Assembly: GCA_002898295.1 (NCBI GenBank)
Contig: BEHX01000012.1
Span: forward strand, 1-50,344
Source: a bacterium HR21
Lineage (GTDB): Bacteria > Bacteroidota > Ignavibacteria > Kapaibacteriales > HRBIN21
Reading direction: 5' to 3'
DNA length: 50,344 bases
Positions 1-50,344 of this stretch are shown one piece after another (position 1 is the first letter of the stretch; the number at the start of each line of letters is the position of its first letter). The position numbers and the translations under genes were made by a program. The notes below the pieces were generated by a model that had not been told where the DNA came from, ran no database searches, and was given only the letters and a program-made list of their open reading frames with translations.

Positions 1-1
1 G

Positions 2-1255
2 ACGGGGACGTATCCGAACCCGACGATAGCCAACGATGCGGTGACGAGTGCGAAGATTGCAGATGGTACAATCACCGACGCTGACATCAGCAGCAGTGCT
101 GCGATCGCGGTGAGCAAGCTTGCGCCGGGCAGCAATGATCAAGTGTTGACGACGGTTGGTGGAGTGCCGACGTGGTCGAACGTGAGCACTGTAGAGACCG
201 ACCCGCAGGTGGGAACGCTGACCAACGGGCAGATTGCCTTCTGGAGTGGGACAGCGTTGACGGGCAACAATGCGCTTTTCTGGGACAACACAAACGAGCG
301 CTTAGGAATCGGGACGAGCACTCCGCAAACGAAGCTGCACGTGCATGGCTCGGCAGTGCAGATTACAAGCAGCTCAACTGGCTCGGGGAGCACGAATGGC
401 TTCATCATCCGGCTCAACGGTACGCATGCTCAGCTCGTGCAGAACGAGAATGCGGAGATTCAGTTCCGCACGAATGCCAGCGGTGGTTCGGATACGGTCA
501 AGATGCGGCTGACCGCAGACGGGAAGCTCTTGTTCTTCGACCCGACGAACGGAGCGCAGTACCGGATTGATTTGCCGAACAACACCGCGATTGGTGTTGG
601 GCTTGCCCGTTCTCGGGGGTGGGTCCTTTACTCCTCGCAGCGCTGGAAAGAGGATATTGTGACGCTGCCCAATGCGCTGGAGACGGTGCTGCGCCTGCGT
701 GGGGTCTCCTTCCGCTGGAAGCCGGAGTACGGGGGGAACCATGATATCGGCTTCATTGCCGAGGAGGTCGGTGAGGTACTGCCCGAGGTGGTGCAGCGTG
801 ACCCGAAGACGGGCGAGTACCTGGGGATGGATTACATGCGCGTTGTCCCCGTGCTCGTGGAGGCTCTCAAGGAAGAGCATCGGCGTGTTGAGGAGCTCCG
901 CAGCGAGGTGGCGCAGCTCCGGAGCCTGGTTGAGCAGCTTGTGCGGGAGCGGGGCGAGCGTGGTGGGGGAGGTCAGGGCGTAGAGGTGCACGATGCATGG
1001 TTAGGGCAGAACATTCCGAACCCGTTTGAGGGGACGACGACGATTCCGTACTACATTCCGGCGGGTGTGAGCCGAGCGGAGTTGGTGGTACGGGACCTTG
1101 GGGGACGGGAGCTGCGGCGCATAGAGCTGAGCGAGCGTGGGGCGCATGGGCAGGTGAGGTTGGAGATGCGGCTGTTGGGGTCGGGGACGTATGAGTATGC
1201 GCTGGTGCTCGACGGGCGCGTGGTCGCCACCCGGCAAATGACCTTGGTGCGGTAA
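2..1255 (+). CDS. T9SS-exported tail-fibre-like protein with S74 chaperone domain, paralog 1 (5' truncated)
   Basis: The reading frame is open from base 2. The first visible residues (TGTYPNP) match a repeat motif inside the next gene, so the true start lies upstream of the window; the GTG at 41 is only an internal start candidate. Visible order: low-complexity Gly/Thr/Asn fibre-like repeats, a peptidase S74 (intramolecular chaperone) domain starting near base 629 with the Ser-x4-Lys arrangement SSQRWK, a short heptad-rich segment (VEELRSEVAQLRSLVEQL), a Gly-rich hinge, and a C-terminal T9SS type A sorting domain (base 988 to the end) with the NIPNPF signature. In phage tail spikes S74 domains trimerise the fibre and then cleave themselves off. 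Here the domain sits just before the sorting domain, so cleavage would separate the fibre from its sorting signal. Family assignment is strong; function is inferred. Confidence 0.85.
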   Translation, partial: TGTYPNPTIANDAVTSAKIADGTITDADISSSAAIAVSKLAPGSNDQVLTTVGGVPTWSNVSTVETDPQVGTLTNGQIAFWSGTALTGNNALFWDNTNERLGIGTSTPQTKLHVHGSAVQITSSSTGSGSTNGFIIRLNGTHAQLVQNENAEIQFRTNASGGSDTVKMRLTADGKLLFFDPTNGAQYRIDLPNNTAIGVGLARSRGWVLYSSQRWKEDIVTLPNALETVLRLRGVSFRWKPEYGGNHDIGFIAEEVGEVLPEVVQRDPKTGEYLGMDYMRVVPVLVEALKEEHRRVEELRSEVAQLRSLVEQLVRERGERGGGGQGVEVHDAWLGQNIPNPFEGTTTIPYYIPAGVSRAELVVRDLGGRELRRIELSERGAHGQVRLEMRLLGSGTYEYALVLDGRVVATRQMTLVR

Positions 1256-1272
1256 GCATGGTGCGTGCTGCT

Positions 1273-1302
1273 TCGGGGGCGGGCGCGGCAGCCTGCCCCC
1301 GA
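1273..1302 (+). terminator. GC-rich hairpin after paralog 1
   Basis: Arms 1273-1284 and 1291-1302 pair over 12 positions (one G-U in RNA) around a 6-base loop. There is no T-run behind it, so it may be a terminator of the Rho-assisted kind or simply a 3'-end stabilising hairpin. Confidence 0.4.
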
Positions 1303-1357
1303 GGCACATGCTGTGTGGTGTGTGTATGTTCCACAACAGTGCAGGAGCAGGTGAACT

Positions 1358-3682
1358 ATGAACGGCGCATGGTGGAAGACACTGGTTGCAGCTGCCGTGC
1401 TCATCGGTATGAGCGCGGTACAGGGATTGGCACAGAGCACAATTACGCTGAGCGGCTCTGGGTCGTATCTCAACTTGGCTGGCGGAGCGGAATTGCGGCT
1501 CGGTGGCTCGGCGGGGACGTCGGGGCAGCTGCTTGTCAGCAGCGGCCCGGGAGCAACCCCGGTGTGGCAATCGCCGAGCGCTCTTGGGTTGGTCAGCGGC
1601 AGCGGGGCGGCAAATCAGGTGGCATTTTGGACAGGGACGAACACGCTGGGTGGGAGTGCGAACTTTACGTGGAATGGGACGACGCTGAGTGTGACGGGCA
1701 ATGTGAGCGTGAGCGGGAACGTCACGGCGGGGCAGCTTCAGGGTCCGCTGCAGTACGGTATCACGGCGGGGACGGGGCTGACCGGTGGGACATTTAACAA
1801 CACGGGGAGTGTGACCTTCGCGTTGAGCAATACGGGGGTAACGGCGGGGACATATGGGTCAGCGACGCAGGTGGCACAGATTACAGTAGATGCACAAGGG
1901 CGGATTACGGGGGCATCGAACGTGACCATTTCTGGGGTCAGTCCTGGTGGATCGGCGGGAGGGGATTTGACGGGGACGTATCCGAACCCGACAGTGGCGC
2001 GGATTCAGGGTAATCCGGTGGCGTCGGGGACACTTGGGGCAGGGGATGCTGGGAAGGTGCTGGTGTGGGGTGGCACGCAGTGGGCAGCCACGGCTGTGAG
2101 CGGGGATGCGACGCTGAGTGGGACGGGAGTGTTGACGCTGGCAAACAGTGGGGTGACGGCGGGGACGTACGGGTCTGCTACGCAAGTTCCGGTGATCACG
2201 GTGGATGCGAAGGGGCGGATTACATCGGCGTCGAACGTGACCATTTCTGGGGTCAGTCCTGGTGGATCGGCGGGAGGGGATTTGACGGGGACGTATCCGA
2301 ACCCGACAGTGGCGCGGATTCAGGGTAATCCGGTGGCGTCGGGGACACTTGGGGCAGGGGATGCTGGGAAGGTGCTGGTGTGGGGTGGCACGCAGTGGGC
2401 AGCCACGGCTGTGAGCGGGGATGCGACGCTGAGTGGGACGGGAGTGTTGACGCTGGCAAACAGTGGGGTGACGGCGGGGACGTACGGGTCTGCTACGCAA
2501 GTTCCGGTGATCACGGTGGATGCGAAGGGGCGGGTAACAAACATCACGACGGCGGCGGTGACGGGGGACAACTGGGGAAGCCAGGTAGCACAGGTCACAG
2601 CCCCGATTACGGGGAATGGGACCAGTGGGAACCCGCTGGGATTAGCGATCAACACGACGACGCTGGCTGTGTCCGGTGGGCAGCTGACGGCGAACAACAC
2701 GAGTGCCATTTGGAATGCGAACCAGTTGCAGGGGACGCCGATTGCATCGTCGCTGTCGCCGAGCACGGGACAGGTGCTGCAGTGGGATGGCTCGCAGTGG
2801 ACAGCGGCGGGCATTGGGGCTGCCGGTGGCTGGGCAGTGGTTGGAAACGCCCTGACGAGCAATGGGAGCCTGGGCACGACGACGAACTACGCTGTCATCT
2901 TCATCACGAACAACACCGAAGCCATGCGCCTGACAACTGATCGGCGCCTGGACTTCCAGAGTGGAGCAGGTGCCTACCGCATTGACCTGCCGAACAACCC
3001 CACTGTTAGCATTGGGCGCATCCGGGCAAATGGCTATGCGACCTACTCCTCGCTCCGGTGGAAGGAGGAGCTGCGTCCGATTGAGCGTGCGCTCGATCGG
3101 GTCATGCAGCTGACGGGGTACCACTTCCGGTGGAAGCCGGAGTACGGTGGGCGGGAAGACATTGGGTTTGTGATGGAAGAGGTTGTCGGGGTGGTGCCGG
3201 AGGTGGTGGACCGGGATGAGCAGACGGGCGAGCTGTTGGGGATGGACTACGGGCGGATGACGGCGCTGCTGGTCGAGGCGCTCAAGGCACAGGTGCGGCA
3301 GCAAGAGCAGGTCAATACCGAACTGCGGCAGCGCCTGGAGCGGCTGGAGAGCCTGGTCGAGCAGCTGCTGCGGGAGCGGGGTGAGCGCGGCGGCAGCGGT
3401 GGGAGCATAGAGCTGCACGATGCGTGGCTGGGGCAGAACATTCCGAACCCGTTTGAGGGGACGACCACGATTCCGTACTACATTCCGGCTGGGGTGAGCC
3501 AGGCGGAGTTGGTCGTACGGGACCTTGGGGGACGGGAGCTGCGGCGCTTAGAGTTGAGCGAGCGTGGGGCACATGGGCAGGTGAGGTTGGAGATGCGGCT
3601 GTTGGGGTCGGGCACGTATGAGTACAGCCTGGTGCTCGACGGGCGCGTGGTTGCCACCCGGCAGATGACCTTGGTGCGGTAG
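1358..3682 (+). CDS. T9SS-exported tail-fibre-like protein with S74 chaperone domain, paralog 2
   Basis: 774 residues. The ATG at 1358 follows an AGGAG-type ribosome site and begins a clear Sec signal peptide (about residues 1-25, ending ALAQ-like GLAQ). The body is a Gly/Thr/Ser/Asn-rich repeat region typical of tail-fibre and collagen-like fibres, including a perfect internal duplication of about 101 residues (bases 1916-2218 and 2231-2533). An S74 chaperone domain follows with SSLRWKEE, GYHFRWKPEYGG and DIGFVMEEV, then a coiled coil (residues about 645-665), a Gly/Ser hinge and the T9SS type A sorting domain. The product should cross the inner membrane by Sec and the outer membrane by T9SS. 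Likely a surface fibre or adhesin; the ligand is unknown. Confidence 0.85.
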   Translation: MNGAWWKTLVAAAVLIGMSAVQGLAQSTITLSGSGSYLNLAGGAELRLGGSAGTSGQLLVSSGPGATPVWQSPSALGLVSGSGAANQVAFWTGTNTLGGSANFTWNGTTLSVTGNVSVSGNVTAGQLQGPLQYGITAGTGLTGGTFNNTGSVTFALSNTGVTAGTYGSATQVAQITVDAQGRITGASNVTISGVSPGGSAGGDLTGTYPNPTVARIQGNPVASGTLGAGDAGKVLVWGGTQWAATAVSGDATLSGTGVLTLANSGVTAGTYGSATQVPVITVDAKGRITSASNVTISGVSPGGSAGGDLTGTYPNPTVARIQGNPVASGTLGAGDAGKVLVWGGTQWAATAVSGDATLSGTGVLTLANSGVTAGTYGSATQVPVITVDAKGRVTNITTAAVTGDNWGSQVAQVTAPITGNGTSGNPLGLAINTTTLAVSGGQLTANNTSAIWNANQLQGTPIASSLSPSTGQVLQWDGSQWTAAGIGAAGGWAVVGNALTSNGSLGTTTNYAVIFITNNTEAMRLTTDRRLDFQSGAGAYRIDLPNNPTVSIGRIRANGYATYSSLRWKEELRPIERALDRVMQLTGYHFRWKPEYGGREDIGFVMEEVVGVVPEVVDRDEQTGELLGMDYGRMTALLVEALKAQVRQQEQVNTELRQRLERLESLVEQLLRERGERGGSGGSIELHDAWLGQNIPNPFEGTTTIPYYIPAGVSQAELVVRDLGGRELRRLELSERGAHGQVRLEMRLLGSGTYEYSLVLDGRVVATRQMTLVR
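1916..2533 (+). repeat. Perfect 303-bp tandem duplication inside paralog 2
   Basis: Copies at 1916-2218 and 2231-2533, offset by exactly 315 bp (105 codons), appear identical base for base by eye. The frame is kept, so the protein carries two copies of a fibre repeat containing the GGDLTGTYPNPTVARIQGNP block. The same block is cut by the left window edge in paralog 1. Confidence 0.9.
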
Positions 3683-3701
3683 CGGTTCGCGACGGTCAAG
3701 T

Positions 3702-3717
3702 CCCCCACCGGTGGGGG
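3702..3717 (+). terminator. Palindrome between paralogs 2 and 3
   Basis: CCCCCACCGGTGGGGG is a perfect palindrome lying 20 bases after the stop of paralog 2. A short T-containing stretch (GTTCTGTT) follows. A weak terminator or processing hairpin is possible. Confidence 0.4.
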
Positions 3718-3741
3718 GTTCTGTTGAGATAAGGATTGTGC

Positions 3742-6453
3742 ATGTCTCACAACCAATGGACGCCTGCAATGCGGGAAGGGAAACAGCTCGGACAGCAGTT
3801 GTTCGGACTCATGCTGGGGAGCCTGGCAGGAGCCGGTATCGCTCTATCCCAGACGACGGTGACGGGACCCGGTCCGATGAGTGTTGGGACGACGGATGCG
3901 ACGGATCTGCGGCTCCAGACCAATGGGACGACGCGGGTCTGGATTACCAGCACGGGGAATGTCGGGATTGGGACGGCAGCACCTGCAACGCTTCTCCATG
4001 TTGCTGGAGCGACGACACTGGGAGGGAATCTCACCGTGAATGGCTCGACAGTGACCCTTTCGGGAATTCCAGGGGGGTCTTTGGCGACAGATGTACTGGT
4101 GCGGACCGGTAGTGGTGCAGTGGAGTATCGTTCTGCCAGCGGGCTAGTGGGGAGCTTAGCATGGTTGCTCGGTGGGAACACACTGACCAGTACGCAATCC
4201 CTTGGGACTGTGAGCAACCATGACCTTCCAATTATCACCAACAACGTTGAGCGGGTCCGGATTACGGCCACGGGCAACGTGGGGATTGGTACATCAACAC
4301 CTGCGCAACGGCTCCACGTTGTTGGGAACATCCAGTTTACTGGTGCTCTGATGCCGGCGGGAGCCGCTGGGACTGCCGGGCAGGTACTCGTCTCGCAGGG
4401 TGGCGCTGCAGCACCGCAGTGGTGGACAATCACCGATGATGGGACTGGAACGGTTGTGGTGACACCCGCTAGCGGACAGATAACCATTGGCGCATTGAAT
4501 AACAACGCTATCTGGAATGCAAACCGTCTCCAGGGAAACAACGTGAGTAGTACGCCACCGGCAGCAAACCAGGTGCTGGCGTGGGATGCCATGAGCAACT
4601 CCTGGACTCCGAAGTCGCTGGGGAGCTTGGGGGCAGTGACCGGGACGGGGACGGCGAACCGGTTGGTGCGGTGGACGGGGACAAGTACAGTGGGGAACGG
4701 AAGTCTGGACGATGACGGGAATGGAGTACTGAGCCGAGCGGGGAACATTGCGATCAATCCGGGGGCAGGCAACACGTTGTCGACCAATGGGAACTTCAGT
4801 GCGGCGGGGACGGGGACATTTGGCGGGCAGCTGACGGTCAGCAGTGGAGGGGCAGCGATTACGGGGAATGTGTCGGTGACGGGCAACATCACGGCGACGG
4901 GGAATCTGACGGTGAATGGCAACACGACGTTGGGTACTGGGGCAAGTAACACTGTGACAATCAATGCTGGGACGGTGACAGCGGCGAATTTGCCGGCGGG
5001 AACGAGTAATGATTTCGTTGTCCGAGGCGCCGGTGGTGTGCTGCAGGTGCGGACAGTGACTGGGATGGTAACCGGGACGGGGACGGCGAACCGGTTGGTG
5101 CGGTGGACGAGCTCGAGCACGATTGGGGATGGGAGTTTGGATGACAATGGGTCAGGGACGTTGAGCCGGGCGGGGAACATTGCGATCAATCCGGGGGCAG
5201 GCAACACGTTGTCGACCAATGGGAACTTCAGTGCGGCGGGGACGGGGACATTTGGCGGGCAGCTGACGGTCAGCAGTGGAGGGGCAGCGATTACGGGGAA
5301 TGTGTCGGTGGCGGGCAACATCACGGCGACGGGGAATCTGACGGTGAATGGTAACACGACGTTGGGGGATGCGGCGACGGACCAGGTGACGATCAACGCG
5401 GCGGCGGTCCAGGTGCCGAACATCCCGTCGAGCTCGACGGCGATGCAGGTGGTGATGCGGGAGTCGAACGAGTTGAGGTTGCGCTCAGCATTGGATCCTA
5501 TTTGGAATGCGAACCAGTTGCAGGGCTTCGATGTGAGCTCTGCTGTACCTTCTGCAGGGAATATCCTGGTCTGGAACGCCGTGACGTCAGAGTGGGAGCC
5601 GAACCCGGTGACGGTGGCAGGTGCCTGGAGTGTCAATGGGAATCCGGGGACAGATCCGACGTTCAACTTCCTTGGCACCACGGATGACCAGCCACTTATC
5701 ATCAAGACGAACGGGACGGAGCGGATGCGGATTGCGAACTCGACGAACAACGGCTATGTGGGCATTGGGGTCACAGCCCCTGCCTTCCGGTTGGAACTCC
5801 CCAACATTGCGAACCCTGCTGGACGTGGTCGAGCAAACTCGTGGCTGACCTATTCCTCGCTGCGCTGGAAGGAGGACATCCGCCCCCTGGAGAATGCACT
5901 GGACAAAGTCATGCAGCTGCAGGGGTATTCTTTCCGTTGGAAGCCGGAGTACGGCGGCACACCGGACATCGGCTTCCTCGCCGAAGAGGTTGCCCGTGTC
6001 GTGCCGGAGGTTGTGAGCTACGAGCCTGACGGGCAAGTTGCAGGCATGGACTACAGCCGCCTGGTTGCTCTGCTGGTCGAGGCTGTCAAGGAGCAGCAAC
6101 GGGAGATCGCCCAGCTCCGTGGGCTGGTCGAGCAGCTGCTGCGGGAGCGGGGTGAGCGGGGCGGCAGCGGTGGGAGCATAGAGCTGCACGATGCGTGGTT
6201 AGGGCAGAACATTCCGAACCCGTTTGAGGGGACGACCACGATTCCGTACTACATTCCGGCTGGGGTGAGCCGGGCGGAGTTGGTGGTGCGGGACCTTGGG
6301 GGACGGGAGCTGCGGCGCTTAGAGTTGAGCGAGCGTGGGGCACATGGGCAGGTGAGGTTGGAGATGCGGCTGTTGGGGTCGGGCACGTATGAGTACAGCC
6401 TGGTGCTCGACGGGCGCGTGGTCGCCACCCGGCAGATGACCTTGGTGCGGTAG
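3742..6453 (+). CDS. T9SS-exported tail-fibre-like protein with S74 chaperone domain, paralog 3
   Basis: 903 residues. I prefer the ATG at 3742 (purine-rich GAGATAAGGA just upstream) over the TTG at 3736. The N-terminus holds a long signal peptide (MSHNQW... to IALSQ). Repeats of the type GNVGIGT(S/A)xP and TGNxTxxGNLTVNGNTTL follow, with a 296-bp imperfect repeat at 4639-4934 and 5071-5366. The S74 domain starts near base 5851 (SSLRWKEDI, then FRWKPEYGG and DIGFLAEEV), followed by a short coiled coil and the T9SS type A domain from base 6186. Compared with paralog 2 the fibre part is longer and mostly different in sequence, while the last 268 bases are nearly the same. Probably a surface fibre; no substrate can be read from the sequence. 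Confidence 0.85.
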   Translation: MSHNQWTPAMREGKQLGQQLFGLMLGSLAGAGIALSQTTVTGPGPMSVGTTDATDLRLQTNGTTRVWITSTGNVGIGTAAPATLLHVAGATTLGGNLTVNGSTVTLSGIPGGSLATDVLVRTGSGAVEYRSASGLVGSLAWLLGGNTLTSTQSLGTVSNHDLPIITNNVERVRITATGNVGIGTSTPAQRLHVVGNIQFTGALMPAGAAGTAGQVLVSQGGAAAPQWWTITDDGTGTVVVTPASGQITIGALNNNAIWNANRLQGNNVSSTPPAANQVLAWDAMSNSWTPKSLGSLGAVTGTGTANRLVRWTGTSTVGNGSLDDDGNGVLSRAGNIAINPGAGNTLSTNGNFSAAGTGTFGGQLTVSSGGAAITGNVSVTGNITATGNLTVNGNTTLGTGASNTVTINAGTVTAANLPAGTSNDFVVRGAGGVLQVRTVTGMVTGTGTANRLVRWTSSSTIGDGSLDDNGSGTLSRAGNIAINPGAGNTLSTNGNFSAAGTGTFGGQLTVSSGGAAITGNVSVAGNITATGNLTVNGNTTLGDAATDQVTINAAAVQVPNIPSSSTAMQVVMRESNELRLRSALDPIWNANQLQGFDVSSAVPSAGNILVWNAVTSEWEPNPVTVAGAWSVNGNPGTDPTFNFLGTTDDQPLIIKTNGTERMRIANSTNNGYVGIGVTAPAFRLELPNIANPAGRGRANSWLTYSSLRWKEDIRPLENALDKVMQLQGYSFRWKPEYGGTPDIGFLAEEVARVVPEVVSYEPDGQVAGMDYSRLVALLVEAVKEQQREIAQLRGLVEQLLRERGERGGSGGSIELHDAWLGQNIPNPFEGTTTIPYYIPAGVSRAELVVRDLGGRELRRLELSERGAHGQVRLEMRLLGSGTYEYSLVLDGRVVATRQMTLVR
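4639..5366 (+). repeat. Imperfect 296-bp direct repeat inside paralog 3
   Basis: Copies at 4639-4934 and 5071-5366 (offset 432 bp, 144 codons) are almost identical except for a block of about 60 bases near 4675-4735 in the first copy. The patchy pattern suggests duplication with later local divergence or gene conversion. Confidence 0.85.
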
Positions 6454-6483
6454 CAGACTCGCCTCCGAACCGGTACGATGGGA

Positions 6484-6514
6484 GGGGCACCCGCTTGGGT
6501 GCCCCTTCTGTTTT
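6484..6514 (+). terminator. Rho-independent terminator after paralog 3
   Basis: GGGGCACCC (6484-6492), loop GCTT, GGGTGCCCC (6497-6505), then TTCTGTTTT. Perfect 9-bp stem with a T-rich tail, 30 bases after the stop codon. This is the clearest intrinsic terminator in the window and closes the three-gene array. Confidence 0.85.
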
Positions 6515-6607
6515 CCCTCCGATGTGCCGTTCTCGCCTGCCGATGCCTCACGTGCCCTTCTTCTCCGTGGGGCAATTCCGCGGTACGCCGTATTTTCGTG
6601 CGGCGTA

Positions 6608-6624
6608 TTTGGACTAAGTCTAAA
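6608..6624. promoter_or_regulatory. Palindromic operator candidate before the TonB receptor
   Basis: TTTGGACTAAGTCTAAA is a 17-base inverted repeat (7 of 8 positions pair around a central A) that ends 17 bases before the receptor start codon. Its position and AT-rich half-sites fit a metal-responsive repressor site of the Fur or DtxR/MntR kind; which regulator binds it cannot be told from the sequence. Confidence 0.5.
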
Positions 6625-6641
6625 CAGCTGGAGTTCGAGCA

Positions 6642-8795
6642 ATGCGACGAGGGGTGCTCGTGGTTTGGTGCAGTGCTCTGGCGTGGAGCCTTGTCCTGGC
6701 ACAAGGGTCGGAGGGGCAGGATACGATGCGGACATATCGCCTGCCTGGAGTTCAGGTGGTTGAAGAGCGGGTACAGCACGGAGGGGGTCTCACGTGGATT
6801 TCGCCGCAGCGCTACGAAGAGCTCCACGCGGTGAGCATTGAGGAGGTATTGCGGACGGTGCCGGGGGTGTATCTCCGTCCGGAGGATGGGATGGGGTTGC
6901 GCGTCAACATTGGGATTCGCGGGTTATCGCCGACCCGGAGCGAGAAGGTCCTCCTGCTGGAGGATGGGATTCCGATTGCACCGGCGCCGTACGGATACCC
7001 GGAGCTCTACTATCACCCGCCGATGGAGCGCTTCCGTGGGGTGGAGGTTGTCAAGGGTGGGGCGCAAATTCTCTACGGTCCACAGACGATCGGTGGGGTT
7101 ATCAACTACGTGACGCCGCTTCCGGTGCGGGAGCGGCAGTGGGAGCTGCGGGTAATGGGTGGGAGCCGCCGGTATGGGAGTGTCTACGGGCTTGTAGGGT
7201 TTCGCTTCCCGGGTGGGGGTGCGGTGCTCGATGGACTCTACAAGCAGGGGCAGCTCAACCGGGAGAATACCGGCGTTGGGCTCTGGGATGGGGCTCTCAA
7301 GGTGTGGGTACAACCGGCACAGGGGCAGCGGCTTCTGCTGAAGCTGGATCTCTACAGCGAGCGTTCGCAGGCAACGTATGCTGGGCTAACGCAGGCACAG
7401 TTTGAGGAGAATCCCTTCCAGAACCCTTTTCGGCACGACACGTTTGCTGTGGAGCGCTATGCCGGGCAGCTTCGGTGGGAGTGGGCGCTACCGGCAGGGA
7501 GTGTGGCGCTGACGGCGTACGGAGCGCATCTGCAGCGGGATTGGTGGCGGCAAGGAAGTATGGTGCGTGTGCAGACGCCGGACGGACGGGATACGCTGGT
7601 TTCCGCCGACAACAGTGCTGACCCGGGGAACTATCCCGGAGTGCGGGTACTCCCCGACCCGAATCGGGCGGATGGACGGTTGCGCCGGTACTGGTTCGGC
7701 GGACTCGAAGGGCGCTGGGAGCAGCGATTGCAGACCGGAAGCCTCCAGCACCGGCTCGTGGCAGGTGCTCGCTTCCATGGCGAGCGGCAACACCGCTACC
7801 AGATTCGGGCACAATCGGCGCTGGGGCGTACCGGCTCGATTGTGGAGGACGACTGGCGCTGGGCGACCGCTGCGAGTGCCTTTGCACAGGAGCACCTCTC
7901 CTGGCGAGCATGGACGTTGACGGCAGGCGTCCGGGCGGAGTCCATCCGCTACCGCCGCTTCAATGCTCTGGGGCAGGGGGGAGATGGGGTTTCCGGGTAC
8001 ACGCACCTCTGGGCACTTATCCCAGCGCTCGGGATTGTCTGGCAAGGAGCGCCGGAGTGGAGCCTGTTTGCTGGAGTCCATGCCGGATTTGCTCCGCCGC
8101 GGGTGGAGGACGTCATTGACAACGCTGGCGGCGTGACCGAGCTAGACCCAGAGCGGAGCTGGAACTGGGAGCTGGGTGTGCGGGCAACTCCGCAGCGCGG
8201 GCTGCAGCTGGAGCTGACCGCATTCCGGCTCGATTTCCGCAATCAAATCATCCCGGCAACGCTTGCCGGAGGAGTGACCTCGGCATTGACCAATGCAGGG
8301 CGGACACTGCACCAGGGAGTGGAGCTTGCGCTCGATGTCGATGGCGCGCAGCTCCTGGGTCTTCCGCTCCGAGTGCTGGGAGCGGCAACATGGCTGCCCG
8401 TGGCACGCTACCAAGGCGAGCGCTTCAGTGTGCTCAATCCCTCGGTGCGCATCACCGGGAACCGGCTCCCGTACGCCCCGGAGTACCAGCTTTCGGGCAC
8501 GCTCCAGTGGCGTCCACGGAAAGAGCTCCTCGTCCAAGCGGTGCTCACAATGGTGGGGTCCCAGTTTGCCGACGACCTCAACACCGAGGAGCCGACTCCG
8601 AACGGGCGCCAGGGACGAGTGCCACCGTATACGGTTGTGGATGGCACCCTTGAGTGGAGCCTTCCCCGCTGGGGAGTGAAGCTGGTGCTCATGGGAAAGA
8701 ACCTCTTCGACCGGCTCTACATTGCCGACCGTACTCGGGGGATTGTGCCGGGGATGCCACGCAGGGTGGTAGTCGGTGTGGAGTGGGAGCGCTGA
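6642..8795 (+). CDS. FecA-like TonB-dependent outer membrane receptor
   Basis: 717 residues with an N-terminal signal peptide (about 1-20). The plug domain occupies roughly residues 35-160, with the typical run EEVLRTVPGVYLRP, NIGIRGLSPTRSEKVLLLEDG and VEVVKGGAQILYGPQTIGG; the rest is the 22-strand barrel ending in an aromatic-containing strand (VVVGVEWER). The GGAQILYGPQTIGGVINY box is characteristic of the FecA/ferric-citrate group. These receptors import ferric chelates or other scarce ligands with TonB energy. The palindrome at 6608-6624 makes metal-dependent repression likely. Substrate unproven; no TonB/ExbBD or periplasmic binding protein lies next to it. Confidence 0.88.
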   Translation: MRRGVLVVWCSALAWSLVLAQGSEGQDTMRTYRLPGVQVVEERVQHGGGLTWISPQRYEELHAVSIEEVLRTVPGVYLRPEDGMGLRVNIGIRGLSPTRSEKVLLLEDGIPIAPAPYGYPELYYHPPMERFRGVEVVKGGAQILYGPQTIGGVINYVTPLPVRERQWELRVMGGSRRYGSVYGLVGFRFPGGGAVLDGLYKQGQLNRENTGVGLWDGALKVWVQPAQGQRLLLKLDLYSERSQATYAGLTQAQFEENPFQNPFRHDTFAVERYAGQLRWEWALPAGSVALTAYGAHLQRDWWRQGSMVRVQTPDGRDTLVSADNSADPGNYPGVRVLPDPNRADGRLRRYWFGGLEGRWEQRLQTGSLQHRLVAGARFHGERQHRYQIRAQSALGRTGSIVEDDWRWATAASAFAQEHLSWRAWTLTAGVRAESIRYRRFNALGQGGDGVSGYTHLWALIPALGIVWQGAPEWSLFAGVHAGFAPPRVEDVIDNAGGVTELDPERSWNWELGVRATPQRGLQLELTAFRLDFRNQIIPATLAGGVTSALTNAGRTLHQGVELALDVDGAQLLGLPLRVLGAATWLPVARYQGERFSVLNPSVRITGNRLPYAPEYQLSGTLQWRPRKELLVQAVLTMVGSQFADDLNTEEPTPNGRQGRVPPYTVVDGTLEWSLPRWGVKLVLMGKNLFDRLYIADRTRGIVPGMPRRVVVGVEWER

Positions 8796-8830
8796 GAGCA
8801 TTGCTCGGTGTCGGGACAGCAGGGTGCAGT

Positions 8831-8867
8831 CCCTCTGCCTGGGTAGCTGGGGGAAAGGACCAGAGGG
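8831..8867 (+). other. Possible structured leader between receptor and next gene
   Basis: The 140-base gap 8796-8935 contains CCCTCTG (8831-8837) pairing perfectly with CAGAGGG (8861-8867) around a G-rich 23-base interior. It could form an mRNA leader stem or a processing site. I could not match it to cobalamin, TPP or Moco riboswitch cores. Confidence 0.25.
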
Positions 8868-8935
8868 CTGAGTTCCTGCGGCAGCGTGGATACAGCTGGT
8901 GCTGTAGCTTTGCAGTGCCACGATATGTCCGGCTC

Positions 8936-9514
8936 ATGTGGCTGGTGGTACTCCTCTGTGGCGTTCTTGTCCTCCGTGGGGCGGAGCGAGCGCGGATGCG
9001 GCTCGAAGGGGAGCTGCTTGCGCAACATCCGGCTCGGACGACCGTGGAGATACGGTCGCCCTCAGGGCAATCGTTGGGGCGTTATGAGGCGATACGGCTC
9101 TGGGATGTCGTGCTGCCGCACGTGGCAGGGGTTCCGGATTCGCTCTATCGGGAGTTCGCTGTGCTCGTTGCCGGGCGGGATGGGCGGAGGGTCGTGCTGG
9201 CTGCCGAGGAAGTGGTGCCGCAGGCGGGCTTGCCGCCACTGCTCTTGCTGCGCCGGGTTGACGGGCGGATTGGAGATACGGTGCGCGTTCCGGTTAGGGG
9301 AGCTGGACGAGTCGGACACGTTGAGCGCGAAGAAGTTGAGCGGGCGCTGGCTCCGGCAGTGCGCCTGCGGTACCGACTGCGTACGGAGCTACGCAGAATG
9401 CCGCCACTCCAGTTTCCGGCGCTCATTGTGGGAACAGATGTCAAGCCCTGGCGCTGGGTCTCCGGGGCAGCTGTGCTGGAAGTTGTCCGAGTTGCCGCAC
9501 AGGTGCAGCCATGA
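8936..9514 (+). CDS. Secreted protein with molybdopterin-oxidoreductase-like fold
   Basis: 192 residues from the ATG at 8936. The start was chosen because it opens directly into a signal peptide or anchor (MWLVVLLCGVLVLRGAE); the ribosome site is weak. The middle part (VLPHVAGVPDSLYREFAVLVAGRDGRR, split over about residues 55-85, then VVLAAEEV and LLLLRRVDGR) follows the pattern of small stand-alone domains related to the sulfite-oxidase molybdopterin-binding fold, in which a residue line of the type 'v.v.a.DGyrvvfslaEl' recurs. The cofactor Cys of true molybdoenzymes is not visible, so cofactor binding is doubtful. It overlaps the next gene by 4 bases (ATGA) and is probably co-transcribed with the genes up to pyrE. 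Confidence 0.5.
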   Translation: MWLVVLLCGVLVLRGAERARMRLEGELLAQHPARTTVEIRSPSGQSLGRYEAIRLWDVVLPHVAGVPDSLYREFAVLVAGRDGRRVVLAAEEVVPQAGLPPLLLLRRVDGRIGDTVRVPVRGAGRVGHVEREEVERALAPAVRLRYRLRTELRRMPPLQFPALIVGTDVKPWRWVSGAAVLEVVRVAAQVQP

Positions 9515-9861
9515 AAATCCCGCTCTGGCGTCTTGCGCATGCTCGCAGCGGAGACAAAGGCGACGCGGTCAACTGCGGTGTTATTGCCTATCGGCAGGAG
9601 TGGTATCCGGTGCTGCAGCAGTACCTGACTGCTGAACGGGTCAAGGAGCATTTCGCCGGCATCTGCTTTGGACCCGTGGAGCGATACGAGTTGCCCAATC
9701 TCTGGGCGTTGAATTTCGTGCTCCACAACACGCTGGGTGGGGGTGGAACGGTCTCGCTCAAGCTCGATTCTCAAGGCAAAACCATTGCCTCAGCGATGCT
9801 CCTCCTGGAGCTGGAGCTCCCCGAGGAGGTTGTCCGGCAGTATGGAATCCCGACGCAATGA
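9511..9861 (+). CDS. AtuA-related small protein (ferredoxin-fold C-terminal domain of the DUF1446 family)
   Basis: 116 residues. The signature LAHARSGDKGDAVNCGVIAY near the N-terminus and the LNFVLHNTLGGGGTVSLKLDSQ block near residue 70-90 match the small domain that follows the large AtuA/DUF1446 domain in acyclic terpene and branched-acid degradation proteins. In many genomes it is a separate gene next to its large partner; here no large partner is in the window. Overlaps its neighbours on both sides by 4 bases, so translation is likely coupled with the molybdopterin-fold gene and ubiE. Biochemical role unknown. Confidence 0.8.
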   Translation: MKIPLWRLAHARSGDKGDAVNCGVIAYRQEWYPVLQQYLTAERVKEHFAGICFGPVERYELPNLWALNFVLHNTLGGGGTVSLKLDSQGKTIASAMLLLELELPEEVVRQYGIPTQ

Positions 9862-10571
9862 GCTCAGAGCTGCTGGAGCGTTCACCGGAAGCGATTCGGC
9901 AGATGTTCGCCGAGTTGGTACCGGTCTACGACCGCTCCAACACGCTGCTGACGGTGGGGATTCACCACTGGTGGCGCTGGCGGGCAGTCCAACTGGCACG
10001 AGCACGTCCGGGGATGGCGGTGCTGGATTGTGCGACGGGAACCGGGGACCTAGCGCTGGCGTTCTGGCGCCGTGTTGGACCACAAGGACGCGTGGTCGGA
10101 GTGGATTTCTGCGAGCCGATGCTGGAACGCGCCCGCTGGAAAGCCGAACGGCGCCGAGCCGCCATTGAGTGGCTCTGCGTTGACTGCCATGCCCTGCCGT
10201 TCGCGAGCGGGACTTTCGACATTGCTGCCATCGCGTTCGGTATCCGGAATGTGCGCTCGCCGGCGCAGTGCCTGCAGGAAATGGCACGGGTAGTCCGCTC
10301 CGGTGGCACGGTGGTGGTGTTGGAGCTGGGGCAGCCCCGAGGAGTGCTTGCCGGACTGTACCGGCTCTATAGTCGGTACTGGATCCCGCTCTTCGGGAGC
10401 CTCTATGCCCGGAACCGGCAGGCGTACGAGTACCTCCACTACTCCTCGGCAAGCTTCCCCTCCGGCACCGAGTTTGTTGCCCTGATGGAGCAGACGGGGG
10501 CGTTCTGCCGTGTTCGCGCGGTCCCGCTGACGGGCGGCATTGCCTGGTGTTACGTTGCGGTAGTCCCCTGA
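9858..10571 (+). CDS. ubiE: Demethylmenaquinone/ubiquinone C-methyltransferase
   Basis: 237 residues, class I SAM methyltransferase. SAM site motif I reads VLDCATGTGDLAL (about residues 54-66); the UbiE-specific AFGIRNV motif lies at about 128-134 and the C-terminal LTGGIAWCYVAV block is typical of the family. The enzyme methylates the quinone ring in the last step of menaquinone synthesis (menaquinone is the expected quinone in this group). Full length for the family. The start overlaps the AtuA-like gene by 4 bases and pyrE begins one base after the stop. Confidence 0.92.
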   Translation: MSSELLERSPEAIRQMFAELVPVYDRSNTLLTVGIHHWWRWRAVQLARARPGMAVLDCATGTGDLALAFWRRVGPQGRVVGVDFCEPMLERARWKAERRRAAIEWLCVDCHALPFASGTFDIAAIAFGIRNVRSPAQCLQEMARVVRSGGTVVVLELGQPRGVLAGLYRLYSRYWIPLFGSLYARNRQAYEYLHYSSASFPSGTEFVALMEQTGAFCRVRAVPLTGGIAWCYVAVVP

Positions 10572-10572
10572 C

Positions 10573-11130
10573 ATGGAACGGGCGGAACTGGCACGGGAGC
10601 TCTTCCGTGTTGCCTATCGGCGTGGGGATTTCCAGCTGCGTTCGGGGCACAGGAGCCACGAGTACGTGGACAAGTACCAGTTTGAAGCCGTGCCGCAGCT
10701 GTTGCAGGCGCTCGGGCAGGAATTGGCTCGGCTCTTGCCCGCAGAGACGGAAGTGCTGGCGGGCATGGAATTAGGCGGTATTCCGCTGGCGGTAGCCACG
10801 GCATTTGCCTCCGGGTTGCCGTGTGTCTTCGTGCGTAAGGAGCCTAAACCCTATGGAACCCGCCGGCAGACCGAGGGGACGGATGTGACCGGACGCCGTG
10901 TGGTGCTGCTGGAAGACGTGGTAACGACCGGCGGACAAGCCCTGGCGGCAGTGGAGGTACTGCGCCGCGAAGGGGCGGATGTCCGGGCTGTGCTCTGTGT
11001 TGTGGACCGCCAGCAGGGAGCTGCCGAGCGGCTCCGGGCGCTTGGTATCCCCTTCCGGGCGCTCTTCACGCTGGCGGAGCTGAAGTCGTACGCCGACCTG
11101 ACCTCGGAGGAAAGCGGTAGAGAAAGTTGA
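10573..11130 (+). CDS. pyrE: Orotate phosphoribosyltransferase
   Basis: 185 residues. It joins orotate to PRPP to give OMP in de novo pyrimidine synthesis. The PRPP-binding motif VVLLEDVVTTGGQ lies at about residues 111-123, and the catalytic-loop region FVRKEPKPYGTRRQTEG precedes it. Also visible is LAGMELGGIPLA, the usual substrate-binding loop. The ATG is one base after the ubiE stop. No other pyrimidine genes are next to it, so the link to ubiE is positional only. Confidence 0.92.
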   Translation: MERAELARELFRVAYRRGDFQLRSGHRSHEYVDKYQFEAVPQLLQALGQELARLLPAETEVLAGMELGGIPLAVATAFASGLPCVFVRKEPKPYGTRRQTEGTDVTGRRVVLLEDVVTTGGQALAAVEVLRREGADVRAVLCVVDRQQGAAERLRALGIPFRALFTLAELKSYADLTSEESGRES

Positions 11131-11150
11131 ACCAATATCGGGGTGTTGCC

Positions 11151-11762
11151 ATGTGGCGGATGTCTGGTGGTGTGTGGCTGGCTGTCCTGCTGATGCTCGG
11201 CTGTGCTCGGGAGGAAACACCGAGCGGGAACCAACCGAGCTCCCCACAGGAGCGGCAGATCCGTAATCTCTGGGTGGACACGCTCCGGGGCTACGCCTTG
11301 CTTGACTTCGAGCGCGGGGATACGGTCTCGGCAGCTCTCCGGCAGACGGCAGAGTGGGACCTCCTGCTGCCGGCACTGACCCCGCAGTCCCGCTCGCTGG
11401 ATATCTTCCTCAACTCCGGCACAGTCAATCCGGCGGGGAAGACCCTCGGGGTTGTCGTCGAGGTGCCCTACGACCAGCTGCTGCAAGCGCCGCCGGAGAG
11501 CCAGTTTCGGCAGGACGACACAAGCGCGGCTCAGCGAGTGATCTCGCCCTCTCTGACGGGCGAGGGGCTCTTCGTGTACGACTTCCGGACACACGTGCTG
11601 ACACCGCTTCCGAAAACGCTCGTGCTGAAGACCCGGTCGGGCAAGTACGTCAAGGTGCAGTTTGTCAGCCTCTACAAAGACGCGCCAGCGCAGCCCAATC
11701 CTTTCGACCTGGGCTACTGGACGATCCGCTATACGATCAGCAGTACAGCCTCCTTCAAGTAA
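11151..11762 (+). CDS. HmuY-like heme-binding family lipoprotein
   Basis: 203 residues from the ATG at 11151, which starts a lipoprotein signal with lipobox LMLGC (Cys18); an upstream in-frame TTG at 11127 overlaps the pyrE stop and is less likely. The domain shows features of the HmuY family: an early TAEWDLLL (cf. 'sWDiaf'), a Ser/Asn-Gly segment, and late EGLFVYDFRTHVLTPLPKTLVLKTRSG in two pieces followed by KYVKVQFVSLYKD and YWTIRYTI. HmuY proteins of Bacteroidota sit on the outer membrane and hand heme to a TonB receptor. The receptor at 6642 is 2.4 kb upstream, so a partnership is possible. Heme ligands cannot be fixed by eye. Confidence 0.7.
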   Translation: MWRMSGGVWLAVLLMLGCAREETPSGNQPSSPQERQIRNLWVDTLRGYALLDFERGDTVSAALRQTAEWDLLLPALTPQSRSLDIFLNSGTVNPAGKTLGVVVEVPYDQLLQAPPESQFRQDDTSAAQRVISPSLTGEGLFVYDFRTHVLTPLPKTLVLKTRSGKYVKVQFVSLYKDAPAQPNPFDLGYWTIRYTISSTASFK

Positions 11763-11827
11763 GCTCAGGCATTTTGCGGCGACCTTGTGGGTGCAGGCGG
11801 CTCTGTGAGCCGAGGCACCAGGTGTCC

Positions 11828-13675
11828 TTACAGTGCCTGGAGCTCCGCTTGGAGGCTCTGGTAGCGGAAGAGTCGAGCATAGAGCCCGTTACGGCGCAGG
11901 AGCTCGTCGTGGGTGCCCTCTTCGGCGACAGTGCCGTTGTGGAGAACGAGGATGCGCTCAGCTCCTTGCAGGGAGGCGATCCGGTGGGCAATGAGCACAA
12001 CGGTGCGCCGTGGGGTGAGCTCCCGCAGAGCGGCACGGATAGCGTTCTCGGTTGCGCTGTCAACCGAGGAGAAAGCATCGTCGAGCACGAGGATAGGGCT
12101 TTCCCGGAGCAGTGCGCGGGCAAGGGCTACTCTCTGTTTCTGCCCGCCGGAGAGCGTGATGCCCCGCTCGCCGACGAGTGTATCGTAGCCCTGGGGGAAA
12201 AGCTCGACATCGCTGTGGAGAGCGGCGCGGCGGCTGGCATCGAGGATCTGCTCCAGAGATGCCTCCGGATTGCCGAAGCGAATGTTCTCCGCGACGCTCA
12301 TCGAGAAGAGGAAAGGCTCTTGCGGGACAACAGCGAAAGCGGTGCGGAGCACCTCCAGGGGATACTCCCGGATGTCGTGCCCATCGAGCAGAATCTGCCC
12401 ATCGGTGACATCGTACAGGCGGGTCAGGAGCGCTACCAGTGTACTCTTCCCGCTCCCGATCGGACCCGTAATGCCAACGGTTGAGCCTGCCGGAATGACG
12501 AAGCTCACCCCGCGCAGCACCCAGGGACGATCGTCGCCGTAGCGGAACCAGACATTGCGGAACTCAATCTCGCCTCGGATATCGGCGGGGCGTTTTGGCA
12601 GACGCCCGGTGGAGCGGACCTCGGGCTCCTGTTCTCTGAGGCGGCGGAGTCGGGCAGTGGACGCGGCAGCACGCTGGATGATATTCGTGATCCAGCCCAG
12701 CGTCGCGAAAGGCCAGATGAGCTCGTTGGTGTAGAGGAAGAACTGCGTCAGCTCCCCGACCGTCAGAGTCTGCTCCATGAGTCGAAAGCCGCCGTAGCCT
12801 AAGACAATCAGCTGCACGATTCCCACCACGAGGAGCATCGCCGGGGAAGAGAACGCCTGCAGACGCCCGAGGCGCAGATTGCGCCGGAAGTACTCCTGGC
12901 TGAGCATCCGGAAGCGGTCGCTCTCGGCAGCTTCTGCCCCGTACGCGCGAATGACCCGGAGAGCCGAGTAGCTCTCCTGCGCATGCCGGGTAAGCTCGGC
13001 GAACTGCTCCTGCACGGTAGTGAAGGTTTCGTGGACCCGCTTCCCGATGATATAGGTCAGCGCTGCCGCTACTGGCAGGGGCAGCAGGGCGAAGGCGGTC
13101 ATGGGCACATCGAGCGTGAGCATGAAGGTGAGTGAAAAGCCGAGCGCCAACAGGGTATTGAGCCCATGCATGAGAGCAGGTCCGAGGAACTCCCGGATGG
13201 AGGCGATATCGTTGGTGGCGTACGCCATCAACTCGCCGGTGGGATAGAGCTGGAAGAAGCGGGCGGATTGCCGCTCGATATGGTGGAGGAAGTCGTTGCG
13301 CAGCTCATACTCCAGGATGCGCGAAACGACGATGATGGTCTGCCGCATCAGGAACGTAAGCCCGGCGCCCGTGAGCGTCAGGCCCACAATGGCGGACAGG
13401 TTCCACAGGAGCTCGGAGGAAGTCAGCGTTCGGGCAATGACGCCATCGACCGTATGCCCGACGACTCGGGGTGTGAGCGCCCATGCCAGATTTGCTAACA
13501 CCACGCAGAGAGCACCGAGGAGGAGGCGGACCCAATACCGGCGCACATACGGGGTAAGCCACAGGAGTTCTCGCATGGGATTGCGTGCAGCACCACTGGT
13601 TCGGACTCGTCCTGCTTGTGGACGTGAAGCAGGCTCGGGACATTTTGCGGATGCCTCTGCTGCCTGTGCGGACAT
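11828..13675 (-). CDS. ABC exporter half-transporter (MsbA/MdlA-like) with degenerate Walker B
   Basis: 615 residues: six-helix transmembrane domain (about 45-340) fused to an ATPase domain (about 375-610). Walker A GPIGSGKSTLV, Q-loop VPQEPF, signature LSGGQKQRVALARALL and H-loop VLIAHRIAS are intact. Walker B reads ILVLDDAFSSVD, so the catalytic Glu is Asp, as in the degenerate half of heterodimeric exporters (YheI/BmrC, MdlA, TM287). No partner half lies in the window. The start is uncertain: ATG at 13675, or at 13576 (MRELLWL), which would remove a 33-residue hydrophilic extension. It converges with the HmuY-like gene and is divergent from the NO-reductase-like operon. Substrate unknown. 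Confidence 0.88.
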   Translation of the reverse strand: MSAQAAEASAKCPEPASRPQAGRVRTSGAARNPMRELLWLTPYVRRYWVRLLLGALCVVLANLAWALTPRVVGHTVDGVIARTLTSSELLWNLSAIVGLTLTGAGLTFLMRQTIIVVSRILEYELRNDFLHHIERQSARFFQLYPTGELMAYATNDIASIREFLGPALMHGLNTLLALGFSLTFMLTLDVPMTAFALLPLPVAAALTYIIGKRVHETFTTVQEQFAELTRHAQESYSALRVIRAYGAEAAESDRFRMLSQEYFRRNLRLGRLQAFSSPAMLLVVGIVQLIVLGYGGFRLMEQTLTVGELTQFFLYTNELIWPFATLGWITNIIQRAAASTARLRRLREQEPEVRSTGRLPKRPADIRGEIEFRNVWFRYGDDRPWVLRGVSFVIPAGSTVGITGPIGSGKSTLVALLTRLYDVTDGQILLDGHDIREYPLEVLRTAFAVVPQEPFLFSMSVAENIRFGNPEASLEQILDASRRAALHSDVELFPQGYDTLVGERGITLSGGQKQRVALARALLRESPILVLDDAFSSVDSATENAIRAALRELTPRRTVVLIAHRIASLQGAERILVLHNGTVAEEGTHDELLRRNGLYARLFRYQSLQAELQAL

Positions 13676-13718
13676 TGCCCCGGGGGATGGGCAGTGCTGA
13701 GGAAAATCAGGAGAGAGG

Positions 13719-13729
13719 CTGAGGCTCAG
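13719..13729. promoter_or_regulatory. Small palindrome in the divergent intergenic region
   Basis: CTGAGGCTCAG, an 11-base perfect inverted repeat, sits in the 139-base gap between the ABC exporter and the respiratory operon. Either direction could be controlled from here. Short palindromes are common in GC-rich DNA, so support is weak. Confidence 0.2.
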
Positions 13730-13814
13730 ACCTTACCTCGAGCGAGCTCATTGGGAGGGCAGGCACAGGGAGAGAAGTTTGCCGCCGACTGTTGGATACT
13801 TCGGAGGACAAACG

Positions 13815-14021
13815 ATGGCTGAGGTGAGAGAGACACACCAGTTTCCCCGTATCCCTCTCTTCCGGCTCTTTCTCGACGACGTCATGCTGTTGTTGTTTCT
13901 GGGGGTGGCGATTTATGCGGTCTCCTATCTCATCTGGGGCATTATGGAGATTGGATCAGTGCCTCCGTTTCCGGAAGAGCTCAAGCAGCAGCTTGTCCAA
14001 CAAGTAGCGGGTGGCTCATGA
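13815..14021 (+). CDS. Small single-helix membrane protein, likely accessory subunit of the heme-copper enzyme
   Basis: 68 residues. The ATG at 13815 has a strong GGAGG 7 bases upstream and was preferred to a TTG at 13779. One transmembrane helix (LFLDDVMLLLFLGVAIYAVS, about residues 15-35, extending to YLIWGI) and a short acidic/basic tail. It overlaps the CuA subunit gene by 4 bases (ATGA). B-family (ba3-type) enzymes carry a very small one-helix subunit (IIa); position and topology suggest an equivalent, but sequence similarity cannot be judged by eye. Confidence 0.65.
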   Translation: MAEVRETHQFPRIPLFRLFLDDVMLLLFLGVAIYAVSYLIWGIMEIGSVPPFPEELKQQLVQQVAGGS

Positions 14022-14599
14022 GTCTGCGCCCACCAGCAGAGGGGTGGTATGAGACACCGATTGCCCGTGACGAGCGTGGCTGGGTCGCGGTGGCAATGAG
14101 CGTCTGTCTGTGCCTGTTCTTCTGGATGATTGGGTGGCATCTCTACGGGCAGCAGAACCCATCGAGCATCTCCTATCGGATAAGCCCGAGCGAGTACATG
14201 CAGCTCCATCTCCAGTGGGTCGAACGCTATCGCATTGGAGAGGAAAACGGTGTTCCGGTCGTTGCTCCTCCACCGGGGAGCGATGTGCTGCTCCTGGCGC
14301 AGATGTGGCGGTGGTCGCCTGTTGTGGTGCTTCAGAAGGGGCAGGAGTACACGTTCCATCTGGCATCGGTGGACCTTCTCCACGGGTTCTCGCTGCAACC
14401 GGTCAACATGAACTTCATGGTGTATCCCGGCTACGATTACGTGCTGCGCTTCCGTCCGCGGGAAGCCGGAGAGTTCCATATCCTCTGCAACGAGTTCTGC
14501 GGGATTGGACATCATCTGATGACGGGCAAGGTGTACGTGGTGGAGAATGCTGCTGAGCTGGAGCGGCTCCGGCAGCGGTTTCGGGGAAGCCAACCGTAA
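14018..14599 (+). CDS. Heme-copper oxidoreductase subunit II with CuA site
   Basis: 193 residues, one N-terminal transmembrane helix (about 22-43) and a periplasmic cupredoxin domain. The full CuA ligand set is present: His122 (LLHGF), Cys157, Glu159, Cys161, His165 and Met168 in CNEFCGIGHHLM. One helix instead of two and the short length match the ba3-type (B-family) subunit II. CuA takes electrons from a soluble cytochrome c or similar donor and passes them to subunit I. Presence of CuA separates this enzyme from cNOR and qNOR. Followed 24 bases later by subunit I. Confidence 0.9.
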   Translation: MSLRPPAEGWYETPIARDERGWVAVAMSVCLCLFFWMIGWHLYGQQNPSSISYRISPSEYMQLHLQWVERYRIGEENGVPVVAPPPGSDVLLLAQMWRWSPVVVLQKGQEYTFHLASVDLLHGFSLQPVNMNFMVYPGYDYVLRFRPREAGEFHILCNEFCGIGHHLMTGKVYVVENAAELERLRQRFRGSQP

Positions 14600-14623
14600 T
14601 GTTGCACCGAGGGTGAGAAGGCG

Positions 14624-16312
14624 ATGTATCGAGCACCAATTTTCCGGATGTGTGACATCACGGGACTCCAGGTTGATCGGACTGCGGAGCGGTTGATTCG
14701 ACTCAACGCCGTCTTTGCTGCTCTTGCGCTTTTGGTTGCCGTGATCGGGGCACTCTTGTTGGTGTTGACGCGCTGGCAGAGCGTTCATCTGTTGCCGGCA
14801 CAGTGGTATTATCGGATCTTGACACTGCACGGGCTCAATACACTCATTTTTTGGATTGTCTTCTTCGAGGTTGCCGGGCTCTACTTCGGGTCTACCATTG
14901 TGTTGAGTGCGCCCTTCTGTGCTCCCCGAGTAGGGTGGTTGGCGCTGCTGCTCATGGTGGCGGGCTTTCTCCTGGCCGATGTGATGGTGCTGGCGGGCTA
15001 TGCCGACGTGCTGATGACTTCGTACGTCCCGTTGCAAGCGCACTGGCTTTACTACCTGGGCATCATCCTCTTTGCTGTCGGCGCGCTCATTGCGGTATTT
15101 CTCTTCTTCGGGAACCTGATGGTGGCGCGGCGTGCGGGCACCTATGGAGGGACACTGCCGCTGTTTACCTACGGGCTGGCAGCAGCGGCTATTATCGCTG
15201 TCATCACGCTGGTCTCCGGCGCCATCATTTACGTGCCGACGTTCCTCTGGAGCCTGGGAGTGATTCCCCGGGTGGACCCGGCGCTCTACAAGCTGGTCTG
15301 GTGGGGATTGGGGCATCCAGCGCAGCAGATCAATGTCTCGGCAATGGTATCGGTGTGGTATTTGGCGGCATATCTGACAACGGGTGGGGTGTCAGTCAAC
15401 GAGCGGGTTTCTCGCATTGCCTTTGTGCTCTACATTCTCTTCATTTGCCTGGCGTCGGCGCACCACCTGCTGGTTGATCCGGCGGTCAGCTCCGTGTGGA
15501 AGGTATGGAACACCAGCTATGCGATGTACCTGGCAGTGCTGGCGTCGATGATCCATGCCTTTGCCGTACCGGCGGCGATCGAAGCGGCGCAGCGAGCGCG
15601 AGGGTATACCCGAGGGTTGTTCCAGTGGCTGGCGAAGGCACCGTGGGGGAACCCAACCTTCAGCGCGACGGTGCTTTCCATCATCGGTTTTGGCTTCATC
15701 GGAGGCATCACTGGGGTGATTTACGGCATGGAGCAGACGAACATCATTGTGCACAATACGCTGGCTATTCCCGGGCATTTCAAAGGGACCGTTGTGCTGG
15801 GGACGAGCCTGGCGTTTATGGGAATCACGTACTACCTTATCCCGCTGGTATTCCGGCGTAGAATCGTCGGTCTGGGGCTAGCGCGGTGGCAGCCTTGGAT
15901 ATTCGCTGTTGGAGTTGCTCTGTTGGCAATCGCGATGGTTGGTCTAGGGGTTCTCGGGGTACCGCGTCGGCACTGGGATGTGACCTTCAGTGGGGCACCG
16001 TTCCGGCACAGCTTCCCGGCAATTGCGGGTGTGCTCTGGGTGATCTTTGGACTCGGTGGTCTTCTCGCGGTAGGAGGGGTGTTGCTGTGGCTTGGGATCG
16101 TTGTGCTCTCGGTCTTCTTCGGACCCCGGATGGAAGGACCGCACGATATGCAGCTCCCGCTGGCGCAGCCAGTGCCGTTGCAACATAATCCTGACGGGAA
16201 GAAATTCGTGGCGCCGGGGACGCTCGTGGCAACTTTGGTCTTTCTAGCGACCTTCCTGGTGTTTTTCTGGCTCAACTGGAAGTGGCTGGCGGCGACATGG
16301 GGAGTGCGCTAA
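14624..16312 (+). CDS. B-family heme-copper subunit I lacking the active-site Tyr; probable CuA-type nitric oxide reductase (eNOR-like)
   Basis: 562 residues, the same length as Thermus ba3 CbaA, with about 13 helices. Ligands align with ba3: His69 (low-spin heme, TLHGLNT), His231 (CuB, GHPAQQIN), His280-His281 (CuB, SAHHLLVDP) and His385 (high-spin heme, PGHFK). Two key changes stand out. The cross-linked Tyr at His+4 is Gln235, so the His-Tyr cofactor needed for O2 reduction cannot form. The second low-spin heme ligand of ba3 (His386) is replaced by Lys387. Loss of the Tyr, with Gln in its place, is the feature reported for the eNOR family of NO reductases that arose from B-family oxidases. 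I therefore call it an NO reductase candidate; the reaction (2 NO to N2O) is inferred. Confidence 0.75.
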   Translation: MYRAPIFRMCDITGLQVDRTAERLIRLNAVFAALALLVAVIGALLLVLTRWQSVHLLPAQWYYRILTLHGLNTLIFWIVFFEVAGLYFGSTIVLSAPFCAPRVGWLALLLMVAGFLLADVMVLAGYADVLMTSYVPLQAHWLYYLGIILFAVGALIAVFLFFGNLMVARRAGTYGGTLPLFTYGLAAAAIIAVITLVSGAIIYVPTFLWSLGVIPRVDPALYKLVWWGLGHPAQQINVSAMVSVWYLAAYLTTGGVSVNERVSRIAFVLYILFICLASAHHLLVDPAVSSVWKVWNTSYAMYLAVLASMIHAFAVPAAIEAAQRARGYTRGLFQWLAKAPWGNPTFSATVLSIIGFGFIGGITGVIYGMEQTNIIVHNTLAIPGHFKGTVVLGTSLAFMGITYYLIPLVFRRRIVGLGLARWQPWIFAVGVALLAIAMVGLGVLGVPRRHWDVTFSGAPFRHSFPAIAGVLWVIFGLGGLLAVGGVLLWLGIVVLSVFFGPRMEGPHDMQLPLAQPVPLQHNPDGKKFVAPGTLVATLVFLATFLVFFWLNWKWLAATWGVR

Positions 16313-17118
16313 GCCTGCGGGTGTTCTGGTGGGAGAGGATGCGGCGGGGTGCCGCCCTCCTCCTTGCCGTTGTTCTCGGGAACCTGACCGGAGAGGCACG
16401 AGAATTCGCCATCCTCGCGGCAGGGGCTCAGCGTCTGCCCGAGTGTGAGCTGAGAACGGCGGAGGGCACGGTGCTGCGGAGCAGCCAACTCTTGACAGGG
16501 CAGCCGGTTGTACTGGTGCCTTTCTACAGCCGGTGTCCGCACACGTGTTCGCTCCTCATGATAGGGTGGAGTGAGCTGGCTCGCCGGCTGAGAGGAGAGA
16601 ACGCGAAATGGGTCAGTATCTCCTTTGATCCCCGGGAGAGTGATGCGGATTTGCAGCAGTATGCCCGGCGGTGGGGATTGACCACGTGGCTGCTCCTCCG
16701 AGGGGATTCCGGCGTCGTAGCAGCTATGCTGGAGGCTCTCGGGATAAGTGTGCGCTGGGACTCAGTCGCGGGGGTCTACGAGCATCCGAACGTGGCGGCA
16801 GTGCTCACCCCGACAGGGCGTCTCAGCCGGCTGATTTTCGGTATCCGCCCGGAAGAGGGACAAGTCCGCCTAGCTCTGTGGGAAGCACAGCGGGAAGCGG
16901 CTGACGTGGGGATTGTCCGGGGATTCCTCCTGCGGTGCTTCCGCTTCGATGCACAGCAGCAGCGCTACGTGTTGGACTGGTCATTTCTGGTGCAAGTATG
17001 GGGTGGTCTCGCCTTCGTGTGCTCTCTCCTGCTCTGGATGCTGTGGGAAGTGCGGCGAAAGCCGGCGCCAGCACCTTTGGGTACCGGCGTGGACACTGGT
17101 GGCAGGAGCGCTGGATAG
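16297..17118 (+). CDS. SCO1/SenC-like copper chaperone, membrane anchored
   Basis: 273 residues. The start codon is undecided: ATG 16297 overlaps subunit I by 16 bases, while ATG 16339 gives a cleaner signal peptide (MRRGAALLLAVVLGNL). Thioredoxin-like fold with the SCO copper site CPHTC (Cys80, Cys84) and the distal His163 (YEHPNV). A C-terminal transmembrane helix (about 233-252, LVQVWGGLAFVCSLLLW) follows, which is less usual for SCO proteins but common in this lineage's oxidase operons. SCO proteins load copper into the CuA centre; the adjacent CuA subunit is the evident client. Confidence 0.85.
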   Translation: MGSALSLRVFWWERMRRGAALLLAVVLGNLTGEAREFAILAAGAQRLPECELRTAEGTVLRSSQLLTGQPVVLVPFYSRCPHTCSLLMIGWSELARRLRGENAKWVSISFDPRESDADLQQYARRWGLTTWLLLRGDSGVVAAMLEALGISVRWDSVAGVYEHPNVAAVLTPTGRLSRLIFGIRPEEGQVRLALWEAQREAADVGIVRGFLLRCFRFDAQQQRYVLDWSFLVQVWGGLAFVCSLLLWMLWEVRRKPAPAPLGTGVDTGGRSAG

Positions 17119-18500
17119 CGCGTCTGAGCCAGGCGCTCTCCTCGGTGGCAACGAATCCGCTCCGGCATTTGGAGTCGTTGAGCCTCTGGCTTCTTGTGCT
17201 GGCCACAGTCAGTGGAGTGTACGTGTTTTTTGCCTACCCGCTGAGCCCGTGGGAAGCATATCGGGCGGTGGCGGCATGGGCAGGGGTGAACGGCTTTCTG
17301 CGCAGCGTGCACCGCTACAGCTCTGACTGGCTGATGGTGACGGTCGTGCTCCACGGTCTGCAGATGGCACTTGAGGGCAAATTCCGGCGATGGGTCGAGT
17401 GGGTCAGTGGACTTCTCCTGCTGGGTGCCTTATGGGTCGTTGGGGTCACAGGTCTCATGCTGGTGTGGGATGAGCAGGCACAACTGCTCGGACTGCTCAG
17501 TGTGCGGCTGCTGGTGGGGAGCGGGCTTTTTGAGCCAGGCATTGCCCGGATTTTCTTCGCCACCCATCCTGAGGCATTGGGTGGGGTATTTCGGATTCTG
17601 CTCTTCGTGCACATCTTCCTGACGCTTCTCCTCCTCGGGGGGATCTGGCTCCACACCGTCCGGCTGGCACGTCCGCGTCTTGTGCCGCCTCGGGCGTTAC
17701 TGCTGTGGAGTACCACACTGGTCGCGGCAATGGCGCTGCTTTTCCCTGTGGAGAGTGGGCAGCAACTCAGTGCCCACATCCTGCCGGTGGAGGCACTGCT
17801 TGACCCATGGTATGGGGTTGGATTCCTGCTGCTGCGGATCCTGTCCCCGACTATGGTCTGCGTCGTGCTGGGAGTAGTTGGTGGAGGCTTGCTCCTGCTG
17901 CCGTTTTTGGAGCGGAGGAGGTGGAGACAGTATCCGCAGATTGATCGCGAGCGCTGCGACGCCTGTCAGCAATGTGTGCTCGACTGTCCATACGGGGCGC
18001 TGCAGATGCGGGAATGGGAGGGAAAGGTTGTGGCGGAGCTAAGTCCGGCACGGTGCGTCGAGTGTGGGATCTGTGTGGCATCGTGTCCGGAGCGGGGAAT
18101 TGTCTCTGCCGGGGTTCCCGACCTACCGGCTGTACGCCCTGGCAGTGTGTTGCTACTCCTCTGTTCCGGGATGCCTCTTCCGGGAGAGCTGCGGCGGGAC
18201 CCGTTCGTGGTGGTCTCTGTCCCATGTGTCGGCTCGGTTCACGCCGATGGGGTGCAGGAGTGGCTCCGACACGGCTGGGTTGCTGTGGTTCACTGTCAGC
18301 GCTGTGTCTACCGGTTCGGGGCAGATTGGCTGCGGCTGCGGTATAGCGGGCGTCGGCGTCCTCGCCTCCGACCAGGACAGATACGGCGGCTGTTCATCGC
18401 AGCGTTCTCGCCGTCCGTGTGGGGTGAACTCCAACGTTGGGTGCAGAGCGCAAGGAAGGAGACTGTCCATGGGGAAGCGCTTCCTCTTTCCCGAGAATGA
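16998..18500 (+). CDS. Cytochrome b / 2x[4Fe-4S] ferredoxin / MvhD-like fusion protein
   Basis: 500 residues from the ATG at 16998, which overlaps the SCO gene by 121 bases; GTG codons at 17019 and 17043 are alternatives. Residues 50-310 are a cytochrome b: paired heme ligands His105/His119 and His205/His219 (each 14 apart, as in b6-type cytochromes) and a DPWY box near 269 where quinol oxidases of the bc family have PEWY. Then come two ferredoxin clusters (Cys320/323/326/330 and Cys353/356/359/363, both CxxCxxCxxxCP). The last 120 residues resemble the delta subunit of methyl-viologen hydrogenase (MvhD), with Cys389, Cys410 and Cys433/436. The protein could couple the quinone pool to a Fe-S electron path. 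The fold assignment of the tail is tentative. Confidence 0.75.
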   Translation: MGWSRLRVLSPALDAVGSAAKAGASTFGYRRGHWWQERWIARLSQALSSVATNPLRHLESLSLWLLVLATVSGVYVFFAYPLSPWEAYRAVAAWAGVNGFLRSVHRYSSDWLMVTVVLHGLQMALEGKFRRWVEWVSGLLLLGALWVVGVTGLMLVWDEQAQLLGLLSVRLLVGSGLFEPGIARIFFATHPEALGGVFRILLFVHIFLTLLLLGGIWLHTVRLARPRLVPPRALLLWSTTLVAAMALLFPVESGQQLSAHILPVEALLDPWYGVGFLLLRILSPTMVCVVLGVVGGGLLLLPFLERRRWRQYPQIDRERCDACQQCVLDCPYGALQMREWEGKVVAELSPARCVECGICVASCPERGIVSAGVPDLPAVRPGSVLLLLCSGMPLPGELRRDPFVVVSVPCVGSVHADGVQEWLRHGWVAVVHCQRCVYRFGADWLRLRYSGRRRPRLRPGQIRRLFIAAFSPSVWGELQRWVQSARKETVHGEALPLSRE

Positions 18501-18999
18501 AACTGCCCAAGAGCTGACCGTACGGAGCTGGATGATCCGGGTGGCAACGGTGCTCCTTGGGAGCGCGCTCTTGTTGTGTGGTATCCCGTGGATTGGGAAG
18601 CGCCCTGCGGGCTTCTACGGTGGACAGTCCGGATGGATCGTGCTCAGCTGGGAGTACGTTCCCTCGCCTCTCGAAGTGGAGGAAAGCGGGGGACGGTTGC
18701 CACATATGCGGGGGGTCGGTGTGCGCATCGTCGTGCGCCGCGCAGCAGTGGAAGTCGTGCTCGTTCGGGGAGACTCTGATACGGTCTACACTCGCACCTT
18801 TGCCCCGCGCGGTGTACGAGGAGATGCTGCCGTGACAGTCGCTGAGGAGCTCCCGGTTGCGGCAGGGAACTACCGGGTGAGTTTCCGTGAGCTCTGTGAC
18901 TCCGGGCGAATGGAGCAGAGTCCGAGCTTCCCGGTGCGTCTGGGGGAGGTGGTACTGGTGGAGCTTGCCGAAGGGGGGTTCCGCCTCAAGCGACGGTAG
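18469..18999 (+). CDS. Membrane-anchored protein of unknown function in the NO-reductase-like operon
   Basis: 176 residues. The ATG at 18469 has a strong AGGAAGGAG site and overlaps the cytochrome b fusion by 32 bases. One transmembrane helix (about 22-42, VATVLLGSALLLCGIPWIG) follows a cytoplasmic head; the remaining 130 residues look like an extracytoplasmic beta-rich domain (many Val, alternating pattern). It ends the operon. I recognise no family. Position suggests a role in assembly or electron delivery of the complex, but nothing in the residues proves it. Confidence 0.7.
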   Translation: MGKRFLFPENETAQELTVRSWMIRVATVLLGSALLLCGIPWIGKRPAGFYGGQSGWIVLSWEYVPSPLEVEESGGRLPHMRGVGVRIVVRRAAVEVVLVRGDSDTVYTRTFAPRGVRGDAAVTVAEELPVAAGNYRVSFRELCDSGRMEQSPSFPVRLGEVVLVELAEGGFRLKRR

Positions 19000-19050
19000 A
19001 GCGGGGAGTGAGTAATTTCGCTGGCACTTGCTGCTTGGAGGCAGGAGCCT

Positions 19051-19476
19051 ATGGTGGCTGTGGTCATGGTGGTGTGCGGGTTTGGGATAGGAGCGCTGGC
19101 GCAGTCGGTGCCGGAGCCTGTCCACCAGCGGACGGCGCAGTTTTTCAAACTGCTCGCCGCCGGAGAAGTTGAGCGTGCCTATGGACAGCTGCTCCGAGGA
19201 AGTTCGCCGGAAGATTCTCTCCGGGCTGCACAGCTCTGGGAGCGGACACAACAGCTCCATGAGCGGTGTGGACTCCCGGTGGGATACGAAATCGTACGCT
19301 CGGCAACGCTGGGCAGGAGCCTTGTGCAGCTGACCTGCGTGGGATTGTACGGGCACTGCGTTGCCGGTTGGGAGTTGCTCTTCTACCGTTCGCCGCGTCG
19401 AGGCTGGATCGTCCTCCGAGTAGAGCTGCGGGAACAGCCCGAAGAGCTCTTCCCCGGCAACAATGGTAGGGAATAG
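19051..19476 (+). CDS. Secreted protein of unknown function (DUF4019/3887-like size and layout)
   Basis: 141 residues, signal peptide to about residue 18 (IGALAQ) and a strong GGAGG-containing ribosome site. The mature part is a small alpha/beta domain: helical start (VHQRTAQFFKLLAAGEVERA) followed by beta strands, the pattern of NTF2-like or DUF4019-type periplasmic proteins. Two Cys (in ERCGLP and GHCVAG) might form a disulfide. Lies 51 bases after the preceding operon gene and 45 before DoxX. No specific function can be assigned. Confidence 0.65.
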   Translation: MVAVVMVVCGFGIGALAQSVPEPVHQRTAQFFKLLAAGEVERAYGQLLRGSSPEDSLRAAQLWERTQQLHERCGLPVGYEIVRSATLGRSLVQLTCVGLYGHCVAGWELLFYRSPRRGWIVLRVELREQPEELFPGNNGRE

Positions 19477-19521
19477 CTCTGCGTCTTCTGCCGCCGGTAT
19501 GGAGCTGGAAGCGAGTGTGGG

Positions 19522-19938
19522 ATGAGACGCTGGCTTTCTTCCCCCCTGCTACCGGATGGGGCAGTCCTTCTACTGCGGCTCTGGCTCGGGGCGATGATGC
19601 TCTGGCACGGGCTGCCGAAATTCGGACGCATGGAGATGTTTCAGAAGCGTGTTGCGGAGCTCGGATTCCCGATGCCGGAGTTCTTCGCCTGGGCTGCGGC
19701 GCTATCGGAGACGCTCGGTGGGGTGGCACTCCTGCTCGGGCTGGGACTGCGGTTCGTACTGCCGTTCGTCTTCGTCACAATGGTGGTGGCGGCATTCGGG
19801 GCGCATGCGGCGGATCCCTTCGCTCGTAAAGAGCTGCCGTTGACGTATGCGGTTCTGGGTGCTGCTCTCTGGCTCCTTGGAGCGGGTCGGTGGAGTCTGG
19901 ATGCCTGGCTTTCACGCCAGAAGGTGCTGCAACGATGA
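19522..19938 (+). CDS. DoxX family membrane protein
   Basis: 138 residues with four predicted helices. The family pattern is visible: LLLRLWLGAMMLWHGLPKFG in helix 1, ETLGGVALLLGLGLRF in helix 3 and a C-terminal LGAGRWSLD. DoxX proteins range from the small subunit of a thiosulfate:quinone oxidoreductase to redox-stress partners; the subclass cannot be told here. It overlaps rpiB by 4 bases (ATGA). Confidence 0.85.
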   Translation: MRRWLSSPLLPDGAVLLLRLWLGAMMLWHGLPKFGRMEMFQKRVAELGFPMPEFFAWAAALSETLGGVALLLGLGLRFVLPFVFVTMVVAAFGAHAADPFARKELPLTYAVLGAALWLLGAGRWSLDAWLSRQKVLQR

Positions 19939-20375
19939 GGATTGCCCTGGCATCAGACCACGCGGGGTTTGCGTATAAAGAGCGGCTCCGGCAGCTCTTA
20001 CAGGAGGCCGGGCATGAGGTTTTCGATTACGGCGCCCATTCGGAGGAATCGAGTGATTACCCGGATTTTGCTGTCCCGGCAGCGCAAGCGGTTGCCCGAG
20101 GGGAAGCCGAGTACGGTATTCTCATCTGTGGCAGTGGGGTTGGTGTGAGCATCGTCGCCAACAAGATCCCTGGGGTACGAGCAGCGAACTGCTGCAGCGA
20201 GGAAATGGCGCGCCTGAGCCGCCAGCACAACGATGCCAACGTCCTTACCTTCGGGGCTCGGTTAGTCTCCTTCGAGGATGCCTGGCGTATGGTGCAGGTA
20301 TTTCTGTCCACTCCCTTCGAAGGCGGGCGGCATGCCCGGCGGGTGGAGAAGATCCATCGGCTGACTGGGCAGTAG
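19935..20375 (+). CDS. rpiB: Ribose-5-phosphate isomerase B
   Basis: 146 residues, full length for RpiB. It interconverts ribose-5-phosphate and ribulose-5-phosphate in the pentose phosphate pathway. Visible: N-terminal IALASDHAGF with the substrate-binding Asp8-His9, catalytic Cys65 in ILICGSGVGVSI, and NDANVLTFGAR. The ATG overlaps the DoxX stop; bshB1 starts two bases after the stop, so the three genes are probably one transcript. Confidence 0.92.
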   Translation: MRIALASDHAGFAYKERLRQLLQEAGHEVFDYGAHSEESSDYPDFAVPAAQAVARGEAEYGILICGSGVGVSIVANKIPGVRAANCCSEEMARLSRQHNDANVLTFGARLVSFEDAWRMVQVFLSTPFEGGRHARRVEKIHRLTGQ

Positions 20376-20377
20376 CG

Positions 20378-21121
20378 ATGGAAGCAGTTGATGTCCTCGC
20401 TGTCGGGGCGCATCCGGATGATGTCGAGATGTCCTGTGGGGGCACCCTCATCAAGCTGGTGCGGGAAGGCTGGCGAGTCGCAATTGTGGATTGCACCCGC
20501 GGGGAGTTCGGAAGCCGTGGAACGGTAGAAGGCCGCGCTCGGGAAGCTGCTGAAGCTGCAGCAATCATCGGCGCGGTTGCCCGCGAGAATCTCGCTCTGC
20601 CGGATGGCTCGATCACGGTAACACCCGAGGCTGTGGAAGCGCTCGTCCGGCTCTTCCGGCACTATCGCCCACGGATTGTGCTCTTCCCGCCCCCGTTTGA
20701 ACGTCACCCGGACCATGAACAGGTCCACCAGTTGGTGCGCCGGGCGTTCTTCCACAGCGGGCTGGCAAAGCTCCAGACACGGGGTCCCGACGGGCAGCTC
20801 CAGCAGCCGTATCGCCCACGGTTGCTCTTCTGCTACATGCAAGCCTACGAGTTCCAGCCGAGCTTCTATGTGGACATCAGCGATGTCTATGAGCAGAAGG
20901 TCCGTGCTGTACAAGCGCATGCCTCCCAGGTCTATGTGCCGGGGGTTTCGCCGGAGAACGAACCGGAGACGGTGCTCTCACGTCCGGAGTTCTGGGAGCT
21001 TCTGGAGCTGCGAGCACGCTACTTTGGCTCCCGGATTGGCGTGCGGTACGCAGAGGCGTTCCTCGCGCTGACTCCGCTCGGGGTGCCCACGCTTGGGGTC
21101 TGGTTGCAGCAGCGGGATTGA
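20378..21121 (+). CDS. bshB1: Bacillithiol biosynthesis deacetylase (PIG-L/LmbE family)
   Basis: 247 residues. It removes the acetyl group from GlcNAc-malate, the second step of bacillithiol synthesis. Zinc-site motif AHPDDVEM (His12, Asp14, Asp15) and the second HPDHEQVH motif are intact; FGSRGT and the C-terminal FGSRIGVRYAEAF are typical of BshB1 rather than the wider LmbE family. The DUF547 gene on the other strand ends one base beyond this stop codon. Confidence 0.88.
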   Translation: MEAVDVLAVGAHPDDVEMSCGGTLIKLVREGWRVAIVDCTRGEFGSRGTVEGRAREAAEAAAIIGAVARENLALPDGSITVTPEAVEALVRLFRHYRPRIVLFPPPFERHPDHEQVHQLVRRAFFHSGLAKLQTRGPDGQLQQPYRPRLLFCYMQAYEFQPSFYVDISDVYEQKVRAVQAHASQVYVPGVSPENEPETVLSRPEFWELLELRARYFGSRIGVRYAEAFLALTPLGVPTLGVWLQQRD

Positions 21122-21122
21122 G

Positions 21123-21929
21123 TCACGATCCCCGGGATCGAGATTTCGACTGGAGCAAAGGCTTGATGGGGCGAGCGGGAGAAGGCGCATAGCGGGCGAT
21201 CGTTTCCCCATCGAAGTTGAGGAAGCGCACCTGGAGGTCGCGGCGTCGCGCGGCGATGAAAGCCGCGACAGCAGGTTCGGCATACTGTGCAACGGTGTGG
21301 AGAAGCGATTTCCCGTCCCGCTCGAAGTCGGCTCGGTACCATGCCAGCAGTGGGGAAAGCCAGAGCGTATTGGTTTCCGCATCGAGGAGGCAGCCGCGTG
21401 CGGAGCGCAGGAACGCTCGAGCGGTGGCAACCAGCTGACGGCGCAGGGCGGCTGCCGTGAATGCCCGTCGGGACAGAGGTGGGAAGCCCCGGGTGATTCC
21501 CCCGGCACCGAAGTGGAGGAGCGGTTCACCGAAGCGCTGGAGCCGCAGCCGGAGGGTCACAAGAGTGTGTTCCTCCCCGGCAATGCAGAATGTGTCGGCA
21601 CGCGCCAGAGAGTCGAGCGCCTCAAGGCTGAGGTAGCGCAGTCCCGGTCGCCGCACCAGGAGGGCAACCCCACAGGCATTGTAGGCATTGAGCCAGAATG
21701 CCATCTGTGCCTCCCGGGATGCCGTCTCCGGGCGAGCCTGCGCCAGACTCTCCAGGTAGTGCTCAAAGCGCGGGTCCTGAGCGATACCCACAACGTCGAG
21801 TCGTCCTGCCCAGACGTACTGCTGCAGGAGGCTATCCCAGGGAGCGTGGAAGGTATCGGGGAGGGACGATGTGCCCGCTACCGGTAGGCTGAGCACAACG
21901 GTGGCGATCGCTGGCAGACCCCACCCCAT
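21123..21929 (-). CDS. DUF547 secreted protein
   Basis: 268 residues with a signal peptide (about 1-20). The DUF547 hallmark FWLNAYNACGVALL lies at about 83-96, followed by the HFGAGGITRGFPPL and ARGCLLDAETN blocks. The family has a papain-like (transglutaminase-type) fold with an unclear role. A Cys at the NAYNAC position could be relevant but is not an established nucleophile. Last gene of the sigma factor-lipA-DUF547 run; 36 bases separate it from lipA. Confidence 0.85.
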   Translation of the reverse strand: MGWGLPAIATVVLSLPVAGTSSLPDTFHAPWDSLLQQYVWAGRLDVVGIAQDPRFEHYLESLAQARPETASREAQMAFWLNAYNACGVALLVRRPGLRYLSLEALDSLARADTFCIAGEEHTLVTLRLRLQRFGEPLLHFGAGGITRGFPPLSRRAFTAAALRRQLVATARAFLRSARGCLLDAETNTLWLSPLLAWYRADFERDGKSLLHTVAQYAEPAVAAFIAARRRDLQVRFLNFDGETIARYAPSPARPIKPLLQSKSRSRGS

Positions 21930-21965
21930 GGTGCATGCCTCTGCGTGGTGGCACAGCTGTGCTAT

Positions 21966-22868
21966 TTATGCGGTGGCAACGTGGCGTTCGGCGTGGTACG
22001 AGCTGCGCACCAGTGGTCCCGATTCAACGTGCTCAAATCCCAGCTCCAGCCCGATACGGCGCAATTCAGCGAACTCCTCCGGCGTGACGTAGCGCTCAAC
22101 GGGCAAATGGTTCGGGGTCGGTTGCAGGTACTGCCCGAGCGTTAGAATATCTACCCCGACACGGCGCAAGTCCTGCATGACAGCGATGACTTCTTGGAGG
22201 GTTTCGCCCAGACCGAGCATCAGCCCAGTTTTGGTTCGCATTCCCTGCCGTTTGGCTTCCTCCAGCACGCTCAGCGTCCAGTGATACTTGCCCTGGGGGC
22301 GGACGCGGCGGTAAAGGCGCGGGACGGTCTCGGTATTGTGCCCCAAGATGTCCGGGCGGGCATCGATGACGAGCTGGAGGGCTTCCTTCTTGCCTTTGAA
22401 GTCGGGGATGAGGACCTCGACGGTGACGCCCGGGCACAAGCGGCGAATCTCTTCAATGGTGCGAGCAAACCAGCGGGCGCCTCCGTCGGGCAATTCGTCC
22501 CGGTTGACGGAGGTGACTACAGCGTGGCGGATGCCCATCTGGCGGACCGCTTCGGCAACCCGGCGAGGTTCGTCTGGATCAACAGGCAGGGGACGTCCTG
22601 TTTTGACAGCGCAGAAGCCGCACGAGCGCGTGCACGTATCGCCCAGGATCATGAAGGTAGCTGTCCCAGCACCCCAGCATTCGGCGATGTTCGGGCAGCG
22701 AGCTTCCTCGCAGACGGTGTGGAGTGCCTTTGCCCGCATCATCTGCTTGAGCCGGACGTAGGTTTCCCCACCGGGGGCACGGACTTTGAGCCATTCCGGA
22801 CGTCGAGGGCGCTCGGGAGGGGGAGGGGGATCGACGAGGGGCAAGTGGATGAGGGTCGGGGTTTCCAT
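21966..22868 (-). CDS. lipA: Lipoyl synthase
   Basis: 300 residues, radical SAM enzyme that inserts two sulfurs into octanoyl-protein. Auxiliary cluster Cys53/58/64 ([12 protein letters not shown]), radical SAM cluster Cys79/83/86 (CTRSCGFC) and the C-terminal RSSY motif needed for sulfur donation are all present. A proline-rich stretch ([11 protein letters not shown]) precedes the fold. It starts 7 bases after the sigma factor stop, so both are likely on one message. Confidence 0.95.
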
Positions 22869-22875
22869 CAGCGGA

Positions 22876-23739
22876 TTAGCCCAGGTAGATGCGCAGCTCC
22901 TGGACTTGCCGCATGTGCTTGAGGCGGCGCAGTGCTTTCTCCCGCAGCTGGCGGACGCGTTCCCGCGTCAGGTTGAACTTCTCGCCGATTTCCTCCATCG
23001 TCAGCTGCGGGTAGCCGTCCAGCCCGAAGGAATAGCGCAGGATTTCTGCCTCCCGCTTCGGCAGCCGGTTCAGTAGGGCACGGATTTCCTGCCGCAGTGA
23101 TTCCTGCATGACGGCAGCATCCGGCGGGGGTTCGTCTTCGTTGGGAACGACATCGAGCAAGCGGCTATCCTCTCCCTGCACGAAGGGTGCATCCACGGAG
23201 AGATGCTTCCCTGAAAGGCGCAGGGTTTCAGCAACCTCCTCCGGGCTCATGTCCAGCTCTTCGGCAAGCTCCGCTGGGGTGGGTTCCCGCTCGTACTGCT
23301 GCTCCAGCTGGCTGTACTTGCGGCTGATTTTGTTGAGCGCACCCACGCGATTGAGCGGGAGCCGGATCAGGCGTGCCTGTTCTGCCAGCGCTTGCAAGAT
23401 GGACTGGCGAATCCACCAGACGGCGTAGGAAATGAATTTGAAGCCTCGCGTCTCATCGAAACGCTGGGCAGCTTTGATCAAGCCCAGATTCCCTTCGTTG
23501 ATGAGGTCGCTGAGCGAGAGCCCCTGGTTCTGGTACTGCTTCGCGACGCTGACCACGAAGCGCAGATTGGCCTTGACCAATTTCTCGAGCGCTTTCTGCC
23601 CTTCAGGACCGCCCTTTTTGATCTGGCGCGCTAGCTCGATTTCCTCCTCCGGGGTCAGCAGTTCGTATTTGCCAATCTCTTGCAAGTAGCGGTCTAGCGA
23701 GGGGCTTTCGCGGTTCGTATACTGGCGAGTAATGCGCAT
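22876..23739 (-). CDS. rpoD: Primary (housekeeping) sigma factor, Bacteroidota type
   Basis: 287 residues from the ATG at 23739 ([16 protein letters not shown]), which matches the usual N-terminus of this group; an in-frame ATG 39 bases upstream is less likely. There is no region 1.1. Region 2 ([20 protein letters not shown], then [12 protein letters not shown]) binds the -10 element; region 4 carries the helix-turn-helix [20 protein letters not shown]. Region 3 is well conserved. The group recognises TTTG/TAnnTTTG-type promoters in Bacteroidota. The 135-base leader contains a strong hairpin. Confidence 0.92.
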
Positions 23740-23825
23740 GGATAGAGCCCGCACTGGTGGGACTTGCCTTGACAGCACCGCATAGGACGGAGAGGCGCTC
23801 GGAGCTATTGTGCTGGGCTGTCGGA

Positions 23826-23858
23826 GGGGGTGCTCCCGGGTACAACGAGAGCACCCCC
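23826..23858. other. Perfect 10-bp hairpin between the Ig-repeat gene and rpoD
   Basis: GGGGGTGCTC (23826-23835) pairs exactly with GAGCACCCCC (23849-23858) around 13 bases. It lies downstream of the Ig-repeat gene and upstream of rpoD on the minus strand. No T-run follows on either strand, so it could be a Rho-assisted terminator, an attenuator or a leader structure for rpoD. Confidence 0.5.
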
Positions 23859-23874
23859 ACAGCCCATGGGAGCA

Positions 23875-26385
23875 CTACCGCTGGAGGAGAAGCGGGATGG
23901 TATACCACTCCGTTCCAAGCTGGAGGCGCAGCCAGTAGGGGCCGGAAGCACACGGCTGCCCGGTGTCTGTCCGCCCATCCCAGAGCAGCATCCCAGTGGA
24001 GCCTGTGCCGGTACGCAACCGACGCACGGGCTTCCCCTCGGTGCTGACGATCACGGCGTGCTGTAGCCTGATATTTTCAGGTACTTCGTACGCAATCACC
24101 ACCTGCTCTGTTGCCGGGATCGGCGCAACTCGTAGCCGAACCCCTGCAGGGAGCCTCTCGCGGATTCCAACGCCCTGCTTGCCAACGCCGCGGAGAGCAA
24201 CGCGGGTACTGTCCCGGTGGAAGCGTCCGGCGTAGATGAGGATGAGCTCCTGTTGGGAGAGACCTTCCACGAGAGGTGCGAAGCGGAGTGTCAGCTCCAG
24301 GCTCTGCCCTGAATCCAGTGTCAGCGGTGTCTGAGGTGGGTCAACGAGACTGAAGGGGGGCGCTGCCGAGATGCTCAGGCGCAGCTCCTTGAGGGTGACG
24401 GGGAGCGGTCCGGGATTGGTCAGCTGGAGCGACAGCTGACGGCTTTTGCCCAGCTCAACAGTGTCGAAGTCCAGAAGATCTGTCGAGGCACGCAGCTGGG
24501 GCAGTGCTCCGCTCCCACGCAACAGGAGCGACGGGGGCGAGCTCACATTGGCGGTGAACTGTACCGATGCTGTGCGCTCGCCGAGTGCCGATGGGATAAA
24601 GGCCAGCACGAGGGTCCGCTCCTGCTGCGGAGCCAGTGTGAACGAGCCGCCCCCGCTGAGGAGACGGAAGTCGGCAGCATGAGCGCCGCTGAGGGTAACC
24701 GCTGTGACCCGCAGGGTATCCTCCCCGGCATTGTAGAGAACCCCGTGGAGTTCGACGGCAGTACTATCGCCAAGCTCCAGCGTTCCGAACTCCACCGTGG
24801 ACTGTCGGAGTGCCAACACGGGCTGTCCTGGCTGGGTCACGGTCAGCTGGGCAACCTGGCTTATGGTCTGTCCACACCCGTTCCAGACCAGACAATCGTA
24901 CCCGCCGGCGTCGGAGAGCTGGACAGAAGCGATCGTGTAGGTGGGCTGTACTGCGCCGGCAATGGGGACCCCATTTTTCCGCCACTGGTACTGGAGCTCG
25001 GCTCCCTGTGCCTCTACACGGAAGGTCACCGACTGCCCGACGCGCACGCTCTGCGATTGCGGATGCTGCACGATCACAGGTGGTTCTCCAACAGTGAGCC
25101 GGACCTGGGAGCTGTACGCGGGGGGCTCGCAGTCACCGGAGACGACAACGTCATAGAAGCCGGAATCTGTCGGTTGGACAGCTGCAATCGTGTAGGTTGC
25201 CTCTGTTGCTCCCTGGATGGGGGTTCCATTCTTGCGCCATTGGTAGCGGAGGTTAGAACCCGTTGCCGTGACACGGAAGACGGCCCGCTGCCCGGCGCAG
25301 ACTGTCAGCGGCTGCGGTTGCTGCGTAATGCGGGGGCGTTCCTTGACCGTGAGGCGGACCGTATCGCTGGTCGTTGAGCCACAGGCATTGCTGACGACGA
25401 CATCATAGACACCGGCAGCGCTCGGAGTAGCAACGAACTGGTACGTTGCCGTTGTGGCGCCAGGGATATTCTGTCCGTTGAGCCGCCATTGGTAGCTCAG
25501 CCCTGAGCCTTGGGCAGAGACGCTCAGCGTCACGCTGGTCCCCTCGCAGACCGGCTGCAGGGGTTGAGGGTGTTGGGTAATCTGCGGGGGACCGCTGATG
25601 GAGAAGTTCCCATCACTGACATCGAAGAGCTGAGCATCGGCAGCATCGACGATGCGGATGCGGTACTGTGAGCCAGGCGGTTGATTTGCTGGAATAGACC
25701 AGCTCCAGCTCCCCGCCGATGCCGGAACGTTCGTTGCCAAGGTTGTCCAGCTCTGCCCACCGTTTGCGGAGAGTTCAATGGTGACGTTGTCTACCCCGAC
25801 GCTGTTCCAGCGGATTGTCTTCGTGCTCCCAGCGCACCATGTCTCGCCGCCGTTGGGTTCCAGCACAGTGATCCCGGCAACGGTCAGCGTCACCGGGGAG
25901 AGGAAGTTCCAGAAGTCCCCCGAATTGTTCCCGTTGTTGTTGACGGCGTTGCCAGCAGCGCGGAGTGTGTAGAGCCCTGGGGTGCTCGGGGCAGTCCAAC
26001 TGAAGCTGAAGGCAGCCTGTCCATTGCTCATCGTTTTAGGCTGCGTGTGGGTCAGCTCGCCGTTCGAGAGCTGCAGACCAGAGCCCGATGCCGGACTAAG
26101 GCTTCCGGCGTTCTGTCCTGACTGATTGTGGACAGCAATGTCGATACCGGCGGCTTGTTGCGAGCTGTGGGCAACGATGACGGTCAACGTAAGCGTCTGC
26201 CCCGGACGAGTCCGAAAGCTCCCGCTCCCACTTTGGGCTGTCAACGTGGTGCTTGAGCTCGGAGTAGAGCCGTGGCAGGTACAGCCGGTTTGCGTTACCC
26301 CCGTGATTCCCGAGGGGTAGCCCAGAGAAGGTACGGAGCTGGCAAGTCCTCCGAAGAGCCCAAGGAGGAGAAGTCTGTACCGCAT
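23875..26385 (-). CDS. Large Ig-repeat surface protein with choice-of-anchor V domain and T9SS sorting domain
   Basis: 836 residues. Signal peptide (about 1-22), then a choice-of-anchor V (Reeler-like) domain that opens with TGCTCHGSTPS (about 34-44). Next come a Kre9/KNH-like domain (PNGGETWCAGSTKTIRW), three Ig-like repeats with the YQWRxNG core (about 275-540), two ASH/choice-of-anchor D-type domains (VEFGTLELGDS and LLDFDTVELGKS) and a T9SS type A module (VPENIRLQHAVIVSTEGKPV). The CxCH of the first domain is not a standard CxxCH heme site. A secreted or surface-attached structural protein; it closes the minus-strand envelope operon, 26 bases after the Rieske gene. Confidence 0.85.
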   Translation of the reverse strand: MRYRLLLLGLFGGLASSVPSLGYPSGITGVTQTGCTCHGSTPSSSTTLTAQSGSGSFRTRPGQTLTLTVIVAHSSQQAAGIDIAVHNQSGQNAGSLSPASGSGLQLSNGELTHTQPKTMSNGQAAFSFSWTAPSTPGLYTLRAAGNAVNNNGNNSGDFWNFLSPVTLTVAGITVLEPNGGETWCAGSTKTIRWNSVGVDNVTIELSANGGQSWTTLATNVPASAGSWSWSIPANQPPGSQYRIRIVDAADAQLFDVSDGNFSISGPPQITQHPQPLQPVCEGTSVTLSVSAQGSGLSYQWRLNGQNIPGATTATYQFVATPSAAGVYDVVVSNACGSTTSDTVRLTVKERPRITQQPQPLTVCAGQRAVFRVTATGSNLRYQWRKNGTPIQGATEATYTIAAVQPTDSGFYDVVVSGDCEPPAYSSQVRLTVGEPPVIVQHPQSQSVRVGQSVTFRVEAQGAELQYQWRKNGVPIAGAVQPTYTIASVQLSDAGGYDCLVWNGCGQTISQVAQLTVTQPGQPVLALRQSTVEFGTLELGDSTAVELHGVLYNAGEDTLRVTAVTLSGAHAADFRLLSGGGSFTLAPQQERTLVLAFIPSALGERTASVQFTANVSSPPSLLLRGSGALPQLRASTDLLDFDTVELGKSRQLSLQLTNPGPLPVTLKELRLSISAAPPFSLVDPPQTPLTLDSGQSLELTLRFAPLVEGLSQQELILIYAGRFHRDSTRVALRGVGKQGVGIRERLPAGVRLRVAPIPATEQVVIAYEVPENIRLQHAVIVSTEGKPVRRLRTGTGSTGMLLWDGRTDTGQPCASGPYWLRLQLGTEWYTIPLLLQR

Positions 26386-26411
26386 GGGATTGCCCGGAGT
26401 TGTGAGACATT

Positions 26412-26864
26412 TCAGAACGTGATGAGCAGCACGTTGCGCGCGGCATCGTACCGGCTGGCAAAGCGCGGCAACGCTCGACTTGCGGGTCCCTGAAGAACAT
26501 GCCCATCAGCCGCTGCGAAGCGGGAGCCGTGGCAGAGACACGGGATAGCTCCTCCCTGGGGCAGCTCGACTTCGCAGCCCTGGTGAGTGCACACGGTAGA
26601 GAAGACCACAAACTCGCTCTGTCCTAACCGAATGATGAGCACCGGGCGCCCACCATTGTGGGGAGCGAACGTTTTCTTGACCGCTCCACCGACCTGCTGC
26701 AATTCGGGAACGGTTGCCAGATCCAGTTCAACTGTCCCGCCTGGTTCGGTCGGCTTTGTCTCCGAGGAACACGAGGCAAGGAGGGCAGGGAAGCAAAGCC
26801 CAGCGCCCACGCAGAGAGCTGCCTTGAGGAATTCTCGGCGTTTAGGCTGCATGGTCGGCTCCAT
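26412..26864 (-). CDS. Rieske [2Fe-2S] lipoprotein with Tat-type signal
   Basis: 150 residues from ATG 26864 (ATG 26852 also possible). The N-terminus has a twin-Arg segment (KRREFLKAA) and a lipobox ending at Cys32 (LLASC), so it should be folded, exported by Tat and lipid-anchored. The Rieske box is complete: Cys92/His94 (CTHQGC) and Cys109/His112 (CLCHGSRF), with Cys97 and Cys111 placed for the stabilising disulfide of bc-type Rieske proteins. No cytochrome b is in the same operon; the cytochrome b fusion at 16998 is the only one in the window. It could serve a quinol-oxidising complex or an oxygenase-like role; the former is more likely. Confidence 0.88.
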   Translation of the reverse strand: MEPTMQPKRREFLKAALCVGAGLCFPALLASCSSETKPTEPGGTVELDLATVPELQQVGGAVKKTFAPHNGGRPVLIIRLGQSEFVVFSTVCTHQGCEVELPQGGAIPCLCHGSRFAAADGHVLQGPASRALPRFASRYDAARNVLLITF

Positions 26865-26874
26865 GGTCTTTGTC

Positions 26875-27543
26875 TCACGGTTGGTTGGACTTCGGTGCAG
26901 CTGTGCTGCCGTAGAAGGTGGTCCAGACACGGATGACCTCACCCACGCGGCTGCCGATAATGCCCTGGCGTCCGCGAATGTTGAAGTCGCGCAGCGTGAG
27001 TGTGAACTCGCTCTGGACGAGCACCAGATCGCCTGGGGCACGTTTCCGGGTCTCCTCGCTTTCGAGAACGTAGGTGAGGCTGATGGGGAGCTCCATGGGC
27101 TTCTCGACCCCGTGCAAGGAGAAGATCCCGACGGCTTTCGCCGTCAGGCTCACGCGCTGAGGACTCCGCTCGGTAAAGCGGATCTCCTTGAGCCCGGTAA
27201 TGTCGAAGGTGATGAAGGGATACCGTTCGGCATCGAGCCAGTCAGGGCTACGGAGGTGCTCGTCGCGGCGGGCAATTCCGGTGCGCATACTGGCAACAGC
27301 AACTTGGATCCGCCCGCGAGTGGCTTCTACATTCAGCGGGTCGAGTGTGAAGCTCCCGGTAATGCCGTCGGCAGTCCCCTCGAATTCTTCCAGAGGAGCT
27401 GTGCTGCGGAACTTACAGAGGTTCTGTCCGACGCTGTTGGTGAGCGTCACCGTCTTCTGTCCGCTGATCGGCAGAGGGAGAGGCGTCTGCGCCCAGGTAG
27501 GCAGCAGGGCTATGAGTGCAATCCCGGCAAGGCGTCTGACCAT
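26875..27543 (-). CDS. YceI family periplasmic protein
   Basis: 222 residues from the ATG at 27543, which begins a signal peptide (MVRRLAGIALIALLPTWAQ). The lipocalin-like YceI domain follows, with GITGSFTLDP, the SPDWLDAERYPFITFDI block and a C-terminal SEFTLTLRDFNI. YceI proteins bind isoprenoid chains, in some cases quinones. This one sits between a small membrane protein and a Rieske protein, which fits a quinone-handling role. Gap of 10 bases to the Rieske start. Confidence 0.85.
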   Translation of the reverse strand: MVRRLAGIALIALLPTWAQTPLPLPISGQKTVTLTNSVGQNLCKFRSTAPLEEFEGTADGITGSFTLDPLNVEATRGRIQVAVASMRTGIARRDEHLRSPDWLDAERYPFITFDITGLKEIRFTERSPQRVSLTAKAVGIFSLHGVEKPMELPISLTYVLESEETRKRAPGDLVLVQSEFTLTLRDFNIRGRQGIIGSRVGEVIRVWTTFYGSTAAPKSNQP

Positions 27544-27572
27544 TGTGGTATCAACTGCTGGTGAGACATTCT

Positions 27573-27839
27573 CTACCGTTGGCGTCGTTGCCGCCACCAG
27601 CCCACAAGCCACGCTCCAATGCCGGCAGCGGCCAGAGGTCCTGCCAGGTCGAGTCCAATCCAGATGCCAGGTTCCCACACGACATGCTCCCGTTGCGTAC
27701 CGAAGATGGGATCAGCTTCCCGGTAGACTCGCATCTGCCGGTCCTTCGTGAAGATGTTCGCCCCGTGCACGAGCCAGAGGGCGAGCACGGACACGGCGAT
27801 AAACGCTCCGACCCACTGGAGAAGTTTCCACCCGCGCAT
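27573..27839 (-). CDS. Two-helix membrane protein of unknown function
   Basis: 88 residues. The ATG at 27839 has a GGAGG ribosome site 6 bases upstream. Helices at about 7-27 (LLQWVGAFIAVSVLALWLV) and 60-80 (IGLDLAGPLAAAGIGAWLV), with a periplasmic loop between them and a basic C-terminus (WWRQRRQR). No family recognised. Its place between the cytochrome-barrel gene and YceI suggests the same pathway. Confidence 0.7.
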   Translation of the reverse strand: MRGWKLLQWVGAFIAVSVLALWLVHGANIFTKDRQMRVYREADPIFGTQREHVVWEPGIWIGLDLAGPLAAAGIGAWLVGWWRQRRQR

Positions 27840-27852
27840 GGCATTCCTCCGG

Positions 27853-29013
27853 TCAATAGAACACGTGCAGCTGGAGGGCAACGCGCCCGCTGCGGTACCC
27901 CTCCGTATCTGCCCAGCGATACTCCGGACGCAGCTCAACGAAGGGCAAGACGAAGAGCTGGGCTCCGAGCACGAGGTGTGTTGTGTATGGTGCCGGAGAC
28001 CATCCGGAGTCTGAGACCCGCCCGTGTTCGAAGCGGGCATAGGGCATCATGACATTCCAGAGCCAGAGATCAATTTCAGCGGTGACTGCCCAGCGGTGGA
28101 GGGACGAGCTGCGGAAACGGCTGTACTCTGCCCAGAGGGCACCGTGGTCATGCCATCCGATACCAGCGAACCCATGGGCAAGCCAGAAATCCCGGTTGCC
28201 AAGCCAGGAGCCGCCGAGCGAGAGCGTCCACGAGCCGAGCTTCGGAGTCAGCCACAGGTGGGCATTCCCGACCGGGGCGGTGGCGGCTGTTACTGGGGCA
28301 GACTCGCCGCGGGGATTCCGGAGCACAACTGCGGAGAGCGCACCACCACGGAACACCCCCACACTGGTGGCAAGCCAGGACAGAGACGCCCACTGCAGGA
28401 GGGCACCCCACTGGGCGAAATTCGGTGCCAGAAGGTAGGTCTGCTGCGGGGAGTCAAATTGTGCCCCGGGGATGCGAGAGAGCAGCATCGTGTGGTCATC
28501 GTAGTGCAAGCCGACAGCCGGACGGAAGAAGCCCAGCTGGAGTTCTGGCATCCCATGTCCGGGATAGATGCCCAAAGACGCGCTCCACCGTTGCTGCCCG
28601 GGGAAGACGAGGCGCCCGCCGTTGAGTGTTGCCCTCAGCGAAAGCGCTTTGATCGGAGATATGCCTACGTGGAGTGCACCCTGCATGGGGAAGAGCCGCC
28701 AGCCGGAGGCATAGGCAGGGTTGTGGGACTCAAATCCCTGGAGCCGGGCATCTATGCCGAAAAGCAGGCGCCCGTCCCAGAGGGAGTTCCCCGCACGCTC
28801 CCACCACCGTTCCAGTGTGCCCAGCCCGAGCTGATGCCACCGGAGGAGACCAACATCGTGCAGGCTGTACCAACCTAGCTCGCTGCGGAGCCCGCTCCCC
28901 TGAGGGAAGGCGTGGCAGGCACTGCAGCGGTTCCCTGTCAAGAGTACAAACTGGGGGATAGCGCCACACACCGCCGGGATACTCATGGTAAGGCAGATCC
29001 ACCGAAGGTGCAT
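27853..29013 (-). CDS. Outer membrane beta-barrel fused to a monoheme cytochrome c motif
   Basis: 386 residues from ATG 29013 (ATG 28986 is an alternative). A short N-terminal export sequence leads to IPQFVLLTGNRCSACHAFP, where Cys30-Cys33-His34 form a single CxxCH heme site. The rest (about 60-386) shows alternating polar and aromatic strands, many Trp/Tyr/Gly turns and a C-terminal aromatic residue (VFY), as in outer membrane porins. This layout recalls fused cytochrome-porins such as Cyc2, though the family 'IPxFxxxxGxxCxxCH' is broader and mostly uncharacterised. Possible role: electron transfer across the outer membrane. First gene of the envelope group; 13 bases before the next. Confidence 0.7.
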   Translation of the reverse strand: MHLRWICLTMSIPAVCGAIPQFVLLTGNRCSACHAFPQGSGLRSELGWYSLHDVGLLRWHQLGLGTLERWWERAGNSLWDGRLLFGIDARLQGFESHNPAYASGWRLFPMQGALHVGISPIKALSLRATLNGGRLVFPGQQRWSASLGIYPGHGMPELQLGFFRPAVGLHYDDHTMLLSRIPGAQFDSPQQTYLLAPNFAQWGALLQWASLSWLATSVGVFRGGALSAVVLRNPRGESAPVTAATAPVGNAHLWLTPKLGSWTLSLGGSWLGNRDFWLAHGFAGIGWHDHGALWAEYSRFRSSSLHRWAVTAEIDLWLWNVMMPYARFEHGRVSDSGWSPAPYTTHLVLGAQLFVLPFVELRPEYRWADTEGYRSGRVALQLHVFY

Positions 29014-29101
29014 GAGGCTGATGCTCTCCGGTTTTCTGGCACAAACGCGCTGCCTCTTGGACAAGTTCCCTCCCTGCGAGCCACAGACCCGAGGAGTCTG
29101 G

Positions 29102-29914
29102 TCAGATGTAGAGCGCGCTACTGAACTCCCGGCGTCGGCGCAGTGTGATGGGGTGCTCTTCGCCGAGGAACTTGAAGATAGCAATGCAGATGCGGCGGGC
29201 AGCGTCCTCGTTGTAGTACCGATGGTGCCGGATTACCTCGATGAAGTGTTCGAGCGCCGTATCGAATTCCCCACGTTGGAGTGCCTGGACACCGCTCCAG
29301 AAGAGCGGACGGACAGGATCGGGCGGGAGCTCCTCTTCCGAGCGCAGCTGCAACAGAGGAGCGAGGGTACGGATAGCTTCGGCTACCTCCTCGTGCGGTG
29401 AGCCGGGCTCGATTGGAGCCACCAATTCCCGTGCACGGTCAGGCTCTGCGAAGAGCAGGAGTCGTGCCAGGAGCACCCGTGCCTGTTCATTGTGGGGCTC
29501 TGCCGCTAGGACGCGCTCGAGCACTTCTTGGGCTTCGGAGATGCGGTGCTGCTGGAGGAGTTCCTCGGCCTGTTGCAGGAGCTTGCGGTGTGGGCTGGGA
29601 AGTGCCTGCTCCAGCCAGCGTTCAATGAGGTGCTCGGGGAGTGCCCCGACGAACTCGTTGATGACCTCCCCGTCAACGAAGAGCTTGACATTGGGGATGC
29701 TCCGAACCCCGTAGCGATATGCCAGCTCGGGATGCTCTTCGGTATTGACTTTCGCCAGTACCCAGCGTCCGTTTGCCTTCTGGGCAAGGCGTTCCAGGAC
29801 AGGGGAGAGGATCCGGCACGGCATGCACCACTCTGCCCAGAAGTCTACCAGGACGGGCACTGTGTAGCTCCGCTGGATCACTTCGCGCTCGAAGTCGTGG
29901 ACGTCGTAGCTCAT
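29102..29914 (-). CDS. cnoX: Thioredoxin-TPR protein (CnoX/YbbN-like)
   Basis: 270 residues. Thioredoxin domain at about 1-110 with active site WCMPC (Cys30, Cys33), cis-Pro in RSIPNVKLF, then a TPR-like helical part (about 115-270). This is the CnoX (YbbN) architecture, a holdase that protects proteins from oxidation and hands them to GroEL. Here the CxxC pair is intact, so it can also reduce disulfides, unlike E. coli CnoX. It follows dnaA by 32 bases. Confidence 0.85.
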   Translation of the reverse strand: MSYDVHDFEREVIQRSYTVPVLVDFWAEWCMPCRILSPVLERLAQKANGRWVLAKVNTEEHPELAYRYGVRSIPNVKLFVDGEVINEFVGALPEHLIERWLEQALPSPHRKLLQQAEELLQQHRISEAQEVLERVLAAEPHNEQARVLLARLLLFAEPDRARELVAPIEPGSPHEEVAEAIRTLAPLLQLRSEEELPPDPVRPLFWSGVQALQRGEFDTALEHFIEVIRHHRYYNEDAARRICIAIFKFLGEEHPITLRRRREFSSALYI

Positions 29915-29946
29915 GGCGGACAGCTTGCTGTTCGGAAACCCGGGGG

Positions 29947-31515
29947 CTAGAGACGAATAGGCTCGCCGAGCCTCTGTTCGAGGTGGCTCAGCGCTTGGCG
30001 CAGGGCACTTGAGCGGGGTAGCTCGCGTTCGATGTTCTCGCAGGCGTGGAGAGCCGTGGTGTGGTCGCGTCCGCCGAAGAGCTGCCCGATCGTCTTGAAG
30101 GGAAGCGCCAGGTATTTGCGCAGCAGGTACATGGCAAGGTGCCGGGCTTGGGCTGCTTCGCGTTTGCGGCTCTTCCCCGTGAGCACGCTCGGATCCAGAC
30201 CGTAGTAGTCTGCCACGGCAGTCAGAATGTGCTCCGGAGAGAGTGCTCGGGCTGCTTGCTGAGGCGAGGTCGGACGCAGCGCTGCTTGCCCCATCTGGGC
30301 AAGCGCCTGGTGGGCTAGCTCCAGCGTGATTTCGCAGCGGTCCAGCGTGGCTCGTGCCAGGAGGTGGATGAGGCAGCCTTCCAGTTCGCGGATGTTGCTC
30401 GTGATATGCTGCGCCAGGTACTGCAGCACGTCTTCAGGCAGTTCTAAGCCTTCATCGGCACTCTTCCGGCGCAGGATTTCCAGGCGCAGCTCGTACTCCG
30501 GGGGCTGGATTTCAGCGACCAATCCCCATTGGAAGCGGGAAATGAGCCGTTCGTCCACGTCGGCAAGCTCCCGTGGGGGCTTGTCGCTGGTGAAGATGAG
30601 TTGCTTGCCGGCTTGGTAGAGGGTGTTGAAGATGTGGAAGAAGTGCTGCTGGGTTTTTTCCTTGCCGGCAAGGAACTGGATGTCGTCGATGATGAGCACA
30701 TCGGCGCTCGTGTAGAAGGCGGTGAACTCATGGGCGTGATGTTGCTGGAGGGCAGTGATGTAGCCGGTGGTGAAGTACTCGCTGCTGACGTAGACCAGCC
30801 GCAGTGGCAGCCGACGCTGCCCGAGGTAGTTATGGACTGCCTGCACCAGGTGGGTTTTGCCTAAGCCGATCCCGCCGTAGATGAGCAGGGGATTGAAGCG
30901 GGTTTGTCCCGGTTGCTCGGCTACAGAGCGAGCGGCGGTATATGCCAGGCGATTGCTTGCCCCACAGATGAAACGCTCGAAGGTAAAGCGGGGGTTGATG
31001 GGCGAAATCAGGATATGCGGCGGCGTTGTCTGCAACGGGAGTGCTTGTTGCGGTGGCGGAGTCCGCAGGGCAGGCAGACGGACAGTGCGCTGGTGCACGT
31101 CTTCGCCACGCTCGAGCATGACGTTGTACTGCAGACGGGCGTGGGCGCCGAAGACCTGGACGAGCGCACGCTGGAGGAGCCCGTAGTAGTGTTCTTCCAG
31201 CCACTCGCAGAAGAACTGGCTGGGCACTTGGACAGTGAGCGTGTTGTTCTCCCACCGTTCAAAGCGCAGAGGCTCGAACCAGGTTTTGAAAACCTGCGGT
31301 GGGACGTTGTCCCGGATCAGTGTCAAGAAGCGCTGCCAGAGCGCTTCGGGAGTTGCTTCCTCACGTTCGAGAGGTTTTCGGGATGTTGAGAGCCATTCGG
31401 GGAAGAGTTCAAGAGAACGTCGTGACTTGGGCAATGGAGTCCCTCTCTGCTGTGAGACCGCCTGCGCCGGAGGAGCCGCTATCGGGGCAGTGCAAAAATG
31501 CGATGTCGTCTGCAA
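29947..31515 (-). CDS. dnaA: Chromosomal replication initiator DnaA
   Basis: 522 residues from a TTG at 31515 that has GAGAGG 7 bases upstream; no ATG exists before the conserved part, and another TTG lies at 31434. Domain I (WQRFLTLIRDNVPPQVFKTWF, read in two parts, about 60-80), a linker, AAA+ domain III with Walker A GGIGLGKTH (about 214-222) and Walker B VLIIDDIQFL, and domain IV with the DnaA-box-binding signature GRDHTTALHACENIE. ATP-bound DnaA melts the origin. dnaN and gyrB are not next to it, and no clear cluster of DnaA boxes (TTATCCACA type) was seen in the flanks. Confidence 0.95.
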   Translation of the reverse strand: MQTTSHFCTAPIAAPPAQAVSQQRGTPLPKSRRSLELFPEWLSTSRKPLEREEATPEALWQRFLTLIRDNVPPQVFKTWFEPLRFERWENNTLTVQVPSQFFCEWLEEHYYGLLQRALVQVFGAHARLQYNVMLERGEDVHQRTVRLPALRTPPPQQALPLQTTPPHILISPINPRFTFERFICGASNRLAYTAARSVAEQPGQTRFNPLLIYGGIGLGKTHLVQAVHNYLGQRRLPLRLVYVSSEYFTTGYITALQQHHAHEFTAFYTSADVLIIDDIQFLAGKEKTQQHFFHIFNTLYQAGKQLIFTSDKPPRELADVDERLISRFQWGLVAEIQPPEYELRLEILRRKSADEGLELPEDVLQYLAQHITSNIRELEGCLIHLLARATLDRCEITLELAHQALAQMGQAALRPTSPQQAARALSPEHILTAVADYYGLDPSVLTGKSRKREAAQARHLAMYLLRKYLALPFKTIGQLFGGRDHTTALHACENIERELPRSSALRQALSHLEQRLGEPIRL

Positions 31516-31532
31516 TCACAGCCTCTCGGACA

Positions 31533-31552
31533 GTGTCGAAGGACAGCGACAC
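31533..31552. promoter_or_regulatory. Inverted repeat in the divergent dnaA-tatC intergenic region
   Basis: GTGTCG (31533-31538) and CGACAC (31547-31552) form a 6-bp inverted repeat with 8 bases between, inside the 136-base gap that must hold promoters for both directions. An AT-rich stretch (TTTTGTATGATAT, about 31554-31566) follows and could be part of the tatC-side promoter. Candidate only. Confidence 0.3.
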
Positions 31553-31651
31553 GTTTTGTATGATATGCCGTACAGTGCCACACCGGCGGGCAGCACCGCG
31601 CCTGAGAGGGAAGAGCGAATTTTGTGCTTCCAACGGGCTCGGTCTGGAGGA

Positions 31652-32419
31652 ATGGAGAAGCTCACGGAGCCGGGGCGGCGGCAAGAGGGGGTGCCGGAGC
31701 CAGAGGCGCAGGAGATGAGCTTTTGGGACCATCTCGGCGAGCTGCGGCGCCGCATTCTCTGGGCAGTGGTGGGTATTCTGGGAGGCTGTCTGCTGGCAGC
31801 AACGCAGGCGGAGTGGCTGGTCGACGAAGCGCTGCTCCATCCGGCGCGTCAGGCGGGCTTGGCACTCCAGAACCTGCGCCCCTTCGGGATGGTGATGCTC
31901 TACATCAAGGTCGTGCTCGTTGCCGGTCTCATCGTGGGGATGCCTTTTGCGCTCTACCAGCTCTGGCGCTTCGTTGCTCCTGGACTCTATGCCCACGAGC
32001 GGCGCTGGGTGCGGCAGCTGACACTCTGGACCTCGCTCTGTTTCCTGCTGGGGGTTGCTTTTGCATACTGGGTATTGTTGCCGGGCATGCTGCGCTTTGC
32101 TGCAGGGTTTTCCTCCGAGCATATCCGGACCATTGTGGATGTGACGGAGTACTACGGCTTTGTGACCACGACGTTGCTCGTCATGGGGGTGGTTTTCGAG
32201 CTCCCGGTGCTCCTGGCGCTCCTGGCATGGGTTGGGATTGTCCGGGCGGAGTTCCTGCGTCGGTACCGGCGTCATGCTATTGTGCTGATTCTCATCATCG
32301 CAGCCGTGCTCACCCCGACGCCGGACCCGGTCAACCAGCTTATCTTTGCTTTCCCCTTGTGGGTGCTCTACGAGCTGGGAATCCTTGTAGTCCGACTCAT
32401 CGAGAGGCGTCGCGGGTGA
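31652..32419 (+). CDS. tatC: Sec-independent protein translocase TatC
   Basis: 255 residues with six helices. Family signatures: EMSFWDHLGELRRRI at the N-terminus (cytoplasmic signal-recognition region), FALYQLWRFVAPGLYAHERR in the first loop/helix 3 region, and the conserved FELPVLL in helix 4. TatC is the receptor for twin-Arg signals; the Rieske lipoprotein in this window would be a client. The ATG lies only 1 base after a GGAGG, which is tight; an internal ATG (MSFWDHL) is possible. The stop overlaps the next gene by 4 bases (GTGA). No tatA is adjacent. Confidence 0.93.
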   Translation: MEKLTEPGRRQEGVPEPEAQEMSFWDHLGELRRRILWAVVGILGGCLLAATQAEWLVDEALLHPARQAGLALQNLRPFGMVMLYIKVVLVAGLIVGMPFALYQLWRFVAPGLYAHERRWVRQLTLWTSLCFLLGVAFAYWVLLPGMLRFAAGFSSEHIRTIVDVTEYYGFVTTTLLVMGVVFELPVLLALLAWVGIVRAEFLRRYRRHAIVLILIIAAVLTPTPDPVNQLIFAFPLWVLYELGILVVRLIERRRG

Positions 32420-33399
32420 CGGTGGCACGGCTGGAAGAGCTGCTGGAACCGGTTGCACCGCAGTTACATGAGTTCGAGCGGTATGTCCGGCGTGTCCTGC
32501 GGACGTCGGTGCCCCTGCTGAACTTGGTACTCTGGTACGTGTTCCGGCAGAAGGGCAAGCGGGTTCGTCCTGTGCTAGTTCTGCTCAGTGCAGCGGCGTG
32601 CGGGGAAGTGTCCCAGCGGAGTTTCATCGGAGCTGCCTTGGTGGAACTGCTCCATACGGCGACGTTGCTGCACGACGACGTGGTGGACAAATCCCCTCAG
32701 CGCCGTGGGGTCCCCTCCGTCAACGCTCTCTGGGGCAACACGGTTGCCGTGCTGGTAGGCGATTACCTGCTGGCCCGTGGGCTCCTGCTGGCAATTGAGA
32801 ACCGAGAGTACGACATGCTGGAAGTGACCTCCGAGGCCGTGCGGCGGATGAGTGCGGCAGAATTGCAGCATGTCCAGCTCAATCGGAAGCTCCGGCTCGA
32901 GGAGGAAGCGTACCTGGAGGTAGTCCGTGGGAAGACGGCAGCGCTCTTTGCCACCTGCTGCGAGATCGGTGCGCTCAGCGCTGGGGCTGAGCCTCAGCTG
33001 CGGGGGGCACTGCGTGCATACGGCGAGGCGGTTGGGACCGCGTTCCAGCTCCGTGATGACGTACTCGACTACATTGGCGCAGGGCGGCTCTGGGGCAAGC
33101 CGCGCTGGAAGGATCTGCAGGAGCGGAAACTCACGCTCCCGGTGCTGGTCTCACTGCGGCAGATGAGCCCAGGGGAGCGGCGCCGCTTCCTGTCCTTGTG
33201 GAAGGCAGCGGTGCGTTCCCGTAAGGTACTCGAGGCAGTAGCTCAGCAAGTGCTGCAGTACGGCGGAGTAGAGTACACGCTGCACCAGGCACGTGTCTAT
33301 GCCGAGCGTGCTCGCCAGGCGTTGCAGGTACTTCCACCCTCGAGCGCACGGGAAGCGCTGGAAGGGTTTGTTGACTTTGCCGTCCAGCGGGCATGGTAG
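32416..33399 (+). CDS. Trans-polyprenyl diphosphate synthase
   Basis: 327 residues from GTG 32416. It extends isoprenoid chains with IPP, probably to the C35-C40 side chain of menaquinone. First Asp-rich motif DDVVD at 87-91 (LLHDDVVDKSPQRRG) and second DDVLD at 214-218, plus the GKRVRP start of the fold. Chain length cannot be read reliably; no bulky residues are seen directly before the first motif (TATLLHDD), which suits a long-chain product. Translationally coupled to tatC by a GTGA overlap. Confidence 0.9.
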   Translation: MTVARLEELLEPVAPQLHEFERYVRRVLRTSVPLLNLVLWYVFRQKGKRVRPVLVLLSAAACGEVSQRSFIGAALVELLHTATLLHDDVVDKSPQRRGVPSVNALWGNTVAVLVGDYLLARGLLLAIENREYDMLEVTSEAVRRMSAAELQHVQLNRKLRLEEEAYLEVVRGKTAALFATCCEIGALSAGAEPQLRGALRAYGEAVGTAFQLRDDVLDYIGAGRLWGKPRWKDLQERKLTLPVLVSLRQMSPGERRRFLSLWKAAVRSRKVLEAVAQQVLQYGGVEYTLHQARVYAERARQALQVLPPSSAREALEGFVDFAVQRAW

Positions 33400-34244
33400 G
33401 TAAGCTCCAGCAACGTCTCCAAGAGATCCGGGCGCACCTCCAGGCGGGACATCCTGAGCTGGTCCTGGAAGCCGCGCGTGCGCTTCTGGAGCACTGTCCG
33501 CAGTATCCGACGGCATACCTCCTGCTGGCGGAAGTGTACCAAGCGCTGCAGCGATGGCAGGAGGCAGCAGAGGTGCTGCACGCCGCTCGGCAGCGCTTTC
33601 CCCGCCATCGTGTGTTCGAGCAGAGGTACCAGCAGCTCCAACGGCAGCGCGGCACCCCCGATGAGCTGCCACAGACCCCATCGGCAGCAGAACCGGCGCA
33701 TCCCCCTGGGGAGTCCGAGCCAGACCGTCATCTGCGACGTGTCTCCGTCCCACTGCGCCTCATCGAAGGGGCAGGGGAAGCAACGGTCCGCCTGCGGAGT
33801 ACGCTTGTGCGCCTCATTCCCGGCTTGGAGTTTGCCCCGTTGCGTTCGGAACCCAGTGCCGGGAGCGCGTATCGCGGACTCCCACCGCCACCGCCATTTC
33901 CTGCCGAGCTCGAGGCAATCCTGCGGGAAGCCGAGCGGACTCCACCGCCGGAACCCTTGACACCGCTGGAGGAGCTGGCACGGCGCCTGGAGCATGCCCG
34001 CATTCCTGCCCCTGAGCGCGCCGAACCGGCTCAGCCAGAAGCACCCGTACCGGAGGGGCCGATGCCCTCCGCCGAGCTACCGATTGTGACGGAGACAATG
34101 GCACGGATTTACGAGCAGCAAGGTGCCTACGAGCTGGCACTGCGCATTTACGAGGAGCTTGCGCGGCGCTATCCGGAGAGGCGTGCCGCCTACGACCATG
34201 CTCAAGCCCGCCTGCGCGAGCGGCTCGGTCATGCGGGTTCTTGA
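33393..34244 (+). CDS. TPR-containing protein of unknown function
   Basis: 283 residues, cytoplasmic (no signal). Two TPR-like helix pairs at the N-terminus (about 5-85: LVLEAARALLEHCPQYPTAY, LLLAEVYQALQRWQEAAEVL), a long Pro/Glu-rich linker (about 90-235) and one more TPR at the C-terminus (TMARIYEQQGAYELALRIYE). Overlaps the prenyl synthase by 7 bases and the LptF/G permease by 14, so it belongs to this operon. Such proteins act as scaffolds; the partner is not evident. Confidence 0.75.
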   Translation: MVGKLQQRLQEIRAHLQAGHPELVLEAARALLEHCPQYPTAYLLLAEVYQALQRWQEAAEVLHAARQRFPRHRVFEQRYQQLQRQRGTPDELPQTPSAAEPAHPPGESEPDRHLRRVSVPLRLIEGAGEATVRLRSTLVRLIPGLEFAPLRSEPSAGSAYRGLPPPPPFPAELEAILREAERTPPPEPLTPLEELARRLEHARIPAPERAEPAQPEAPVPEGPMPSAELPIVTETMARIYEQQGAYELALRIYEELARRYPERRAAYDHAQARLRERLGHAGS

Positions 34245-35547
34245 TCGGTACATTCTGCGGTTGCATGCTGCCCCGTTTGCCTTCGGGACCTCGGTGGTGG
34301 TGTTCCTCTTCTTGATGCAGTTTCTGCTGCGCTATGGCGAGCAACTCCTGGGCAAGGGGCTTGCAGCCTGGGTCATCCTGCAGCTGATCGGTTTGAATCT
34401 GCCCTGGATGCTCGTGTTGGCGGTCCCGATGGGGGCGCTTTTCGCCACGGTGTACACCTTTGGCTCTCTGGCAGCGAACCATGAGGCGACGGTTTTCAAA
34501 GCCAGCGGGATGAGCCCGTGGCAGATGACACGTGCGGTGTTGCTGACAGCATTCCTCCTCAGCGGCGGGCTTGTCTGGTTCAACGATCGCGTTCTGCCGG
34601 AGGCAAACCATCGGGCAAAGGTCATGCTGGCGGATATCCAGCGCAAGCGACCGACCCTACTGCTAGAACCCGGGCGCTTCACAACGCAGCTGGAAGGCTA
34701 TACGCTGCTGGCTCGCGCACGCGACACGAGCGGGCAGGTGCTGCTCGGTGTGACGGTCTACGACCGAACCCAACCGGGCTGGCTCGGGGTGATTTCTGCC
34801 GATACTGCACGGCTGCGTCTGAGTTCGGGGCTGACCGAGTTCGTGCTGGAATTTCGTTCGGGGGAGCTCCATCGGCTTCCGCAGCGGGGGCAGGGCGAGG
34901 AGCGGTGGGTGCGCTTCCATCGCCTGTTGGTCCGCATCCCCGCGCGGGACTACGCCTTCGTGCGGTCTGATGCTCGGCTTTTCGCTCGGGGCGAACGCGA
35001 GATGAGCATCGCGCAGATGGAAGCGGTTGTCCGCGAGGCACAGCAACACCAGCAGCGCCTTGCCGGGCAGGTAGTGCAATTGCTTGCGGCTCACTGGCAA
35101 GAGCTCTTCCACCCAGAGCCGGAAACAGAAAGGACTGCCTCGGGCGAGCGTATTCGGCAGCGGCTTGTCATGCTCCGGAGCGCATTGGAGCCGCTTGCCG
35201 CCGAGTGGATGGCGGCGCTGCAACGGGAGCGGCAGTACCAGGTCGAGATCCAGAAGAAGTACGCCATCGCCGTGGCGTGCTTGCTCTTCGCATTGGTCGG
35301 GGCACCGTTGGGGATTCTCACCCGCGGCGGCAATTTCGGCGTCAGCGCTCTCATCAGCCTGGGCTTTTACATCTTCTACTGGGCAGCGCTCATCAGCGGG
35401 GAGAAGCTGGCAGACCGCGGCTACATTTCCCCGGTGGTCGGGATGTGGTGGGGAAATGCTGCGGTTTTCTGTCTGGCACTCGCAGTCATGCTACGGGCTT
35501 ACCTGGGATATGGGATTGACGGACGCTGGTGGCGATGGAAGAGGTGA
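34231..35547 (+). CDS. LptF/LptG family permease (lipopolysaccharide export)
   Basis: 438 residues. Three helices at the N-terminus (about 13-35, 47-70, 90-120), a large periplasmic domain (about 130-345, beta-jellyroll type) and three helices at the C-terminus. Family motifs: MRVLDRYILR at the start, MLVLAVPMGALFATV, ELTVFKASGMS-like EATVFKASGMSPWQM, and KYAIAVACLLFALVGAPLGI near the end. It works with LptB and LptC to pull LPS from the inner membrane. Partners are not in the window. A helical insertion (about 245-320) before the last helices is longer than in E. coli LptF. Confidence 0.88.
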   Translation: MRVLDRYILRLHAAPFAFGTSVVVFLFLMQFLLRYGEQLLGKGLAAWVILQLIGLNLPWMLVLAVPMGALFATVYTFGSLAANHEATVFKASGMSPWQMTRAVLLTAFLLSGGLVWFNDRVLPEANHRAKVMLADIQRKRPTLLLEPGRFTTQLEGYTLLARARDTSGQVLLGVTVYDRTQPGWLGVISADTARLRLSSGLTEFVLEFRSGELHRLPQRGQGEERWVRFHRLLVRIPARDYAFVRSDARLFARGEREMSIAQMEAVVREAQQHQQRLAGQVVQLLAAHWQELFHPEPETERTASGERIRQRLVMLRSALEPLAAEWMAALQRERQYQVEIQKKYAIAVACLLFALVGAPLGILTRGGNFGVSALISLGFYIFYWAALISGEKLADRGYISPVVGMWWGNAAVFCLALAVMLRAYLGYGIDGRWWRWKR

Positions 35548-35840
35548 TTCGCTGCCCGTACTGTGGAGCCGAGCTGGAAGAGCTGCCGACACAGTGCTCA
35601 GTGTGTCACCACCACGTCGAGCTGGAGCCGTGGGAGGTTGTCGCAGAGCTTTCCACCGAGTGGGAAGCCGAGCTGCTGTGTGGGCGTCTGCGCCACCACG
35701 GGATTCCTGCCCACGTGCTCTCGCAGCGGGATACCACGCGGATGTTCACTGTCGGAGCTCTCGCGGTGGTCAAGCTCTTCGTCCCGGCAGCCTATGCAGA
35801 GCTGGCGCGGCGGGTGCTGGAGCACGAGGAAGAGCCGTAG
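35535..35840 (+). CDS. Zinc-ribbon plus DUF2007 protein
   Basis: 101 residues from ATG 35535. A short zinc ribbon CPYCG...CSVC (Cys8/11 and 22/25 by position) leads into a DUF2007 domain (about 40-95), recognised by ELLCGRLRHHGIPAHVLSQR and VKLFVPAAYAELARRVL. DUF2007 is a small alpha/beta domain called 'putative signal transducing protein', widespread in Bacteroidota and Chlorobiota; function unknown. Overlaps the LptF/G gene by 13 bases. Confidence 0.8.
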   Translation: MEEVIRCPYCGAELEELPTQCSVCHHHVELEPWEVVAELSTEWEAELLCGRLRHHGIPAHVLSQRDTTRMFTVGALAVVKLFVPAAYAELARRVLEHEEEP

Positions 35841-35904
35841 TGGGGAGTGTTGTGGCGAAATCGCCTAAATTTCCGGTAGTTGCACCAGTGCTTGCGGCTG
35901 ACCC

Positions 35905-38394
35905 ATGCGGCAGGCAGTTGTCATGGCTGGGGGGTTTGGGACGCGATTGCGTCCGCTGACGATCCATCGCCCGAAGCCGATGGTCCCTGTCTTGGGACGC
36001 CCGATTATGGAGCATGTGCTGCTGCTCTTGCGTCGGCATGGCATCCGTGAGTGTGTCTGCTTGCTGTACCACCAGGGCGAGTGGATTCGCAACTACTTCG
36101 GCGATGGGAGTGCCTGGGGAATGTCGCTGCGCTATGTCCAGGCAGAGGCGGATTACGGCACGGCGGGCAGCGTTCGCAATGCTGCCGATATGCTCCGCAA
36201 CGAACCCTTCGTGGTCATTAGTGCCGATGTGATGACCACCATCGACTTGAGCGCTGCCATTGCCTTCCACCGTGAACGGCAGGGAATGGCAACGCTGCTG
36301 CTGACCCGGGTACCCAATCCGCTGTCCTATGGATTGGTGCTGACGGATTCTGCCGGACGTATCCTCCGCTTTTTGGAAAAACCGAGCTGGGGCGAGCTCT
36401 TCTCCGATACGGTCAACACGGGCATTTACCTGCTGGAACCCTCCGTGCTGGAGCTGATCCCGTACCGGCAGGAGATGGATTTCGGCAAGGACCTTTTCCC
36501 TGCCATGGTACAGCAGGGACTGCCCCTCTACGGCTATGTTGCCGAGGGATACTGGCGGGATATTGGAACAGTCGGCGAGTATTGGCAGGTCCACCATGAC
36601 TTTACCCGCGGGATACTCGTGCCGGAGATCCTCGGGGAGCAGTGCGGCGAGCATCTCTGGTGTGGGGCAGATGTGCGCATTGACCCGACGGCATCACTGC
36701 GGGGGCGGGTGATTCTCGGAGACCGGGTTATCATCGGTCCGTATGCGGAGGTGGAGGACTCGGTTCTCGGCGCTGAATGCATTCTGGGGGCTGGTGTCAG
36801 TGTGCGCGGCAGCATCCTTTGGGAGCGCGTCACCGTCGAGGCAGGGGCGGTCATCTCCGGTGCTGTCGTTGCCAGCGGGAGCATTGTCGGGGAGCGCAGC
36901 AGCGTGGAGGAGGCAGCCATTATTGGCGAGGGATGCCGGATCGGTGCCGATGCCCTCATTGCTGCTGGGGTCAAGCTCTGGCCGGGCAAGGTGGTCGAGG
37001 ACAAAGCTGCGGTTGCCTATAGCCTCGTGCAGGAAGAGCGGTGGACCCATGGGCTTTTCCTCAACGCCAAGGTTGCCGGCAAGACGAATGTGGAGATCAC
37101 CCCGGAGTTTGCTGCCCGCTTCGGGGTTGCGCTGGGAAATGCCTTCGGAGCAGGGACGTCGGTGGCGGTCAGCCGGGATGCTGGCAATGCTGCCCGCATG
37201 ATTGCTCGGGCACTGATGGCGGGACTGATGTCGGCAGGGGTCAATGTGGTGGACCTGCAGGTGGCGTCTGTGCCCCAGACGCGGCAGGAGCTCCGCACCC
37301 GGCGCTATGCCGGCGGCATCCACGTGCGGCGTTCCCCTCGGGCTGCCGAACAGACGGAAATCGTGGTCTTCAACGCCGAAGGGCGAGACATCCCTTCGGG
37401 GTTGGCGAAGACTGTGGAGCGCATCTTCTACGGGGAGGATTTCCGTCGAGCAGCGGCACAGCAGATCGGGACGCTCAGCTTTGGGGAACGCTCTGCCGAA
37501 GGGTACATCCGGCACTTCCTGGCTGCCCTCAATGCTGAGGTGATTCAGCAGCGCTCGTTCCGACTCTTGGTGGACTACTCCGGTGGGCTGGCGGCGAATC
37601 TCTTCCCGATGATTCTCGGCACGCTCGGCTGCCAAGCGTTCGCTGTCAACACGTACGTGGATCCCCTCGGGCGGACTCCCCCGCTGGAGGAGAGCCTGGT
37701 TGCTGAGGCACTGCGTGCCCTCGGCTGTGAGCTGGGGGTTCGGATTGACTACGGCGCTGAGCGTATCACAGTCTTCGATCGGCGCGGAGTTTGGTATAGT
37801 CCAGCGCGGCTCCTCACGCTCGTGCTGAAGCTCTTCCTGCAGACCCATCGGGACCAGGAACCGTACGTGGTTGCCGTTCCCGTGGCAGCCAGTGCGGAAG
37901 TTGAGGAAGTGGCTGCCGAGCATGGCGTCCGCGTCCTGCGTGTCCGGAACTCGCATTCGGCGATGATGGAAGCAACCCGGGATCCTGCCGTCCGCTTTGT
38001 CGGCGGGACCCGTGGGGACTTCATTTTCCCGGAGTATCTCTTTGCCGCTGATGGGATGTTCTCGGCGGCAAAGCTCCTGGAGATGCTCGCGCTGACCGGC
38101 TGGGAGCTCTCTGAACTGGATGCTCGGTTGCCACGCCGGTATCAGCGGGAAGGCTTAGTGCCGTGTCCCTGGGAGCGGAAAGGGAGCGTTCTGCGCCGAG
38201 CGCTGGAGCATCCCGTCGGCTCGGAGCGACTGCTCATCGATGGGGTCAAGTTGATTGAGCCGGAGTGGTCCGTGCTCATCTTCCCTGATCGGCAGTCGGC
38301 GGCGATGGTCGTCATTGCCGAGGCAACCACCCCGGAGAGAGCCGATGCGGTGCTGGAGGAGTACACCGAATTGGTCAGACAGTGGCAACAGTAA
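35905..38394 (+). CDS. Bifunctional-type sugar nucleotidyltransferase / phosphomannomutase-like protein
   Basis: 829 residues. Residues 1-235: nucleotidyltransferase with VVMAGGFGTRLRPLT and the KPMVPVLGRPI binding loop. Residues about 250-370: left-handed beta-helix of hexapeptide repeats. Residues about 380-829: alpha-D-phosphohexomutase-like domain. In place of the canonical phosphoserine loop (TASHNP) it has GGIHVRRSPRAAEQTEIVVF, with a single Ser; the metal loop is also hard to find, so mutase activity is uncertain. Homologs are annotated as mannose-1-phosphate guanylyltransferase. Likely supplies GDP-mannose or a related sugar nucleotide for surface polysaccharide. Confidence 0.85.
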   Translation: MRQAVVMAGGFGTRLRPLTIHRPKPMVPVLGRPIMEHVLLLLRRHGIRECVCLLYHQGEWIRNYFGDGSAWGMSLRYVQAEADYGTAGSVRNAADMLRNEPFVVISADVMTTIDLSAAIAFHRERQGMATLLLTRVPNPLSYGLVLTDSAGRILRFLEKPSWGELFSDTVNTGIYLLEPSVLELIPYRQEMDFGKDLFPAMVQQGLPLYGYVAEGYWRDIGTVGEYWQVHHDFTRGILVPEILGEQCGEHLWCGADVRIDPTASLRGRVILGDRVIIGPYAEVEDSVLGAECILGAGVSVRGSILWERVTVEAGAVISGAVVASGSIVGERSSVEEAAIIGEGCRIGADALIAAGVKLWPGKVVEDKAAVAYSLVQEERWTHGLFLNAKVAGKTNVEITPEFAARFGVALGNAFGAGTSVAVSRDAGNAARMIARALMAGLMSAGVNVVDLQVASVPQTRQELRTRRYAGGIHVRRSPRAAEQTEIVVFNAEGRDIPSGLAKTVERIFYGEDFRRAAAQQIGTLSFGERSAEGYIRHFLAALNAEVIQQRSFRLLVDYSGGLAANLFPMILGTLGCQAFAVNTYVDPLGRTPPLEESLVAEALRALGCELGVRIDYGAERITVFDRRGVWYSPARLLTLVLKLFLQTHRDQEPYVVAVPVAASAEVEEVAAEHGVRVLRVRNSHSAMMEATRDPAVRFVGGTRGDFIFPEYLFAADGMFSAAKLLEMLALTGWELSELDARLPRRYQREGLVPCPWERKGSVLRRALEHPVGSERLLIDGVKLIEPEWSVLIFPDRQSAAMVVIAEATTPERADAVLEEYTELVRQWQQ

Positions 38395-38438
38395 TGCCAT
38401 TGAGCCGTCTATGGCGCCGGCAGTGAGGATGCACCCTG

Positions 38439-38912
38439 ATGCGGCTGGCTGCAGTCTTGCACGAGAAGACGATCCTCTTACGCCTGCAGGCGCACTCGAA
38501 GGAGGAGGTGCTCGAGCGCCTGATTGCCACGCTTCCTGCCACCGGTCTGGTGCAAGACCTTGAGGAAGTGCAGCGGGTGATTTTCGAGCGTGAGCAGCGG
38601 ATGACCACCTGCATCGGAGGCGGGATTGCTTTCCCCCATGGGAAGACCCGGGCGGTTTTGGCGCCCCTGGTGGCGGTGGCAACTTTGGACCCTCCCATCC
38701 TGATGGACGCCCCGGATGGACGCCCGGTGGAGGTTGTTGTGCTGCTGGTTGGGCAGGAAGATCATGTGGGGACCCATCTGCGCTTGCTCAGCCGACTGTC
38801 CCGGCTGATGAGCAATGCGGGATTCCGCTCGCATCTGATGCAGGCGCAAACAGCACGGGAGGTGCTCGAACTCTTCGAACAAGCTGAGGCGCTGCACGAG
38901 AGTTATCCATGA
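38439..38912 (+). CDS. ptsN: PTS EIIA-like nitrogen regulatory protein (PtsN type)
   Basis: 157 residues. Phospho-acceptor His67 in GGGIAFPHGKT; the N-terminal KEEVLERLIATL and C-terminal LLSRLSRLMSN helices are typical of EIIA-Fru/Ntr domains. These proteins carry phosphate from HPr/NPr and act as regulators. No other PTS component is nearby. It overlaps hisS by 4 bases (ATGA). Confidence 0.85.
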   Translation: MRLAAVLHEKTILLRLQAHSKEEVLERLIATLPATGLVQDLEEVQRVIFEREQRMTTCIGGGIAFPHGKTRAVLAPLVAVATLDPPILMDAPDGRPVEVVVLLVGQEDHVGTHLRLLSRLSRLMSNAGFRSHLMQAQTAREVLELFEQAEALHESYP

Positions 38913-40159
38913 GTGGCCTGCAGGCAGTGCGGGGCATGCACGATGTGCTCCCCGAAGAGCTGCCCCGCTGGCGGCAGCTGGAGGAGGTCTTCCGCACGGT
39001 TTCGGCTCTCTTCGGGTACGAGGAAATCCGCACCCCCGTGGTGGAGTACGCACAGCTCTACCTCCGCAGTGTCGGCGACACCAGCGACATCGTCACCAAG
39101 GAGATGTACACCTTCGCCGATCGTGGCGGGGAACAGCTGGCGCTGCGTCCGGAGTTGACCGCCGGTGTTGTCCGAGCGCTCCTCCAACACGGGTTGTTCC
39201 AGCGTCGGTCTCTGTGGCGGCTCTGGTACTACGGGGCTGCCTTCCGCTACGAGCGCCCGCAGAAGGGGCGCTACCGGCAATTCCACCAGTACGGTGTGGA
39301 ATGTTTTGGCTCGCCGTTTCCGGAAAGCGACGTTGAGGTCATTGTGGTGGCGGCAACGGTTCTGCAGCGGCTTGGGATCCAGCGCTACGAGCTCCATCTC
39401 AATACGCTGGGGACGCTGCAGGTACGGCAGCGCTACCGGGAGGCGTTGGTGGAGTACTTCCGCAGTGTTCGTTCGGCACTCTCTCCGGAGAGCCAGCAGC
39501 GGCTGGAACGCAACCCACTGCGGATTCTCGATTCGAAGCATCCGGCAGACCAGCCGGTGGTTGCCCAAGCACCGATCATTTGGGACTTCCTCGATGCCGA
39601 AAGCCGAGAGCATTTCGATAGTGTCCGCCGCGCCCTTGAAGCAGGAGGCATCCCTGTGGTACTCAACCCTCGTCTGGTGCGTGGACTGGATTACTACACA
39701 CACACGGTCTTTGAGTTTGTCAGTCCGCAGCTCGGGGCGCAGAATGCCTTCGGAGGCGGGGGGCGGTACGACGGGCTTGTGGAGAGTTTCGGGGGACCTT
39801 CGGTCCCAGCTGTGGGGTTTGCCTTTGGGGTGGAGCGGATGTTACTGCTCATGACGGAGATGCCCTGTGAAGAGCCGGTTCAGGTCTATGTTGCTTCCCA
39901 GAGCATGCCAGAGGAAGCCATGCGCGTTGCCGCACAGCTGCGTGCGGCAGGCTACCGGACAGTGACAGACCTGCAGCGGCGCTCGCTGAAGGCACAGTTC
40001 CGAGAGGCTGACCGGCTGAGAGTGCCTGTTGTCGTACTGGTTGCCGAGCAGGAATGGGAACGCGGTGCTGTGGTGGTGCGCCACCTGCAGGAGCAAGCGC
40101 AGTGGGAGTGCCCGCTGGCGGAGCTGGCAGACCATGTCGCCCGTGCCCTTTCTCGGTGA
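38909..40159 (+). CDS. hisS: Histidine-tRNA ligase
   Basis: 416 residues, class IIa synthetase. Visible: GMHDVLPEE at the N-terminus, ELTAGVVRALLQHG, motif 2 RYERPQKGRYRQFHQYGVE, the histidine-specific LVRGLDYYTHTVFEF and AFGGGGRYDGL, motif 3 GFAFGVERML and a C-terminal anticodon-binding domain (about 320-416). Full length. Start overlaps ptsN; its end overlaps the next small gene by 26 bases. Confidence 0.95.
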   Translation: MSGLQAVRGMHDVLPEELPRWRQLEEVFRTVSALFGYEEIRTPVVEYAQLYLRSVGDTSDIVTKEMYTFADRGGEQLALRPELTAGVVRALLQHGLFQRRSLWRLWYYGAAFRYERPQKGRYRQFHQYGVECFGSPFPESDVEVIVVAATVLQRLGIQRYELHLNTLGTLQVRQRYREALVEYFRSVRSALSPESQQRLERNPLRILDSKHPADQPVVAQAPIIWDFLDAESREHFDSVRRALEAGGIPVVLNPRLVRGLDYYTHTVFEFVSPQLGAQNAFGGGGRYDGLVESFGGPSVPAVGFAFGVERMLLLMTEMPCEEPVQVYVASQSMPEEAMRVAAQLRAAGYRTVTDLQRRSLKAQFREADRLRVPVVVLVAEQEWERGAVVVRHLQEQAQWECPLAELADHVARALSR

Positions 40160-40541
40160 GGAGCCGCCGTATCGGCTCGTGCTGAACTGCTCTGGCAGTG
40201 TGGAACAGGGTGTGCAGCTCCACATCCGTCTGGAGACCCGTGTGGCATTCCAGCTGCCTTACGAGCTGAGGGCTCACATTCACCAGCGGCGTGCCGCCGA
40301 GGTAGCAATGCCGGAGGTGGTTGTCTCCATCCACGGGCTGCAGCCTGCAGAGTATGGGCGCGCCGGGAATCGCCCGGCAGTGCTGGAGTGGTCTGACCTG
40401 CTGCCGGTGGGAAGCTCCTACGGACAGTGTACTCTCCTGCTGGGCAAGCGACACCAGCGGTTCCTCCTCCGCTTCGCGCCGCCCCAGATCGAGCTGGTAC
40501 AGCAGCAGGGGTTCCCCATTGCCGAACTCGTCTTACCATGA
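40134..40541 (+). CDS. Conserved-looking hypothetical protein
   Basis: 135 residues from ATG 40134. No signal peptide or helix. The sequence looks like a mostly beta domain (alternating hydrophobics in YRLVLNCSG, GVQLHIRLETRVAFQLPY, RFLLRFAPPQIELVQ). It is wedged between hisS (26-base overlap) and the histidine kinase (4-base overlap), so it is probably a real gene of that operon. No family recognised. Confidence 0.55.
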   Translation: MSPVPFLGEEPPYRLVLNCSGSVEQGVQLHIRLETRVAFQLPYELRAHIHQRRAAEVAMPEVVVSIHGLQPAEYGRAGNRPAVLEWSDLLPVGSSYGQCTLLLGKRHQRFLLRFAPPQIELVQQQGFPIAELVLP

Positions 40542-41800
40542 GGCGGGCAGCAGGCGTGCGGCAGTGGCATTTCTACGCACTCGTCACTGCTATCGGGGCG
40601 GTCACGGTCGTGCTGAGCTTCGTGGCAACTCAGCGGGTTGTCCGTGATATCCTTGCTCGTGAACGGCAAACCGTGCAGTTCTACGCCGAGATGCTCCGCA
40701 TCTTTGCGGATCCAACCCTGGAAACAGACCCTTTTCTCTTCGTGCTCCTGGACCATGTGGTCCCGACCATCTCGTTCCCCATTGTCGTGACAGACCCGCA
40801 GGATGAGCCACTCTACCCCTACGGGCAAAATACGCTCAATGTTGAGCTCGATACGGCGTGGTCTGCCGAAACCCAGCGGCGCTACCTGAGACGTTTGGTA
40901 GCGGAGATGCGGCAGGAGTTCCCGCCGATTTCGGTCACCGACCAGAAGGGAGTGGAGCTGGCTCGGATTTACTACTCCACCTCTCGGCTGGTTCGGTGGG
41001 TGCGGTGGATTCCATACGTCCAGGCGCTGTTGGTCATCGGACTTCTGGTGATGGGCTGGATAGCGCTGCGCTTCGGGCGGCAGGCAGAGGAGAGCCGGCT
41101 CTGGGTGGCTATGGCGAAGGAGGCAGCGCATCAGCTGGGCACGCCGCTCTCGAGCGTCTTGGGCTGGTTAGAGCTGCTGCGCCAACAGCCGGAAATGCAG
41201 CAGGACATCCTCCACGAGCTTGCACGAGATGTGGCACGCTTGCAGAGTGTCGTCCAGCGTTTCTCCCAAATCGGGGCACAGCCGCGCTTGACTCCGCAGC
41301 CTATTGCCCCGATTGTGGAAGAGGTAGTACACTACCTCCAGCGACGGTTGCCCCAGAGCAAGCACATCGAAATTGAGCTGGAGCTAGACCGCCAGGCACA
41401 AGCCGCGGTCAACCGGGAACTCCTGGCATGGGCAGTGGAAAATGTGCTCAAAAACGCCATCGAAGCCATTGAGCGGGCACCGGGACGTATCCAGCTGCGC
41501 CTCTCCTCCTGTGGTGACACGGTCCAGCTGGAGATCACGGACAACGGTCGGGGGATTCCGGCTCGGCTCCGACGCCGGATTTTCGAGCCGGGGTTTACCA
41601 CTAAACGGCGTGGCTGGGGCTTGGGCTTGAGCCTGGCTCGGCGGATTGTGGAAAGCTATCACGGTGGTGCCCTCCTCCTCAAGGAGAGCATTCCCGGTCA
41701 GGGCAGCACCTTCGTCCTGGAACTTCCTCGGGCACGCTCTCCACACATGGAAAGCCCCCGCGACGACCGCCGCGAGGGCTTTCCCGAGCTCTCTCGCTGA
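40538..41800 (+). CDS. Membrane-bound sensor histidine kinase
   Basis: 420 residues. Helix 1 at about 12-30, an extracytoplasmic sensor domain (about 35-155), helix 2 at about 160-180, then the kinase: phospho-acceptor His198 in KEAAHQLGTPLSSVLGWLEL, N-box NVLKNAIEAIE, G1 DNGRGIPARL, F-box FEPGFTTK and G2 GLGLSLARRIV. The AHQLGTPLSS H-box is typical of a Bacteroidota/Chlorobiota group. No response regulator is adjacent, so its output is unknown. The last 20 codons run through a terminator hairpin. Confidence 0.9.
   Translation: MRRAAGVRQWHFYALVTAIGAVTVVLSFVATQRVVRDILARERQTVQFYAEMLRIFADPTLETDPFLFVLLDHVVPTISFPIVVTDPQDEPLYPYGQNTLNVELDTAWSAETQRRYLRRLVAEMRQEFPPISVTDQKGVELARIYYSTSRLVRWVRWIPYVQALLVIGLLVMGWIALRFGRQAEESRLWVAMAKEAAHQLGTPLSSVLGWLELLRQQPEMQQDILHELARDVARLQSVVQRFSQIGAQPRLTPQPIAPIVEEVVHYLQRRLPQSKHIEIELELDRQAQAAVNRELLAWAVENVLKNAIEAIERAPGRIQLRLSSCGDTVQLEITDNGRGIPARLRRRIFEPGFTTKRRGWGLGLSLARRIVESYHGGALLLKESIPGQGSTFVLELPRARSPHMESPRDDRREGFPELSR
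41749..41784. terminator. Bidirectional terminator hairpin inside the 3' end of the kinase gene
   Basis: Arms GGAAAGCCCCCGCG (41749-41762) and CGCGAGGGCTTTCC (41771-41784) pair over 14 positions with one mismatch, loop of 8. AAAGCCC/GGGCTTT ends suit both strands. It lies between converging genes (kinase and metal-rich lipoprotein) but within the kinase's final codons. Confidence 0.65.
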
Positions 41801-41810
41801 GGGTGTCCGC

Positions 41811-42512
41811 TTACGGGCGTGGACCTCGTGGTCCGTGGTGGTCGTCCCCTTTCCCGTCGTCCCCTCTGCCGCCGTGGTCATCACCGCTGCCGGTTGGGCA
41901 GCAGTTGGTTCCGCCGGAGCACCAGCACTGCCAGATTTGCTGTTGCTCTCCGGTTAGTACAGCGGAAACGCAAGCGCAGAGGGCGTCTTTGAGCTGCTGC
42001 AGTTGCTCGGCAGCCCACTGCCGCACGGGATTGTTCTGCAGCTGTTCCCGCAACCACTGGGCAATCTCCCGCAGGCGCTGCGCAGCTGTCTGCCGGTCCA
42101 ACAACCCCTGGCGCAGGGAATCCATCACTGCGCGCCGCATCTGCCGAGCTTCCTGCCAGTACTGCCGCTCCGAATCGCGGAGCGTCTTCAGAACAGCGCG
42201 GACAGAGTCGTGGTACGTCCGCAAGCACGCGAGCACGGCAACCCGCTGAGCGGAGTCCAGATTGAGACAGCGCCAGACGTGGATTGGCGCTCTGCGCCGG
42301 TCGCTCGGAGGGGTAAGCAGCGCAAGGTCTTCCTCTAAAGTCCCCCCGCTCACAGTGCTGGCGAGAGCTTCAACGTGGGGAATTTCAGGGACCAATGTCT
42401 GGTCCGGTGCCGTGATTTGGTCACTCTTCTGGCATGCTGAGGTGCCCAGCAGCCAGAGCAGAAGCCCACCTGCGAGCAGAATGCCGCTGAGCTTCTCCCA
42501 GGAGGTACGCAT
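41811..42512 (-). CDS. Lipoprotein with Spy/CpxP-like helical domain and His/Asp-rich tail
   Basis: 233 residues from ATG 42512. Lipoprotein signal with lipobox LGTSAC. Middle part (about 80-195) is fully helical with LTxxQ-like elements, LDSAQRVAVLACL and LTGEQQQIWQCW, as in Spy/CpxP periplasmic metal-stress chaperones. The C-terminus has clustered Cys (QCWCSGGTNCCP) and a Gly/Asp/His tail (GDDHGGRGDDGKGDDHHGP) that looks able to bind divalent metal. Spy-like assignment is inference. Divergent from the gene at 42650, with a perfect palindrome between them. Confidence 0.65.
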   Translation of the reverse strand: MRTSWEKLSGILLAGGLLLWLLGTSACQKSDQITAPDQTLVPEIPHVEALASTVSGGTLEEDLALLTPPSDRRRAPIHVWRCLNLDSAQRVAVLACLRTYHDSVRAVLKTLRDSERQYWQEARQMRRAVMDSLRQGLLDRQTAAQRLREIAQWLREQLQNNPVRQWAAEQLQQLKDALCACVSAVLTGEQQQIWQCWCSGGTNCCPTGSGDDHGGRGDDGKGDDHHGPRGPRP

Positions 42513-42548
42513 GGTTCGCTGTCCTGCTTGTGAGACATCCAGACCTAC

Positions 42549-42562
42549 ACGCCACGTGGCGT
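42549..42562. promoter_or_regulatory. Perfect 14-base palindrome in a divergent promoter region
   Basis: ACGCCACGTGGCGT is its own reverse complement and lies in the 137-base gap between the metal-rich lipoprotein (minus) and the alpha/alpha-barrel gene (plus), 37 bases upstream of the lipoprotein start. Good candidate operator; the regulator is unknown. Confidence 0.45.
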
Positions 42563-42649
42563 TGGCATCCACCGCCAGTAACCCTTGGCAGTGGAGGGGA
42601 GTTACAAGTGCTGACCGGCTGCTGGGGAAAGCTCTAAGTTTGCGCCGCT

Positions 42650-43822
42650 ATGGAGACGCTCGTTTCGGCGTGGGAACGGTGCCGGACGTACATGGAAGGG
42701 ATGCATTACCGGGGCTACGACCCGTATGACGCCCTCTGTTCGCCGCTCTGGGAGCTCCCGCTGTTCCGGCATCGTGTGCTGCGCCGGGTCGGGCAGCAGC
42801 TCCTCTTGCGCTGCCCGCTCAATCTGCGTCCGCTGTTCCGGGTTCGCCCGGGGAAGAATCCCGTCACCCTTGGTCTTGCCCTGGAGGGGTATGTCTACGC
42901 TTGGCGGAGCTTTCCGGAGCGGCGTCCACTCTGGGAGACGCGGATTCAGGTCTGCATTGCTGAGTTGCAGCGCTTGCGTAGCCCTGGCTGGCAAGCTGCT
43001 TGGGGGTACGATTTCCCGTGGGAGGCGCGCCGGATGTCGCTGCCCGCCTACGCCCCGACGATCGTTGCTACCGGCATAGTCACCGGTGCCCTTTTCCGAG
43101 CGGCGACAATCTGCCAGTCCCAACCGGCTGCCCAACTGTGCCTGCAGGCAGCCGATGAGCTGATCCAGCGTTTCCCGCGGAGTGACGACGGAGAAGAGAT
43201 GCTCTGCTGGGCGTATTCCCCGTTTGACAACCAGCGTGTGCTCAACGCAACCCTGTTCGGAGCTCGGCTCTGCACGCATGCCTATGTCCTGAGCCAGCGG
43301 GAGGAATTCCGGGAAGCAGCCCGCCGGAGCGTTCGGTTCGTGCTTGCCCATCAAGACCCGCGGGGGGCTTTCCCCTACGCCGTCGGGGATGATCCTCGGC
43401 GATGGGTGGACCATCTCCACACGGGCTACGTCTTGGAGTGCTTGCAGGAGTATCACCAGCTGACCGGTGATCCGACAGTTTCCGAGGGACTCCAGCGTGG
43501 ATGGACCTACTACCGGCGTGTGCTGTTCACGGCAGAGGGATTGCCCCGGTGGAGGGATCGGCAGCGATATCCAATCGATGCCTCTGTCTGTGCTCAGGCA
43601 ATCCGCACACTGTGCCGCTTTGGAGAGGAATCCGCGGCTGTTCGCATTGCCCGCTGGGCAACAGAGCATCTGCAGAACGCTGATGGCTCCTTTGCTTATC
43701 GGCGCCATCGGTTCTGGACGCAGCGCACCGTCTTCATGCGCTGGTCTGTTGCCTGGATGTTCGTAGCGCTGGCAGAACTGCTGATGCATATTCGGCTCAA
43801 GGGTCATGCGCGTCTGGATTGA
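42650..43822 (+). CDS. Putative six-hairpin (alpha/alpha-barrel) protein of polysaccharide clusters
   Basis: 390 residues, soluble. Repeated helical hairpins, with patterns such as YDFPWEARRMSLPAYAPTIV, LCWAYSPFDNQRVLNATL, GAFPYAVGDDPRRWVDHLHT and PIDASVCAQAIRTL, resemble the (alpha/alpha)6 fold of six-hairpin glycosidases and prenyl-type barrels. Such proteins are often found beside glycosyltransferases and DUF354 genes, as here. The catalytic function is unknown. Overlaps the DUF354 gene by 17 bases. Confidence 0.65.
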   Translation: METLVSAWERCRTYMEGMHYRGYDPYDALCSPLWELPLFRHRVLRRVGQQLLLRCPLNLRPLFRVRPGKNPVTLGLALEGYVYAWRSFPERRPLWETRIQVCIAELQRLRSPGWQAAWGYDFPWEARRMSLPAYAPTIVATGIVTGALFRAATICQSQPAAQLCLQAADELIQRFPRSDDGEEMLCWAYSPFDNQRVLNATLFGARLCTHAYVLSQREEFREAARRSVRFVLAHQDPRGAFPYAVGDDPRRWVDHLHTGYVLECLQEYHQLTGDPTVSEGLQRGWTYYRRVLFTAEGLPRWRDRQRYPIDASVCAQAIRTLCRFGEESAAVRIARWATEHLQNADGSFAYRRHRFWTQRTVFMRWSVAWMFVALAELLMHIRLKGHARLD

Positions 43823-44876
43823 TCTGGACAATTCCCCGCACGTGCCCTTCTTTGCGCCGATCATTCGGGAGTTGCAGCGGCGTGGACATCAGCTGCTGCT
43901 GACGGCTCGCCCTTATGCGCAAACGCTTGAGCTGGCAGAGCTAGCGGGGTTGCAGCTGGAGGCGGTCGGCGCATACGGGGGAAGGCATCCTGTGGGGAAG
44001 GCGTGGCATCTCCTGCAGCGAGCATGGGCATTGCGCAGACCGGTGCGTCGCGTCTGCCCGCAGGTGGCTCTCAGCCATGGGTCACGAGCACAGGTCATTG
44101 CGGCTGTGCTGCAGCGTATCCCGGCGGTGGTGTGTCTGGACTACGAATGGACCGAGCGCTGGATCTTCCGCTGGGGGGCTTATCGCATCCTCGTCCCTGA
44201 GGTTGCCTTTCGTTCGGCGCTGGCGGCGGGGTTCCCGGCAGAGCGCCTCTATCCCTATCCGGGGTTGAAAGAGGAGGTTTACCTGCCCGAATTTGTGCCT
44301 CAGCCTGGATTTCGGGAACAGCTCGGCGTTGGCATGGAAGAGTGTCTCCTGGTTCTGCGACCGCCGAGTGTGACAGCACACTACCGGCGGCGGCGGACGC
44401 TGGAGCTCTTTGCCGCGGTACTGCGACGCCTCCGACGGGAGCCGCAGGTAGTGCCGGTCATTGTTCCTCGTACCCTGGATGACCGGCAGTGGGTAGAGAA
44501 GCTCTGCCGGGATGAAGGCATTGGGCGCGCGCGCTTCCTCTCTGCTGCCCTTCCGGGTTTGCAGCTGCTCTACTGGGCCGACATGGTGATCTCCGGTGGC
44601 GGGACGATGAACCGCGAGGCAGCCCTTCTGGGGACGCCTGTCTACTCTGTCTTTGCCGGGCGGCTCGGGGCGGTGGACCGCTGGCTCTGCCAGCAGGGAC
44701 GGCTTGGCTTCCTGCAGAGCGTTGAGGATGTCGAGCGGCTTCGCTTTCGCCGCGTACCGCGGACGGCTCAGTGGCGCTATCCGGACAAAGGATTAGCAGC
44801 CCTGCTGGTTTCCCTGCTGGAGGAGTGGACAAGCTGCAGCTCGCGCTGGAGAATTTCCGGAGGGATGCGGACGTGA
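43806..44876 (+). CDS. DUF354 glycosyltransferase-like protein
   Basis: 356 residues. DUF354 start signature VWIDLDNSPHVPFFAPIIRE, then a GT-B-like two-domain layout: SHGSRAQVIAA near 95, LPGLQLLYWADMVISGGGTM near 248-267 and REAALLGTPVYSVFAGRLGA, as in nucleotide-sugar binding folds of MurG/UDP-GlcNAc epimerase type. The role in surface polysaccharide is likely but unproven. The last 100 bases overlap the 3' end of the opposite-strand glycosyltransferase gene. Confidence 0.8.
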   Translation: MRVWIDLDNSPHVPFFAPIIRELQRRGHQLLLTARPYAQTLELAELAGLQLEAVGAYGGRHPVGKAWHLLQRAWALRRPVRRVCPQVALSHGSRAQVIAAVLQRIPAVVCLDYEWTERWIFRWGAYRILVPEVAFRSALAAGFPAERLYPYPGLKEEVYLPEFVPQPGFREQLGVGMEECLLVLRPPSVTAHYRRRRTLELFAAVLRRLRREPQVVPVIVPRTLDDRQWVEKLCRDEGIGRARFLSAALPGLQLLYWADMVISGGGTMNREAALLGTPVYSVFAGRLGAVDRWLCQQGRLGFLQSVEDVERLRFRRVPRTAQWRYPDKGLAALLVSLLEEWTSCSSRWRISGGMRT

Positions 44877-47023
44877 AATGCCGCGCTGGTCACGGCAGAG
44901 GAGGTCGCTTCGTGCAGGAGGCGTTCAAGAATAGCAGCGGCAGCTTCCTGCTGCCCCAAGAGGCGAAGAGCCTGAGCTTTGAGGAAGAGCCCGTACATGT
45001 GGTCGGGAGCATGGTGGAGTGCGTATTCTGCCCAGCTCAACCCTTCGTTGAAGCGCTTGCCGCGGAGCGCCAGCTGTGCCAGCACGAGAGCAGCCGCGGC
45101 AGCAACGCCGGGGGAGAGCGTCCCGAGCTGCAGTGCAAAGCGGAGCGCTTCCTCGGCTTCGGGGAGGAAGTGCATCCGTGCCAGAGTCTGCCCGAGCTGG
45201 AACCAGCTGTATGCATCGAGCGGCTCTTCCTGGACCTGACGCATCAGGAGGCGATAGTTCCGCTGGACCTTTGCCTGCAGGACCTCCGGTGACTGGTCAT
45301 AGCCTAGGTGGAGGATGCGCAGTGGGGAGTTCACCACTTGCACGCCAAGGGCTACCAGAGAGGGGCTAATCTGCTCGTGGACGCGCCCGTGGAAGCGAAT
45401 GGTCGGATAGCCGTAGTTCCGGAAAAGACGCGGATAGGCGCCGTAGTGCAGTTCTTGACTGCCATCTTCCCGGCGATGAGGACTTTCAATGGTGCAGAGG
45501 ATGCCCCCAACCTCATCGGGGACATCTTGGAGGAAGTCCCGCAGGATACGGGCAGAGTCGGGATGGAGGCGTTCGTCGGCGTCCATGTAGAGGATCCACT
45601 CCCCGCTGCAGTGGCGCAGCGCCTCGTTGCGGGCGGCGGCGAAGTCATCGGTCCACTGGATACGGAAGAGGCGGGCACCGAACTGGCGGGCGATTGTACA
45701 GGTTTCGTCCTCGGAGCCGGTGTCGACGATAACGATTTCGTCAACCACCTCGCGGACCGATTCTAAGCAGCCGGGGAGATGACTGGCTTCGTTGCGGACA
45801 ATCATGCTCAGTGACACGAGCGGACGAGAGCGCTGTCGGGCTCGGATGCGCCGTTCCCGATGGTGCAGCACTTCTGCCAGGGGCTCGGGAGCACACCCGC
45901 TGTGGCGGAGACGTTCAAGGAGTGTGTCGGCTTCTTCGAGGCGGTCTCGGGTTATGAGGAGGTGAGCCAGCGCCAGGAGGCATTGCTGGTGCTCGGGAGC
46001 GTGCTGGAGTGCTTCCCGCAGGAGGTTTTCTGCCTCGTCCCAGCGACCCAGGAGGATGAGGCAGCGCCCAAGGCGGGCGGCAAGCTCGGGGACGCTGAGG
46101 CGTACCGAGCCGATGAGGAGGTCGCCGGCGCTCTGCTCGTCCTGTGCCGTGCGGAGGCGCTCGTAGAACGTGGCAGCGTCCTGCCAGCGGTGGAGTCCGT
46201 AGGCTGCATCTCCGGCGATGCGGAGGGCAAAGCTCTGGGTGGGATAGCGGCGGAGCACATCGCGGGCAGCCTGGAGCGCTTCGTGGAAGCGCTGCAGGGA
46301 GAGTGCTGTCTGCGCCTGCCAGCAGCGAATCTGGTACCACAGCGGTGATTCTGCCGGGCACAAGCCAGAAGCTCGCTCGAGTGCCTCCCATGCATCGGGA
46401 CCCTGCCCGAGCGCCAATGCAGAGCGGGCGTACTGCAGCCATAAGTACGGGTTTTTCGGCTCCTCTTCCAGAGCACGGAGCAGCAAGTGCCTATTCCGTT
46501 TGTGCTTCTGCACCAGTGTCTCCGGATGGCTGTAGCCTTCGTGCCAGAGCGTGACCGGGGACGGCGCAATCCGGTAGCCTGCCTCAGCAACGGTAACCTG
46601 CTCGTGAATGCGCCCGCGAAAACGAATACGCTCATGGCGCCGGAAGAGCCGCAGGAGCAGCACCTCGGAGATGGTCCCCTCGAACGGGGAGAGGCAGCGG
46701 ACCAGCATTCCCCCAACGTCGGGCGGGACATCTTCCAGACTCTGTCGAAGTACTTCGGGGGTAAGCAGGCGCTCGTCCGCATCGAGGCTCAAAATCCACT
46801 CGCCCTGCGCATGGTGGAGCGCAACGTTGCGGGCGGCAGCGAAATCATCGTTCCATGGGTGGACAAAGACCCGGCATCCAAGGTCCCGAGCAAGATCAGC
46901 CGTTCCGTCAGTGGAGCCAGTATCAACCACGAGGATTTCATCGGCGACGTCCCGGACCGAAGCGATGCATGCCGGGAGCGTGTGGGCTTCGTTCCGGACG
47001 ATGAGGCAGACACTCACTCGCAT
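44777..47023 (-). CDS. Tandem glycosyltransferase family 2 protein with TPR domains (GT2-TPR-GT2-TPR)
   Basis: 748 residues from ATG 47023, where the GT2 fold begins (MRVSVCLIVRNEAHTLPACI). First GT2 domain at about 1-110 with VVDTGSTDGTADLARDLG and LSLDADERLL; TPR-like repeats at about 170-400; second GT2 domain at about 405-600 with SLSMIVRNEASHLPGCLESV, IVDTGSEDETCTIARQFG and LYMDADERLH; further TPR-like helices to the end (about 635-735). Each domain keeps the Asp pair of the metal/nucleotide site. Both GT2 domains are of the WaaE/SunS type, acting on lipid-linked or protein substrates. Sugar and acceptor are unknown. Confidence 0.85.
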   Translation of the reverse strand: MRVSVCLIVRNEAHTLPACIASVRDVADEILVVDTGSTDGTADLARDLGCRVFVHPWNDDFAAARNVALHHAQGEWILSLDADERLLTPEVLRQSLEDVPPDVGGMLVRCLSPFEGTISEVLLLRLFRRHERIRFRGRIHEQVTVAEAGYRIAPSPVTLWHEGYSHPETLVQKHKRNRHLLLRALEEEPKNPYLWLQYARSALALGQGPDAWEALERASGLCPAESPLWYQIRCWQAQTALSLQRFHEALQAARDVLRRYPTQSFALRIAGDAAYGLHRWQDAATFYERLRTAQDEQSAGDLLIGSVRLSVPELAARLGRCLILLGRWDEAENLLREALQHAPEHQQCLLALAHLLITRDRLEEADTLLERLRHSGCAPEPLAEVLHHRERRIRARQRSRPLVSLSMIVRNEASHLPGCLESVREVVDEIVIVDTGSEDETCTIARQFGARLFRIQWTDDFAAARNEALRHCSGEWILYMDADERLHPDSARILRDFLQDVPDEVGGILCTIESPHRREDGSQELHYGAYPRLFRNYGYPTIRFHGRVHEQISPSLVALGVQVVNSPLRILHLGYDQSPEVLQAKVQRNYRLLMRQVQEEPLDAYSWFQLGQTLARMHFLPEAEEALRFALQLGTLSPGVAAAAALVLAQLALRGKRFNEGLSWAEYALHHAPDHMYGLFLKAQALRLLGQQEAAAAILERLLHEATSSAVTSAAFHVRIPPEILQRELQLVHSSSRETSRAANPLSG

Positions 47024-47114
47024 GGTTCCGCCGTAGCACTCTCTGACCGCAGCGATTATCGGCCGTTGGGGGCAAAAATGGAGGGGGCTCCCGGCGGCAG
47101 AGCCTGGCAGCAGC

Positions 47115-47780
47115 TTATTGCGATGTCGGGCAGCGGTACCGCTGAGCGAGAGCAAACAGTTGTTCTGCCAGCACCAGACCGTGCCACGGAAGGGGAAGAC
47201 CAGCGCTGCGCAGTGCTCGGGCAACCCACGTGTTGCATGTCTGCAGCCCCCAGTAGGTTCCCCGAGCATGGTAGAAGCGGACCCATCCACCGGCGTGGAC
47301 GCTGCTCAGAAAGGCGCCTCCCGAGCTGTCTCGGGGGACACTGTGGAAGAGGAAAAGGCAAAGCCTCTGGAGCGCGAGGGAGTCAAGGCAGAGGGGCAAC
47401 AACCAGCCCTCACCGTAGAAGCGCTGGAGGTCTGCCGGGACAGCAGCCAGACGGAGCACGCTGCGATTGTGGCGGAAAATCGCCTTCAGCGCCAGCCGGA
47501 GGTCAAAGCCGGGCGTCTGGTAAAAGTCTGCCTCTCCCCAGCCGATATCAACCCACGCCGATGGTGGCAAATGCCGTGCTTCGGGAAAGCAACGCTCGGC
47601 AACATTGCGGGGAAGCACAATACCGGTGTGCCAGCGCTCTCGGACCAAATAGAAGAGCACCGCCCGCTGTTCCGGAAGGTCCTGCTTTCCCGTCCATGCC
47701 AACCCGATCGCATACAGGAAGGCGGCTCCTGCGATACCGGAGGGTAGGAGCCAGACCATGCCATCTGCAGCGTCACTCAA
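47115..47780 (-). CDS. DUF2459 protein
   Basis: 221 residues from a TTG at 47780 that overlaps the secG stop (TTGA); an ATG at 47759 is the alternative. One N-terminal helix, then the DUF2459 pattern: RERWHTGIVLP, VDIGWGEADFYQTPG and the C-terminal YWGLQTCNTWVARALRSAG. The conserved His and Cys suggest an NlpC/P60-like catalytic pair, but that is speculation. Function unknown. Confidence 0.75.
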   Translation of the reverse strand: MSDAADGMVWLLPSGIAGAAFLYAIGLAWTGKQDLPEQRAVLFYLVRERWHTGIVLPRNVAERCFPEARHLPPSAWVDIGWGEADFYQTPGFDLRLALKAIFRHNRSVLRLAAVPADLQRFYGEGWLLPLCLDSLALQRLCLFLFHSVPRDSSGGAFLSSVHAGGWVRFYHARGTYWGLQTCNTWVARALRSAGLPLPWHGLVLAEQLFALAQRYRCPTSQ

Positions 47781-48118
47781 GGGGTACCTGGCGGGGGTGG
47801 AGTCGGCGTTGCTGGCGGTGCCGGCGTGGATTGCGGCACAGGCGCTGGAGCCCCGACCGTGACCGGCTCCCGTTCTTCCCCGACGCTGCCCAGGAAAAAC
47901 TTGTTGGCGATGATGGAGAGTACCAGCAGAGCTGCCCCCAGCCCGATGGTGAGCTTGATCAGGAAGTCAGCCGTCCGGCGCATCCCGAACAGCGTTCCGA
48001 ATTGCCCGCCCAGCCCACCAAAGCTCGGGGTCAACTCCCCACGCCCAGGCTGGATCAGCACTGCCGCAATGAGCAGCAGCGAGATGAGTACCATCAGGAG
48101 GACAACGACCGTGAACAT
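47777..48118 (-). CDS. secG: Preprotein translocase subunit SecG
   Basis: 113 residues from ATG 48118. Two helices (about 1-22 and 53-72) with the SecG core AAVLIQPGRGE and FGTLFGMRRTADFLIKLT between and after them. The C-terminus carries a long Pro/Ala-rich tail (about 80-113, PAPVPQSTPAPPATPTPPPP), common in this lineage. SecG assists SecYE-driven export. Confidence 0.88.
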   Translation of the reverse strand: MFTVVVLLMVLISLLLIAAVLIQPGRGELTPSFGGLGGQFGTLFGMRRTADFLIKLTIGLGAALLVLSIIANKFFLGSVGEEREPVTVGAPAPVPQSTPAPPATPTPPPPGTP

Positions 48119-48175
48119 GGAGCTCGTTCCGACGCTATGGGCAAAGCACCAGTAGCACAAAAATACTGCGCCGCT

Positions 48176-48373
48176 TCACTTCCTCTGCCCAAGCTCTCCG
48201 GAGGCAAGCTGGTAGACGCCCCATGCTGTCGCCAGCAAGAGGAATGTCTGCGCCAGCTCGTGCCAGGTCGGATTTGTCAGCCAGAAGTGCGTGTTGAGCA
48301 TGCGCCCAATCCCACCCAGGAGGAGGCACCCGAGGGCAGCAATCAGTGCAGCAGGGATCACAGCACGCTTCAT
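48176..48373 (-). CDS. Small two-helix membrane protein
   Basis: 65 residues. The ATG at 48373 has GGAGGG 7 bases upstream, which is why I accept it as a gene. Helices at about 4-23 (AVIPAALIAALGCLLLGGIG) and 38-55 (LAQTFLLLATAWGVYQLA). It precedes secG by 57 bases. No family recognised. Confidence 0.6.
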   Translation of the reverse strand: MKRAVIPAALIAALGCLLLGGIGRMLNTHFWLTNPTWHELAQTFLLLATAWGVYQLASGELGQRK

Positions 48374-48503
48374 GGGATACCCTCCGTTGCCTATGGCACC
48401 GGAGCAAGATACAGCATTTTGCCGCATAACCAGGCATCCGCTGGGAGGCAATGCCCATACCCGCCCCAACGTCCTTTCCGCCGCATACGGAACCGAGGGG
48501 AAG

Positions 48504-49745
48504 ATGATTGTAGGAGAGCTTGTTCGCAACGCCCTGGAGAGTCTGCGGGTATACCGGCTCCGCTCTTCTCTGATAGCGCTCAGCATCGCTATCGGGGTTG
48601 TTGGCATCATGACGGCGGGGACAGCGGTGTCTTCGCTCAACACCACGCTGCTCGAACAGCTCGCGGCAATGGGGGAGAACACGATCTTCCTGACTCGCAC
48701 GCCTGCCATTACGTTGAGCGGGAGCGCTTGGCGTCGCTACATGCAACGCAAACCTATCACGTACCAGCAGGGACTGCAGCTGAAGCGGGAGCTCGCTGCG
48801 GTGACACCTTTCGTCGCAGTGGTCGGGAAAGAGCTGAGCGGTGAGGTTGTCCGGTGGGCGAATCGGAGCACAGATCCGGATGTCCAGCTGATCGGCTCCG
48901 ATGAGCAGTTTTTCCACACCTTCCAGTACGAGCTCGCACAGGGGCGCCCGCTGACTGAGCAGGACCTTGCGCTCAACCGCCCGGTGGTCCTCCTCGGCGC
49001 CGATGTTGCAGCGGAACTCTTCGGAGAGGCTTCACCACTGGGACAGCAGGTTCGGATTCGCAATGTTCCCTTCGAAGTTATCGGGGTCTTCAAGGCGCGT
49101 GGGACAGTTCTGGGGCAGAGCCAGGACAATTTCGTGCTGCTTCCGCTACCGCATTACTTGCGCTTCGTCAAGGCGGGGAGCTGGTGGAATTCGCTGCTCG
49201 TGCTTGTCAAAGCGCCCACACGGGATATGCTGCCGGTAGTTGTAGATGAGGCAGTAGGCGCCTTCCGGCGGATCCGTGGGCTCAAGCCCTGGCAGGAGAG
49301 CGATTTCGAGGTCGAGACGAACGAGAGTATCCGCACGCAGTTTGCTGGCTTGGTGCAGTACGTGGGCTTTTTCGGGCTGGGAACAGGTGCCATTGCCTTG
49401 TTGGCGGCAGGGGTAGGGATTATGAACATGATGCTGGTCGCTGTGCGGGAGCGCACGCGGGAGATTGGGATTCGGAAGGCGCTGGGGGCACGCCGCCGGT
49501 GGATTCTCCTGCAATTCCTCCTGGAAGCCGTGACCTTGAGCTTGATTGGGGCAGTCGGTGGGATTGTCCTCGGTGTCCTGGTCGGATGGGCAATTTCGGG
49601 GCTGATTGGTTCCGCTTTCGGCTTTCCCTGGGAATGGATGGGTATCAGTCTCGGGGTATGCGTCGGGACAGGGCTCCTGTGGGGCACATATCCGGCATGG
49701 AAGGCGGCAACGCTGAACCCGGTCGAGGCACTCCGGTATGAGTGA
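48504..49745 (+). CDS. MacB/FtsX-type ABC transporter permease
   Basis: 413 residues, ATG 48504 behind GAGGGGAAG. Layout: helix 1 (about 22-43), a large periplasmic MacB-PCD domain (about 45-270) and three C-terminal helices (about 290-405) with MNMMLVAVRERTREIGIRKA, LGARRRWILLQFLLEA and the end motif PVEALRYE. The cognate ATPase is not in the window. Such permeases work in mechanotransmission or lipoprotein/peptide export. The next gene starts 8 bases before this stop. Confidence 0.9.
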   Translation: MIVGELVRNALESLRVYRLRSSLIALSIAIGVVGIMTAGTAVSSLNTTLLEQLAAMGENTIFLTRTPAITLSGSAWRRYMQRKPITYQQGLQLKRELAAVTPFVAVVGKELSGEVVRWANRSTDPDVQLIGSDEQFFHTFQYELAQGRPLTEQDLALNRPVVLLGADVAAELFGEASPLGQQVRIRNVPFEVIGVFKARGTVLGQSQDNFVLLPLPHYLRFVKAGSWWNSLLVLVKAPTRDMLPVVVDEAVGAFRRIRGLKPWQESDFEVETNESIRTQFAGLVQYVGFFGLGTGAIALLAAGVGIMNMMLVAVRERTREIGIRKALGARRRWILLQFLLEAVTLSLIGAVGGIVLGVLVGWAISGLIGSAFGFPWEWMGISLGVCVGTGLLWGTYPAWKAATLNPVEALRYE

Positions 49746-50344
49746 CGTGCTCCGTGAACCTGCGGCGCTGCGCCGCGCACGCCGGGCGTGGTATATGTAC
49801 GACTGGGCAAACTCTGCGTTTCCCACAACGGTGCTGACAGTCTTTCTGGGACCGTACCTCACGCAGATTGCCCATCGAGCTGCCGACGCAGAGGGGATGC
49901 TCCCGGTGTTCGGGGTTCGGATAGCGGCGGATGCGTACTACCCGTTTTTGGTCTCGCTCTCGGTTGCTCTGCAGGTGTTCGCGTTGCCTGCGGTGGCAGC
50001 AATTGCGGATGCCCGTGGGTGGAAAAAGCCGTTGTTGCTCCTCTGCGCTTACCTCGGTGCCGGTGCCACCGTTGGGCTCTACTGGGTCGATAGCGGGCGG
50101 TATTGGCTCGGTGGGGTGTTATTCGTGCTGGCAAACCTCTGTTTTGGGATGTCCGTGGTGATGTACAATGCGTTTCTCCCGACGCTTGCGGCACCCCACG
50201 AGCGTGATATGGTCTCCGCTCGGGGCTGGGCGATTGGCTATCTGGGTGGGGGAGCTCTGCTGGGGCTGAATCTGCTCTTCCTGAAAGTGTCGGAGCAATG
50301 GGGGATTCCCACAGAGCATGCGGTCCGGCTGTGTCTTGCCTCGG
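49738..50344 (+). CDS. UMF1/Atg22-family MFS transporter (3' truncated)
   Basis: Open from ATG 49738 to the window edge, about 202 residues visible. The family start RRARRAWYMYDWANSAFPTT and VMYNAFLPTLAA plus RGWAIGYLGGGALLGLNLL are typical of the UMF1 (yeast Atg22-like) branch of the major facilitator superfamily. At least five helices can be seen. The N-terminus overlaps the MacB-like permease by 8 bases. Substrate unknown; bacterial members are generally uncharacterised. Confidence 0.85.
   Translation, partial: MSDVLREPAALRRARRAWYMYDWANSAFPTTVLTVFLGPYLTQIAHRAADAEGMLPVFGVRIAADAYYPFLVSLSVALQVFALPAVAAIADARGWKKPLLLLCAYLGAGATVGLYWVDSGRYWLGGVLFVLANLCFGMSVVMYNAFLPTLAAPHERDMVSARGWAIGYLGGGALLGLNLLFLKVSEQWGIPTEHAVRLCLAS

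Follow-up and report, generated by a model that had tools for sequence, protein, structure and literature searches.

Self-cleaving S74 domains have been described in phage fibres (the endosialidase and T5 pb1 chaperones, PF13884), in the membrane-anchored MYRF/MrfA transcription factors and in the mosaic adhesive trimer (MAT) fibres of Bdellovibrio bacteriovorus. The Ser-Lys dyad of MyRF has been proven by experiment (PMC8326128), Bdellovibrio Bd3182 undergoes cleavage at its Ser and stays uncut as a Ser-to-Ala mutant (PMC10769870), and in both phage and MyRF trimerisation comes first and cutting second (PMC4690869, PMC8326128). The MAT fibres carry a conserved beta-rich domain of about 130 aa behind the signal peptide, and a variable tip which is either S74 or another domain (PMC10769870). 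Cargo of the T9SS type A (Por_Secre_tail, PF18962) combines an N-terminal signal peptide with a C-terminal Ig-like sorting domain, an organization that probably recurs in the proteins reported here, with the difference that in these a (putatively) self-cleaving domain sits directly ahead of the sorting domain, so that the signal could be lost by autoproteolysis and not through PorU. A cell that places a self-cutting domain right before an export signal must solve the order in which folding, cutting and export take place.

Three tandem fibre genes

The window (the whole stretch of DNA that was analysed, 50,344 nt, i.e. the entire contig C12) derives from a hot-spring bacterium of the Ca. Kapabacteria (Bacteroidota), and harbors three tandem open reading frames on the + strand (2-1255, 1358-3682 and 3736-6453), each encoding fibre repeats followed by an S74 domain, a coiled coil and a C-terminal T9SS sorting domain. 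This architecture had been proposed in the initial annotation, and the open reading frames (which also confirmed its coordinates), PF13884, sorting-domain profiles and an AF2 model all bear it out. The first protein (P0001, 2..1255, 417 aa visible) has lost its 5' end at the contig edge; PHROG tail-fibre profiles cover its residues 28-314, ending ahead of the sorting domain (1001..1252, profile matches), and its S74 domain lies at 632..793 (PF13884 E 5.7e-15; Ser codon 632-634, Lys codon 647-649, as placed by the MyRF alignment). The second (P0002, 1358..3682, 774 aa) consists of a signal peptide (MNGAWWKTLVAAAVLIGMSAVQGLAQ, recognised by eye), GDLTGTYPNPT-type repeats, an S74 domain at 3047..3208 (PF13884 E 1e-10; Ser codon 3047-3049, Lys codon 3062-3064), a coiled coil and a sorting domain at 3428..3679 (profile matches), the DNA of which is 97.6% identical to its counterpart in the third gene. 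The third (P0003, 3736..6453) would span at most 905 aa from TTG 3736, a start that we consider less likely than ATG 3769, and possesses an S74 domain at 5854..6015 (PF13884 E 1.9e-15; Ser codon 5854-5856, Lys codon 5869-5871) and a sorting domain at 6199..6450 (profile matches, AF2 model and fold comparison). Sec signal peptides were recognised by eye only, in P0002 and (plausibly, when read from ATG 3769) in P0003, while none is visible in the 5'-truncated P0001.

The array probably runs on upstream into contig C11. It is surrounded by ubiE and genes for a TonB receptor, a phosphoribosyltransferase and an ABC transporter, and the chromosomal order of this neighbourhood is conserved in the relative G003. 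A prophage or contractile-injection remnant was rejected in view of these chromosomal neighbours and of the G003 order, the only phage-like genes in the stretch examined being fibre-like ones.

Peptidase domain and catalytic dyad

The Peptidase_S74 profile (PF13884, cut-off 22 bits) scored 55.8, 42.2 and 57.3 bits for P0001, P0002 and P0003, respectively, all far beyond chance. The Ser-x4-Lys layout noted in the initial annotation holds: behind a Tyr, the motifs read SSQRWK (P0001) and SSLRWK (P0002 and P0003), and in the alignment their first Ser corresponds to MyRF S587 and the Lys to MyRF K592. Rather than being dismantled in all three proteins, the active site is preserved at the level of sequence, with Ser and Lys intact in each. 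The AF2 monomer model of P0003 shows an S74 fold (pLDDT ~90 over S74) followed by a coiled-coil helix (92-128 of the model), and its S74 part resembles the MyRF ICA structure 7dc3 (7dc3_B; Foldseek E 8.5e-6, Z 9.2, 112 residues, 2.7 A). In T5 the folding-sensor Arg1250, which is supplied by the neighbouring subunit, sits 14 residues ahead of the Ser, whereas the window clade (judged from sequence alone) has an Arg at another spacing, 8 residues ahead and invariant in seven aligned clade members.

The residue that follows the catalytic Ser is a Ser in the window proteins and a conserved Asp in the MYRF family; this Asp is also absent from S74 members of the same clade that have no sorting domain. 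The Asp-to-Ser change counts against the cutting proposed below. A search for a signature of delayed cutting, in which S74 domains with a sorting domain were compared to those without, yielded no clear sequence difference: the residue preceding the catalytic Ser varies, and both Asp and Ser are found behind it with and without a sorting domain.

Sorting domain and T9SS machinery

PF18962 remained silent on all three window proteins at E<=1, and NCBIfam likewise. A mislabelled sorting domain was nevertheless rejected in view of profile, orthologue and fold support, and the label given in the initial annotation stands. The G041 orthologue clears the PF18962 cut-off (27.1 vs 27), a profile-profile comparison with the other sorting domains of the genome gave an hhalign probability of 97.3 (E 2.7e-11), and the window sorting-domain profile also matches the ends of other large open reading frames in the genome (E 6e-8 to 1e-6). 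Furthermore, the AF2 model of the domain is a 7-strand sandwich resembling the C-terminal domains of PorU (6za2, Z 9.0) and mirolase (8qb1, Z 8.2, 25% identity), with other Ig-like folds scoring similarly. The host genome encodes the T9SS components SprA (E 1.2e-42), PorU (710 bits) and PorV (294.8 bits), as recognised by profile.

Distribution of the domain pair and conservation of the dyad

Within our sample a sorting domain was present on 49 of the 217 S74 frames, and the pair occurred in 16/27 S74-bearing genomes sampled within the order and in 7/65 outside it. Besides an inactive domain, the initial annotation had offered cleavage timed to follow secretion, a release mechanism that it called unusual; the word stands insofar as we found no paper describing S74 combined with T9SS, and falls insofar as the pair recurs across the phylum, which rules out a unique fusion. 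The sorting domain switched between presence and absence 12 times along the S74 tree (with a minimum of 6 switches forced by starred branches), the dyad remaining unaffected. Many S74 fibres have a signal peptide and no sorting domain, among them C4:117719, L004, of this genome.

Across 202 complete S74 domains, Ser and Lys were intact in all 42 fused fibre-sorting proteins (spread over several families) and in 146/149 fibre proteins without a sorting domain. Four of the six short fibre-less S74 genes without a sorting domain also retain Ser/Lys, one of the four being a frameshifted fibre gene. The dyad is intact in 0/5 fibre-less proteins that combine S74 with a sorting domain (the catalytic Ser is gone in all five, Ala or Glu standing in its place), a count that amounts to one independent observation, since the loss is a single event on the S74 tree, on the same branch as the loss of the fibre (support 98). 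Conservation in 42/42 fused proteins, together with the loss of Ser in the fibre-less ones, disfavours the inactive domain that the initial annotation had offered as one option, and we consider it likely that the S74 domain of the window proteins cuts in the cell. The same figures bear on a reading in which S74 is a trimerisation chaperone only and remains uncut, the fibre being held on the surface via S74 and coiled coil once PorU removes the sorting domain. Such a reading would abolish the conflict with the T9SS signal, and it agrees with the Asp-to-Ser change and with the P22 tailspike autochaperone, which stays uncut as cited in PMC4690869. Against it, Ser and Lys are invariant in the fused genes and Ser is lost where there is nothing to cut; moreover, MyRF and T5 still fold once their Ser is mutated to Ala (PMC8326128, PMC4690869), so Ser would not be retained for folding alone. 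We regard this uncut chaperone as improbable.

Split gene pairs and the order of folding, cutting and export

The fibre-less version of the S74-coiled coil-sorting module was found in five genomes, that of the window among them, and in 5/5 cases its gene overlaps with the 3' end of a fibre gene that is long and lacks both S74 and sorting domain. The products of such a split pair would match the two pieces expected from cutting a fused protein, which suggests that fibre and S74-sorting piece are meant to be separate, and raises the prospect, beyond the two options of the initial annotation, that this piece may work as a chain apart from the fibre. A dN/dS of 0.15-0.32 over the S74 and coiled coil of the fibre-less genes (pairs with estimable dS) disfavours their interpretation as pseudogenes. 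The split fibres terminate in a different, tip-like domain with weak similarity to phage and Bdellovibrio fibre tips (Bd2439, 8ol4, weak match at E 0.05; AF2 tip model of low confidence, mean pLDDT 66). The dead S74 gene was also considered to have its partner in an S74 paralogue without sorting domain (L004 clade), but the two do not go together consistently: some relatives have the paralogue and not the dead gene.

We tentatively propose, at slightly less than even chances for the scheme as a whole, that the window encodes secreted trimeric fibres (adhesin- or matrix-like) with a C-terminal device for folding and export and a late S74 cut. Coiled coil and S74 would unite three chains and fold the fibre, the sorting domain would route the protein out via T9SS (SprA/PorV/PorU being encoded), and the Ser-Lys dyad would cut the Tyr-Ser bond ahead of S74 during or after export, the late timing that we favour. 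The cut would probably yield a fibre and an S74-coiled coil-sorting piece, like those of the split pairs; mature fibre and S74-coiled coil(-sorting) piece would then be separate chains, with the fibre either released or docked on the S74 base. Both trimerisation and cleavage we infer by analogy with the described S74 proteins. Trimers that formed already in the periplasm would shed the sorting domain ahead of export, which counts against a late cut.

This difficulty of timing would be simpler if S74 cuts in the periplasm at trimer formation and the trimer of S74, coiled coil and sorting domain remains attached to the fibre and ferries it through T9SS, the same detachable sled being a separate gene product in the split pairs, where a protease is not needed. 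The five overlapping pairs (fibre devoid of any sorting signal, fibre-less S74 and sorting domain carrying Ala or Glu in place of Ser) speak for it, as does the purifying selection on the dead S74 and coiled coil. On the other hand, the T5 chaperone has a weak interface with its fibre and has to depart (PMC4690869), and split fibres with a different tip-like end may fold without the aid of S74; we hold this course of events to be unlikely. Stated generally, the module would be a carrier acting in trans, a trimeric sled by which the fibre is folded or docked and, without (or no longer with) a covalent link, exported through T9SS, self-cutting producing the sled in fused genes and the overlapping gene encoding a protease-dead one in split pairs, a generalization which we consider rather unlikely. 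A T9SS signal given in trans to a trimeric fibre would, to our knowledge, be new. Lastly, the sorting domain could serve to get rid of the chaperone after the cut, or to display it, the fibre travelling by another route, in keeping with the many signal peptide-bearing S74 fibres devoid of a sorting domain. This would leave the repeated gain of the sorting domain without a strong reason, no alternative route was identified, and we judge it highly improbable.

Under the late-cut proposal as under its rivals, the true order would tell in what state the cargo passes T9SS: as assembled trimers, as unassembled chains or as non-covalent complexes. The natural fused and split pairs, with the catalytic Ser intact or lost, make it testable via single-residue changes, and the answer would also show how Bacteroidota made secreted surface or matrix fibres from phage-type fibre parts.

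Comparison with known systems

With the phage chaperones the window proteins share the S74 fold, the Ser-x4-Lys layout, a fibre upstream and a coiled coil near the end. The phage protein ends at this coiled coil, whereas the window proteins add a T9SS sorting domain, so that a cut would also remove the export signal; moreover, the window AF2 model, with a short loop, gives no sign of the long tentacle that embraces the fibre in K1F/T5. MYRF/MrfA resembles them in its mid-protein S74 with a localisation module behind, the cut parting the N-terminal trimer from its anchor. There a membrane helix serves as the anchor and a transcription factor is the product, in contrast to a sorting domain and a fibre here. 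The MAT fibres are, like the window proteins, bacterial and encoded by a chromosomal multigene family, their signal peptide probably being shared as well, and both families comprise S74 and non-S74 members (PMC10769870). A MAT is a long trimeric beta fibre whose C-terminal S74 with its S(D)xxxK dyad has a counterpart in the window proteins, its cut having been shown, whereas trimer and cut are predicted for the window proteins; MATs stop at S74, and their description mentions neither T9SS nor a sorting domain or split S74 partner (PMC10769870). The closest known counterparts of the window proteins are these cleaving S74 fibres of Bdellovibrio, which are not linked to T9SS.

Architecture and domain identity of the tandem fibre genes

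The window covers contig C12 entirely (in a genome of 1.83 Mb and 17 contigs), and the architecture initially proposed for its three tandem genes, i.e. fibre-like repeats, a Peptidase_S74 domain, a coiled coil and a C-terminal sorting domain, is real in all of them (2-1255, truncated by the contig edge; 1358-3682; 3736-6453). PHROG tail-fibre profiles cover the first protein (P0001) as far as the coiled coil and no further, so the sorting domain has been appended to a phage-like end. The named relatives recovered by searching with the C-terminal module were Candidatus Kapabacteria/Kapaibacterium MAGs, together with MAGs labelled Chlorobiota or Bacteroidota. A terminator-like hairpin (3701-3718) separates the second and third genes, such hairpins being no commoner than expected by chance.

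Alignment of the S74 domains to the homologous auto-processing domain (ICA) of MyRF placed the first serine of SSxRWK on S587 (an Ala in the construct that was crystallised) and the lysine on K592, the proven catalytic dyad (PMC8326128), and thereby bears out the Ser-x4-Lys layout of the initial annotation; the position 8 Arg and the family's invariant Gly are both present as well. The AF2 monomer model of the C-terminal end of the third protein (P0003) resembles MyRF ICA 7dc3 (Foldseek E 8.5e-6; Z 9.2, 112 residues, 2.7 A), the trimeric active site lying beyond monomer models.

Despite the silence of PF18962 and NCBIfam profiles (no match in any of the three window proteins), the T9SS label of the sorting domain stands, given its profile match to the genome's other sorting domains (probability 97.3, E 2.7e-11), an orthologue in G041 that scores above the PF18962 cut-off, and a predicted Ig-like fold similar to the C-terminal domains of PorU and mirolase (many Ig-like folds score equally). 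Profile searches of the window's genome recovered SprA, PorU (710 bits) adjoining PorV, and 13 PF18962-like places, and the S74-linked sorting-domain profile also matches the ends of further large ORFs. An 836-aa protein with several Ig-like domains (23875-26385, minus strand) is matched weakly at its end (E 0.02). The DNA of the sorting domains of the three fused genes (1001-1252, 3428-3679, 6199-6450) and of a dead S74 gene (5698-5950 of L253, a locus on contig C11) is 89-98% identical (77-95% at third positions), while third positions of the S74 domains are about 50% identical and near saturation, which points to exchange of the 3' end, by gene conversion or as a cassette.

Distribution of the domain pair and retention of the dyad

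S74 genes were collected from 61 relatives and 296 genomes across the phylum. Among the matches listed, 217 S74 frames were found, 49 of them with a sorting domain; the pair recurs in both order and phylum (at least 16 of 27 S74-bearing genomes inside the order, at least 7 of 65 outside). The S74 tree of the order holds 12 changes of sorting-domain state (starred branches force at least 6 of these), and a recent loss is visible in a fused gene of G004 (L071), where a frameshift left remnants out of frame behind the stop. The conserved S74 fibre of the genus (L004 at C4:117719, L015, L017, L020, L055) has no sorting domain. Two bacterial genes (L115, L195) show a MYRF-like order, in which a hydrophobic segment resembling a membrane helix comes after S74 and coiled coil at the C-terminus, and two small proteins from a different family of the order (L275, L277) combine signal peptide, short coiled coil and sorting domain without S74.

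Serine and lysine are kept in 42/42 fused fibre-S74-sorting proteins, in 146/149 fibre-S74 proteins without sorting domain, and in none of the five fibre-less S74-sorting proteins (Ala-Lys in two, Glu-Arg in three). As these five form one clade (support 98), the dyad was lost in a single event, which coincides with fibre loss on the S74 tree; the genes are under purifying selection (dN/dS 0.15-0.32). Outside the order, 4/6 fibre-less S74 proteins without sorting domain keep both residues (one being a frameshifted fibre gene). Proteins of ~150-200 aa with signal peptide, S74 and coiled coil, without fibre or sorting domain (L183, L166, L208, L214), have lost the serine in two of four cases.

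Split pairs and the timing of the probable self-cleavage

Each of the five fibre-less genes either overlaps or directly abuts, in its genome, the 3' end of a long fibre gene lacking both S74 and sorting domain (L253 576-5108; L255 8099-9526; L256 1792-5754; L257 3-5906; L258 2-1297). The long fibre of L256 contains four beta-roll stretches (LbR_Ice_bind, E 1.6e-7), recalling trimeric adhesin heads. One such pair (L253, Ser to Ala) belongs to the genome of the window itself and lies at the end of contig C11, where the following gene is a fibre gene that reaches the contig end and whose repeats resemble the window start (93% over 156 nt); in G003 the fibre-less gene adjoins a TonB receptor and ubiE, the genes that follow the window's array. 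C11 and C12 are therefore probably adjacent, and the locus would read S74-less fibre, dead S74-sorting gene, three fused fibres, TonB receptor.

Serine is dispensable for folding, as S-to-A mutants of MyRF (PMC8326128) and phage T5 (PMC4690869) fold. That it persists wherever the protein includes a fibre, and has disappeared in this clade where the fibre is absent, argues that the fused proteins cut themselves, and the split pair shows both predicted cut products made by evolution as separate chains too. We favour a late cut, in which S74 would cut during or after export. Gingipain fragments stay together non-covalently on a T9SS-sorted piece. Cleavage before export, with an S74-sorting trimer that holds the fibre and carries it out, is the less favoured order; the split pair speaks for such a trans-acting piece. 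The T5 data point to release after cutting (PMC4690869), which supports the late cut.

Taken together, fibres combining S74 with a T9SS sorting domain are real, not unique, and, as far as we searched, undescribed before (a literature search returned no paper joining 'endosialidase' and 'T9SS'); they set autoproteolysis and export in a conflict that is open to experimental test. In the mosaic adhesive trimers of Bdellovibrio, bacterial S74 fibres cut themselves and serve as adhesins (PMC10769870), but T9SS goes unmentioned in that study, whereas the window fibres carry a T9SS sorting domain.
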